A stretch of 64,000 nucleotides of DNA from Apostichopus japonicus (lineage: Eukaryota; Echinodermata; Holothuroidea; Aspidochirotida; Stichopodidae), in NCBI RefSeq assembly GCF_037975245.1, contig NC_092579.1:1238501-1302500 (forward strand). Reading direction: 5' to 3'. How positions within the stretch are numbered: the first letter of the stretch is position 1; each line of letters opens with the position of its first letter. The notes beneath the pieces were generated by a model that was given only the letters and a program-made list of their open reading frames with translations, did not search any database and had not been told where the DNA came from. Made by a program: the position numbers and the translations under genes. Below are positions 1 to 64,000 of the stretch, in pieces.

Positions 1-299
1 AAGCTAAGTGTGCCAAAAATATAGATGAATTTAAAAAACTAGTCAAAACCTTTCTATTTAGATCTGCATTCCATTAACTGTGTTTTCTATACTATTTATT
101 GTCACATTATTACTACGCATTTTCCATTTTGCGTTTTTGCGTTTATAGCGCTTTTAAATTTAAAATTGTTGTCAGATTTATATATATTTTAAATTTTAAG
201 AATTTGTTTGTATCATTTTCGCTTTTACATTTGCAGTTTTTATACAATTTATTGTCAGTTGGTATTTAACAAATTTTCTACCTTTTTTATACCTTACAT

Positions 300-420
300 T
301 ATCGATTTATATATTTGTATATCATGATTGTTTGTATTTTACTGTAAAGCGCCTTAGAGCAATTTCTGATTGGATAAGGCGCTATAGAAATTTTGTATAA
401 TAAATTTTGTATAATAAATT
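300..420 (+). repeat. LINE/SINE-type 3' tail
   Basis: A short stem is visible (AAGCGCCTTA near 347 pairing with TAAGGCGCT near 375), followed by direct repeats of TTTTGTATAATAAA. A snapback 'gcgcc...ggcgc' stem ending in short tandem repeats is typical of the 3' end of CR1/L2-type LINEs and SINEs that share their tails. No reverse-transcriptase coding sequence is attached. The rest of 1-640 is AT-rich with no supportable gene. Confidence 0.5.
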
Positions 421-640
421 TCCTTTTTCCTGGCGGCCATCTTGGATTTTGGCCGCCATCTTGAAAAATCGGAACTGATAAAGTGGGTTCCACGGATAAA
501 ATCGATAGATAGGTCGGAAAGAAACTCCATGCCAAATTTAGTACTTTTGTCCGGCCGGTAACGTTAAAGTTGCTAAGCCACCTGACTACTAGCAATAGGT
601 CTCAAAGCTATAGGCTAAATTCTAACAGCCAGAGTAAGCA

Positions 641-1047
641 AGGCATTGAAGACTCGCCCCAAACCGCGGGCCGCGCTCTGAAAAAGTTAACTTTCCGTTG
701 CTTGCAAGTGAAGTTTTCTGCTTGTCGCTACAAAATACAGACAGTAATGAAACGTGATACCTTGTTATCTTTAGCTGGACCTTAGATGTCCACCGCTGTA
801 TCATTTGTACACTGTGCTGTGGGTATTGACCGCATGGCTGTATGTACTGACTGTACACTAGTGTCTAATCAGGGAGCTGCTACTCTAACTTAGAGTAGCA
901 GCTCCCTGGTCTAATTACCGAAGTTAGCAAGCTGTGTGCGTATTTTCTGGGATCGATGGTGGTGTCTGACACTTCTGTTACACCTCATTCGAAACTAGGT
1001 CAGATTACCGGCATTAGACGTTTATTTTGCGCGAGTCTTCACACCCT
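641..1047. mobile_element. TTAA-type MITE, copy 1
   Basis: This is the first of three copies of one family (others at 11148 and 12416). It starts AGGCATTGAAGACTCGC and ends GCGAGTCTTCACACCCT, an imperfect terminal inverted repeat of about 17 bp. TTAA follows the right end (1048-1051). The left TTAA seems lost in this copy. No coding capacity. It carries an internal palindrome (871-907) missing from the other copies. Confidence 0.75.
871..907. repeat. 17-bp perfect palindrome inserted in MITE
   Basis: AGGGAGCTGCTACTCTA is followed by ACT and then its exact reverse complement, giving a 17-bp stem with a 3-nt loop. The surrounding MITE reads GTCTAAT on both sides of the insert, while the two sister copies read straight through with one GTCTAAT. 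It is therefore a small fold-back insertion with a short direct duplication. Confidence 0.8.
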
Positions 1048-1051
1048 TTAA

Positions 1052-2241
1052 ATAAGAGTTGTATGCATATTCAGTCGTTTTGAGGATATTAAGGTATACT
1101 ATGAGTGTTTTAGAAAACCTTCGGGGATGTCTGGTCACCTTAATTATTATATAGGTTTACTTGACTTATATATATGTTAGAATTTCAACAAACTACACAC
1201 TACATGAAAGAGACGCAGTCAAACTGACACCGTCTATGGTGGTAGTGTGGGAGGGGGGGGGGCACATTTCCGACCGAGCGGCTCTGGTTGCGACACTGGT
1301 CTACTTCTTAAATCATACAGTTTATTTGATTGGCTGATGTTAATGCAAAATATTTAATAACATTTTATAGCGTTTTGTGTTGTATTTTCAGATGAAAATG
1401 CGCTCTACCTCTCTTAGCACAATCATTTAGTTATAGTACGCCCAGTTTTCTCCTTAAAACTGGTGCTGTTTTAAATATTGATACTGATCAATCATTGCAT
1501 TTGTGTCATCGAAAAATATATATTCCCGCATCCCCAGTGCATGATCCTTCTGGCAGTGATCCACCTTACATACATGTGCGGATCTTAGTTTTGATGAGGT
1601 CTTGGTTTTGCAGTTTGTGAGGGGGGGGGGGGGTGGTCTTAGTTTTGCGGCTGAGGCTTAGATTTGTAGCTCGTTGGCTGTTAATGTGCAGCGGGTCTTT
1701 AATCTTAGGTTTGTAGACACCCAGTTTTATTGCATCTGTTTAATACTTCTTTTTCATTTAGATGCGTATATTCAACTACCACTTTGGAAAGTTGCAAACA
1801 TCAAACAACACAGTATACTACTAATTGAAATGAACATATAGGCATTTGTTCGACGGAATAGACTACCAGAATGATAATAGAATACCATGGGTATGACTAA
1901 CCGCTTATATCATTCAAAAGATCACTTTTCACTTTCCTTTCCCACAATTCCAAATAATCTGCAATTTCTGCGTTTTTCATTCCTCTCTCATTAAACCCCT
2001 CAATTTATTTCATATTTCGTCGGACATTCTCGAATATAATACCATTGCCGTAAGAAATCCTCTCGTGAACTTATCCGCAATTCGTGCGCGGAAACAACGG
2101 CAACGACCATATTTAGTTCGAAACGTATACGGGGGCTCTGGCTCAAATCAGACCCGCTTATTCGGAGCCAGGATTTTTCTCAGTGGGGGGGCGCTGGGGG
2201 GGGGCTTGAACATTTCCTGGGGGGTTTGACCATTTTTTGTT
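1052..2241. other. non-coding stretch
   Basis: No gene is supportable. There are G-runs near 1250 and 1622 and otherwise AT-rich sequence. Confidence 0.5.
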
Positions 2242-2345
2242 ACTATCTAAGCGGAGCGCCACCATGCGTTGGCGCGCAGCGTACAGAAATTTTTTGGCTA
2301 AAAAGGCCTCCTAGATCGTTGGAAATAGCACTTCCCAGGCCTTCT
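2242..2345 (+). repeat. shared MITE core (hairpin module)
   Basis: This contains CTATCTAAGCGGAGCGCCACC, cut here into CTATCTAAGCGGAGC and GCCACC, then GTTGGCGCGCAGCGTACA, then a downstream part about 60 bp on with CTAGATCG and GGAAAT. The same arrangement recurs about ten times in the window within elements that have different ends (see findings). Confidence 0.7.
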
Positions 2346-2657
2346 AAGCTGCTCTAAAGTTTTCTCAACATCCTTTATTTTGAGATCCCATGTTTTGATA
2401 TGGTCATCAAATAGTTTAGTGAAATAGAAAATAAAAAACAATCTTGTAAGTTACTTTGAAATATCATGACATATCTTTTGTGAGTTTGACACCGGCATTG
2501 ACATTTTTCGACAAATCTGCAAATTGCGTTTGGAAAATAAAGAAAGATTGACTGGGCTTTCAAGCAATGTAACATATTGAAATGACCGAACTATATGTCA
2601 AACTCACATCAAAGATTGCGTCTGAAATACTATTAGGGTGATAGACTGATTGGCCGG

Positions 2658-3237
2658 CAGTGGCGCAGCTAGGGATTTTGGTCAGGGGGGCGAGAATGGC
2701 CTGTAGGGGCGCTTTCGACACTATCTAAGCGGGGCGCCACCACAGGTTGGCGCGGAGCGTACAGAATTTTTTTGAGTAAAGATATTCCCTAGATCGCCGG
2801 TAATGACCCTTTCCGGGCCTTGCTAATTTGCAGATAAACGAAGAATAAATATGTGTCATCGCTATTTGTGACAAGTCGGAAGTTTATATGGGTGTTGAAA
2901 GTACATGCGCTTCATCACAATCTCTGTGGTATCTTTGTGAGTGTTCATGTTTTCGAAAAAAATAGATCGAAAACCCCGTACAGTTCTTGGAAAGAGTTTC
3001 GTACAACAGAATTAAGTGCCGATAAATTAAATACCGCCGTACGTTAGAGTATTTTGTCAGTAAACTACACCAAACAAAATGTGACAAATGTCAATAGGTA
3101 GATGAGAGTGCAATAAAAAAGTCAATAATCGCGAATAAGTAAAAACTGCTAACAAGCTGAAAAGGGCGCCAACAGTCCATTTGAGTCCGTCGGGGGGGGG
3201 GGCATCCGCCCCTGACTGTTTGGACGCTCCGCCACTG
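2658..3237. mobile_element. hAT-like MITE with 8-bp target duplication
   Basis: The 580-bp element begins CAGTGGCGCAGCTAGGG and ends GGACGCTCCGCCACTG. It is flanked by an exact 8-bp direct repeat TTGGCCGG (2650-2657 and 3238-3245). An 8-bp duplication with CAGTGGCG-type ends fits the hAT superfamily. It contains one copy of the shared core at 2723-2825. The element at 15311-15680 is an internally deleted sister. Confidence 0.9.
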
Positions 3238-3245
3238 TTGGCCGG

Positions 3246-4057
3246 TAGTTCTCAGCGATAGTGTTGTCTCCTTTCTTGAAAATTTGGTTTTTAGCGGTTT
3301 TAAGAGCATCAGGGTACGTCACAGAAGTGAAAACCCGATTGAAAATGTAACAGGGTATCGAGGCAATGACGCGAGCAATGATGTGAGAAACATGTGTATG
3401 ATGGTAGCATTTTTTACCTTTTAACATCTTCTTTGGCATTCAAGTACCTGGAAACCACCTTTCTATAAGGATATAGTATTGCTCACTAGCTTGTTTAATC
3501 AGTTAATGTGCACTGGTTACAAGATACCGATTGGCTGTTTGTATTAGTATTTATTTGTATGTTAGGGATTATGGATATTTAAAAAAGAGAGACAAAGGCA
3601 AAGTTTGCCCGAACAGTCCAGTGGCGGATCCAGGATTTCGCCGAAGGGGGGCCCAGATGGGAAATGCCTAATCGTCGGCCTGGGGGAGGGGTCTAAGGGG
3701 AGTGGGTGCCCCCTCCCCTTTGGAAAATTTCACAAAATATGGAGGTCCTCGACTCCTCGGTGCAATCTTGTGCTACTTTTCGTAAAAGTTTGGAGTAAAA
3801 TTTATTTCCAATAAATCATGTATTCATGGTTTGCCGGGCATATATTTGCAATTTCGAGCAATGAGCTGGGATTTACGTCTTTGGGGAGTAGGTGGTGATG
3901 CAAACTACTTTTTACCAGGCTACTCCAGGCCATTTCAGCTTGGATGCCCCTTCCAGATGGAGACTATCGATGCAGTCAGAGTGCCCCTCTCACCTTCACT
4001 TTATCAGAATGATGGTGTACTCTTTTTGCAAATGTATTTTTCCAAAAACTACACGCA
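3246..4057. other. non-coding; one MITE end
   Basis: A transposon end (CAGTGGCGGATCCAGG near 3619) followed by G-rich sequence is present without a matching right end. No gene is seen. Confidence 0.5.
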
Positions 4058-4235
4058 CAGTGGCGTAGCTAGGATTTTTTGAGTGGGGGGGCAATGGGGG
4101 GCTGTTCTTTCTTGTGGGGTGGGGGGGCCGGAGGTTACTATCTAAGCGGAGCGCCACCTTGGTTGGCGCGGAGCGTACAGAGAAAATTTGAGATTTCAGC
4201 ACCCCCCAGATCGCAGGAGATGGCACCTGTGAGGC
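4058..4235 (+). mobile_element. MITE fragment with shared core
   Basis: It begins CAGTGGCGTAGCTAGGAT and carries the shared core (4138-4212). No right end or target duplication is found, so it is a truncated copy. Confidence 0.6.
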
Positions 4236-4640
4236 AAAATAGCAACCAAAAAGATGTGCAACTTTGGTGACAGAAATGCAAAAAAAAGATTTTTCTCTTT
4301 CATGCTGACTGGCCTTGCCAACTCAGCCAGACTTAACTTGAGGGAAGTTGGCATCATTTGTCGTTTCAAGCTGTCAAGGCCTTTCTCCCAACTCAAACCC
4401 CTCTGGGCTACCGGTAGGTTTGCAGGATATGCCCACATGTGGACTTAAATAGCATTAGAGGAAGGGGATGGAAGACTAACACGTATCGATGTTTCGGTAA
4501 TGGTCCACATTGGTGGCTCGGTGCTAATTTGGCCATTTATTGGGTTTCTTGAGGCAGCTGTCATCAGAATCTGGGTTTTTGTGCCAATCGATGACCGATA
4601 ACATGTATTGGTATGTAAATTTCTTCTTCATATATCTAGC

Positions 4641-4866
4641 AACACTCTAAAAACAAATGAGTGGATTTCATTCCATTGGAGTGATCACTCGGCGCACTTC
4701 AAATTAAGAGTGAAATTTATTGGAGTTAACCCTCACTCCTAATATGAGTGAATATAACTCTACTTGGAGTTAAGATTTACTCCAATGGAGTGGAAATTCA
4801 CTCTTATACCGGAATGTGCTCAGTGATCACTCCCATGGAGTGAAATTCACCTATGTTTTTATCAGT
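4641..4866. mobile_element. fold-back MITE
   Basis: The left arm (about 4646-4690) and the reverse complement of the right arm (about 4817-4864) align over roughly 45 bp, both ending in the inner word GGAGTGATCACT. Many further GAGTG/CACTC words lie between, so most of the element can fold on itself. No coding sequence. The target duplication is not clear. Confidence 0.65.
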
Positions 4867-4885
4867 ACAGTACAGTGCATATCAT

Positions 4886-4912
4886 CATAGACGTACGTAC
4901 GTACGTACTACT
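4886..4912. repeat. ACGT microsatellite
   Basis: Tandem ACGT units form a self-complementary tract. Confidence 0.7.
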
Positions 4913-5112
4913 TACGTTCGTATATCAGACGCACTCGATACCCACGATACGATACGGTCCTGGAGAAACTATTTCCACTCATCATTTTTTAAGGCGATAC
5001 AGTAGTGAGTATCGAACAGGCACAGCCGCATGTTTGTAGGAATTTCAGAATTCCCAATATTTTATATCTCGTGGGCATAAAAAGTTGTTTTGTGGAATAT
5101 TCAATGACATAT

Positions 5113-6301
5113 CAGGGGCGGATGCAGGATTTGTGACAGGGGGGGTGGTCTGACTGGTCCAGCCGCGCCTGAACGTAAGACTATCTAAGCGGAGCGCCAT
5201 GCATCGGTTGGCGCGGAGCGTACAAGAAAATTTTTGGCTTTACAAACCCCCCAGATGGCCGGAAACGGCACTTCCCGAGTATTCTAAGCAGCATGTACCT
5301 AGCCTGAAAATATGGATCTCATGTCTGCAATTTCTCAATTGATGAGAAAAAACAATCTATGAAATATGGTATTACATATCAGATGAGATGAGATGATACA
5401 AAAATCATAATGCCTTTAGCCCCCAATACTCCTCCCGTTCCGTCACCACTGTTTGATGCAGGGCCGGATCCAGGATTCTGGAAGGGTGAGGGGTTTGCTC
5501 ATGAAAAATTCGTTAGCGCATCCTAGCAGCCTACCGCTCTGTAACCTCACCGCCCAAAAAAATTCGAACACCACCTCAATTTTGAAACTTTTCGGTCTGA
5601 AAATTGAGATCGTAAGGCATATTTGGCACGTGTAGCACGCGTGCACACTATTGTTCATTGGACGGAAAAGACACACCTGGATGACTTGTGAGGATAACCG
5701 CTTTTCTGACGTCCTACATATTTAAAATTGGCGTTTAATTTAATTATTTTTTTCTCTATTTTTTTCTCTCTCTTTTTTATTTTTGGCCAAGAGCAGGGGG
5801 GTCCGGACCCCCTGGACCCCCCCTGGATCCGCGCCTGCATATATTCATTTGACTCGAGGCAATATATGAAAACCTGATACCTCGGCTCAGTACAAACGGA
5901 GCCAATCTTTTGATAGATTGTTGCGCTAGGTGGAAGCACTGAACATATTTTCAGCAGATATCGATATCGCGCAGCACAACAAGGTTCGTGGTGTGTGGTC
6001 GCAATTGTCGCATCGACCATTGCCATGCCATGCTGTGTGACCATTCTCATGATTACTACAGATATTGTATTATTCTTATTCTGCCAGATGCAGACGAGAT
6101 AATTGTGTAACTCTATTTCCCAAATTATTGAACAAAAAATATAAGTGAATCGCACTTATTTTTATTTTTTTACAACATTTATTTTACAACATTCCCAGTG
6201 GGGGGGCCAGTGGGAGGCCAGCCTATTTCATGGGGGCCTAGGCCCCCAGGCCCCCCGTAGCTACGCCACTGATCACGCATGGGGCCCTTTCCCTCGAACG
6301 C

Positions 6302-6364
<63 letters not shown>

Positions 6365-6804
6365 GGATTTTCAAAAAGGGGGGGCCCGGGCCCCCCGGGA
6401 CCCCCCTGGATCCGCCCCTGCAGTCGAACACACAGATTCAGTAGTAAACATTATGTGTGTTGTAGTCTTGTAGAGCAGGAATTATATTATTCGACGGTCG
6501 TTAACATGCGTTTTCAGTACAGTGCGACTACTGTAGACTTCTCGGCCTATGCGCTGTCACGTCAGGTTTTGCAGCAACTATAGCCTACTGCCGGTCCGCG
6601 GTCGAAGGGTCGTTCATGAGTGGTTCATGGAATTTCGTTTATGAGTCGTTCATGGAATTTCGAGACCATTCAGACCAATGATATATTTTTCGCACATGTA
6701 ATTTTTTTTCGACACCCAAAATCCCAGTGGGGGGGGCGACTGGGGGGCGACAAGCTTTCATTGGGGGCTGTCGCCCCCCACGCCCCCCGTAGCTACGCCA
6801 CTGA
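5113..6804. mobile_element. cluster of degenerate MITEs
   Basis: Several transposon ends lie here without matching duplications. Left-type ends are at 5113 and 5459 (CAGGGCCGGATCCAGG). Right-type ends are at 5837 (CTGGATCCGCGCCTG), 6271 and 6804 (GTAGCTACGCCACTG) and 6421 (CTGGATCCGCCCCTG). The shared core sits at 5180-5284. A run of about 57 A residues occupies 6305-6361. Sequence 6611-6804 reappears at 19200-19378. Open frames here, including a 166-codon minus-strand frame at 5655-6155, translate transposon ends and look spurious. Confidence 0.6.
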
Positions 6805-7212
6805 GTTCAAAAAGCCATCACTTTCGTTGCATGATATAACGTTGTCACATGAATTCATGCCGTTGGATTAAAAGTTGTTGTTTGAAAAGCCACATGCGAT
6901 TTACCCGTCAATAAAATAATTAACGATGACATTACAGAAGAAAATGAAGTTGTCATACTGAAATATGATGTTAATGTATATTTTTGCGTCATTGTTATAC
7001 TATTTTACGTAGCTGCTGTATACATTTATGTTGTTATTGCACATAAGTATAACATCATTACATCAAATCACGTCGTCGTCATTTGAATTTATATAGTCAT
7101 CAATGTAATAAATGTTATTGTTGTTTGATTTTCCCTTTTTGCGTACTTACGCAACATGGTGAAGTTATCCTACGTGTATCACTGACCTCTACCAAAGGTC
7201 AGTGACGTGTAT

Positions 7213-8307
7213 CAGGCGCGTATCCAGGGGGGCGTTTGGGGCGCGCGCCCCCCGGGTAAGAAAAAGAGGAGAGAAAAAAAATTGAAGAAAAAAGGGAAAA
7301 AGAGGGGGAAACAGAGGAGGAGGAGAGGAAGGAAGGGAAAAGAAAAAGAAGAAAGAGAGAAAAAGGAGAAAAGGAGGGAGAAAAGAAAAACGCCAAGACA
7401 CCGGGAAGAGAAAGAGGAACAGTGACATCATTACAGCGCTGATCCCTATTATGTACACAGGGTAGCTAGTGACGGATCAAGGATTTCGAAAGGGGCGTGT
7501 GCCTCACCCTACCCCTTACACCGACAACTCCATTTTTGACGTTTCCATTTTCCTCTCTCACTCATGATCTATATATATACTATATATGGTCTACCATAAC
7601 GCGTGTGTGTGTATATACGCCTTAAACAATTGTAGAATTGTGCTATGAAACCAACTGTGGCTGTTCTCGTCGGGGAACATGACGCAATTCGGGAAGGGGG
7701 CGACCGCCCCCCCCCCTTCCCTTCAGCGTATTTTGTTTATGATATTGCTAGTAATTTCAAAATAGAAAGTGCTCAGATGCAACTTACAAGGCCTGGGAAG
7801 TGTCATTTCCAGCGATCTGGGAGGCATTTTCGGCCAAAATTTGCTTGTACGCTGGATGGAGGTTTTTCTATATTGGTTGTCCATAGGTGACATTTTGTGC
7901 GACATTATGGGTATATTTTGAAGTGAGTTTATTCACGAAAATGTGAATTTTCAAATTCTTAACAAATAATGGGCTTAAAACCTTGAAAAGTGGGGCTGAC
8001 GGATATTGTGGGCCGCGACGTAGAATCACCTACAAAAGCAATGATCCACAGGTCGTGCGATGAGGTCGAACATGATTTGTGACTGGTGACAATCTTCAAA
8101 AAGGTTATGGATGAAAAAAAAACTATTGGGAAATACTTGGTTCTCAGGCAAAAAGTGTACATCTGGTTGGTCATTTTCAAGGCCGAGAAGTACCTGGGTG
8201 GTATCAAAACCATAAATTTTCTTGTACGCTGCGCGCCAACCGATGGTGGCGCTCCGCTTAGACAGTAATTCGCGCCCCCGCATTAGAAAATCCTGGATAC
8301 GCCCCTG
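7213..8307. mobile_element. mosaic DNA element with CAGGCGCGTATCC ends
   Basis: It starts CAGGCGCGTATCCAGG and ends CCTGGATACGCCCCTG. TGTAT lies directly before the left end and one base beyond the right end, consistent with a short (about 5-bp) duplication. It contains a purine-only tract (7259-7420) and two reverse-oriented core modules, one complete (8165-8275) and one lacking its hairpin (7795-7850). The same sequence, reverse complemented and split by other insertions, occurs at 35288-38589. Confidence 0.65.
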
Positions 8308-9338
8308 CTGTATACCCGCACGTCAGCAACAAAAGTTCCCGATTGACCTTGTAGTAAACAGTTTTGAATTGATGACGTATCTCAAATGCCCAGGTACTGG
8401 ATTACGTAAACCATAATTATGTAGACACTGACAGTCTCATCGAATTTGTCACCACAAATATCATCTATCAATCCAGGATAATCAGTTCTTTGTCCTCATC
8501 AATACTGGCAGACGTTATTCGTATAATCCTGCACTGATTATCCAAATTGTGAAAGTTCTGAGCAGCAATATTTCCAAGGGGTGACTCTGAAACGGATTAG
8601 CATAGGCCTAACTAACGGTAACTAGTACTGTAGTACTGCCTATAGTATACTGTATACTAACTAGGTCCTATAGAACTTTAGATCCTTGCTACATTCGCGT
8701 AAGCAATTAGACTAGCCATGAGTTATATACGCTATATATTTCAGGGCTATTTTTCCTGTGTTTGTTGGTAAAATCACAATCGCTTTCATAATTTTAATAA
8801 GCTATTTCATACAATATTTACTACAAAAATACAAGTAGCCTAGGCTAGGCCTATACTGTGGATTACCCTGTTAGTGCATCAACTTGTGTCTGACTCTACA
8901 GGTAGCTCTGAGTCTGAGGGCTTCCTAAGTTTAACATTACGTTAGCGCAGTAGCAGTAAGGGCTAAAAATATGGACATTGTGTCAGTAGTCCTGGCCAAG
9001 GCCAACTTTGTTACAGTGCTCAAGGTACAGTAGTAGCCAACATTGTGTGAAAGCTTGCAGGGCCCAATTTTTATTCAGAGAATTAAAGTTGATTTAACGC
9101 TTACATTGATAGGCCTACAGGTAGAGGAGGACTTTTTGTGACATCATATATGCCTATATGTAGGCTATCGCTGGGTTTATCAGGTGCAATGTGATCTTTA
9201 AAATTAGGCAGGATGATGAATTAAATGGTAAGGACATGGCTGTTTTCTAAAGGTGATTAATAGTTACGAAAGAGTCAAAGATGTATTATTTTTCTTCTGT
9301 CACTATAGTGAACTGCTCAGGATCCATAAACTAGCAGC
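8308..9338. other. upstream flank of the P450 gene
   Basis: No coding region or recognisable repeat is seen. The 5'UTR and promoter of the P450 probably lie here. No TATA box or initiator can be assigned with confidence. Confidence 0.4.
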
Positions 9339-12300
9339 ATGGCTTTTGAGTCTAGTGCAGTGGTAGTTAATTCCACATCTCTAACTCTGGTTACCATAAC
9401 AACAGTATTGGCTGGAATGTGGATATGGAGTCAACAAAAGCCAACTAAGAACTTTCCACCTGGACCAAAGGGATGGCCTCTCATTGGCAATATTCTGGGT
9501 AAGGGTAGATAAAGGTGTCAGCTAATCCCAATGCTGCCTGTGTTTAACATACTATATAGCCTGAAACATCAAAAGTGAGTAGAGATAGGAGACTGTCACT
9601 GAAGGATCCGTACTTGTATTTAACTAATGATAGTAACAGTCTTAGTTTCATCCAAGGCAATGTACTGTAAATGATATAGAAATAAATATGCGTGTCTGTA
9701 TATTATGTTAATTATTAATGTGTAAAGAAATAATTATGATGAGCCAAGCTTGCTCAGTCAGAAAACTCACTGTTTTTTCTCCATTCTCGAAGAGGTGCTG
9801 TTTGAAAAAAAGCTCTTTCAAAGTATCCATTTATTTTTCATATGAATCAATACCATCACAGTTGCTCATGCTTTTAAAGATGGTCAGGTATTCTGATAGC
9901 AGAAGTTGCTTGTTTGCAGTCAAATTTACTGTTAATTTTCTGTACCACTAACTGCAATTGTTTGGTAAATTGTAACATGTTGTCTACTTTACATACTGTA
10001 CATAGTAGGCCTAATCTACTCGCTGTACCACCTCAAATCATTTGCTATTTAAGTATGTTCGATTTCTCACAGAGCTTGCACGTAATGAGAAGCCTGCCTT
10101 TGTTGTCTTCACGGAGTATGCTAAGGAGTATGGAGATATATTTTCCATAAGAGTAGGTCAGAGGTGGGCTGTAGTCCTGAATGGCGCTGCTACAATAAAG
10201 GAAGCTCTCCTGAAGAAGGGTGTGGAGTTTGCTAACAGACCAACAAGCTTCACAAGTAAGCCTGCTGTTTAGCATGCAAATTGTTTCATTTTTGTTTTGG
10301 TTGTTGGGGTGGGGGCGATGAAATCGATGATAGTTATGACGGTAACATCTCCTATGGCTTCTGTATACTTCCTATGTAGGTGTTGTTACTCTGTCAATCA
10401 TTGACTCACATATTTACTGTTCATTTTTGGTTGAGGACTTGTTAAAGAAATTAACATTTAAAAGTAACAGTTGAAAAAGATTTGATACATTGAGATGTAC
10501 AAATTATACAGAACTTTGTTATGAAAGAATATATTCAATTGATGAAAATTGTTTTTCTCTTTTTAGTTGACTTATTCACTGAAGGTGGGCAGGATATTGT
10601 CTTTGGTCAGTATTCTCCTTCTTGGAAGCTACACAGAAAGCTGGCCTTTTCTGCTTTCAGGTAATGTTATTTAGAACCTAATGTTTTTACTTATTTGCTA
10701 ACATCTTTCAACATTTCATTTCATTTCATTTTATTTGTTTCTTTACAACATTATTTAACATATAACATATATACAAGAAAATAGCATTGGTACAGAAAAT
10801 TTACAATCATATAAATATAAGGAAAAATTAGAATGAATAATATTGTGAACTAGTGTTGTACAAAAACTCTGGAGAGCTTTACAGGGTACAACACTCCCCG
10901 ATACAAATAATGATATAAAATTAACATATTAGATTAACCGTACTAAATAACAAAGTAACAGAAACTTGTGGGAAGTGCCAAACATACATATGTGCACTTT
11001 GGGGTTAGAGTAAAAGTTTTAGAAAATTATACCATCACAATAAATCAAACTAACATTGCATTTTGTCTAAGATTGGGCTAATATGGGATCATATACCTGT
11101 CATCACATGTATAGCTACAGGATGTGCCTTCACATGTATTACTTTAAAGGCATTGAAGACTCGCCCCAAACCGCGTGCGGCCATCTGAAAAAGTTAACTT
11201 TCTGTTGCTTGCAGACATGCAGACAGTTATGAAACGTGATACCTTAATTGTTATCTTTAGCTGGACCTGAGATGTCCATCGCTGTATCGTTTGTATACTG
11301 TGCTGTGGGTATATTGACCGCAGCTGTATGTACTGACTGTACACTAGTGTCTAATTGCCGACGGTAGCAAGCTATGTGTGTATTTTCTGGGATCGATGGT
11401 GGTGTTTAACACTTCTGTTACACCTCATTCGAAACTAGTTCAAATTACCGGCATTAGATGTTTCCTTTTGCGCGAGTCTTCACACCCTTTAAGTACTGCT
11501 GTTGAGGAGGAGTGTTGGTATAACTGTAGAGAAAGGAATGTTGGAAGAATTAAGGAAGAGGAAGTTGAGAAAGTATGATCACTGGAGGAGAAGAGGCAAC
11601 AGCTTAATTTTGGCAACGATTCAGGGAGAGGTGTGCGCAAGAGGAAGACGAGGAAGAAGAAAGAAAGGTTGGCTTGATAACATCAAAGAGTAGAGAGGAA
11701 GTTTGGTAGAAGCAAGTGAGGCAGCTTTTGAGAGAATAGTCTACAGCCCTTATAACAGGGCTAGGGCAAACTGAACTGAACTGCTGTTGAGAAATGCCTC
11801 CACAGCTGTACGTAGCTCTCTACGACGTTGAAATGGTATCCTTATCTTAGTGGCATAAATTTGTAGACATTTATAGCTATGTGCCTACACATATATTACA
11901 TTGACAAAGATATTCTGTTCGCTGAAGTAGATTGCTCAGCAAAATTGCCTGAATTAACTGAACCTTCCAGACGAAAACCACAGCCTCGTAGCGTTTTGTA
12001 TCGCGAAATTTGTCAAATTTTTGTGATATTTTGTAAATGCATCTGGCAACAGTAGAATGGATGATGTTATCGGGGCACCTCAGTCGAAAATGTCTTTGTT
12101 TTTTTTCTTTACAATTTGTCGAACCATTTATCCACAGTGGAAACGAATATTTGCACAAAACTATACATTTTGATGGAATTTTGAAGTACAGATAGGTTTG
12201 ACAGGGAATCAAAAATTCTAAATTTACCCTACTGTGAGCCAACAACTTCCTGCCAGAGTATTTGAAAGTTAAGCAGTTCAAAATAGGTTTCGATTCAATG

Positions 12301-15300
12301 GCCATATCTATAGTTAGGAGTAAGATATTGAGATTGGCTTTCAATTGTCTGCCACTGGAATATCGTTTGCATGTGCCAGGTGTTGAACATACTGTTACCT
12401 CTATACCTGTGTTAAAGGCATTGAAGACTCGCCCCAAACCGGGTGCGGCGCTCTGAATAAGTTAACTTTCTGTTGCTTGCAAGTGACGATTTGTTCGCTA
12501 CAAAATGCAAACAGTAATGAAACGTGAAACCTTGTCATCTTTAGCTGGACCTGAGATGTCCATCCCTGTATCGTTTATACACTGTGTTGTGGGTATTGAC
12601 CGTAGCTGTATGTATTGACTGTACACTAGTGTCTAATTACCGACGGTTGCAAGCTGTGTGTGTATTTTCTGGTATCGATGGTGGTGTCTAACACTTCTGT
12701 TACACCTCATTCGAAACTAGGTCAGATTACCGGCATTAGACATTTCTTTTTGCGCGAGTCTTCACACCCTTTAAAGAGGGAGCTGTTTTCCAGCTTCCTG
12801 GTATTATAAGTATTATAAGTTGTATTAGTGGATGATGAAATCATCACACACATACATATGTACCAATGAAGGTATTCAATTACTATTCTATGTTTGAAGA
12901 TTGTGTAAGTTTGCAATTATTACCTGATAGTACAGAAAAGTTTAATTTATTTTTAGTTACTTTATATTTAATATATTGAATGAAAAGTTCACTTTCAATA
13001 ACCTTTTCTATGTTTCAGGAAGTTGGCTACTGGTGACAACAAGAGATTTGAAAAGCTGGTTTATTCCATCATTCCTTTCCTTACAGCAAACTTGGACTCC
13101 AAAGGGTCAGAACCATTTGACTCACGAACAGTTCTTGCATCATCCATATATAATATCTTGGCAAGTTTGTGCTTTGGCAAACAGTAAGTTTAGAATTTGC
13201 AGTTGTATCTAATGTAGAAATGTTTCTCTGTAGAGAAGGAAGCAGTTGCCACCAATGTAGTGCTTCTGTCAGTAAAGTTTTCATTAGGTTGCATACAAAG
13301 ACTTTATTTTCTCTTCTACACCTCATGCTAATACCCCCGCCCCCTCCCCCGATGTGTTCTTAACTTTTGCTTTTAGTTATGTATCATTTCTTCAAAGTAA
13401 GCAACTGTGTGGATGTTTACTGTGACATATTTTAAGTGATAACTGGAAATGTCCGTGCAAATAAGTATTAAAGTTACTAATGCTTTTATATGTATAAGTA
13501 AAATAATTTGCCAAATAACATATCAAGTATTACGCAGTGGCAATATAAACTAGTAGGTGACTGAAACCCTGTTTCTTTTTAGTATAGATAGGAAAATCAT
13601 ATCATTGGTGATAATATTCTCTGGACTAGAAAATGAACAAAGGCATTGAGGTGAAAAACAACCAAAAAAGCTGCAGAAGGTTGTGTTAACACTTAGAGTA
13701 TCACCAGCACTACATTCATGAATATAGAGTCTCAAATGAACTTTGACCTTGTATAATTATCATCTCATAACCTCAGATTTCGGTTTCGATGAAAATCTTA
13801 ACCTTTACATTGATGATGGCATCAGTGTGTTTGTGACCCCCAACTTGAGTACAAGAAGCATATTGTTTTTGTGGAGGTCAAAGGTCATTTGGGGTTACCA
13901 GGGGTCAAATTGTAAAAACCTTGTAAACATGATATCTCAAGGAGGTAAGCTTGGGCAGATCTCATATCTAATATGTATATGAATGACATTGAGTGCAAAT
14001 AGCCTATAGTTTTCAGTGGAGTTAAAAGGTCACCAGGGGTCAAAATTTTGAAAAACTTTGTAAACAGGATATCTCAAGAAGAGAAGCTTGGGCAGACCTC
14101 ATATTTATTGTGTAAAAGTACCACATTGAGTACATGAAGCCTATAGTTTTTTGTGGAGGTCAAAGGTCATTTGGGGTTACCAGGAGTCAAATTGTAAAAA
14201 CCTTGTAAACATGATATCTCAAGGAGGTAAGCTTGGGCAGATCTCATATCTGATATGTATATGAATGACATTGAGCGCAAATAGCATATAGTTTTCAGTG
14301 GAGTTAAAAGGTCACCAGGGGTCAAAATTTTGAAAAACTTGGTAAACAGGATATCTCAAGAAGAGAAGCTTGGGCAGACCTCATATTTATTGTGTAAAAG
14401 TACCACATTGAGTACATGAAGCCTATAGTTTTTGGTGAAGGTCAATGGTCATTTGGGGTCAACAAGAGTCAAATTGTGAAAACCTTGTAAACATGATTTT
14501 GCAAGAAGGGAAACTTTGGGCAGATTGCATATTTGGTATGTAATTGTACCACATTGAGTGTAAGAAGCCTAATGTTGTGGGTGGAGTTCAATGGTCGTTT
14601 GAGTTCAACAATGGTCAAATTGTGCATTGTACATTCTGGTTGTATTACTGACATGATTCCCACAATAAGTATGATGTACACATACTTCTTTCAAGTTTAT
14701 CATCAATAGACTAAAGGGGAATTATTAATCTGGTCTAGGATTGCAAAGGGTTACACAAAATACTTATCTTAAGGATGTCTACCTATTGTTTTTTTTGTAC
14801 ACAGAATGTTGTTTGTGTATTTTGTGGGTAAAAAAAAGTTCGTTACGAGTAAATTAGTTCCTGATTTTTTAGCATTGCCTTCCATTTATTGAAATAAACT
14901 TTCTGTGATCTTAAAGATGTCTACCAATTTCTTGTGTGCGTTGGTATCTTTTGTATTTGGTGGGTAAACACAGTTTGTAATGAGTAAATTAATTCTTGAC
15001 TTTTAGCTTTGCCTTTTCCATTTATTGCAATAAACTTTCTGTAATCTCTCGTTTACTAGGTACGAATTTGATGATCCGGAACTTACTCGCTTGATGTACC
15101 TAAGTAAAGAAGGGAATGATATTGCTGGAAGTGGTCTTCTAGCTGACTACATACCAATCTTCAAATATGTTCCTACCCCTAGGCAGACAAAACTGAAAGC
15201 TATTTTTAAAGATTTCTTTAGCTTGGTCAACAAGGAAGTGGATGAACACCATGAGAAGTATGATGGGGGTATGTATATGTTGGTGGTCACAAAAAACAGT

Positions 15301-18300
15301 GGGGTGGGAGCAGTGGCGGAGCTAGGGGTACTGGTCAAGGGGGGCGAGAATGGTCTGTAGGGGCGCTTTCGACACTATTTAAGCGGAGCGCCACCACAGG
15401 TTGGCGCGGAGCGTACAAACAATTTTGAGTAAAGATACTTCCTAGATCGCCGGAAATGACCCTTTCCTGGCCTTGCTAATTTGCAGATAAACGAAGAATA
15501 AATAGGTGTCATCGCCAACAAAATGTGACCAATGTCAATAGGTAGATGAGAGCGCAATAAAAAAAGTAAATAATCGCGAATAAGTAAAAAGTGGTAAAAG
15601 CTGAAAAGGGCGCCAGCAGTCCATTTGAGCCGTCAGGGGGGGCATTCGCCCCCCGTGACTATATGGACGCTCCGCCACTGGGTGGGAGGGCGAGGGTAGA
15701 GGAGGGGGCAGTTAGCCAAGAGAGTCATTGTACTACCAAAAGAGCCCAGTCATTACACTGACCACAATTTTGTTCTCAGTGATTCCTTGAGCCTGTTCAA
15801 ATAACATGCACAACTAATTGCTTGAGAAGGTATTATTGAACCCTTAGAATTTGTAATAAAGACAATACCATAGCTCACAAAGATGATTATAATGCACTTT
15901 ATGTTAGTTGTTTTTAATTCCCTGTTTGGCATTTTGGAATCTCTAACCCCTTCTATAATTTGATTGCTTTCAATCAAAATTCTTGATATTTATGTTACAT
16001 GATAAGGAATTATCCAGGTTGTCATGAAATGATATCTTTGTATGACTTCAAGTGTGATGTGTGTGGAGTTGAGTGATGTCTTCAAGTGTGATGTGTGTGG
16101 AGTCGAGTGATGTCTTCAAGTGTGATGTGTGTGGAGTCGAGTGATGTCTTCAAGTGTGATGTGTGTGGAGTCGTGATGACTTCAAGTGTGATGTGTGTAG
16201 AGTCGAGTGATGACTTCAAGTGTGATGTGTGTGGAGTCGAGTGATGTCTTCAAGTGTGATGTGTGTGGAGTCGAGTGATGACTTCAAGTGTGATGTGTGT
16301 AGAGTCGAGTGATGACTTCATGTGATATCTTCAAGTTAGCAAGATGTCTTCACATTTATCTTCATGTGTTGTTAATTGATATCTTCAAGTGGTACCTTCT
16401 ATTTATGAAGATGTTTTCATGTTGTCCTAATAGGATGTCTGTGGTGTAAGTGATGTCTTGAAGTGATGCATTTGGTTTGCTGTCTTTAAAGTTATTTTTC
16501 CAGTGATCTGTGTGGTGTATAGGGATGTCTTCAAGTGGTACCTTCTATTTATGAAGATGTTTTCATGTTGTCCTAATAGGATGTCTGTGGTGTAAGTGAT
16601 GTCTTGAAGTGATGTATTTGGTTTGCTGTCTTTAAAGTTATTTTTCCAGTGATCTGTGTGGTGTATAGGGATGTCTTCAAGTGGTATCTTCTAGTTGTGA
16701 AGATGTTTTCATGTTGACCTAATAGGATGTCTGCGGCGCCACGTGATGTCTTCAAGTGATGTTTTCAAGTTGACGTGATATCATCTAAGTTGTTTTTGAG
16801 GGATGTCAAATGACACATTTACATTTCTCCGATTCACACACAGGTGAACCAAAAGATTTCATAGAGATGCTCTTTCAGTCTCGACAAGAAATCAAAGATG
16901 AAGGCAAAGAAGACATGAGTTTGATAACAGAGGCTCATATCAGACAGACAGTGGTAGATATATTTGGAGGTAAGGATCTCCAATTATAAATATTTCCTTT
17001 GAAGAGTAAGAATATTCATGGAAGGACTAGGCAGAGGAGGCAGGTAGAGATTAATCTTCCAGTTGGTTTGTCTCTGTCCCCCCATCTTTCATTCTAACAT
17101 GATTGCCTTCCCTCTATCTTCATTCTCCTTCAATTTCCAACTGGGGAGGTTTCTCTTAGTCCATAGTTATGGAATAGAAACAATGTTAGCCTGCGATAAA
17201 TCTCGAATTTTTCTACAGAACAGTTGCAGTAAAAATGGTTTTGTTGAATTGTCTGAACTTTTTTAGAAATCACCATAATGTCAATCGCTTTAAACATTGC
17301 ATCCAATTGTTTTGACTCACTGAACCATGTGTGACTCCGTAGTAAGTATTTTAACTGAAAATTGGATATCTATGAAATGTGTATTTTATTTGAAAAGCAG
17401 CTGTACAGTATGGACTCAGCACTTTGTGTAAACTGTTTACCTTTTTTTAAGGGGGGGGGGGGAAGGGAAGGGGTTATATTTATGTTCTCATATTCTTAAA
17501 GTAAAACCACAAGAAACAAGAAATAACAAAAACAGAAAAATTAAAATCAATCTTTCAATTGATATTCATCATTTAGATGTTGTCAGATGCTATTTAATGT
17601 ACATAAAAATTCTTATGCAGTGAAGTAGGCAAGAGTTTTATTTAGAAATTATCTATAGATTTGGTATTTTGTGTCTTGTAAATCTTCTCAACGACTTCAT
17701 TTTCTTGACTTTTCAGCCGGTACGGATACGTCCATTTTTACCTTACAATGGTGTACTGGACTGATGGTGCAATATCCAGAGGTGCAAGCCAAAGTAGCCG
17801 CCGAAGTGGATCGTGTCGTGGGAAGAGATAGGCTGCCCTCACTTGATGACCGTGAGGAGCTAGTATACACCACAGCGACCCTGTACGAGGTTATGCGATA
17901 CAGTACCTTAGTTCCATTAGCCGTGCCGCATGCTACATCGGCAGATGTGGAGCTTGGTAAGATGTCATTGCCAATTATGTTACAACTGGATAGCGGCTTG
18001 GCAGGAGAATAAATTGATGATGATGTTGGCTCCTCAGTGCATGCCTCAATGTTATTATTAATCCATACATTCTAATAAATCAACCTAACCATGTTTAATC
18101 CTAATTTCAGTTAAAGAATTGATTGCCCTTTCGTGACCTTCCAAACCATTTGTCCTTGACAAGTTTGTAATGTAATCATGCTAAGTAGTCTAGCGGTCTT
18201 TAGCCACTTGCATTCATGAGCCTCAGATTTTTAAAGTTTCATTTCTCAAAACCTTAAAGAAGTGGTAAAAACATCCAACCTGCACTGGTAGCAGTGTTTC

Positions 18301-18773
18301 TGATGGTCTACAGCATATCAAAAATGTTATCCTTTGAAAGTTCTCGCTATGCTAATCAGGGAGTGCTTTATGCTTTCAATAGGACAGCGCAAAATGTGAT
18401 TTTATACCCTCTCAGTAAAAGATTGATTTGCTTTCAATGCATTAAAATGTTCATCAGATTTATATATGCCTTTCTACAGCAGTGACATATCTCTTCACAT
18501 TAGCACACACGCCAATGGACATAGACGTATCATATAGGCCATAGATATTTCCGTCCAAAAATCTTCACATCTGGTGACCCTTTTGGCATTCCATGCTTAC
18601 TGATTGCTTCACAGGTATATGTCTTCTGTTTTTCTGTTAATTCGTAGGTGGTTATACCATCCCTAAAGATACTTGGGTTTTGGTGAACATCTACTCCATG
18701 CACTATGATGAAAAACTCTGGGACGACCCTAAAAAATTCACACCAGGTAATTTTTGTTAGCTATATATATATT

Positions 18774-18804
<31 letters not shown>

Positions 18805-18995
18805 CTAGTATATATGTACAGAACTAGTATTGTTCGATACAGGTGACAAACGCCTACAGTGGAATGGGACCTTCCTTACCGGTTTTGAATCTCTGGACAT
18901 ACAATCAGTGTCCATAGCCTAGTGGTTAGGGCATCAGCATATAAAGCCATAGGCCTGGTTTCACTGTTCTGGATTTTCCAACTCACTACAAATTC

Positions 18996-19029
<34 letters not shown>

Positions 19030-19089
19030 GTCTGATGATTGCACAATGCGTGAAACTCTGAGTAACAACTACTAGTGTTCCACTAGTCT

Positions 19090-19155
<66 letters not shown>

Positions 19156-20048
19156 TGTAAATAAATAAAGAACAACACACCAGAAAAATTCCACTTCACG
19201 ACCGTTTTCGTCCTTTTGTTCATGAGTGGTCATCATGGAGATCCGAGACCATTCAGACCAATGATATATTTTTCACACATGTAATTTTTTTTTCGACACC
19301 CAAATTTCCAGTGGGAGGGCGACAAGCTTTCATGGGGGGCTGTCCCCCCTCCCACGCCCCCCCTTGGCTACACCACTGAGCAAGTGGTATGACAGATATA
19401 TAATAAATAAATAAAGAACAACACACCAGAAAAATTCCACTTCACGACCGGTTTCTCTGTACGAGTCTACATATGTTATGATTGTACAGAGAAACCGGTC
19501 GTGAAGTGTCGTGAAGTTGCAGCCAGTCAACATTCATACAATTATCTCTGCTTTGGACTTTTATTTGTAGAACAGGTTTTTGTCCGTCTCGTAACTAAAT
19601 TTAACATTACAGTATATAAATAATTCAAAGCTTGTTATGATGATGGCATTATGTTCATAGTATTAGTTTACAAACTGTACAGAGGTAAACAGATGTTCTA
19701 AAGTTTGGAGGAGGCAGCTTAAAGTTTCCACTCCAGACCACCCTCATGTAACATGGTATGATAAAAATATATCAACTCTTTTTTTCCCCGGCAGAACATT
19801 TCCTGGATGAGAGCGGAAAAGTTCGTCTCCACCCAGAAGGTTACATGCCTTTCTCTACCGGACGCCGTGTCTGCCTCGGTGAATCGGTTGCCAAGGCTGA
19901 GCTCTTTCTTCTCTTTGCGTGGTTATTCCAGCATTACAAGTTCAGCAAACCTATCGGGCAGGAAGAGAAAGATTTTTCAGAAGGAGATCCCCAGGCTACA
20001 GTGAATATGCTGAAGGATATAGAAGTGGTTATAGAAAAACGCTTTTAA
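9339..20048 (+). CDS. cytochrome P450, clan 2 (CYP17/CYP1-like)
   Basis: Nine exons join in frame: 9339-9498, 10073-10255, 10567-10660, 13019-13183, 15060-15268, 16844-16969, 17717-17956, 18648-18746, 19795-20048. They total 1530 nt (509 aa), the usual size of a microsomal P450, with GT-AG borders. Intron phases are 1,1,2,2,1,1,1,1. An N-terminal membrane anchor (about residues 14-30) precedes the proline hinge FPPGPKGWPLIGN. The I-helix reads GAGTDTS, the K-helix ExxR is EVMR, the PERF-like motif is PEHF, and the heme loop FSTGRRVCLG holds the cysteine ligand. Known role of the family: NADPH-P450-reductase-dependent mono-oxygenation in the endoplasmic reticulum. The stretch after the I-helix resembles CYP17/CYP21 and CYP1, so a steroid or xenobiotic substrate is possible but not shown. 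The start ATG puts the anchor directly at the N-terminus. Introns 3, 4, 5 and 8 hold mobile elements and tandem repeats; the reading frame is intact. Confidence 0.93.
11148..11488. mobile_element. TTAA-type MITE, copy 2
   Basis: It lies in intron 3 of the P450. AGGCATTGAAGACTCGC opens it and GCGAGTCTTCACACCCT closes it. TTAA flanks both ends (11144-11147, 11489-11492). TTAA duplications are typical of piggyBac and Kolobok superfamilies. Confidence 0.85.
11495..11785 (+). mobile_element. LINE ORF2 C-terminal remnant
   Basis: The + strand translates to a basic tail with RGRRGRRKKGWLDNIKE. After a stop within the remnant comes a region matching the 'A..A.ER' end. The G-rich/R-rich stretch followed by W(L/M)DNIK is typical of the C-terminus of RTE/CR1-like reverse transcriptases. 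Only the 3' end survives. It abuts MITE copy 2 within the P450 intron. Confidence 0.55.
12416..12770. mobile_element. TTAA-type MITE, copy 3
   Basis: Also in P450 intron 3, with TTAA on both sides (12412-12415, 12771-12774) and the same termini as copy 2. Just to its right, 12778-12808 carries a degenerate relative (GGGAGCTGTTTTCCAGCTTCC) of the palindrome inserted in copy 1. The 186-codon minus-strand frame (11877-12437) next to it ends in MITE sequence and is not supported as a gene. Confidence 0.85.
13740..14640. repeat. higher-order tandem repeat in P450 intron 4
   Basis: Two diverged sub-repeats of about 140 bp alternate, one with GGTCATTTGGGGTTACCAGG and one with AAGGTCACCAGGGGTC. Each is followed by an 'aca(t/g)gatatctcaag(g/a)a' phrase. 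They give a dimeric unit of about 286 bp, seen at 13873, 14159 and about 14440, with divergence rising toward the right. No coding signal. Confidence 0.85.
15311..15680. mobile_element. hAT-like MITE with 8-bp target duplication
   Basis: The 370-bp element runs from CAGTGGCGGAGCTAGGGG to GCTCCGCCACTG. It is flanked by an exact GGTGGGAG duplication (15303-15310, 15681-15688). It sits only about 42 bp after the end of P450 exon 5. It matches 2658-3237 but lacks an internal segment of about 200 bp. Confidence 0.92.
16046..16322 (+). repeat. minisatellite, about 33-bp unit
   Basis: About eight units of the type GATGTCTTCAAGTGTGATG plus TGTGTGGAGTCGAGT lie in P450 intron 5. A few have 'gact' in place of 'gtct'. 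Confidence 0.9.
16384..16790 (+). repeat. 144-bp tandem repeat
   Basis: Two nearly identical 144-bp units (16384-16527, 16528-16671) begin TTCAAGTGGTACCTTCTAT, or the equivalent, and a third partial unit follows. They continue the 'gatgtcttcaagtg' theme of the neighbouring minisatellite, so the two arrays probably share an origin. Confidence 0.8.
18815..19145 (+). repeat. tRNA-like retroposon, copy a, with TA tails
   Basis: It shares TATTGTTCGATACAGGTGAC, the A-box-like TAGCCTAGTGGTTAGG and CTGTTCTGGATTTTCCAACT with copies at 54329 and 57879. The B box is degraded. It ends in a TA tract (about 19000-19025); a second long TA tract follows at 19093-19145. It lies in P450 intron 8. Confidence 0.7.
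19158..19508. repeat. duplicated segment, MITE remnant and hairpin
   Basis: The phrase AACAACACACCAGAAAAATT plus flanks occurs twice (about 19158-19210 and 19401-19455). Between the copies is a MITE remnant (19211-19378) matching 6611-6804. A perfect 24-bp stem (19438-19461 with 19485-19508, centred on ACCGGT) follows. It is non-coding intron DNA. Confidence 0.75.
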
Positions 20049-21200
20049 TTGCATGACAGCAGCAAATGTTTGTGGCTGCTATTTTGGAAATGGAAAGTCT
20101 ATATGATGATGTGGAGAACTGAATGAATTGTACCTTCAAAAATATATTTGAAGAACAGTAAATCATATTTTAAAGCTATATTAAAAAGAAAATTAATTGT
20201 GGGACATTGCATCGATTTGATTAATTTGAAAACATTTAAGAGACTCTTCATTTTGTTTTGTTTTAATTAAATAATTACCTCTCTGTTTTGAACTTTATAT
20301 ATACATTTATATTTCGGGTGAAGGGAATTTAATATTACAATGATATATTACAAAATTGTAGAAGAAACTGAAGACAAAGAAAATGACCAAATGCACTACC
20401 ATAGCTGATGCAGTGGTGACAGTACAGGTACAAATCCATAGTTGGATCAAAGGAGGGGCTCCCAAAGAGGATCCAGGGGGCCTCAGCCACCTCATTTGAC
20501 AGTTTTGTACAAAAGCGTAGCCCAATATAATTTAAGTCCAAGCAAGGTACATAGTGAAAATACTTAGCACCCATCGAGTGTGTACATTGCTATTTTTTTT
20601 ATTGATCTTTTTTCTTTATGCACCACTATTAAGTATTAATTTCAGTATCTGCCGATTCTTCTCAATACATCTCTCGGGACCCCATGGCCACTTCCCAAAA
20701 TTCTGGAACCTCAGCTGTAACAGTGGGGAACTGTGTCGATAAAATTGCTAAGTACAATTTGACAATCTGATGATGGTTTTCATCAATAGTATTAGATCAA
20801 GTCTTTGTATATGTTACGTTGTACCACTCACATATGGATTGCTCTCTGGGAATCAGGAAAATGCAGGTAAAACAATTTGGGCCTTATGTTTCAACTGCTT
20901 AAAGTTTTGATATTTTTGTATTGATTTCCTTCATAATTATGCATTTCCAACTTTAATATGGCAAAATTATATGACATTATTTTGTTTTCACTTCATAAAT
21001 TAAATGACAAATGTTGTATTTCTACTACAGACATGTTAGAGGTCATATGAGTTTGATTAATACACCTAATAAACAAGTTTAATATCAACTGTTTAGTTCT
21101 TTAATGAATAGTGGTGCCCCACATAGGAAGTCCAGTGAACCTTGCTTCTTTAACCTTAAACCAGTTATGGTTATGGTACTTAAATTTCATCATACCTCCT
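20049..21200. other. P450 3' flank
   Basis: The P450 3'UTR probably begins here. No canonical AATAAA can be singled out in the first 300 bases. No further gene is seen. Confidence 0.4.
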
Positions 21201-21265
21201 ATAGTCAGGTCGATATATGGAAAATACCCCCTCAACCCCCAGAAAATTGCTACAAAAGGTTTTTT

Positions 21266-21676
21266 GAACTCCTGGGAGCAGGAATGGCAGTGACAATTTC
21301 ATGCTCCACTCATTATTCTCTGACACCTACAGAATAGATATCTATGGTATCTGTTGGTATTCATCAAAGAAAATCATTGGATAGGGTTTCAAATGAGCTT
21401 CTGTTGGCTTGCAAGTTGTAGAAGTCAGGTCAAAATACAGTTTAACCCCCCAAAAATTGCTATAAAAGGTTTCTCAACTGATTTTGGTAGGGTTTAGTAT
21501 GCTTTATAACATACTAAAAGTTTACCAAGTAGGACCCCCGGAAAAGTGTTTTTGTTTCAAAATGGCGTCCAAGATGGCCGCCGAAACCTCTTAATGATCA
21601 TAACTATGTAACTATTAACTCAAATTTGATGATCTTGGTGTCTTTCCCTATGTTTTTGGGGGCAAAGAACAAATTA
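21266..21676 (+). repeat. left long inverted arm
   Basis: It pairs with 24815-25212. Landmarks in order: GGAGCAGGAATGGCAGTGAC, GCTTCTGTTGGCTTGCAAGT, GGTTTCTCAACTGATTTTGG, TAGGACCCCCGGAAAAGT, CCTCTTAATGATCATAACTA and TTTGGGGGCAAAGAACA. All recur in reverse complement, with minor changes, on the right. Confidence 0.9.
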
Positions 21677-23245
21677 AAAATGAAAGTGGGCCATTATCTA
21701 ACAGGTTGAGGGGGGAATTTTCCATATATTGACCTGAAGAATGTGTCGAATTGGATCCAGGTAGTCTTTGAGGACCTGCCGAGATATCTTGACTGTGACA
21801 AGAGGATCGATATTTTGTGGGAAGTCTCCCTTGGCTTCAAAGAGGCAACACCGAATTGGCAGAGGATGATGCATATCTTGCATCAGGAGAGCAGCACCCT
21901 GGGCAGTCGTCAGTCAAATTCTTGCATATGATCAATATGTACTCTGGAGACAAATCGTGCATTGTGTCTACAATAGACTTTGTTTGCAACCTTGCCATGA
22001 AGCACAACCTTCCCACCATTGTAACTTTTGACCAGCCCTTGTATTGGAAGGCTGCCGAAATCCTCATTGGTGCACCACAAAGTAGTCACCTAAAAGGCAT
22101 TGTTCTGATGTTGGGGTGTTTCCATACACTTATGAACGTGATGGGGGCCATAGGAACTCTCATGCAAGGGACATACTTGAGACTGTCTATTGAGAAATTT
22201 CAGTTGTGCACATGATTACAGGGAAAGCTGTCCAGAGGGCTTTGCGAGGCCATCTTGTTGACAAGTCCCTACATAGCCAGCTTATAACGGAAATGGCCAG
22301 AGACGATCCCGAGATTCAGACACTGTTGGATCAAACCGAGGAATTGTACTCCTCCCTTCTTAGCGGAGAGACGACGCTAGGAGATGCTGCTTTTTCTGAG
22401 GTTTTGATCCAACTCGAGACAGTAATGGAGAAGAAGAAATCTGAACTTGCTCAGACCTCAAAGACCATCGAGTTGTGGCTGAATTATCAGCGTATGGTTG
22501 GCATGGCAAGAATGTTGATCAAGGCGGATCATACTGGGTCTTGGATGATGCATTTGCAGGCAGTGTCCAATTGCCTAACTGTCTTTTTTGCAGCTGGGCG
22601 CTTCAATTACCTGCGATCTGCTCATTACTACCTGCAGCAAATGAGGAACCTTGTGGAAAAGCACCCAGACGTTTATCGAAAGTTCCTTGATGGTTTTTCA
22701 CGTTGTTCATAGGAGCAATCAGTGCTGGGCAGGGCTTAGTAGTGATCTTGTCATTGAACAAACGTTGATGAGGTCTCTAAAGAGCACTGGTGGTCTAACT
22801 CGCGGCAGTGGGATGACCGAGGACATACGAAACCTTTGGACCTTATCTGCACCTGTAACATCCGAGTACAACATCAGGATGCAGGATTTCACAAACCTAA
22901 CCTATACTACAAGTCCGCAACACAAAGGCTCAACTGAGGCGCGCATCAAAAGAGATGCATCTGATTTCGAGAAAATTCAGATAAAGCTTGCAGCCTGCTC
23001 ACCCTTCACATCTGATCCTACTCTGAGAAACATTGTCAACGGGATAGTGGCTGGGCCAAATGAGATTGTACGTGACTTTGAATCGGTTGGGAACAAGATC
23101 ATTGAAGATATCATCGGAAATTCTGCATTTACTTAAAAATTCTTCTTCAAATACTTACAAATTCAAGCGGAAAGACAGAGCCCAAGCACTTGGGAATATC
23201 TCTGCTGTGAAGATTGCTCCTGATCGTACCATTGATCTTGCCCTT

Positions 23246-23523
23246 CTGTCAAGGGCGGCGGAACCGGGGGCACAGGGGGCACGTGCCCCCCCCCCCACTT
23301 TTCCTCAGGTTAAAAATGTGCCCTTTTTCTACATAAAAATTGAGGTGTCTCAAGTTAGCAAGAGGCCTGGGATTCCAGGGAACCAGAATGGGAAGGGCCG
23401 TTTCCGGCCATCTGAGGGGTTTGTAAAACCAAAAATTTTCTTGTAAGCTCCGCGCCAACCGATGGTGGCGCTCCGCTCAGATAGTCGTGCATACAACTTT
23501 GCTAATCCTGGCTATGCCCCTGA
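23246..23523 (-). mobile_element. MITE inserted in the relic ORF
   Basis: G-rich (GGGCGGCGGAACCGGGGGCA) and C-rich ends enclose the shared core in reverse (23372-23489, CGCGCCAACCGATGGTGGCG). The right end is ATCCTGGCTATGCCCCTGA. It splits the relic protein after the segment read as TIDLALLS. No clear target duplication. Confidence 0.65.
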
Positions 23524-23756
23524 CTTTTAATGAACTTCTGTGGGTCAAACTCAAAGCAATTTCGAATGGAAAAAAAAAATTGTTAAGATATTATCAAGAA
23601 ATGAACTATAATTAGGAAGATTCTTACATTAGCAACTAGCATGATTTCACCTCATTTTGTCTCAAAAGAAAACTTGTTCCATGTTTCCCAATTTGCACAT
23701 TGGATATTGCAGTGCTAGTATGCATATTTTCCTTGAGGAGGGGGGGGGGGGCGTTG

Positions 23757-23967
23757 ATGGAGCGATTTAAATCGATGATAAGTAAAATAAATCGGTGATA
23801 TGTAGAATGAAACTGGTATATGTCGATTTAAATCGATGATATGTAGAATGAAACTGGTATATGTCGATTTAAATCGGTAGAAGTCGATTTCAGCTGCTGG
23901 AAACTGGTATAAGTCGAAGGAAACTGGTATATGTCGATTTAAATCGGTATAAGTCGATCTCCCATGA
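23757..23967. repeat. GATTTAAATCGATG minisatellite
   Basis: Units of about 42 bp combine the palindrome GATTTAAATC with GAAACTGGTATATGTC. Four to five imperfect units interrupt the relic ORF. Confidence 0.8.
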
Positions 23968-24814
23968 TTTGAGACTGATGGCCCGCCATAGAGATCATCT
24001 ATTTCCTTCCTGACGCAAACAAGCAGTCAAAAGAACACAGAGTGTATAACATTAATCTGTTGAAAAAAATTTTAGGAGACGATGTGTGCAATCAGTTGCT
24101 CTTTGTGCATGCCTACTCAGGATGTGATTCTACTTCAAGGATTTTCGGCAACGGAAAAAGTCAGCCTTCCAAAAATTAGTGACATCTGATCCTGTCATGA
24201 AGTCCTGTGCTAGTGCATGCATTCTTCAAAACAAATCTCAATAGCACATATCAGATCTTGGCGAAGACCTGATGGTTGATCTCTTTGGTGACAAGTCTAC
24301 CGACACGCTATCATCACTGCGCCATATCATTTTCACCAAAAAAGAACGGCTTCCCCCAGGATCACCTGCAACATGATTCCATAGCCAACGTGTGTACTTT
24401 CAAAGTATGGTATGGAAGGGGATGGCAAATGAAATGAACCCAACTGAATGGGGATGGAAACAGGAAAATGATCAGTTAATTCCAATTATGACCCAAAACA
24501 ATGCTACGCCTGACAAACTCTTGAAAATAATCCATTGCAACCGTTCGAGGGGACGCAAATTCTCTCGATGCAGCTGCAGACGCTATGGACTCCCCTGCAC
24601 TGATGCATGTGGCCCTTGCCAAACTGAAAACTGTGACAATCCTAACAACACTCAGGAGGTCGATACTGAGGAGGAGGAGGATGACACTCAAAACTGAACG
24701 CTCTGAAACTTATTGTATGGAAAAAGGTGTTTGTGCATTAGATGATGGTGGGCAGCTGAAGGTCATGAGTTCAATTTCATAATGATTTAACAGTTCAGTG
24801 ATATCCAAAGTTGT

Positions 24815-25212
24815 CTTAATGTGTTCTTTGCCCCCAAAAACATAGGGATAGACACCAAGATCATCAAATTTGAGATGATATTACATAGTTATGATCATTA
24901 AGAGGTTCCGGCGGCTATCTTGAAAAAAACTTTTCCGGGGGTCCTACTTTGGTAAACATTTAGTATGTTATAAAGTACACTAAACCCTACCAGAATCAGT
25001 TGAGAAACCTTTTGTAGCATTTTTTTTTGGGGGGGGGGGGGTGGGTAAACTGTATTTGACCTGACTACTACAACTTGCAAGCCAACAGAAGCTCATTTGA
25101 AACCCCATCCAATGATTTTCTCTGATGAATACCAACAGATACCATAGTAGGTGTTCAGAGAATAATGAGTGGAGCATGTAATTGTCACTGCTATTCCTGC
25201 TCCCTGGAGTTC
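24815..25212 (-). repeat. right long inverted arm
   Basis: This is the reverse complement of the left arm. It starts at TTCTTTGCCCCCAAAAACAT and ends at TGCTCCCTGGAGTTC. It holds a longer G-run (25029-25044) where the left arm has six C. Confidence 0.9.
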
Positions 25213-25479
25213 CATTGAACTTCTCAATCAGATGGATGTGAGCGAAGCTATTTCTTGACAAACTTCAAGTAGCTTCTCATTTGAAATGTAGTACATATAT
25301 AATAGTTTTCACCATGAAAATCTGTACTCCCTATCCTCTTCCTGTAAAACTGTTGTCTTATATGGGACAGCAGGTAGTATTCTGCAAGTTCTAAAACACC
25401 CTCCAGGATTAATTACTTCATGTGTTTCATGTCAACACGATACACTGAAACAATAGTTTTTATTTAAGCCAAAATTAAT

Positions 25480-25995
25480 CCCAGTAAACATTTTGACGTC
25501 GGATCGACGTCGGGTTTAGGTCCAGATGGTCGGTTTAACGTCGGTGTCCAACATAAGTACGGTAGTAGTTCAGACGTCGGATTGACGTCACAAATTTAAC
25601 CTTCCACTTTTAGACGTCCTAAGGACTGCGGATGGACGTTTGTTAATATCATAATTATATAAAGGTAGTCTTTAGGACGTCGGATGACAGCCCTTTAATA
25701 TAAGTCGCGTTTCAATGGTCCATCCGACGCCGAAATAACCTTTTATAATGAACCTATAATAAAAGGTTCGTTGGATCGAAGTCGGATGAACTACGGACAG
25801 GCGACGTCGGACTGAGAACGTCCCTCCGACGCTCAAACGACCAGTCAGAATAGACTAGTCATAAACGGTTAGTTGGATCGACGTCCGCTCAACTACGGAC
25901 AGGCGACGTCGCACTGAGAACGTCCCCCGACGCTCAAACGACCAGTCAGAATAGAATAATCATAAGCGGTTAGTTGGATCGACGTCGGATGAACC
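25480..25995. repeat. GACGTC-rich repeat cluster
   Basis: Words such as GACGTCGGATCGACGTCGG recur. Two tandem units of roughly 110 bp, each with CGACGCTCAAACGACCAGTC, start near 25770 and 25870. The rest is a more diverged copy of the same motif. No coding signal. Confidence 0.75.
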
Positions 25996-27267
25996 ACGGA
26001 CCCCCTCCTCCACCCCTCATACTTGGTTAACTTTAACACTGCAATCCTTGGTGTGACTTTATCTATTTCTGGTTTGCTGCCATCTCTATTTTATCTATTT
26101 TACCTATTTTTCCGCACTGTCTTACCAAATCTAAGAAGGAACGTCCAAGTACGATCAACTATTGGTAAGTCCAAGACGTAATTGATTTCGAAGTTATCCC
26201 AAATATCAAAAGAGTACCTTCTCAAGAACAAATTAATGAAATTAATTACAAGAAATTAATATTTCATCATCAAAACTTAACAGTTGTCGAAGAGATTAGT
26301 AATGTGGAAATACCACCAATCAATTACTGCAGGTTGAAACTAATATCAATTTAATCTATGATTAAAAGAAGAATTTGCAAAATGGTAACGGTAATTTGAC
26401 AAAACAATTTGTTCCACAAAAAAAGAAAAAAAGAAAGAATATCAGCATGATTGAGGTTTATTTATTTTATTTATGTGGCATTAAATAAGTTTGATACTTG
26501 TTAGGTTTAGCGATATAGATATGCTGTGAAATGATAGCAAACAGAGGAACAGACTCCTATGGATTTTTGTTGACTCTGTTTTTTGTTCGTCAAAAGGCAA
26601 TTAATAACAGCATGAAAACTGAAAGTCCAATTAAATGGGACATTCAGCCTTTTGTTGCAATGGGAACTCTTTATCACCTACTTAAACCAGATTTTGGCTT
26701 TTAAGTGCTATGCTGTACCTCTTACCTTTACTCATGTAAAAGCTCTTCAGCGCACAAACAAAACATAGTTTTGTGTTCTCTATAATAGGTTTTTAGAAAC
26801 AGGTTAATTTAAATTAGAGTTATTATCCTGGACTGGATTTATTGTCTTTATATGTAATTTCACTTTGACTGGATTTGATATTGTCTAGTGATATGAATTT
26901 CTGTCATATAAAATGCCTATTTGAATTAGACACACACAGCTACAATGTACTTATGATACTTGCTTTCCTCTGTTGTCATTGAACAGCTACAGTTTGAGAT
27001 ATGCTTCATAAAGCTCACAACAGCTGTGTGTGTTTCATACTTTAGTCTGGTTTCATGAATTATTCAGCATTCCACTCTTGTTGCAATGAGGTCATGTTTT
27101 TACCAATCTTGACATCATTATGAAACCAAATATGAAATTATTAGGATAAGTGAATGCAATCCATAGTGTTGGATTGATTTAAATCATGTTAACCTTTTGT
27201 TTCTTTCAATTAATTATTTCTCCATATTTTCATCCCTCTGCTTTCCTCCTCCCCTTCCCCATTTTAG
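25996..27267. other. non-coding; possible intron
   Basis: No recognised gene. A good donor (ATTG/GTAAGT at 26161) with an upstream AG could end a small exon. It would be the only candidate partner seen for the terminal exon at 27268, and it is speculative. Confidence 0.3.
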
Positions 27268-27387
27268 AACAACCAGTTCATCAAGCAGTCTGAATCAGAG
27301 GAGATAGATGTGGAGATATATTTTTCAGACATCATCTCCAAGATGGGCGAAATGGGTTTCTTGCCTCACTCTAAGGAGTTACCATGA
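27268..27387 (+). CDS. candidate orphan terminal exon
   Basis: A pyrimidine-rich tract ending CCATTTTAG is a strong splice acceptor. The 120 nt that follow are open in one frame and end in TGA, coding for 39 residues (NNQFIKQSESEEIDVEIYF, then a further 20). The composition is protein-like and acidic. No upstream ATG exon can be assigned, and the family is not recognised. It could be the last exon of a gene whose other exons lie in 25.3-27.2 kb or farther upstream, or a chance frame. Confidence 0.35.
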   Translation, partial: NNQFIKQSESEEIDVEIYFSDIISKMGEMGFLPHSKELP

Positions 27388-27399
27388 AAACAGTCGTCT

Positions 27400-27720
27400 T
27401 CCTCCTCCTCCTTCTCCTCCTCCTCCTCCTCCTCCTCCTCCTCCTCCAAGATCTACGACGATGAGCAATCAGCATTTTGTACAAGACATTCTTTTGTTTT
27501 CTCTCGGATTGCATTCTTACACGTGACAGCCAAAAAGAGATGCTTTTGTAAAAGGCTCAAAAAAGTAAAAAAAGAGTAATAATAGATTCACTGTCGGCAT
27601 ATATTTCAGTTGATGAAGATCCTGCTCTCGAAAGAACTGGTAAACGGTTACAGATGGAGGCACAGTACCGCAAGGGAGAGAGAGAGAGAGAGAGAGAGAG
27701 GTGGGTGGAGAGAGAGAGAC
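27400..27720. repeat. CTC and GA simple repeats
   Basis: A CTCCTC tract (27404-27448) and a GAGA tract (about 27676-27718) are present. The 72-codon frame with a proline run over the first is an artefact of the repeat. Confidence 0.85.
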
Positions 27721-29635
27721 ATATTGTATGGGGTACAAATCTTGCTTGTTGTCATAGTTATGAGTAATGAGATATTCTCAATATTTTAGTGAAAGGTCTG
27801 TGTGCAAGACAATGATTTTCCACTTTACAAGGCAGTCGACTATGAAATTTTATTACAGGTAAAGCTTTAGTGAATGGTCGCGCAATGCTATTCCCTTTGT
27901 AGCTGTAGTTGTGCTATGTAATTGTGAATGTTTTTCAAGTCTCGTAACATTGCCTGCAGGAAAAGCAGAGGAAAAAAATGTTGTTTTTTCCCCTCTGGCA
28001 GCAATATCCGCAGATGTTCTAACAAATCGGAGTCATCGTGTAATCTAACATTTCTTCTGCTGATCATTCGTTGAAACTCATTAAAATAAGAGAACATTAA
28101 CTACATGTTTAAATGATAAACGTGGTAATTCAAACTATAAACGATTCAGTGTTCGAATCGTGATTGGATGGTTTTTCATATTGCTGATAAATATTCATGA
28201 TGTATTATTATTTGTGTGAGTTTAGAGAATGTTACGTTGCGTCCAGCACAATAATGTGTAAGTGATTATTAAACCAATTGATAACTTAGTGAGCAAATTT
28301 GAATCAATAAAAATGATGATATGCTTTAGTGGTATTCCTGTTTTATAGCTTCCAGGGTGTCCTTGAAGTAGGGCAGTCCCAAGTATCCACATGATGGCTC
28401 CTAATTATCCATCAAAAATGTTCTTGTTTGTGAATGATATATACCACTGGAAAGCATCTGTTTTGTCAGTTGACAAGCTTTTCATTCAGCTATACCCTTA
28501 CATATATGGTGAATATGTGTTAGCATATATGTTTGCATATTTATGAGGCCTAGATTTTATCAGTTGGGTCATTTTTTATTCCTAGCAGAAAACGTGCACT
28601 TAAACCTCCTATAAAGGTTTCTCCCTCTGAGCTCCAAGTTGTCAACAGGTTATTTCAAATGGGCACAGACTGATCCAAAGGGTTCAAAGATTAAAAATCT
28701 CAAATGGTGGAAAACTTGGCCAATTTCTCAAAACTATTTCACAATGTATAAAAACAGTCAACCATATGTGACTATTTTGATCTTAGGTAGCAGGTTATAT
28801 CTTTGTAACCTTTAAGTTAGTTCAGAAACATGGGTGAGAATGTCATTGTTTGTTGAAGTTGGAGGAGGGGAGAATGTCATTGTTTGTTAAGTTGGGGGAG
28901 GGGAGAGGGAGAAGAGGGGAGGGGATGGGAGTTTAATTGCCTTAACATGGACAGTAGTACTTATTTTCATAACTTTCTCGATGAGGATGTATATTAACTG
29001 TCTTGTAGAATCTCAAAGGAACTTGGCCGAAATCGACAGATTTAAGATGGCAAGTGATGGGAAAAACCAAACCAAGGCTTTAAATTTGAAGATGCTGACA
29101 TTTTGATTATGTTTAAATTGTCACTAGAGAGCATATGTAGTTGCTGGGCCACGGTTTCCTCTACAATGGTTTGTTTCACATGTTCAGATGGCTTACTTCT
29201 TGCATTAAGTCTATGTTTTTATGGACCACCTTCAGTTTCTGTAAGATGTGCAGAAGAGTATGCTTATTTTTGAGGGGGGGGGGGACAGATTGATGAGGAT
29301 GAACTCCCCTCCCCAATAACTCGATACACAAGTAGGGAACTTTTGGCAAAGGGAGAGTGTGTTACGGGCAGGGTGTTGGCAGTGGATATTTCAATGTCAG
29401 ATTATAAGCGTTTTCTCAGGATATATATACTTCCGAAATCAAAGGAATCTATGCAATGGTGATGCTTGTATGTTTATTTGAACGTGCGCTTGTGTGTGAC
29501 ACTTTGGCTTGTAAACAGGAGTACTCAAGCAAGAACATGATGCATAAACGTCATATTGAGTAACAAGGAAATTAATGATATTGTTGGAGATCAAAGGTTA
29601 TTTGAGGTCAACAGAGGTCAGAGGTTGTACATACG
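27721..29635. other. non-coding stretch
   Basis: No gene is supported. A 36-bp segment with GAATGTCATTGTTTGTT is tandemly duplicated near 28842-28910. A G-run lies at 29274. A 69-codon minus-strand frame (27888-28097) looks protein-like but has no other support. Confidence 0.4.
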
Positions 29636-30001
29636 CAGTGGCGTAGGAAGGTACTTTTGAGTGGGGGGCTGAAGACTGATGGCCGGCCTGGGGGAAGGTT
29701 CTAAGGGGAGGGGGTGCCCCTCCCCTTTGGAATTTTTTTGCATTTTCAGGTGGCCTCAGATGCAATTTGGTGCAATATAGCACACTTCAACACCCACTCC
29801 ATTTTGTAAATAATTTTGCATTTTCACCTGGCCTTAGATGCAATTTGGTGCTCCAAATGAGATTTTTTTCTCATTTGGAAATGAAAAAGAGGTTTTCTGA
29901 CTTGCGAAGCGGGGGGGGGGGGGGGAATGATACTTCCGCCCCACCATATTTTTCACGGGGGGGGGGCTGGCGACCCCAGCCCCCCGGTTCCTACGCCCTT
30001 G
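29636..30001. mobile_element. hAT-like MITE with 8-bp target duplication
   Basis: The 366-bp element runs from CAGTGGCGTAGGAAGG to GGTTCCTACGCCCTTG. It is flanked by exact TACATACG repeats (29628-29635, 30002-30009). It contains two copies of AGATGCAATTTGGTGC. The same family occurs in reverse at 61454-61767. Confidence 0.92.
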
Positions 30002-30109
30002 TACATACGAGAACTGCAAAAGTGGAAGTTTGGATAAACTTGATGTTCGGTATTTGGATACACAGTGTTAATTGAAGGAAAACTATACTGGAACTGGTGA
30101 AGGTCTGGT

Positions 30110-30180
30110 CAAAGGTCAACAGAGGTCAACAGAGGTCAACAGAAGTCAACAGAGGTCAACAGAGGTCAACAGAGGTCAAA
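30110..30180 (+). repeat. AGGTCAACAG tandem repeat
   Basis: Seven 10-bp units of AGGTCAACAG occur with one A variant. Confidence 0.95.
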
Positions 30181-30769
30181 GTGAAAACCTTCCTTTAATG
30201 TTTGTTCAGCAGAAGTCTCTCTCTACTGTAAATGAGTCTTTACTTATTTTACCTATTGCAAACCCACAAAAGAAAGCCTATATATCACTTTCAAGTTTCT
30301 CAAATAACTGAATGAAACACGATAACATAAATATATTCTGCTTCCACTTTCGGTGGTTTTGTGTGTGTGAGTAAGCTATCAAGAATATGCTTGGTCATAA
30401 TTAAGTACTTTCATTTAATCCTTCCTTCAAACACAGGTAGGTGCCTTCAAACTTTCACTTTTGTCAGCTTTCAATAGACGTGTTGTTTGTTATTACTTTG
30501 GCATAGTACTAATGTATGTAATACTTCCTTAAACACAAATGTGTGCATTAGTCTCTGACTGCCTCTGGACTTCTACCGTGTCATAACATGAAGCGGTGTA
30601 ATAATATGTACTTACAGGTATGCTGCCATATTTTGACACATGCATTGTAGAGTGTAACGTATTGTACATCGATATATAGACTAATCTTACGATCTCTATG
30701 GAAAACTACAAAGAAGAATTAGGGAGCTATAACGAAGTGACTTCATACAGGAAGAATGTTTGGAATAGC

Positions 30770-30860
30770 TGATGATCGTCGCAGCAGACGGCTATACTTG
30801 CACGAAGATATCAAATTACGGCCTCCTATTGTCTGATTTATATTGAAGATATATGAATGA
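30770..30860 (+). pseudogene. partial copy of membrane-gene exon 1 start
   Basis: GCAGCAGACGGCTATA, followed by TTACGGCCTCCTATTGTCTG and TTTATATTGAAGATAT, mirrors the start of the true exon 1 (30935) and the decayed third copy (50131-50215). The start codon is lost. It appears to be a truncated duplicate lying directly upstream of the intact gene. Confidence 0.6.
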
Positions 30861-30934
30861 ATTTCAAGAACATTGATATTTCACGAGAAGTTTGATTGAA
30901 TTAACCAATATTTGGTAGAAATCGACTTGGCATC

Positions 30935-33923
30935 ATGGAAGACGGACCATGGCCACCTATCGTCTGGTTTATAATGAAGATATCAGCTATATTTTATCAT
31001 AGACAAATTGTCGGTCAGCGAAGGTGTATGTCATGTGAGAAAGAATTTTACAAGAATGCCCGACGAGTACGCGACACCGCTAGAACTGTATCTGACGGCT
31101 ATCGGCGATCCCGTAAACATGAAGACTTTGATCTAACTTCCTGCTACGAGACGGTTTATGATGATAGCAGCATAACACGGGAAGGATCATCTAGTGAATG
31201 CTTGGCATGTGAATCACTTTGGTGGGATCGTTATGGTCACGTGATGAAATACACAGAAGAATCGATTGGTAAGATATACTTAACTGTATGGAAATTGCCA
31301 CTATGGAAATATCGGCTATCTAAAAATATATTGGGATATGTAGGTCAGTATATAGAGTGCGCACGGGAAGGGAGGGGCTGAGAGATCTCCAGGTGTGCTA
31401 CCTCATGCTTGCCCCCATCTCGTATGATATTAATTTAAAAAATTCAAGGAAGAAATTAAAATAAAATATAAAATAAAAATGAGAAAGTAAATGCTAAACT
31501 GAGAAAACGAAGGTTATTTCTTTTGGCATATAGGTTTATCAATAATATATAAGATGGCATTAAATGGTCTATGACAAACGTTTTACACGTTAACGCTTTC
31601 ATATTTGCACTCCCAAGGTGTGCTTGACTGTTTAAATTTCACTTTATTCCATTCATTATTTTTCTGAACAGGTTTTATAATCGTACTGTAAATTACCGTG
31701 TAGTTACAATATAGTGATTTGCAACACGGAAAAGTTTATAAGATACAGTGTGCCGGTTGCAAGATTAAATTTGTGTGAGAAGCTGTGTAAAGTACCCTAA
31801 AGTGCTCCCAAATATATATCAATATATGAACCGGAAAAATGAGATAGAAACTAATGAACTCCGACCCACCCCAAAGTACACAACCTACATAGGATGAGAA
31901 AGTGTTCACATAGAATGGTAACGAGACACTGTCAGTAAAGGAAGTTTCATATATACTGCATAAACTTTGCTGAGTTGTTGATGCTGTTATTATGGGGATG
32001 GGCGTGGGTGGTGGGAGGTGGGTGGTGGAGTGGGTGGTTGCTGTTTGTCAAACTGGGGTTCGAGAAGGGGGCTCTGATAGAAACGTTGGCTTTTATAAAG
32101 TGATGCAGAGTACTGACTATAGGAGAACCCGTGTGAATTTGCTTGGAATTCTTGTGGCACGGACGTGTTAACCTGACCCCTACGGTTCTTTGCGAAGTCT
32201 CGTTTTGGCGATAACTGTTTGACCCTCAGTAAAAACCTGACATCATTTTGTTTCTTTTCAGGTCTCAAGTATTGGAACCACCCAGGAAGTTGGTTCGTCT
32301 CCATTCTTATTCTGACTATCATAATTATTCTTGTGACTTACGAAGCTGTCGTACTTGAAAGAAATTATTTCGCTAAACATGATCGCATCGTGAATTTGTT
32401 GTCTTACATAGCATTCTACTCTCCACTAGTCGTCTTTCCGTGTATGACTGTCTATTCGAAGGTTAGAAGTGCATTCTCTTGGAGGGGAAGAGGAATATGG
32501 GCTACAACTCTAAATGCTCGCTTTATTGTACAGCGCCTCCAGTTTTTGGATCTTGCTGTCAAAGGTAAACGCTTTATCTTCTATCTATATCTCTTTTCCC
32601 GTCCACTCCCCACCACCCCACCTCTCCACCACTGCGTTGATTTTGTTTCCGTACTGGATACTACAGGATGCTTAGTGAAATAATCGGTACTATGGAGCTC
32701 TTCATGACACAGGTATGCGTGCAGCTGTACAGCAGCATTGTTGTTCTTGCCTTAGTATGCATGTACCGGGGCTCATAGCATCTCTTCACGACACAGGTAT
32801 TCGTGCAGCTGTATAGCAGCAGTTTACTCGTGACTGAGTATGTATGTAAATGGAGCCTCTGACAAAATCTTCATGACGCAGGTATGCGTGCAGCTGTACA
32901 GCAGCAGTTTATTCTTGACTGAGTATGTCCCATACGTTTACATTTGGCACACGTGGCGTCAAAAGTTTACGAGGATTCTAGACGTAAATTAGAGATAGTT
33001 AATGATGTCACTTAAGTATCTGATTCTTCTTACAGCTGATAATCAATGTTCTTTCAAAAGAAGCGTTTTTAAGGTACCATCAAGTGTAGTATTTCAATAT
33101 ACAGACATGGTTCCTATTCTTTACATGGTAATTTGTGCAAATGAACTTATGTGCCATGCCCCCACAAATTCTCTCAATACAGTAATACCAACATTCTTTC
33201 TCTCTTACAGGAGTACCGGCGAAACATTTCCTTGTCTTATGTCTCATTTGGCCTGTTTTTGCTGCAACTTACAGAACATATATTAAGTTAGGAATTAGGA
33301 GACAGACTGACTTATCTGATAAAATTAGTTGTCTAACCGTGGCTATTGCTGAGCTTATATGGGGTTGCTTTATGTTCCAGTTATTTCTGATAAGAATATC
33401 TTTTCAAAATCATTTTCAGCTTCTTTTGAACTTTCTACACAAATTTGAAGGAGAAACAGAATTATGCCAACAAGTAATAAGACGCGTGTTGGTCGATTTT
33501 AAATGTTATCAAAAATGCGTAGCTGCATATATGTCTGTCATGATACCCGCCTGTATCTTAGGCGCTGCGACTAGCATCTCGTGGTTCTACATGGTCAACG
33601 ACATGGTCAACGATGGTAGCAGAGACCACGAGTGGTTTGTAATGGAGAAAAACGTGAATTTTATGATCTGGTCCGATGTCGCCATGTTCTTTTGTCTTGG
33701 GCCTCTGGCTATTGGAGGATTCAACGCCAACTACATATGGGAGAACTTTCAGATCAGCGTGATCTTCATGAAACGCGATGAAGAGAGGAAATTCTGGGAT
33801 GATATCATTCGTTTTCTGAAGCAAGTCCAAGATGACGTGCCACTGATCTCTTTAACCACAGTCCTAGCGATGGTGGGTCTTTACGTCACTGTGGAATTTG
33901 GAAAGCAAGTAGTTGACTTTTGA
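30935..33923 (+). CDS. predicted seven-pass membrane protein, copy A
   Basis: Three exons (30935-31268, 32262-32564, 33211-33923) join in frame to 1350 nt (449 aa) with GT-AG, phase-1 introns. Exon 1 encodes a hydrophilic region of about 111 residues with C-x2-C pairs. Exons 2 and 3 encode about seven hydrophobic segments, starting at VSILILTIIIILVTYEA, then IVNLLSYIAFYSPLVVF, KHFLVLCLIWPVFAATY, ISCLTVAIAELIWGCFMF, a segment with SVMIPACILGAATSISW, NFMIWSDVAMFFCLGPLAI, and a last helix ending YVTVEFGKQVVDF. I do not recognise the family for certain. Seven helices and a short tail after the last one recall invertebrate gustatory-receptor-like proteins, but the diagnostic TYxxxxxQF is not matched (EF instead of QF). 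A paralogue follows at 43127. The minus-strand frame 31990-32322 is a shadow. Confidence 0.8.
32698..32910 (+). repeat. threefold intronic repeat
   Basis: The phrase TCATGACACAGGTATGCGTG with CAGCTGTACAGCAGCA recurs three times, about 85 bp apart, in intron 2 of copy A. One related copy (CACGACACAGGTCTAGTTGC) lies in the matching intron of copy B near 45450. No open frame links the units. Confidence 0.75.
33036..33073 (+). pseudogene. possible micro-exon, frame broken in copy A
   Basis: After TTCTTACAG there are 38 nt and then a GTACC donor. The counterpart in copy B (47502-47540) has 39 nt, which suits the phase-1 junctions. Here one A is missing from the A-run, so inclusion would shift exon 3 out of frame. 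Confidence 0.45.
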
Positions 33924-34035
33924 AGAGGGAACGTCGGTAGAAATCTCCGAATCTAGCTTTAACTTCAACATCTGATACACGACTTATGTCACAGATATAT
34001 ACTTTTTCCCTCTGTCGAACATGACAAATGGTTAA

Positions 34036-34270
34036 GGAGTGTTAGCTCAGTGGTTAACGCCGGTGCCTTTCAATCATAGGGTCCCCGGTTCGAGTCACTC
34101 CAAGATTAATGTATGTCGTCCAGTTACATAGTTGACAATTGACAATTCATAATCATGGACGTTAAATATGAATCTAAGAGACTGACTTCGGTCAGCTTGC
34201 GGCTTTGATAAGCCAATGATGGCTTCTTCGCGAGTTCCTGCTTGCAGGAGGATCTAAAATACATACATAC
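34036..34270 (+). mobile_element. tRNA-derived SINE
   Basis: The head 34036-34101 folds like a tRNA. GGAGTG pairs with CACTCC, the A box is TAGCTCAGTGGTTAACG, and the B box is GGTTCGAGTCA. A tRNA-unrelated body follows and ends in CATACATACA repeats. No intact tRNA is claimed, because the anticodon arm is irregular. Confidence 0.8.
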
Positions 34271-34883
34271 AAACGTACTGATCATCGTGATGCTCGTTAG
34301 ATCGCTTGAGTCCAATGTGGGATATGTATTTCTTTTATTTGCAGTACCGTCTCTCTTTTGCTCATTGTCAATATGCATTTTGATTTTGGAAAATATTTTG
34401 AGTTTCTACGTAGTTCAGTGGACAAATGATATAACAACGTAGCTAAGTATTCAGTATGCAGATATTGGTATCTAAGTTTATATTTTGTGTTGTCAATAAA
34501 TCCTACGAATTTTTCGCTTTTGTTATAACTCTGGGATTACGTAATGTATGTGTAAGCGTAACATAGTAATACACGGTTGGGTCAGTTAGGTATCTAGCAA
34601 CTGGCAATCACTCAAATCCATGGAAAAGAGTACAGGATTGTCAGGGCTGGTTTAAAAGAACAATGTTATCTTACATTGTTGTATTCTGTAAGGTTGTGAA
34701 GATGAACCTACATATTAATTATATGCAAATTAGGTAAAGTATATTTACATATTTGATGCGAAGCTAGTAACATGTAGTATTGCTGTGTCCAGGGACGTCG
34801 ATAGAGGGGGTGTCTCCACCCCCCCCCAAAAAAAAAAAAAAAAAAAAAAACTTGGTAAAACTGACGATAGTTGGAAAATTAAT

Positions 34884-34914
34884 GTGCGACAGTCGGAATA
34901 TCCGACTGTCGCAC
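34884..34914. repeat. 13-bp perfect hairpin
   Basis: GTGCGACAGTCGG, then AATAT, then its exact reverse complement. It lies about 30 bp after a C-run/A-run (34819-34850). Isolated; no linked gene. Confidence 0.8.
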
Positions 34915-35964
34915 TCTATATTACCTAGGCCTATTCCTATATTCCTGTGATTGTGAATGACCTAAAAATGAAAATTTCGGTCAAAATTGACCTTTGATCA
35001 GTCATATTTACCACGTTTTCCTTGCCACTTTGAGAAATTGTATCTCGCGATTCTTATTCTCCACCATACAAACCTTCGTATGATATTGAATACTCTAAAA
35101 AAAATGCCTAATAGAACTACTGTACAACGTTCGCCAGCTTCAATTCGGTTTATTCATGTACTAATTTTGCTATTGGGTGGGTTGACCGATTTCGCTAGCT
35201 TCAAGTAAGTTCAGTATATATATTGTCTCTATGGTATACAATTAAAATACTCAATGCTAGTCAGTAGTAGTTGTAACCGTCCGTTACCAGGCGAGTATCC
35301 AGGATTTTCTAACCCGGGGGCGCGAATTACTATCTAAGCGGAGCGCCATCATCGGTTGGCGCGGAGCGTACAAGAAAATTTCTGGTTTTGATACCCGGCC
35401 CAGATCACCGGAAATGGCACTTCTCGGGCTTGAAAATGACCAACCAGATGTACACCTTTGCCTGTGAACTAAGTATTTCCCAAAAGTTCTTTTCCATTCA
35501 TAACCTTTTTGAAGATTGTCACCAGTCGCACATCATGTTGGACCTCATTGCATGTCCTATGGATCATTGTTTTTGTAGGTGATTCTACGTCACGGCCCAC
35601 AATATCCGAAAGCCCCACTTTTCAAGGTTTTAAGCCCATTTTTTGTTGAGAATTTGAAAATTCACATTTCTCGTGAATAAAATCAATTCAAAACATACCC
35701 ATAATGTTGCACAAACTTCAATCTATGGACAACCAATATAGAAAAACCTCCTTGAACCCCTAATAGACAGGTACAAATTGCACGATTAGAGGAAAGTATG
35801 ATGAAGAATGTTGGTCAGGAAATTTTCGAAAATTCAGACACAGTTAATTTATTTGTGTAGAAATATTAAAACCTCTTATAATGGCTATTATAAAACTTGG
35901 TTGAAGGAAATGAAAAATAGTAGATATTTCCGATATCAGGTATATCGAAACCGAACACTACACA

Positions 35965-36396
35965 CATAGGCGTAGGTCCCGTAGGAGGCGGGGGCTGCAG
36001 CCCACCCCCCCCCCCCCCCGCAACCAAATTTTTTCCCATTTTTTTCGGGCACCTACTGAAAGAAAAATAAATAGCAATGAATAGCTTAAAAATGATCTCC
36101 TTGGTAATTAAAGTTCTAAGTTTGGCCGACATTACTACTGTAAAATAGAGTTTTGACATAAATGGATCTGTATGCTTTTTCTCCATCTACATAAGACATT
36201 TCGTTGTTTACATTAGCATCCGACGGAATACTGTGCAACTCTCACGGACCGTAAGGTACACGATGCCATGCAATGTAATGACCGATGCTTGCTTATATGA
36301 TATTGGCATCGATATGTTGAACGCGCGAAAATTTTTGGCTTTTTTGGGGGGCAAGTCATTACAGCCCCCAAATCCAATTGGGCTCCTACGCCTTTG
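35965..36396. mobile_element. hAT-like MITE with 8-bp target duplication
   Basis: The 432-bp element runs from CATAGGCGTAGGTCCC to GGGCTCCTACGCCTTTG. It is flanked by exact ACTACACA repeats (35957-35964, 36397-36404). It belongs to the same family as 61091-61427, in opposite orientation. Confidence 0.92.
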
Positions 36397-37184
36397 ACTA
36401 CACACATAGACACATTTTGAGGCTGTTTATCGTGGAACATGCATTTCAATGCTCACTGATATAATGTTATATCTGCTCTTTGCTTTACAAATTCGAACAG
36501 GCGTGTAGCGAGTAATTGCCAAGGGAGGGGCGAAGCCTGTAGGCAAACTATCTAAGCGAAGCGCCACCATGAGTTGGCGCGAAGCGTACAATAAAAATTT
36601 TGGCCGAAAATGCCACCCAGATCGCTGGAAATGACACTTCCCAGGCCTTGTTAGTTGCATCTAAGCATTGTCTTGTTTGAAATTACTAGCGATGTCATAA
36701 AGAAAATTTGCTCGGGGGGGGGGGCGGTCGACCCCTTCCCGAAATGCGTCATGTTCCCCGACGACTCGGTCGAGTTCAAGACCAGCCACAGTTGGTTCCA
36801 TATAGCACAATTGTACAATTGTTTAAGGCGTCCATACACACACACGCGTTATGATAGACCATAGTATTTATATAGATACATTAGTGAGAGAGGAAAAATG
36901 GAAACGTCAAATATGGAGTTGTCGGTGTAAGGGTAGGGTGAGGCGCACACCCCTCCGTAATCCTTGATCTGTCACTGGCTACCCTGTGTATATAATAGAG
37001 ATCAGCGCTTTAACTATGACTGTTCCTCTTTCTCTTCCCGAGGTCTTGGCTCTCTTCTACTCCCTCCTTTTCTCCTTTTTCTCTCTTTTTTCTTTTCCCT
37101 TCCTTTCTCTCCTCCTTTTCTTTTTCCCCCCCTCCTTTTCCCTTTTTTCCCCTCTTTTTTCTCTCCTCTTTTCCTTACCCGGGG

Positions 37185-38542
37185 GCGAATTTGTTTTTCC
37201 CAAACAGGTTCTCAATTACGGAGTTTTCAGCCAATCAGATTGCTCGTGACGTCAGCATCAAACGCTTGCTAGTTCGAAGACATACACTGAGTTACACACT
37301 GACACTTAATAAAGTCTTGTTACGCGGTTTCCCTGCAAACGCCCTAACTTTTACTTTTAATGCTTGGATAACATGTTGACCTTACTTATGATACATACGC
37401 TACATTCTATCGGTTTCGTGTTTACGTCATCCAAGATTCGTCAGCCGTTCTATTGAAATCGGAATTCGTTTCGTGGAATGGGTAGGCCTACACCAAAATC
37501 AACTTCACGACGCGAGTTCAGCCTTGAATGAATATACGCAAAACAGTTTGGTGTATAGGCAAGGCTTCATAATTGACGCACCCCCGTAATTGACGCACCT
37601 TCAATTATTACTAGCAAACGATAGAGCAGGCCACCTAAACTTTTTGCAGTCAAGCAGAATTACATATTTCATGAGTTTGAATCCATTTCAGCTATTTGAT
37701 GACCAAATTGTGGAATTTTTAAGCTTTTAACACCCTTCCCCCGGTTTTGTACGTTTTTTTGGGCATTTGGAAATTTTGCACCCTAAAAATAACCAACATT
37801 TCCTCAATATCATGGACAACACTACTCTCTGGGACCTGATCTGTCTAAGCTTAGAGGCTCAAAGTATAGCAAACAGCATCTAAAGTCAATGGATGTATAC
37901 TAAAGCCTTCACTACAGTTAGCTTATCGACGAATGTGTCAATTTAGGGGTATATGAAAGAACTTGACACGGCAGACATTTTGTGGTCAAGTTCTGCTCAA
38001 TTGTACGTTGCATATGCACAGAACAATAAATATATTGAGATCATTACATTTCTGAGGAACCACACATATGAAAAACATACAGTTGAGTGATTTTGATTTT
38101 TCCTTGATAGAAATCGTTGATCAAATCCTTAAGTGCGTCAATTATGAGCCCACCATGCTACAGTATGATGTATTTCCGTCACACTGCACTGTGTACACAG
38201 TTATAATACATATAGGCCTATATCGCATGTGTTATGTACCCCTGTACGAAACTTTCACTGTGCGATGTTATCGATAAATGCCTTCACAGAAATCTTCGAT
38301 CAAAGTAGATCATACAATACTAGTGTGCTCATTATGTCTAAACCAATTCCAAACACATCTACATATATTTACGAAAAGCTGCGGGTAATTTTGAACGGGT
38401 ATATCTTCGTTGCAACGAATGGATGCAGACATTTTGATAACCTCGAAGTGAAGGGTTTTATTGTTATGACGTAACTTTTCCGACCAATCATGAGCGACTA
38501 TTTATACACAATTGAGAACCTGTTTGGGAAAAAAAAAATCGC
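37185..38542. mobile_element. 1358-bp element with 9-bp target duplication
   Basis: The ends are inverted over about 32 bp: GCGAATTTGTTTTTCCCAAA on the left mirrors the right end, both running inward to CAGGTTCTCAATT. TACCCGGGG flanks both sides (37176-37184, 38543-38551). The host sequence is known from the uninterrupted relative at 7240-7260, which confirms the insertion point. No ORF of note. A 9-bp duplication fits Mutator-like or Merlin-like elements, but the family is undetermined. Confidence 0.9.
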
Positions 38543-38888
38543 TACCCGGGGGGCGTGCGCCCCCAACACCCCCTCTGGATACGCGCCTGGTTACAGTACT
38601 TTACTTGTTACGTTTCACCGAATTCTTGAATCTTACCTTTGTAGAAGATAGGTTTAAGACTATTTTGGCCAAATTTAGACAAGAATATATAGAAAAAGGG
38701 CAGTGGTTATTTTTGTTCGCGGAATCGGGCCCACATAATAATGTATAGCTTAGGAGTAGACAATTATCTTCCTCAGAAGTAATGACCATAAAAAAAATGT
38801 TTGGAACAAAAGTGCAGTCGCGAAAGATGGGGTGTCTGACTGACACTGACCGTATTGTTGACGAGTAGCGCGGGGGGTACAAGGCAGC

Positions 38889-39491
38889 CAGTGGCGGCGC
38901 CAAGGGGGGCTTGGGGGGCTTTAGCCCCCCACTGAAGTAGTCAGCCCCCCATTAGCCCCCCCACCTGAAACAGGCACAAAAAAAACTCATTGAAACAATA
39001 TAGCCTACCCAAATTTTGTCAGCCATAACGCAGTGCTACAATGGTCAATGGAAATTTTGATGAATTTTGTTCTCATACGGCAATGTCGTGTGCGTTTCAC
39101 AAACAGCGTGTATACAGACTAAAACAGGAGTTGTGTCAGAGAGCGCGATATAATAATTGAGCAAAGGAATTGGATCTTTCACAGCAGGTAATATTTTAGT
39201 GATACGAAAACTGTGAATTGGTATCTTCCATTCTAATTTGACTAAAGTTACTCACAAAAAAATGCATATTTTTGGAGAAATTTTCAGGTGACAAAAGCCC
39301 CGCTAAATGCCACCATTTTGCATGTAGGCCTTTCCAGGATTGGGAAAAATTTCAAAAGGGGAGGGGCCACCCCCTCCCCTTATACCCCTCCCCCAGGACG
39401 GCGATCACTCAATCTTGTAAGCCACCAAAAAATTGGCTCAGCCCCCCCCCCCCTTAGCCTCCCCAACTAAAAATTCCTGGCGCCGCCACTG
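38889..39491. mobile_element. hAT-like MITE with 8-bp target duplication
   Basis: The 603-bp element runs from CAGTGGCGGCGCCAAGG to CCTGGCGCCGCCACTG. It is flanked by exact AAGGCAGC repeats (38881-38888, 39492-39499). Internal sequence is C/G-run rich at both ends and non-coding. Confidence 0.93.
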
Positions 39492-39499
39492 AAGGCAGC

Positions 39500-41070
39500 A
39501 GTCGGAACTTCTGGCTTCAAAACCCATCCAGTTGGAATTTCAGCCACTACATCTCCCCAATTATCAGGCTTTAGCTACGTCCCTGGTTGTGTCACGTGTT
39601 ATAGTGACACGTTAAGTCGTTAATTTGTTGTTAACGGAAAGTCGATATGAGCGGATCATATTTGCTATCTCTTAATGTAAAGTAATGTAATTTAAGCAAT
39701 GGTGTTTGTATTTGTTTGATATGTTAATTGCGATACAAATATCAGGATTGGTGTAACTCAGTTTCTTACAGGGTCATATTCTGTGACGTCCGCTTCAGGG
39801 ACAACCTCCTGATTTTATACTGTATCAATTGCTACATCAAGAGTCTACCGCCTTTCCAGTACAAATAGTACGACTAGACCTACACTCATTTTCACACAAG
39901 ATTATAAAATACGCGGTTAGCTGGACTTCAACCATATCGTGCCAGCCAATCATAGCTACCGACTCAGTCGCGTCATATTAGCCAGTTCAACCGCACCAGT
40001 CCCAAGAATGGCCCTATAAAGATCAATGCAATGTAAAGTAATATTCAATCTTGGTTAAGCTAAGTTATAATTCTCTGTTAATATGTGTGTATACATCCAA
40101 GAAGCATAATTAGTATATCAGAGCAACATTTCATTTAGTTCTCCTCTGTATGTTGATGACTCTTGAATTGTCTCGTGATACTTATGGTGTTTTGTTGTTT
40201 TCATTTCCTGAGGGTGAAGTGGGCAGAAAATACAACAAACTTTCACTGGGATCTTCTCCATGTAAGGCTGTTCTGTTACACTAATATGTTATCTTCTCTA
40301 ATGAGAAACCCTGTCGCCTTTATCATGAGTACCATGTTAACCCCCTCTAGCTCCCGGATATTTTGCCCTCAATATGAATCTCTGACCAGACTTGAAATCG
40401 TTGTTAGGACATTTTACGTTACTTTCAAGTTTCAAATGATTTTATATGAAACTCTGCATTTTATATTTGCATGTGCTGCTGAGGTCATGAAACATGTTAT
40501 CTGCAAGGAACATGATTTGATTAGAGTTTTTGTGCAACTTTTTATTTTTGTAATTATGTGACAACTTTGTACAAAAAACAGACATTTGAAATCAAGCACG
40601 GTCATACAAAGCATATAGTTTATATCGTGAGACTTTTGTTCTGTGCTATCGTCTACATTGTTACACCGGATTAACAGACAAAGAAAAATATTAGGATTTT
40701 CAGAGACTATATAATATACTTTGCTCATTGAAGCTGACTTCCGTTTAGAAGAGTCTGTGAGCCTTCTCCCAGAATAATCTCATATTTTACACGTCAAATG
40801 GTCCATTCTGAGGTATATATATAGATTACAATGTTGGTCTATATAAGTAGCTCTCAACGCAAGGCTTTGCTAATAAACACTTAACGTGGATAATATCATG
40901 TAGTAAGCATGTAATTAAATGTTGAAATATGTTGTGCTTGATACAGAAATTGTTAACCCCCTCCCTACATAATCAGTTCACACATCCGGAGTCTATGCAT
41001 GATAAGTTCTTCAATACCGCCCTCATTTAATATACTGGGAACATTTCATACTGTAGTTACATAGTGAGAT
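39500..41070. other. non-coding stretch
   Basis: No supportable gene or repeat. A 132-codon + frame (40163-40561) is hydrophobic and has no recognisable domain; I treat it as chance. Confidence 0.4.
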
Positions 41071-41082
41071 GGAACTTTTCAC

Positions 41083-41156
<74 letters not shown>

Positions 41157-41244
41157 TATATAAAGCATATATTGTGTCACTTTCTAATTAGGATCCTAAA
41201 AGGAAAGTGTTTTTTAAATGATCTGTCATTCTCATCTGTCATTC

Positions 41245-41337
<93 letters not shown>

Positions 41338-41410
41338 CATATATTGTGTCACTTTCTAATTAGGATCCTAAAAGGAAAGTGTTTTTTAAATGATCTGTCA
41401 TTCTCCCGCA
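41070..41410. repeat. duplicated TA microsatellite block
   Basis: A long TA tract followed by GCATATATTGTGTCACTTTC and then about 55 further bases is present twice in tandem (tracts near 41085-41150 and 41250-41334). The unit is about 175 bp and the non-TA part is nearly identical between copies. Confidence 0.9.
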
Positions 41411-43060
41411 TCTCATTTATGCAGTGCCAATCTGCAAAAAATATAATGATAGAATTGTAAAGTTTTTTAAGTACACGTCAAAGATTCTTCATTTAGATTA
41501 CCGATATACTGTATGAAGGAAACCGTGAATGTCTCTGTTAGAGCTGAATTTATAAGAATGGCCACCAAACATTTATGATGATCAGAATCACCTCTTGCAT
41601 ACCTCCCTATAAGGAGCCTTAACGTGTAATAAAACAGAAAGCTAAGAAATCCTAATATTTTGACAAAATACAGAGTAGCCTACAGTTGTTGAAGAATTCC
41701 TTTGTTCATAGAGCTGCAAGTTTTTGTCAATTCGATAAACTGAAATGAATTGCTCTAGTTTTTATATATTTTTTTTTCTATGAACAAACATTTTGTATAG
41801 GTTGTTTTAATATTGCATTTTCTTAAATTCTCCTTTTTATAAAATATTTGTATATTTATACTGGAATATATAAATTGATATTGAAATTGAATTGACCCCA
41901 GTGCACTCCTTTATGAGATCCTTCATTCGCCATTCCACAACAAACATTCAGCCCCCCCCCCCCCACCCACAAACACACACACACACGCACCCAGAAATGA
42001 GTTTCTAAAACGACGTTGTTTCATTCTATAACAATATCTGTTTGCAGGCAACACGTTATTATCTAGAGTACATGCATTTCCGCGCTTTCATCGATAGCAC
42101 TAGATACGGTACTGTATTGCATAATGTGTAACGTCACGTGTTACATGAAATATCACGTGATACGTGAAGTAATATATTATCATTGTTATGATTAACTCTG
42201 ATGAACAGAAATCGTTCTTTTGTGAATTTATAACAGCTGTATTTGTAAAACTCAAAACAAAGAAAACAATAGAAAAAGATTGAATCTGGTGGGGCTGATG
42301 GGCACAAACGTCGCGGGACAGTGCGGGGACATGTGAGCGTGATTTGCGGGGGTGGGGTAGGGAGGAGGAAAAAAAGTCAAAAGTCACGACAAAATGAATC
42401 CTCTGTGATTTCCTTACCAGAAATAACAGTAGCTTTATGTTTTCCAAAATATAGTATTTGTTATTATGAACATAAATCTGTTATATTTTCAATTTTACTT
42501 TTTTTTTTTAAATGAAGAGAAAATGTTAGTATAACAAACCAGAACAAAAAGACAAATTAAATCAACTAAAAATAGACAAGGGGTAGTTTTCATTGACGAA
42601 TGGGCACTTCTAATTTAAGAAATGTGGCACTTTTCAGGTTTTACTCAAAAGTGGTAGCTGTTAATGCCGTTGTTCCCCTCATGTTCCCTTCGAATTCGCC
42701 CCTGAAGTATTACTTTCAACTTTCACAAATCACTGAACGGAGCAGTTTGTGATTTAGTTGTGTTACGGTTGATTGCAATTCTAAGTTTTGTATTTCGATA
42801 TTAGTCTCAGTTCTGGTTTCTTTTTTATGCATGTTTAAACCTTTCAAAGGAACTCTTTTGTACTATTTCTTTCACATGACCGTCAATAATACTTCCTTTA
42901 AAATTCCCAGTATGAAAGACATATATAACGAAACTTGCGTTAATATTGAAATGTCATTAAACAGAGTAAGAACGTCTGTAGGACATTAGAAAAAATGACA
43001 TTTTAAATTAATTTCGAAAGCATTGATATCAAACGAGATGATTGATTGAGATAACCAATA
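41411..43060. other. non-coding stretch
   Basis: No gene supported. A C-run with CA repeats lies at 41950-41990. The 115-codon minus frame (42100-42447) has no support. Confidence 0.4.
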
Positions 43061-43062
43061 TT

Positions 43063-43125
43063 TGGTAGAAATCGGCTTGTTATTGGTAGAAATCGACTTG
43101 ATATTGGTAGAAATCGACTTGACAT
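43063..43125 (+). repeat. triplicated leader motif of copy B
   Basis: TTGGTAGAAATCGACTTG occurs three times immediately upstream of the copy B start codon and once at the same place in copy A. It is a local 5'UTR expansion. Confidence 0.85.
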
Positions 43126-43126
43126 C

Positions 43127-46100
43127 ATGGAAGACGGACCATGGCCTCCTATCGTCTGGTTTATAATGAAGATATCAGCTATATTTTATCATAGACAAAT
43201 TGTCGGTCAGCGAAGGTGTATGTCATGTGAGAAAGAATTTTACAAGAACACCCGACGAGTACGCGACACCGCTAGAACTGTATCTGACGGCTATCGGCGA
43301 TCCCGTAAACATGAAGACTTTGATCTCACGTCCTGCTACGAGACGGTTTATGATGATAGCAGCATAACACGGGAAGGATCATCTAGCGAATGTTTGGCAT
43401 GTGAATCACTTTGGTGGGATCGTTATGGTCACGTGATGAAATACACAGAAGAATCGATTGGTAAGATATACTTTACTATTGGTATGTAAGGAGAAACCAA
43501 TCACCATCCCTCTTTGGTGTATGTCGGCTACTGGCCACAAAGATGACGGTACGGCGGGTAAGGTGGGTCAGTGGACTCGTAAGTTTTGTAACCTGTCGCG
43601 GTCAGTGTTCAGTGTTGAATACAAAATATGTCAAGAATATCCAAGAGAAAAATGACAATTAACATGATAAATGATAAATCTAAATAGTGATATAAACGAT
43701 TTTTGTGTAAAATAGTTCAGTTATCATATCATGTCCCGGTAAAAATATAAACTCGTTCACTCTGTCATCTTTGCGCTTGCGACGCGTAGCCTTCTTGCCT
43801 ATATTTAATTGGTTGATGAAGCTTAACGGACGTGTATCGTACAATGTTGCATGGTCAGGACATGGTCAGTAAAGAATGTGACAGTTATCTGCAACATAAG
43901 GATTACATTTTGATGCTGCCTCGAAAATCAGTTTGAATTTCTGCTGCTGTCTTCCTGGGCATGGTGTCCAGTTTTTGGACGATGGTGAAGTTGCACCCTT
44001 GTGATATAACACCACCTTGTACGTAGTAGGTGAACCAAGGTATTCAATTTTCAGTGTATTTTCTAAGTGAGCATGTCTCCACAGCCAACACAGTATTATA
44101 TATAACATATTCTATACCTAATTGTAGTCAGTGCCCCAAGCCGATGAAAAAGTGAACACCTACTTTTGGAAAGAGAGTGATTCATAGCCTATGGAAACTT
44201 TGAGGTGCCATCATAATATTAAGATCTTTCTGTGAATATAGTAGCTAGGAAATGATTAACTTTTCAGATACTATGTTAACAATTGGGGCGGTGGGTGGGG
44301 GGGTGGGTGGGGGGTGCCAAATTCCTTAAATCTAATAAATGAAGAATTCAAGAGTTTTGTTGCAACATGATGAAATGATTATATTTCAAACAACATTATT
44401 TATCACTTAACATATTTCCCCAACTCAACCGCATGTTGACACAACATAATGACTTGCAGAAAATTTAGAGATAAGATCTTGAAATTTTGACGACACCTCA
44501 TGTGTGTGTGTGTGTTTGAAATGCTTCGAACACGGACATAGGAACCTGACTGGTGTAATTTACATACGTTTATAGGTGAAATAATCACATGGTGTAAATA
44601 TATACCAATGTTTTGAACCTGAATATCTATTCACCACTTCTCTCATTTTTTTATTACTTGTTGCATCATTTTCTTCTTTGCAGGTCTCAAATATTGGAAC
44701 CATCCCGGAAGTTGGTTCGTCTCCATTCTTATTCTGACTGTAATAGTGGCTATTATGATCTACGAGATAATAGTACTGGAACTAGCTTATTTCGCTAAAA
44801 AAAATCGCATCGTGAATTTGATGTCTTACTTAGCATTCTACTCTCCACTAGTTGTCTTTCCATGTATGAACGTCTGCTCGAAAGTTAGAAGTGCTATGAT
44901 GGTACCAGGAATATGGGCTACAACCCTAAATGCTCGCTTTATTGTTCAGCGCCTTCAGTTTTTGGATCTTTCTGCCAAAGGTAACGGTTATAAATCAGTT
45001 CTTATCTTCTGTCTTCTGTTGTTTGTTTGTTTCTTTTTTTTTCATGCTTTCACTTTGGTCAGTTTTTCGGTACCATGGAAAAGACTTAAACCCATCAAAT
45101 GCAGTCCACATTTGATTTAAAGGTTATCAAGGTTGCCCCCAAATATGCCAGCAGAAGTTCATTTATAATAATTGTCATCCCATAATCAAATTTCAAACCA
45201 TCATTTTTTACTGCCATTATAAACTTTGTTTTCCACGCTGAGGCTTTAAATTTTTCTAGTTTAATATTCCTGAAAACATTGTGAACATGTAATAAGAATT
45301 CAGAAGCACTAAGAACATATTGCCGGAAACGTTTATTAGTTTAGTTTCAATTCTAAGGTCAATACTGCTGATCTTTAAAATAATGAATAAAATAAAATAA
45401 TGTTGTATTGATAATGTATATGTAATGGATTCTTTAGCCGGTCTATACACGACACAGGTCTAGTTGCAGCTATACAGTAGCAACTATTATCGTGGTTGAG
45501 TGTGTACTCGTACGATGCACCATACAGATCCTTGCACAGCTCTACAGTTTTCATACACCCTATACCTGATCAATATTGCGATCTTACACTTTATATGACA
45601 CAGGGTCGTAATGCAATATTGGTCAAACGGTCAGTGACATCGCTAGACATTTGAAAGTGGTAGGCCAAAAAAGATGATGGAAACATTTGGGAGGGTGGGG
45701 CACAGAATGCGGGTATTGAAAGCTGGCGCCGAAGGTGCGAGTGCATTCAAGTTTCCATAATTATCATAGCTTATATCAGCTCCCAAATTAGCAGCATTTT
45801 GGAGGTGGACGCAAGAAAATTAGGGTCTATAGAATTTTTTAAAGAGGCCATGACATGAAAAATCCAACTAATCAAGAGTAACTTCCTCTGAATCTATGAG
45901 AAAATCTATGTTCAAAACTATCCTCATCACCTTCAAAACATCGAGGACTATTTAGAAATTAACGTTTTAATAATCGCATCCGAAAACAGACCTCTGAAAA
46001 ATGCGATTTCAAAACAAGACAACGATGACGTCATGTTAGGAACACAAGTGCCAAGCCCAGGCATGTACCGGATGCGCGACGAACATACCGTTCCACATAC

Positions 46101-48391
46101 ACGCATATTTACACTGAGAGAACAACCACTGTTTACGCTATATCGTTAGAAATTTCAAGTTTGTTTTACAACTATTGTAAACTATCCGAGAGAAATGCCT
46201 GTCCGTTGTGTTGTTGGGGGCTGCATAAATATCATAACCCATTCAATTAGCCTGCATCCTTGGCTGAAGGACGAAAAAAACACGGCGATTATGACCAAGT
46301 TAGTGCACAACACCAGCGCCGATTTCACTGGGCCTAGCCAGAATACAGCTCCGTATGTAGCGAACACTTCACGGAAGCATACTACGATCCCTCCTTTTTT
46401 ATGAAATAAAACAAATGGGCTTTAACGGGTCGACATAAACAAGTCTTTCTTCTGTCAAGTATTCCACATTAAAAACTCCGAAGACCAGATTGGAGAACAG
46501 GAAACCTCCAATGGGGCAGGTGGCGATCCTTGTACATGTATGAATACATAGCCAACACATGTACATATGGGTTGTAAGTCACCGTAACACAACGCACAAT
46601 ACGGTTTAGGGAGTTCCGCGAATTCCAACAACACATGCACAATATGGACTGGATTTTGTTTTTAAATGCTTCGTTAATGAATTCTTACCACGTTGTATGT
46701 TCCTTGCAATAGTTCCGAACGGGTTTTTTCTTCGATATGTTGTGGAGCTTCAATTTCGGCTCGTTTAACAGGCTCGAACTGATACGGTTCTAACACCTCA
46801 GGTCCACCCTCAACGTTCGGTTCAATATTGGCATGATCATCGCCTTCACTCTCTGCTTCGAATATGAGAAAGGGCACTCTAATTATAGCCCAATTTCACT
46901 GCCTGGTGAAGAACCACTATCACTTTGAACTTCGGTTGCCGCATTTGGTTCTAAATCTGACATTCCACGGGAAATTTCGATCTGATTTCGCGCCGATTTG
47001 CTATCGATTGTTTTGTGTATTTATGTACACTTGTCGTACTGTAAGTATGATATGTGTTCGGAGGAATCAGCGAGAGCCAAATCGTGTTCATATCATGACG
47101 TCATGAGATTAGGAAAATTTTCAGCCGAACGAACTTTTCAAGCCCGAAGAGGGTAAATTAAATCTCAATTTTCCAAGAGAAAAATCAAATTTTTAACTGG
47201 CAAAATGGTTGATATTTGTTGTAGAGAACATGCTTAGATGGATCCCAAAAAGACAGGACGTTGAAATTTTCGTGTCATGGCCACTTTAAAGTATTGTGTA
47301 TCGTCACGCCTGTTTTTTTTTGGTTGTTGAACATATCATTTGGGGCGGAAGGGGATTAAGCGGGAGTAGAGGAGGCACCGAATAATTTTCTAAAGGTATG
47401 GGGTATGACCAAGTGATCATATGACCAAATGTTTACGAGGGTTCTATACGTACATTAGAGATAGTTAATGATGTCACTTAAGTATCTGATTCTTCTTACA
47501 GCTGATAATCAATGTTCTTTCAAAAAGAAGCGTTTTTATGGTACAATCAAGTGTAGTATTTCAAAATCCAGACATGGTTCCTATTCCTTACATGGTAATT
47601 TGTGCAAATGACGTTATGTGTCACGCCCCCACAAATTCTGTGAATACAGTTATAATAAACATTCTTTCTCTCTTACAGGAGTACCGGCGAAACATTTTCT
47701 TGTCTTATGTCTCATTTGGCCTGTTTTTGCTGCAACTTACAGAGCATATATTAAGTTAGGAGTTAAGGGACAGACTGACTTATCTGATAAAATTAGTTGT
47801 CTAACCGTGGCTATTGCTGAGCTTTTATGGGGTTGCTTTATGTTCCAGTTATTCCTGATAAGAATATCTTTTCAAAATCATTTTCAGCTTCTCTTGAAAT
47901 TTCTACAAAAATATGAAGGAGAAACAGAACTATGCCAACAAGTAATAAGACGCGTGTTGGTCGATTTTAAATGTTATCAAAAATGCGTAGCTGCATATAT
48001 GTCTGTGATGATACCCGCCTGCATCTTAGGCGCTGCGACTAGCATCTCGTGGTTCTACATGGTCAACGACATGGTCAACGATGGTAGCAAAGACCACGAG
48101 TGGTTTGTAATGGAGAAAAACGTGAATTTTATGATCTGGTCCGATGTCACCATGTTCTTTTCTCTTGGGCCTCTGGCTGTTGGAGGATTCAACACCAACT
48201 ATATTTGGGAGAGTTTTAAGATCAACGTGATCTTCATGAATCGCGACAAAGAGAAGAAGTTTTGGGATGAAATCGACTGGTTTCTGAAGCACGTGAAATA
48301 TGACGTCCCATTGATCTCACTAAGGTCAATCTTTCTCATAACGAGCTTTTATGTAACTATGGAATTTGGAAAACAAGCCATTGACTTGTGA
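43127..48391 (+). CDS. predicted seven-pass membrane protein, copy B
   Basis: Exons 43127-43460, 44684-44980 and 47679-48391 give 1344 nt (447 aa). Including the possible 39-nt micro-exon (47502-47540) gives 460 aa. Junctions are all phase 1, as in copy A. Exon 1 differs from copy A by a single residue in 111 (A to T after YKN), while exon 2 and the last third of exon 3 differ much more. The hydrophobic pattern is the same, ending FYVTMEFGKQAIDL. Intron 2 is enlarged by a TTAA-flanked transposon (45843-47285). Function unknown; a chemoreceptor-like role is only a possibility based on topology. Confidence 0.8.
46196..46560 (+). pseudogene. THAP-domain transposase fragment
   Basis: It begins MPVRCVVGGCINIITHSISL, matching the start of a THAP zinc finger (C-x2/4-C, then 'hLHPWLKD'). 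It continues with PSQNTAPYVANTSRKH, where a frame break has destroyed the expected C-x-x-H pair. No catalytic core follows, so this copy is non-autonomous. Confidence 0.7.
46674..46877 (-). CDS. acidic ORF inside THAP transposon
   Basis: The 67-codon minus-strand ORF is Glu/Asp-rich and contains LEPYQFEPVKRAEIE. PY(x)FEP motifs of this type precede the Cys-rich P2X7 'ballast'-like domain in many invertebrate proteins found near THAP transposons. That domain is not seen here. A donor-like GTAAGA ends the frame (near 46686), so it could be a 5' exon. Possibly a passenger gene fragment; low confidence. Confidence 0.35.
   Translation of the reverse strand: MPFLIFEAESEGDDHANIEPNVEGGPEVLEPYQFEPVKRAEIEAPQHIEEKTRSELLQGTYNVVRIH
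47502..47540 (+). CDS. possible 13-codon micro-exon of copy B
   Basis: TTCTTACAG precedes and GTACAA follows 39 nt. Inserted between exons 2 and 3 it keeps the frame and adds ADNQCSFKKKRFY in the loop before the third hydrophobic segment. The segment and its flanks are conserved between copies A and B, more than ordinary intron DNA would be. It may instead just be part of a recently shared intron tract. Confidence 0.4.
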
Positions 48392-49440
48392 ACATGGAAT
48401 GTCTGAAGTAAATTGCGGTTTCAAACCTCGGCTTAAAATCTAATATCCTTTATTGACAGACATGTTCCAATCAATGGATATTAAAAGAAGATGGAAGGTG
48501 AATGAAGGTCCATATCTGAGATACGGGTAGAACGCTGTCCGAATGTGTGTGTCGGTTACATCTGCAATTTTGTGTTACAATTCCACCTAAACGACTCTGC
48601 TGATATTCTTCACACTTGTTAGAAAGGTAACCCATATTGAGACTTGTGCTTTGCAGTCTGCAATAAACGAAAAGTCAAAGGTCAGAGAAGTAAAATATCA
48701 AATTAAGCGAAAATCTACTTTTTGCAAGGAGAAACCTTCAATAGGTTACAGTTTTTCACAAATATCATGAACACGATTAGTGTAATCAAACTATGTTTTA
48801 CAGTGCATGGTAACTGCATGAGTTCAAATGTTACGAAATCAAGGTCAAATAAAAAGTTTAAGTGGACGACCAATGCCACATAGGCCTATGTCGTTTTCTA
48901 TCGCTCTGATTAAAAGAAATATATCACATATGTAAGTTTCTCGTGCTCTAATTGGACGATCATTGAAAGAAATGTCGTTCTTTTAAAGTGTAGTATAATA
49001 TGCTTAGAACTAATAGTATTATTTGATCATTTTTTCCTATTTCCACCATTAAATTGATTTCATATTGATGAATTATTACTGAAAGAACCTCTCCCCTGTT
49101 ATGAACCTATGGAAAGGGCCCCACTCTCCAGATAAAACGACTAGTTTAAAGCACAACTTTCATTCTCAGTACTAGTGTCCTAGGTATATCACGTGCATTC
49201 CTGTGCTACGCATGTCGTCACGTGACGAGTCAAGTACCGCTGTTTAATCATTGTTACTTGCTGACCTATTTTAATTATCATGGATCAGATGACCTCTCCC
49301 TATTGTGACCTTTTCATTAATTATCTGTAGTTATGGTCAATCCATAAATAATTAAGATGAATATAAATTTCTCAAATTACTGAATATAACAGAATGTGAT
49401 AAATCAAATTACCATATATTACCATATATTACCCTATATG
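48392..49440. other. 3' flank of copy B
   Basis: AT-rich and non-coding. AATAAA-like signals occur (for example CAATAAACG near 48661). No gene is seen. Confidence 0.4.
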
Positions 49441-49454
49441 TACTCCAAATTAAA

Positions 49455-49755
49455 TGAACTCCTTTCATTCTTCTGTGTGAAAATCGCTTTTGTTGCTGCT
49501 GCTGCCCCTTCTCTGTGGAACAGCCTTCCTGAACATGTAAACCACAGTCCATCTCTTTCTTCTTTTAAACGCTCTCTCAAGACTCATCTGATGAAAACTG
49601 TTTAATGAATTGTTCACTGTTGCCAATTTTTGATTGCATTATTGTCTTGTACTATGTTTACTGAGTTTTGTTTTGCTGTCGCACTGTTTGTGAAACTGCG
49701 CCATTAGCGTCTTTTTGACGGATAATAGCGCATTATAAATGTCCATTATTTTTTA
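49455..49755 (+). mobile_element. LINE 3' end (CR1/L2-like)
   Basis: The + frame reads AAAAPSLWNSLPEHV, then SFKRSLKTHLM and a stop (49605). This is the typical C-terminus of CR1/L2-type reverse transcriptases. The 3'UTR ends with a 'tagcgc...gcgc' style stem and AT-rich tail (near 49705-49750). Severely 5'-truncated, as is usual for LINEs. Confidence 0.75.
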
Positions 49756-50189
49756 TTATTCTCACGTTCAGTTTCTTTTCCCTTTTTCCTTGTTCTTGTC
49801 GGTTATCAAGAGATCTGCTGGTTATTATTGCTTTCATAAACTTATATTCAAAATAGGCTATCTTGCATAAACAAAAAAAGATGCACCTAAGAGACTTAAG
49901 AATGAAGCTACCTTTGTCATTACAGAGTGTTATTAAGCATTGTAATATTTCGCACCATGCAAAATGTCATAATTTGAAAAGCGTCAGAAAATGACCTATT
50001 TTTCTTACGAGAATAACGTAGCACATCACTAAACTCCGTTCACGATTTCCATGGCAAATACTACAGCGGAGAGGAAGTCATAACTCAGTGACGTCACACG
50101 AGTAGAATGATTGAATTAACCAATGTTGGCAGCAGACGGCTATATAGGGACAAACATATTAAGGAAATGAGAACATGGCCTCTTATCAT

Positions 50190-50940
50190 TTGGATTTAAA
50201 ATGAATTGTAGGTGAGCGAAGGTGTGAGTCATATGAAATGGAATATTAACAGGAAATCCTGAGAATAATCGGTAGAAGAGTAATCAATGGGTTATCAGCG
50301 ACCCCCGAATACAGGAGGACTCTGATCTTACATCCTGCTATGAGACGGTTTATGATAACAGCAGCATAACACGGGAAGGATCATCTAGTGAATGTTTGGC
50401 ATGTGTCCCACTTTGGTGGGATAATTATGGTCACGTGATGAAATACATAGAAGAATCGATTGGTAAGATATACTTTATAACAATGGTCAGGTGGAGATAT
50501 AGAATGTAGCCATCTTGTTGTGTTGTATGCATATAATTGGTTAAAAGGATGGTGGTGTATCGTCAACCCAATCATATGTCATGAACCTGGAGTTCCTTTT
50601 CTGCATTTCATTTCTGATGTGAGCTGCATCATTTTCTCCCCCCTACTTCTCGTCTCAAATATTGGAACCATGCCAGAAGTTGGTTCGTCTCCATTCTTAT
50701 TCTTACTATAACTGTGGCCATTATGATCTACGAGATAAAAATACTCATACGAGCTTATTTCGCTAAAATAAAATCTCATCGTGAATTTGTTGTCTTACAT
50801 AGCATTCTTCTCTCATCTAGTCGTTTGTTTCGTGTATGACCGTCTATTCGATGGTCAGAAGTGCATTCTCTTTGAGGGGACCAGGAATATCATGGGCTGT
50901 AAATGCTCGCTTTATTGTACAGCGCCCCCATATTTTAGGC
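50190..50940 (+). pseudogene. third membrane-protein copy, decayed
   Basis: Sequence 50190-50470 aligns with exon 1 of copies A and B, including the GAATCGATTG/GTAAGA donor. 50652-50940 aligns with exon 2. Stops, indels and loss of the start region make it non-functional. The intron between the two has shrunk to about 185 bp and no exon 3 is found downstream. It shows that the cluster once held at least three tandem copies. Confidence 0.85.
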
Positions 50941-51339
50941 TTGTGCCAAATATATGAGCTGTATTTTGTTTAATTTTTTTTTCAAGTAAACATCAACAAT
51001 ACTGTCTATACAGGCTATCCTATACAGTCTTTATGCTAAATCAAACGTTGTGGCTGCACAGTTTTTGTCAATGATATTTCAAACTGCTGCTATTGACTCT
51101 TTGACAGTCCAGAAGTACTAACGACCAGGAAAACATTTTAGAAGTATACCTGCAACCGCCGCCGTTGCGAGAGATCATGTATGAATCCGTATACAGTTCA
51201 GCTTGCGGGGTGATTACTGGAAATTCTGAAGTAATGGTGAAGGAAAGGCAAATCAAAAATTGAACTTGCAGGTAACTACATCGAATCCTAGTAATTATAT
51301 TATATGGGTATCAGGTTTAAATTGCCCTCTTTGGTCTAA

Positions 51340-51960
51340 CTCAAGAATACTGCACGGCGCTGCTGGCCCTACATGCTTTCACACATTGTGAACACAACCA
51401 GTGCCTTCCGAGGGAAAGGGAAAGTGAAACCAATCAAAGTGATGCAGAAGCCTCCAAAATTCCAGCCCATCCTGGCAGAGCTTGGACGTAAATGGGAGGT
51501 CACAGATGAGCTGTTTGCTGGTCTGGAAGAATTCACCTGTGCTATCTATGGTCGACCAAGATTCAAAAGCATAGATAAACTTCGGTTCACCCATATCAAA
51601 GAGTAGTGTTGCGATGATCCTAAATTGCATCTTGGTCGCAATGTGGACCTGGCGATGCTACCACCCTGCCGTGGAGTGTTGCAACAGCATATCTGTAGAG
51701 TTAACTACCAGGTCGCTATATGGAGACGTGCAGACATTCCCGTTCAAGACGTTCCATCGCCAACAGATGGACATGGATGGACTCTGAAGTCTGGTTTCCT
51801 GGAGCCATTGTGGGTGGACGGACCAATTCCTCGCCAAGCGCTAGTGGACCAAGTGGAAGTACTTGACCCAAGCTTCAGATGATGAAGATTCTGATGACCA
51901 AGACTCACTACCTGCTCCATCAGAAAGGGATGGCAGTGACAGTGAGAGTGAATTGTAGTA
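51340..51960 (+). pseudogene. second relic of the nuclease-like family
   Basis: The C-terminal part of a relative of the 21.7-24.7 kb relic. A LHAFTHC...TTSAFRGKGK segment (51385-51425, frameshifted, with the expected GCD aspartate lost) leads to PIKVMQKPPKFQPILAEL, a TAG stop at 51604, then LPPCRGVLQQHICRVNYQ, IWRRADIP and GHGWTLKSGFLEPLWVDG, then a frameshift and an acidic Ser-rich end (51880-51957). It lacks the Cys-rich tail of the first relic and so belongs to a different subtype. The 5' part is missing. Confidence 0.75.
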
Positions 51961-52149
51961 CAGGTGGGAAGTTACATCAGGATAACTGTAAATCTAGAGA
52001 AGTACTTGTATCACATGTAAGTTCTGCATGCCAAGCAGCCATTTTGGAATTCAAGATGGTTGAGCATGTTTCCAACAAAGGGGCCCAGCATTAATATCAC
52101 TAAACCTAGTGAAATACTTGACGATAAAAACATGGCAATGTTTTATTTT

Positions 52150-52600
52150 GTTTTATTTTTATAATGTTGTTGATCTTATTGGATTCCCTAACTCTGAAAA
52201 CATGGGTTTGTGAAAGTGAAAATAGTTCCAAATGGCGGCCATTTTGAATTTCAATATGGCTTCCTCAGCATAATCTCCCAGTGTTAATGTTGTTATTCTT
52301 ATTGGATTCCTTGACCCTGAAAACATGGGTATAGACACCAGAATTATAACTCTATGTGACTTAAAAGCTGAGTTATAGGTAAAAATAGTTCCGAATTGGC
52401 GGCCATTTTGAATTTCAAAATGGCCGCTGCAGCGCAATGATCCAATGGTTATGTCTTTGTTCTTACTGGATTCCTTGACCCAGGAAACAAGGGTATAAAC
52501 ACCAGAAATATAACTCTATGAGCCTTAGGCGCCGAGATATGGGTGAAAATAGTTCCAAATGGCGGCTATTTTGGAAAATGGCGGAAATGCAGAGTCGATC
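52150..52600. repeat. three tandem terminal-type repeats
   Basis: Three units of roughly 145 bp each contain CTTATTGGATTCC, ACATGGG or the equivalent, GACACCAGAAT or similar, and GGCGGCCATTTTGAATTTC. The order ACAT-GGGTATAGACACCA...AGTTAT...TTCC..GGCGGC also occurs inside the right arm of the 21-25 kb element (24840-24920). This links the second relic to the same transposon type. Confidence 0.7.
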
Positions 52601-54328
52601 CCAACATTATCGTGTGATATAATGTTTTAAGTACATCTGTAAATATGAGTAAACATTCCCCAACAGAATTTACAACTTGGGTTTAATTTGAAAAAGCAAA
52701 TTGTGATACCAAAAAAAAAATGAAATTGTTATCTTTCACTGTAAAATGTAGCCTATAAATTCTGTAGAGTTTGACAGTACACCAGGCTTGAAATCTCTTA
52801 CTAACAGGGCAAGAGTTTGATGATGTTAAAGAATTCCTGGTCACATGTGAGGTCATCCTTTTTACTACTTTATTTTAGCCTAATATTTTTGTTGTTATTA
52901 TTATAATTGTTTTTTTTAGGGGTGGTAGAGTCACAGTTTTATGATACATATTTATCTTTCCAACTATAAGTTTCCAATGCTAGGCCAGGAAAATATCAGG
53001 GCCTGGTACACAACACATGGATGGCTTTTGAAATTGGGCTATATATATATATCCAAGTGGTTCTTGACTTTGTAAAGATCCCTGTGTAAAGACGGATTAC
53101 CAATATGTTTTTTGCCTTTGTTGATATCACATGACTTATGATATACTTTACACCTCATACAGTATCTATGCCTAAATATTGAATTCATCAAAATAACAAT
53201 TTATTATATCAATACTACTGTATCTGAGAACTTAGAAACCCCCAGCAACAATATGATTTCCCACACACACCCGATAGTATATGTACCATGTTTGACATTT
53301 CCATACATTCTGATGTCTTGAAGAAATGACAAGTTGATGGTTTACACATCCTCTTGTATCTACTAGAAATTTTAAGTAAACCACTGTTTGAGCTTTAACC
53401 TCTTTAACCTGACTCAGTAGGACCAACACCCTTCTCATCATATAAAAGTACTGTAGCTAGTGTACAAGTATATGTAGCAGCATTGGCATAATGTCAAGAT
53501 AATGCTGTTACAATATATATCTCTGCTTGCCCTCTAATGGTAGTTGACATCCACCAAAGGACCACAGGCTTCAGCTTCTCATAAACTGGGACCGATCCCA
53601 TGTACCACAATATATAATGTAAAACTCTTTGAACTTGGCTAAGCCCAAGATGCATCTAAATAGACTGAGTTGGCTGAAGACTTATGATAAATACTTGCAC
53701 AGGGGTTCCTATCAATTAAAAACTCTATTACATTAATTATATCAAAATTAAGAAACCAATCAATCAAACAACAATGATGACCAACTAAATCCACCATGAC
53801 CAGCATATTAATGATGATCTAACACATCAATTATTAATGTAGCTGAACAAATAAATCATAACATGGTAATTACATAGTATGTTGATCAAACTAACAATGT
53901 ATAACACATGAAGTATCTTTATGCTGACTGTTGATCAAGCTAATCAATTGTGAGTAACTATCATATTATTTGTGATGTCAAACTAGTCAATCGTGTAGCT
54001 TTTCATAATAAATGATTACCAACAAGACAAATAGTGACCAAACCAATCAGACATAAACAATGTTACTTATATCACAATCAACGTATTCAATCACAATCAA
54101 CTGCTATATTAATAATAATGTAACTTATATGCAGGTAAACAATTCAATCGAAACCAGCTGATCGTCTTGGAATACAGCAAATTCCTGTTCGATATAGAGC
54201 TAAAAATGCCCCCATATTACCCAAGCACCGTGGTCAAAATTCCCAATGTTGAATATGGCCTCTGACCCCCTTCCCTCTCTTGTGATTATGATGATGTGAT
54301 TTACATATTCTACTGTGTATTTTGCAAA
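52601..54328. other. non-coding stretch
   Basis: AT-rich, with no gene or clear repeat. Confidence 0.4.
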
Positions 54329-54616
54329 GTCTGTTCAAAGTATCTCTTTCGAGATCCGGCTTTAGGAATCACAAATGACTTCGAGTTGTTTAGAATCATG
54401 TTAGATCTCTAGAGTAAGGCAAAATATGACACCAAGACAGAACTATAATTGTTCGATACAGGTGGCAACAGCCTACAGTGGAATACGACCTTCTTTACCG
54501 GTTTCGAAGCTATATACATACAATTAGTGGGTCCGCATATAAGGCGGGAGCCCGGTTCGAATCCCGGTGGAGGATGGAAGTTTTTTTCGCCGTTCTGGAT
54601 TTTCCATCTAAAACAT

Positions 54617-54682
<66 letters not shown>
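54329..54682 (+). mobile_element. tRNA-like retroposon, copy b, with TA tail
   Basis: It aligns with 57879-58200 over about 280 bp (AAGTATCTCTTTCGAGAT, TTGTTCGATACAGGTG, GGTTCGAATCCCGGTGGAGG, CTGGATTTTCCA). The A box is deleted and the B box intact. It ends in about 65 bp of TA. The overlapping tyrosine/isoleucine frames are artefacts. Confidence 0.8.
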
Positions 54683-54689
<7 letters not shown>

Positions 54690-55304
54690 AAGAGGTCAAA
54701 CTGTGAATTCAGAGGCATATAGTTAGGCTTTAACTCAAGGTTGTGCAAGTAAATGCTTTTCAAAATGGTCCCCGACGTCAAATCATTGCTTTGCTATTAC
54801 TGTTTTAACGTGCAGGTGTGAAAAACATACTTATCTCCGTATACAGTATGATTAAGATCGAAGGAGTTTTGACAGGAAATGGTGTGGAAAACATTACACG
54901 TACGGTATTTTCCCTTTTAAATCCCTTAACTCTTTTCAAACAATCCTTGACTTTTCACGGTGGTTTCCTGTTTCCTCTTCACCGTTATTATTAGTCATGC
55001 TGAATAATGTGCGTCAGTAAAGAGCAAACACATCGATCGATTTAAATACACAGACTGGTGGTTCTGTCTTCTGTGCTTAATGTATTGACCGTCTTTCAAT
55101 AGGGTCTAAGTATTACCAGTCACTGCACTCTCAATTATTATATATTTATACCGTTATTCTATGGAGAACGAAAGTTTTTGATATCTTTGCAAATTCAACA
55201 TTCGTAGGCTTCATGCTATTGGTGACGTTGGTGATTAAAATTGAGATATTATATATGATATATAGATATATATATAATATATAACTAACTATATTCAAGA
55301 AAAT

Positions 55305-56701
55305 ATGGATGGACAAGCGATCCATTTAACCAGGTTATTTTTTATCTTCTTGGTCGGATTATCTTCCCAGGCCCAGGCCCAGTCAAGTAGTGAAAGTTGG
55401 TCCTACTACCTAGATTCAGGTAAACCTTTATAACGTTTCTTGATTTGAGTACCACAATTAACATGTGCTTAAACAAGGTGCATGGGTATATTATGACGGA
55501 CCATTGGGAGCTTTAACCAGGCCATGGGGGGGGGGGCAACAAGGCGGATTTAGGGATAAAAAGGTAGTGAGAGGACTCAGGGTTCGTTGAAGCCGACTCT
55601 TAGAGTGGGTCTTATTCGATAGCAGAAATTCTGAATTGGTGCAATGTGAGGAATGGTGTAGGCTATTAATACGGACTATAACTATAGGTTTATACGCTAC
55701 AGTTTCTGTTAGCCTAAGAACTAAGTAAGGCACGGATGTGTATCTGCCCTCCCCTTCACCCCACCTACTAGACCCCTCTTATTGGTTCTGTCAACATATA
55801 GGGTTTTCTAAACTCTATAAGGTATACGATTTACAAAGTGTTGAAACTATAGCATTCCTTATTTGTAGCGTCGTTTCCTAAATGCAGGAGTTCACTGCAT
55901 ATTTCAATAGGCAGTAATTTCGGTATTTATCGATATTATATCTCCTCTCCCGTAAATCCTGGAGCCGCCAATAAAGTACATGCTGAAATAGGCATTGAAT
56001 TAAAGTATATATTACAACTTTTCTCTTGAGGGGTTTAACATGCGGTTAAAGCTTTTAAAAGCTGTTTTGACGTTTACTCGATATGCAAGCATGTATGGAT
56101 TATGGTATATATGAATGCATTTATATCCGCATGCTCTAAATATGGAATGTATACGAAGTGTGTAAAAAAGGTTATGAAATGTGTGAAGCTTTGATACATT
56201 AAGTATAGAGTTCTACTTTTGTCTTTTGTCTTACACCTCCAGGCAGTTGACCGAGATAATACAATACCTCTGGTTTAATGGCCTTCGTATTTGTTCCACT
56301 AAGTTACATTTTTCTAATCTATATACGAGATTAATGAAGAATTGTTCACACTTGCATGTTATTATCTTGTACACCCTTCTTGTTTGTTGTTTTAGCAAGC
56401 CCTTGCTCCTTTAGGGGAGCGTTACTTCTTCATGACCAGCGTGTTAGGCTTGGTCCGTGTACTGCGTGTCGTTGTAATAATGGAACAACGAATTGCATAA
56501 TTGAAGCTTGTCCTCCTGTATCGTGTGGAGTTTGGTATCCAGACGTTTGCTGTACCTTTTGCGTATACAGTAAGATTTCGTATCACAGATTTAACATATA
56601 GGTCAATATATGAATATAAATTTGAATTCATTATTATATCTATCTATCTATCTATCATCTATCATCCATCCATCCATCCACCCACCCACCCACCCATCCA
56701 T

Positions 56702-56789
<88 letters not shown>

Positions 56790-57807
56790 ACGTTGGATTG
56801 CGAGAGGTCTCGATAATTAATTTTTGACGAGACACAAGCCTGGGTTCGTTTTTGAAAGGAACACAGACAAATTGACGAGTCTAGAGAATTTAAATGAGAA
56901 CATAAACTATATTGAACAATGGAGTTTGAACCAACAACAACAAATGGTAATTACAAATGTATAGAAAATTACTCACAAGCTTAACAAGATAGGATACACT
57001 TTAAAACACGCTGGTCTCTTCCAACGGCGATATCCCTCAGCGGCCACGACCTTGATGACGACGATTCTCGGTCCGTTGTACCGCGAAATTCACTGGTCCT
57101 CGACGAAGTTTCTCGCGATCTCAGAAACAGCAGTCACCTTCTTTCCGGCGATGCTCCAAAATAGAAGACGGACTTCCAGCCACAATCGAGTGAAGCACAA
57201 GTCGAGCTCTTCGCCGACTAAATATTACCAGAGTCAGTCCAAAATCAGCTTTATAGCCACCAACTCCTGGCGTAACGAACTTCCTCAACGGAGACAGAAA
57301 TTCTTCACCTTCTCCGAAATAACGACTGGAAAACTGTACTCTCACAGCAAAGTCCTCTTCAAACTTCTGAATGGAAGAGTAGAATCAATCTTGGTATTGA
57401 TATCTCAATCCTTCAGAAACTACTGGCAGTTGAGCACTGACGATATATAGTAGAATGGTATAATATGTGTCGTCGCTTGTATTCGTTCAGAAATTGAGAA
57501 ACTCTCCGATCTAGGCGGGTTTTTATACGATTCGCCATGTCAAGAATCATCTAGAGTGCACAGCTTACACGCGATTTCACGTAAACCGACGTTAACCCGA
57601 GACCAGCGTGTCATCGTAAGGAATATATCAGAACAATCGTGTATTATAACATTCTGACACGGTAACTCGACCTAGTTTCTCAAATATTGATTTATCACGT
57701 AGGCAATTTCAAATACTTTCTATATTATAACATTAGGTTCCTTACTAGCAGTGACTAGCGTTAGGCTACAATGGGCCCTCGTAACAATATGAATATATAT
57801 ATATATA

Positions 57808-57883
<76 letters not shown>

Positions 57884-58198
57884 GTCCAAAGTATCTCTTT
57901 CGAGATACGGCTTTAGGAATCACAAATGATTTCGAGTTGGTTAGCATCATGTTTGATCTCTAGAGTAAAGCAAAATATGTCACCAAAAGCAGAACTAGTA
58001 TTGTTCGATACAGGTGACAAATGCCTACAGTGGAATTACGATCTTCCTTACCGGTTTCGAACCTCTGGACATACAATCAGCGTCCATAGCCTAGTGGTTA
58101 GGGTGTCCGCGTACAGAGCGGAAGGCCCGTGGTTCGAATCCCGGTGGAGGCTGAACGTTTTTTCACTGTTCTGGATTTTCCAACTCATTACGATTTTC

Positions 58199-58233
<35 letters not shown>

Positions 58234-61200
58234 TGTGTGTGTAACCTCTATACCTATATTCATGTGTTTTACATGTAGTACTCAACTCTCTACCTGTTGT
58301 CCTTTTTGTTTGTCTTTGACTTATGGTATTAAACTCTAAATATAAAGCAATATGTTTAACATATATTATTAAACTCTTTTCCTATATGTATGTCTTTGAC
58401 GTATGGTATTAAACTTTTTACATATGGGTATGTTTAACATATAATATTTACCTCTATAACAACATGGGTGTGTTTAAAATGATAGTATTAAGCTCTACAC
58501 CGATATGGATATGTTTAACATTTAGTATGAACATCTATACCTATGTGGTTGTGCTTAACGTATAGTATTTACTTGTTTACTTATAACTATAGAATTGGTC
58601 GTGAACAGTACAAATATCTTCGACGTTTCCTTCAACTTTGTTGGAGATAGCGTGAAGAGTCGATTTTCCCTGGACATATCAGTGAAAACATCGCATAGTA
58701 ATGCTGTCGTCGGCGAGAATCTTTGGAAACTCAGTGCCTGGATAAGTACCAACGCGGATGGACATGGAACGAAATATGCTTTGAATGATAACATATTCAG
58801 TGTACATCATGCAGGAAAGGAATTCAAAAAACATCGCTATCCACCTTGGAGATGGACGAACTTGTATTACAATATGACATTGAGAGGAGGCCCGTGTGAT
58901 CAATGCGAATTCATGTGTGTTGAATTTGGTCAGGCCGGTGACCTTAATTTATCTCATGACCTACCTTTTCAATTTAAACCTGTAAAATTCGAAACGGAGA
59001 GATTAGTTGACTGTGTATCTCTTCCAAAACGCGAAGGTGAGTACATAATTAATGAAATTAACTTGTAACCTCTTGTTGACTGCATGTGAATTACTTTTGT
59101 TCATGGTTTTAATGCGGTTGAAGGTATAACATTAAATCACCTAAGATGTCGTCATGCATGCAAGTATTTTTGTTGTGTTTTCTTTTTCGTAATTTGGGGA
59201 TGGGGGAGGGGGGTGGGGGTGGGGGTTGATGGTGGTAGAGATTGTTAGATGGTATGACTAAATTTTAAGAAAATTGTCATCAGGAGAGCGTTGTGGTCAA
59301 GTGGTTAAGGCAGTGGACTTGTGATCTAAGGATTACAGGTTCCAGCCCTGGCAAGGTCATCAAGGCGCTTTTATCTCCATTGCCTCTCTTCACCCAGGTG
59401 TATAAATGGGGACTTGCGAGGTAACTAAATATAGTTGCGTGCGCCGGTTTGTGGCTGCACATTATGGGAGGTCCCCCTGGGGACACGTGGTTGTGGTGCG
59501 CTGTGCACACTTTGGTGTGTAGGTGTGACAAGTTACCAATGACCAGCGTTAAGTTGTAAAAGTCGTGTGAAAGGGCCCTGGCCCTTTACAAGACTGTAAA
59601 ACTAAAATAATAAGAATAATCAAACTCAAATGAAATTGAAAAAAAATGAATAAAAGATTTGGGACAGCATCAGTGAAGTCTCATATTATTTCTTGATTAC
59701 AAAGCTCTTCTACAGTTATGGGAAAACAAAACTTAGAGGAATTGAAATGATTTTTATGTTTATTTCACAAGGAATCGAAGGTGCAGGTATTGGCTGTGCC
59801 TACGAAGGAATTTCTTTCCATGACAAAACGGTGATTCGTCCTGATAATTGTACAGAATGTATGTGTTTGAATGGTACCGTCAACTGCACCAAAGAAAACT
59901 GTGACGGAGGAACAGATGTACCAGAAGATTGTTGTCCTTCCTATAGGCCTACCCAGAGTAAGTTGAAATACCCGTTACTCATAGATTGTACGTTACTGAA
60001 CGTGTATCACCCACATAGACAGTAACTATACAGTATAGAAGTACCGTATAGTATAATGCATTAAGAAACATGGTCTTGTATAATGTGCACGATTTCTATA
60101 TCAATGAGTTTGAAACTTACAGTACGTGAATAAATGACACAGAAGTACAATAAAGAGAATGCTCGTTAAATTGATAGTGAATGATATTTTGCTTGGGTGC
60201 TTGGTTATCTTGTAAAGTCGCTTCCAGCAGCTTCATTTAATGTAAAAACAAGATTATAGCGACGGCTGAGAAGATTCTTGAATATTATGAAGCATCATTT
60301 TGCCGAATTCAATTTACCACTGTCTGGTTTAACCAAACAAAGCGTCTAAATGTCTTCAATAAAAGTAATGTATGTTCGCATGCTGTTTGCATGAAGAACG
60401 ATCAAATTTCAGGAGATTTTTTTCTCAAAAGTTTTCATCGACAATAGTGAAGAGCTATATCATGTGAACTCTGTGGAATTTCATTTTATTGAAAGGCTTA
60501 TATGTTACTAATTCACTCAAGTATACAATTTCTGTAACCAGGTACATTTATTTCTTAAATTGAGAGATATCTAAATGTAAAACACTTTCGAAAGACACTT
60601 ATATAGTATTTGCGCTGTGTGAAATAACGTCCTTTATAAAGTTTATAGAGTGACACATCGTTGTAAGGCAACTCAAAGCGAATCAGCGGTAAAGCCTATT
60701 GTGCTTGTTGGAAATTCAGTACACAGATCTTTATTATAATATGAAGTAATGGACTATACGTTTACGATCTCATCTGTTTTCTTTATAACATATATACGGT
60801 AGCGCGTCTACAGTTATGGGAAAACAAAAATTTGAACAATTGATATGATTTTTATGTTTGTTTAACAAGGAATCGAAGGTGCAGGTATTGGCTGTGCCTA
60901 CGAAGGAATTTCTTTCCATGACAAAACGGTGATTCGTCCTGATAATTGTACAGAATGTATGTGTTTGAATGGTACCGTCAACTGCACCAAAGAAAACTGT
61001 GATGGAGGAACAGATGTACCAGAAGAGTGTTGTCCTTCCTATAGGCCTACCCAGAGTAAGTTGAAACACCCGTTACTCATAGACTGTACCCATAGGCGTA
61101 GGAGCCTAATTTGATTGGGGGGGGGGCTGTACCGACTTGCCCGAAAAATATAACCAAAATTGTTCGCGCGCTCAACATGTTAATGTGCATATCATATAGG

Positions 61201-62398
61201 CATGCATCGGTTATTACATCGCATGCCAATAACATACAAATATTTGCCTTGTTATTACCTTACCATATTGGTTATCATTATTGGGGAAGGCGTTACAATA
61301 ATAATGATCATAATAATAGAAGTTTAACCATTGAAAAACACGTTGCAAGTTATTTTTCTTTCAATAGGTGCCCGAAAAATTATCATCACATTGCCCAAAT
61401 TTTCAGCCCCCGCCTCCTACGCCTATGACTGTACCTTACAGAAAGTGTACCACCAAGGGCGTAGGAAAAATATGGGGGCGGAAGTATCATTCCGCCCCCC
61501 CCCCTCCGCTCCGCGAGTCAGAAAACCCCTTTTTCATTTCCAAATGAGAAAAAAATCTCATTTGGAGCACCAAATTGCATCTATAAGGCCAGGTGAAAAT
61601 GCAAAATTATTTACAAAATGGATTGGGTGTTGAAGTGTGCTATATTGCACCAAATTGCATCTGAGGCCACCTAGAAATGCAAATGCAATGACACCCCCTC
61701 CCCTTAGACCCCTCCCCCAGGCCGGCCATCAGTCTTCAGCCCCCCACTCAAAAGTACTCAAAAGTAGACAGAAACTATACAGTATAGAAATACCGTATAG
61801 TGTACGGTGGTCACATGCGCAAGAAACATGGTCTTGTATAATGTGCACTATATTCCTATATCAATCAGTTGTGAATCTTAGAGTACGTGAATAAATGACA
61901 CAGAATTGCAATAAAGAGAATGCTCGTTAATTTGATAGTGAATGATACTTTGCTTGAGTGCTAGGATATCTTGTAAAGTCAAATAACTAAGATGTTCGTC
62001 GAAAAGTTGTAGATAAAGATTTAGACGTCTGCAAAACACTCCACGACCTACCGAAAGCTTTGGCGACCAATGATCGTGCAAGCGCATTCACTGTGCTCTA
62101 TGAACCATTTCGATCACGTAATATTTAATAAAATAATGAATTGTTGTTTATACGTTGTTTGTGATATGATTGCTTTATTTGATGAATATTTTCAGCTGAT
62201 TACATGACGACACTCTATACAGATGAAATGGAAGATGGAGATTCCACGAGGCCAACCCTCCCAACCATTGTCATCGTCATTCTCTCTCTTTCTGCCTCTC
62301 TTATCTTTGTATCAGTTATTTGTCTACTGATAAGAAGAAAACTGACCACTAATTCAGAACTAAAAGAAACGAACAATTTCGGTTTGGTGCGAAGTTGA
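55305..62398 (+). CDS. VWC-domain type I membrane protein
   Basis: Six exons (55305-55419, 56396-56569, 58593-59036, 59772-59957, 60870-61055, 62196-62398) total 1308 nt (435 aa). All introns are phase 1. Exon 1 is a signal peptide ([15 protein letters not shown]). Exon 2 is a VWC module (CTACRC ... CC-x2-C). Exon 3 is a 147-residue domain I do not recognise, with CDQCEFMC. Exons 4 and 5 are near-identical VWC modules (CTECMC...VNCTKENC...ECCPS). Exon 6 holds a transmembrane helix ([20 protein letters not shown]) and a short basic tail. VWC modules commonly bind BMP/TGF-beta ligands or matrix, so an extracellular binding role is plausible. It is not identifiable as a named gene. Introns carry SINEs, a possible LTR and two MITEs; the coding frame is intact. 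Confidence 0.85.
56640..56785. repeat. CTAT/CATC/CACC and TA microsatellites
   Basis: Successive tracts of CTAT, CATC, CACC and CATC lead into about 80 bp of TA. They lie in intron 2 of the VWC gene. Frames reading tyrosine-isoleucine here are not genes. Confidence 0.95.
56786..57786. mobile_element. TGTTACG...CGTAACA element (solo-LTR candidate)
   Basis: The 1001-bp segment has 7-bp perfect inverted ends beginning TG and ending CA. It lies between two TA tracts as if inserted into one. ATAT on both sides is uninformative in this context. No ORF has recognisable content. The ends fit an LTR, but a long MITE is also possible. Confidence 0.45.
57787..58230 (+). mobile_element. TA tract and tRNA-like retroposon, copy c
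   Basis: TA tract 57800-57878 is followed by the most complete copy of the family (57879-58200). A unique part of about 200 bp comes first, then a tRNA-like part with A box TAGCCTAGTGGTTAGGG and B box GGTTCGAATCC (58087-58152), then about 45 bp and a TA tail. The tRNA-like part lies near the 3' end rather than the 5' end, unlike ordinary SINEs. Confidence 0.75.
59284..59650 (+). mobile_element. tRNA-derived SINE, second family
   Basis: The head has A box TGGTCAAGTGGTTAAGG and B box GGTTCCAGCCC with a Ser/Leu-like long spacing. A body of about 240 bp contains self-complementary GGTCCCCCTGGGGAC and GGGCCCTGGCCC. The tail is A-rich. It lies in intron 3 of the VWC gene. Confidence 0.8.
61091..61427. 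mobile_element. hAT-like MITE with 8-bp target duplication
   Basis: The 337-bp element runs from CATAGGCGTAGGAGCC to GCCTCCTACGCCTATG. It is flanked by exact ACTGTACC repeats (61083-61090, 61428-61435). The first copy of the duplicated intron (after 59957) is the empty site. Confidence 0.95.
61454..61767 (-). mobile_element. MITE, relative of 29636-30001
   Basis: It starts CAAGGGCGTAGGAA, which matches the reverse of the right end at 30001, and runs to CCCCCCACTCAAAAGTAC. The last 16 bp and the duplication are missing, replaced by a short repeat of TCAAAAGTA. Confidence 0.8.
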
Positions 62399-63781
62399 GG
62401 GCGTGTGAGTTCAGAAGAATAACTTTATGTGAACGACCGCAGCTGTATGTTAGCACCAATCAAGATTGATCTCATAAAAGCTTTAGTGTTTCAGCCAATC
62501 ACAAGCATTCCCTAGATATACACATACCCAAGTACGTAGACCGTGCACAATAAGTTAGGTCCTAATTATCTGGAAGAGAAACTGCAGGATTATGTATTGA
62601 AGATTTGTCTGGATTTTCCAGGTAGACCTATGTAATGTTTCTTCTCCAATTTTTTTTCAATCGAGAGGATATTATTTTGTCCTACAGCTAAAATTTCACC
62701 ACGATATTTGAGAATTATGGTAGATTGAAGACTAACTTTTGGGTCTGTTTGACTTTGAGATGTTAAAATGTAATCTACTCCACCTGTGTAATCGTAAACT
62801 CATTGAATTTTCATAAGCTACATGTTATAATAATCGTTGCAAATTTGTGATTGGCCATGTATAACATAACATTGTCTGCAAAAAGGCAGTTTTTACAGGA
62901 TACAAAAGATTATTCTTCCAAGATAAAATCTTCTCAAATCCTTGGACATGTGTGAGATGCAATGCAAATTCCAACAAGTGGAGATTTAATCCACAATGAG
63001 TAATAACCTGACTATGATTCATCATATATGTAACTTGGAGTTTCTTTACACTTAGTATGGTGATATTGGTACACCACCTATACCGGTACATGCTAATGTG
63101 TCTTGCAATTGATATCATGCGTATTTATGAGGAGGCGTGATGATATTTACTTTTGTAACCGAAGTTGGTATGTACAATAACTAGACTAGGGAATGATTGA
63201 TCAATAACAGTCTTGACAGGTGGGTGGGTGGTCCATCATAATTAGATAAACCATATTGATTTTAGTGCTCATAATGAATATTAATGAGGTCACATGGTCA
63301 AACGTTACTGTGTTATTAGTTGGTAGCCTACAAATCGATAACTATATTTATGAGGTGTGTGGCTTTGCATTACTATGTTACAAGTTTGTATAATTAATAA
63401 CTTCACAAGGCATTGATTGAACTTTCTTCATCATTACACACTTTAAGTGTTTTCTGTTCATGTACATTTATACTATTATTTTCTTTTGAAATAGAAAACA
63501 AAGAAAAGTTTGGGTCATTGTATTTCAGTTGTTGTATTTCTCTGGGGTGTTAAAGCCAGAAACAGGCCTTTTGTTCCCTCTTTTTTCTCATTTCTGGGCC
63601 TTTTGAAAATGATGTAGCCTACTCATCCTTTAAGAAAAGTTAATAAAACTACCCCAGCCGCACGGCTGGTAAAGGAGCAGTGATGTAAGATATTTGAATA
63701 GCTTGCCATCGGATTAGAGTTCAGTAGGCTGAGACGAAATATAACAACAACGAATAATTAGAACTGCATTTGGCTGCAAAT
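62399..63781. other. VWC gene 3' flank, non-coding
   Basis: Probable 3'UTR followed by AT-rich DNA. TTAATAAAAC near 63640 could be a polyadenylation signal for this or another transcript. No gene is seen. Confidence 0.4.
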
Positions 63782-64000
63782 ATGCAGTATTTTAGTGCGC
63801 GGGAAGTGCTTGCAGTATCAGGAAGAACTCTTTTGTTGTTCATAGTGTTATTTTTTGTCGGATAATACACCGGGGAGTATAGTCATGTAGGTAACTACAA
63901 AGTAAGGGCGCTGGTGATTAACGTGACAGACTCAGATAATCTGTCAACGCAGCTAGCCTCTGAAACTGCAACCATACAGAGACTATACGAAACTTTCAAA
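63782..64000 (+). CDS. possible gene start cut by window edge
   Basis: ATG at 63782 opens a 27-codon frame with a signal-anchor-like stretch (TLLLFIVLFFVG), ending in TAA at 63863. The same frame then stays open for 45 codons to the window edge and includes YKVRALVINVTDSDN. The later part looks coding; its LVIN plus spaced residues faintly recall the start of a caspase p20 domain, which is weak evidence. TAG at 63888-63890 could be a splice acceptor, so the later part may be an exon. Otherwise it is a gene with a premature stop. Confidence 0.3.

Follow-up and report, generated by a model that had tools for sequence, protein, structure and literature searches.

A decayed copy of a probable Academ-type transposon with a FEN1/XPG-like nuclease region in Apostichopus japonicus

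The locus described here lies in a 64,000-nucleotide stretch of the Apostichopus japonicus genome (contig NC_092579.1, positions 1,238,501 to 1,302,500; hereafter the window). It raises the question whether two inverted arms of roughly 400 bp and the decayed protein between them form a DNA transposon, where the ends of such an element lie, and whether its nuclease-like protein is cargo or engine.

Boundaries of the window element and origin of its arms

Alignment of the two arms (window positions 21266-21677 and 24816-25212) gave 363 identities in 427 columns (85%, with 45 gap columns counted), corresponding to 95% (363/382) when the aligned base pairs alone were considered. The local score of the pair was 555 compared with 31 at most in 200 base shuffles, so the arms are indeed inverted copies of each other, as the original prediction had proposed. 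Its tentative suggestion that they represent the true ends of the family was rejected, since a second copy on C9 and the target site duplications (TSDs) place the ends elsewhere, at 21202 and 25067. The element has the terminus TAGTCAGG at 21202-21209 and the terminus CCTGACTA at 25060-25067, with CTA on either side as a 3-bp TSD (21199-21201 and 25068-25070). The window transposon spans 21202-25067 (plus strand, 3866 bp) and is a decayed, non-autonomous copy.

The C9 copy of the window family (family W) carries the ends TAGTCAGG...CCTGACTA, the TSD ACA, and arms of approximately 235 bp (3261-3494 and 5780-6015 of locus L010) around the same protein. Its right flank diverges from that of the window at the element boundary, and its left arm is devoid of the flank copy described below; it is an insertion independent of the window's, in other DNA. 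A further copy on C12 retains the left end with the beginning of the coding remnant, beyond which it is interrupted.

Relative to these boundaries, the left arm as named earlier begins 64 bases inside the element, and the right arm runs 145 bases past the element end. The true left (5') tip at 21202-21262 (plus strand) is similar to the left ends of the C9 and C12 copies and was also hit by the terminal pattern. It is followed by the outer left arm (21266-21421, minus strand), which duplicates the right flank at 25068-25212 (plus strand) in inverted orientation according to the arm and flank alignments, and is a scar, not a transposon end. Past this flank copy, the left terminus contains a duplicate of the right tip, with AAGTCAGG in the place of TAGTCAGG. 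The outer arm sequence originates from flanking DNA, copied inverted into the left terminus after insertion, and the inner part of approximately 250 bp represents the true terminal repeats. As deduced from the arm alignment and the C9 arms, the inner left arm (21422-21677, plus strand) comprises the inverted right-tip copy and then the terminal inverted repeat proper, with the right terminal inverted repeat at 24816-25067 (minus strand).

In a search of the own genome, the left arm gave 33 matches, four of which were full length (the C19 pair) and three of which were limited to the inner part (C9 twice, and C12). The remaining 26 were confined to the first 159 bases, indicating that the flank-derived part also resembles sequence scattered elsewhere. 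A copy 58 kb away (C19:1201487) carries the same scar and has 97-98% flank identity with the window on both sides; it is therefore a segmental duplicate. The two duplicates (C19:1201487-1206399 and window 21202-25067) each contain a different nested insertion. Inside the element, the left tip recurs in inverted orientation at 21711-21740 (minus strand; inverted pair I8, pattern match at C19:1260222), and this inverted tip is also present in the C9 copy and in the C19 duplicate. It may represent a subterminal binding repeat or mark one end of a short derivative that was inserted. A tandem array with a period of 101 bp (2.4 copies, 25759-26001) is located approximately 0.7 kb downstream of the element.

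Arms and protein could also be taken as an inverted duplication or a host palindrome without any mobile element, a reading with some footing in that part of the arms truly is an inverted duplication of the flank, and in the C19 pair being a segmental duplication. It is extremely unlikely in view of the independent C9 insertion with a TSD of its own, and of the TSDs in all 17 elements read.

Related families with defined termini and 3-bp target site duplications

Ends were examined for five families of the own genome, the window family W and the four relatives A, B, C and E, all of which carry the protein between TAG...CTA termini. All 17 elements for which both ends were read had an exact 3-bp TSD (seven of family A, two of B, one of C, five of E and two of W). 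This count omits the C12 copy of W, of which only the left end is present, the segmental duplicate C19:1201487 with the same CTA, the C13 copy of family E, the right end of which lies outside the stretch read, and two left ends of family A (C14 and C16) for which a search with up to two mismatches gave no right end. The terminal inverted repeats comprise 13 bp in family A, approximately 250 bp in W and approximately 290 bp in B.

Family A is represented on C8, C18 and C19 by one open reading frame (ORF) of 1549 amino acids per copy (n = 3, 1548 of 1549 columns identical), and four further copies were located by their terminal patterns. The element of approximately 8.4 kb has the ends TAGAC...GTCTA, and 11 of the 13 bases of its terminal repeat are alike. 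In the seven copies with both ends, the TSDs were GGA, ACA, GTA, GTA, ATT, ATA and AGT. The C8 copy has inserted into one of the 5S rRNA genes in a tandem array (L054 546-645, Rfam matches), and its empty site is provided by neighbouring intact 5S genes, in which the uninterrupted target occurs twice (L057 1777-1895 and 2613-2731). The 1549-amino-acid ORF is located at L054:1770-6419 on the minus strand. Upstream in an intact family A element, an ORF of 121 amino acids was observed (L057 268-633, minus strand), which may be the first exon of the transposon gene. In addition, three shorter family A elements of approximately 3.4-3.5 kb have the same ends.

Family B (C15 and C12) has the TSDs TAT and TAA. 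The family C element on C17 comprises 5459 bp with the TSD TAG and with ends that are alike; family E (C8, C10, C19, C20 and C22) has the TSDs TGA, TTA, TAC, ATG and CTG, and its ends are alike as well. Copies of the protein without such arms had been named in advance as an observation that would speak against a transposon, and they do occur among the relatives, as family A has the 13-bp repeat only. These armless relatives do not undo the transposon reading, because their families have termini and TSDs of their own.

The terminal pattern TAGTCAGGTCRATATATGG, with two mismatches at most, gave 24 hits in the genome. Fourteen of them, including three internal inverted tip copies, were no more than 6 kb from a protein match; the sequence this close to a protein match amounts to about 0.14% of the genome, so that termini and protein are associated. 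A control with the reversed TAGTCAGGTCRATATATGG pattern gave 19 hits, and many of the 10 hits distant from the protein are therefore probably due to chance. Two of these 10 (on C12 and C22) were ends of real copies.

The protein could be mere cargo, mobilised by a different transposase through the same termini, as might be argued from the window copy, which is not autonomous, and from the three shorter family A elements with the same ends. On the other hand, the 1549-amino-acid frame is the sole ATG-initiated ORF of at least 150 amino acids in the 8-kb family A loci, the other 1035 bp of the C8 element carry ORFs of 121 and 94 amino acids, and the open frames of the family C protein cover approximately 4.4 of 5.46 kb. 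The TAG...CTA ends are moreover common to five families with the protein. A cargo role is thus very unlikely. The idea of a captured viral gene was rejected and retains hardly any probability: four scans of viral contigs with family members, with patterns that reach mainly close relatives, gave no relative, and TSDs and termini are transposon-like.

The protein and its FEN1/XPG-like nuclease region

In agreement with the original prediction, one decayed protein was found between the arms of the window element, in pieces in several frames with stops. By translation against the family alignment, the first coding remnant (21799-22215, plus strand) contains the FDQPLYWKA motif with the second conserved D. 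The adjoining remnant past this residue (22194-22712, plus strand) gave at least 57 matches in the own genome, the best of which outside the C19 pair had 48% identity over query residues 4-169. The third remnant (22645-23136, plus strand), again identified by translation against the family alignment, contains the VIEQTLMRSLKSTGGLTRG motif with the conserved E. At 23255-23990 (limits approximate, set by eye), foreign sequence stands in place of the nuclease-region coding sequence of the C9 copy; short tandem repeats of 20-61 bp were observed inside it at 23763-23957. An open frame at 23979-24179 (plus strand) holds a remnant of the C-terminal part of the nuclease with HAYSGCDSTSRIFGNGK, which matches the G(S/T)DY region of FEN1; it gave at least 48 matches in the own genome. 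Among the matches listed, these and those of the 22194-22712 piece fall at about 77 places. Translation and DNA alignment with the C9 copy identified a remnant between nuclease and Cys-rich tail at 24245-24376 (plus strand), and translation a remnant of the Cys-rich C-terminal tail itself at 24377-24697 (plus strand), for which an intact relative gave a weak CXC (TCR) match (E = 0.19). In the window element, which has decayed and is truncated, the N-terminal half, the first conserved D and the greater part of the nuclease are missing.

The order in the protein of intact relatives is a Cys/His-containing N-terminus, a transposase-like core, a FEN1/XPG-like nuclease region and a Cys-rich tail. 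In the rows of the family alignment that cover them, the motifs DNxD (5/5), (F/V)DQ (5/5) and IEQ (6/6) were conserved; judged from the alignment, they are candidates for a D/D/E transposase core. A Pfam scan with eight translations of relatives matched no transposase (DDE) model and no helicase. Sub-threshold matches to DUF6589 (E = 0.048-0.082) fell in the core region of three of the eight translations (L054, L033 and L016), and DUF6589 may be a related transposase core.

Beyond the core, the covering rows have VLDGG or (I/V)DG, VFDGY or VTDxY, an AD pair, DTDLL or DTDV, and HxxxGCDxTSxxxGxGK, with GCD in seven of seven and DTD in eight of eight rows of the nuclease alignment covering them. 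FEN1/XPG nucleases likewise have acidic active-site motifs in the order VFDG, an (E/D)A(E/D) region, DxD, and GCD/GTD with G.GK. An hhalign comparison of eight family members with four FEN1 sequences gave an E-value of 7.5e-5 at a probability of 62% over 185 columns, with the motifs in FEN1 order. With the full-length family profile, the E-value was 8e-4 (probability 25%). A gap-free profile, consisting of six of the eight rows and 199 columns without gaps, scored 29.8 against FEN1 (E = 0.0016, probability 16%); scores reached 21.4 at most in 300 shuffles, none of which was as high (0/300). Alignment blocks covering the whole nuclease scored 37.2-37.3, compared with 25.7 at most for other blocks and 15.6 for the reversed profile. 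A first shuffle control, in which gap columns were kept, scored up to 133.8 versus 40.2 for the real alignment and was set aside; in our opinion, it outscored the real alignment because shuffling scatters the gap columns.

Direct identification of the protein with Pfam, NCBIfam and PDB gave sub-threshold matches or none, and the profile of the family found no chain in PDB. The Pfam XPG_I model had six matches at four places of the own genome, one of which, on C3, is FEN1, and none of which was where the protein family matched. At the level of profile similarity, the family protein thus appears to hold a FEN1/XPG-like nuclease region, and the HAYSGCDSTSRIFGNGK motif, the resemblance of which to FEN1/XPG-like nucleases had been pointed out from the window alone, sits within this region. 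Unlike FEN1/XPG repair nucleases, this region is fused to a transposase-like core and a Cys-rich tail and is missed by Pfam XPG_I in this genome.

The original prediction had left open whether these genes are cargo or engine of a DNA transposon. They belong to a transposon, and the protein family very probably serves as its engine. For the catalytic part there is a second candidate besides the nuclease, namely a distinct region ahead of it in the protein, in which D, D and E are conserved.

Relation to Academ elements and inverted duplication of ends

CACTA/EnSpm, Harbinger and Zator transposons generate 3-bp TSDs. They are unlike the family studied here, the termini of which are TAG...CTA (not CACTA) and which gave no Pfam transposase match. 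The nuclease of AcademX is of the XPG type. The IS481EU paper (PMC10045372) assigns 3- or 4-bp TSDs to AcademX and 9- or 10-bp TSDs to AcademH, relates this difference to the encoded nuclease and helicase, respectively, and places both in one superfamily. With its 3-bp TSD and nuclease-like region, the family differs from AcademH as characterised there. It resembles AcademX in the nuclease, assigned by profile similarity, in the 3-bp TSD, and in its terminal inverted repeats, which are general for DDD/E DNA transposons; its conserved D, D and E residues are candidates for a DDD/E core such as that of AcademX. A bivalve survey (PMC10294476) lists 100 curated Academ elements and gives a mean Academ length of 5565 bp; the C17 element is near this value, and family A lies above it. 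The window copy is unlike AcademX in its flank-copy scar and in the missing N-terminal half and most of the nuclease.

The locus is likely, in our view, to derive from a cut-and-paste Academ-type transposon with nuclease (AcademX-like), of which it represents a decayed and non-autonomous copy. Membership of AcademX is proposed from architecture and TSD, the family having been set beside AcademX by published description, not by sequence. A superfamily distinct from Academ, with an independently acquired XPG/FEN-like nuclease, would accommodate a comparison made by description, the Pfam results for transposase models and DUF6589, and the length of family A relative to the curated bivalve elements (PMC10294476). 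It is unlikely, as the combination of nuclease and 3-bp TSD agrees with AcademX as outlined in PMC10045372, and the C17 element is at the Academ mean length. The suggestion of an undescribed-looking transposon with an atypical nuclease fold was not supported, since that paper already describes AcademX with a nuclease and TSDs of 3-4 bp. The combination of nuclease and transposase-like part has already been published as AcademX, and the window locus looks like an ordinary member.

In the transposition cycle that we propose, the protein would recognise the TAG...CTA termini, excise the element and insert it with a 3-bp stagger. The D/D/E core may catalyse cleavage and strand transfer, and the nuclease may act on the element ends in the course of excision or repair, trimming or cutting strands there. 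The anatomy of the scar suggests that a break occurred inside the left terminus after insertion and was repaired from the inverted right terminus by outward copying; the left end would in this way have gained the right tip, the TSD and approximately 145 bp of flanking DNA, after which the copied stretch rejoined the retained left tip. Later, the locus was duplicated within C19, and it decayed.

Foldback-like derivatives of family E were found at L080 197-3441 (C10) and L081 (C8), with the same ends on C13, C19, C20 and C22. The arms of the two copies examined, 1085 and 1107 nt around a loop, were 100% identical after rounding, three mismatches being visible in those of L080. The left tip is retained, and the left arm behind it repeats the 3' end, with the Cys-rich coding region, in inverted orientation; in L080 a 307-amino-acid open frame with the nuclease region spans loop and arm edge. 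In the window as in family E, the junction between left tip and inverted copy lies near one and the same subterminal stretch, and we infer that family E is a related outcome of scar-type repair that became mobile. It is conceivable, if rather improbable, that the FEN-like nuclease helps to make these inverted end-duplications, a broken terminus being repaired from the opposite inverted one with a crossover at AA..TTGC.ACAAAA.GTTT (window and family E), which would yield both flank capture and mobile foldbacks with 1.1-kb arms. If true, the superfamily would, through its own chemistry, incidentally produce palindromic arms and spread them.

We know of no experimental test of the role of a FEN/XPG-like nuclease in cut-and-paste transposition, and the intact, near-identical copies with defined ends in this genome allow this role to be asked about. 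By termini and TSDs, a many-copy family earlier known as uncharacterised is placed among DNA transposons, and such genes should therefore be masked and not annotated as host genes.
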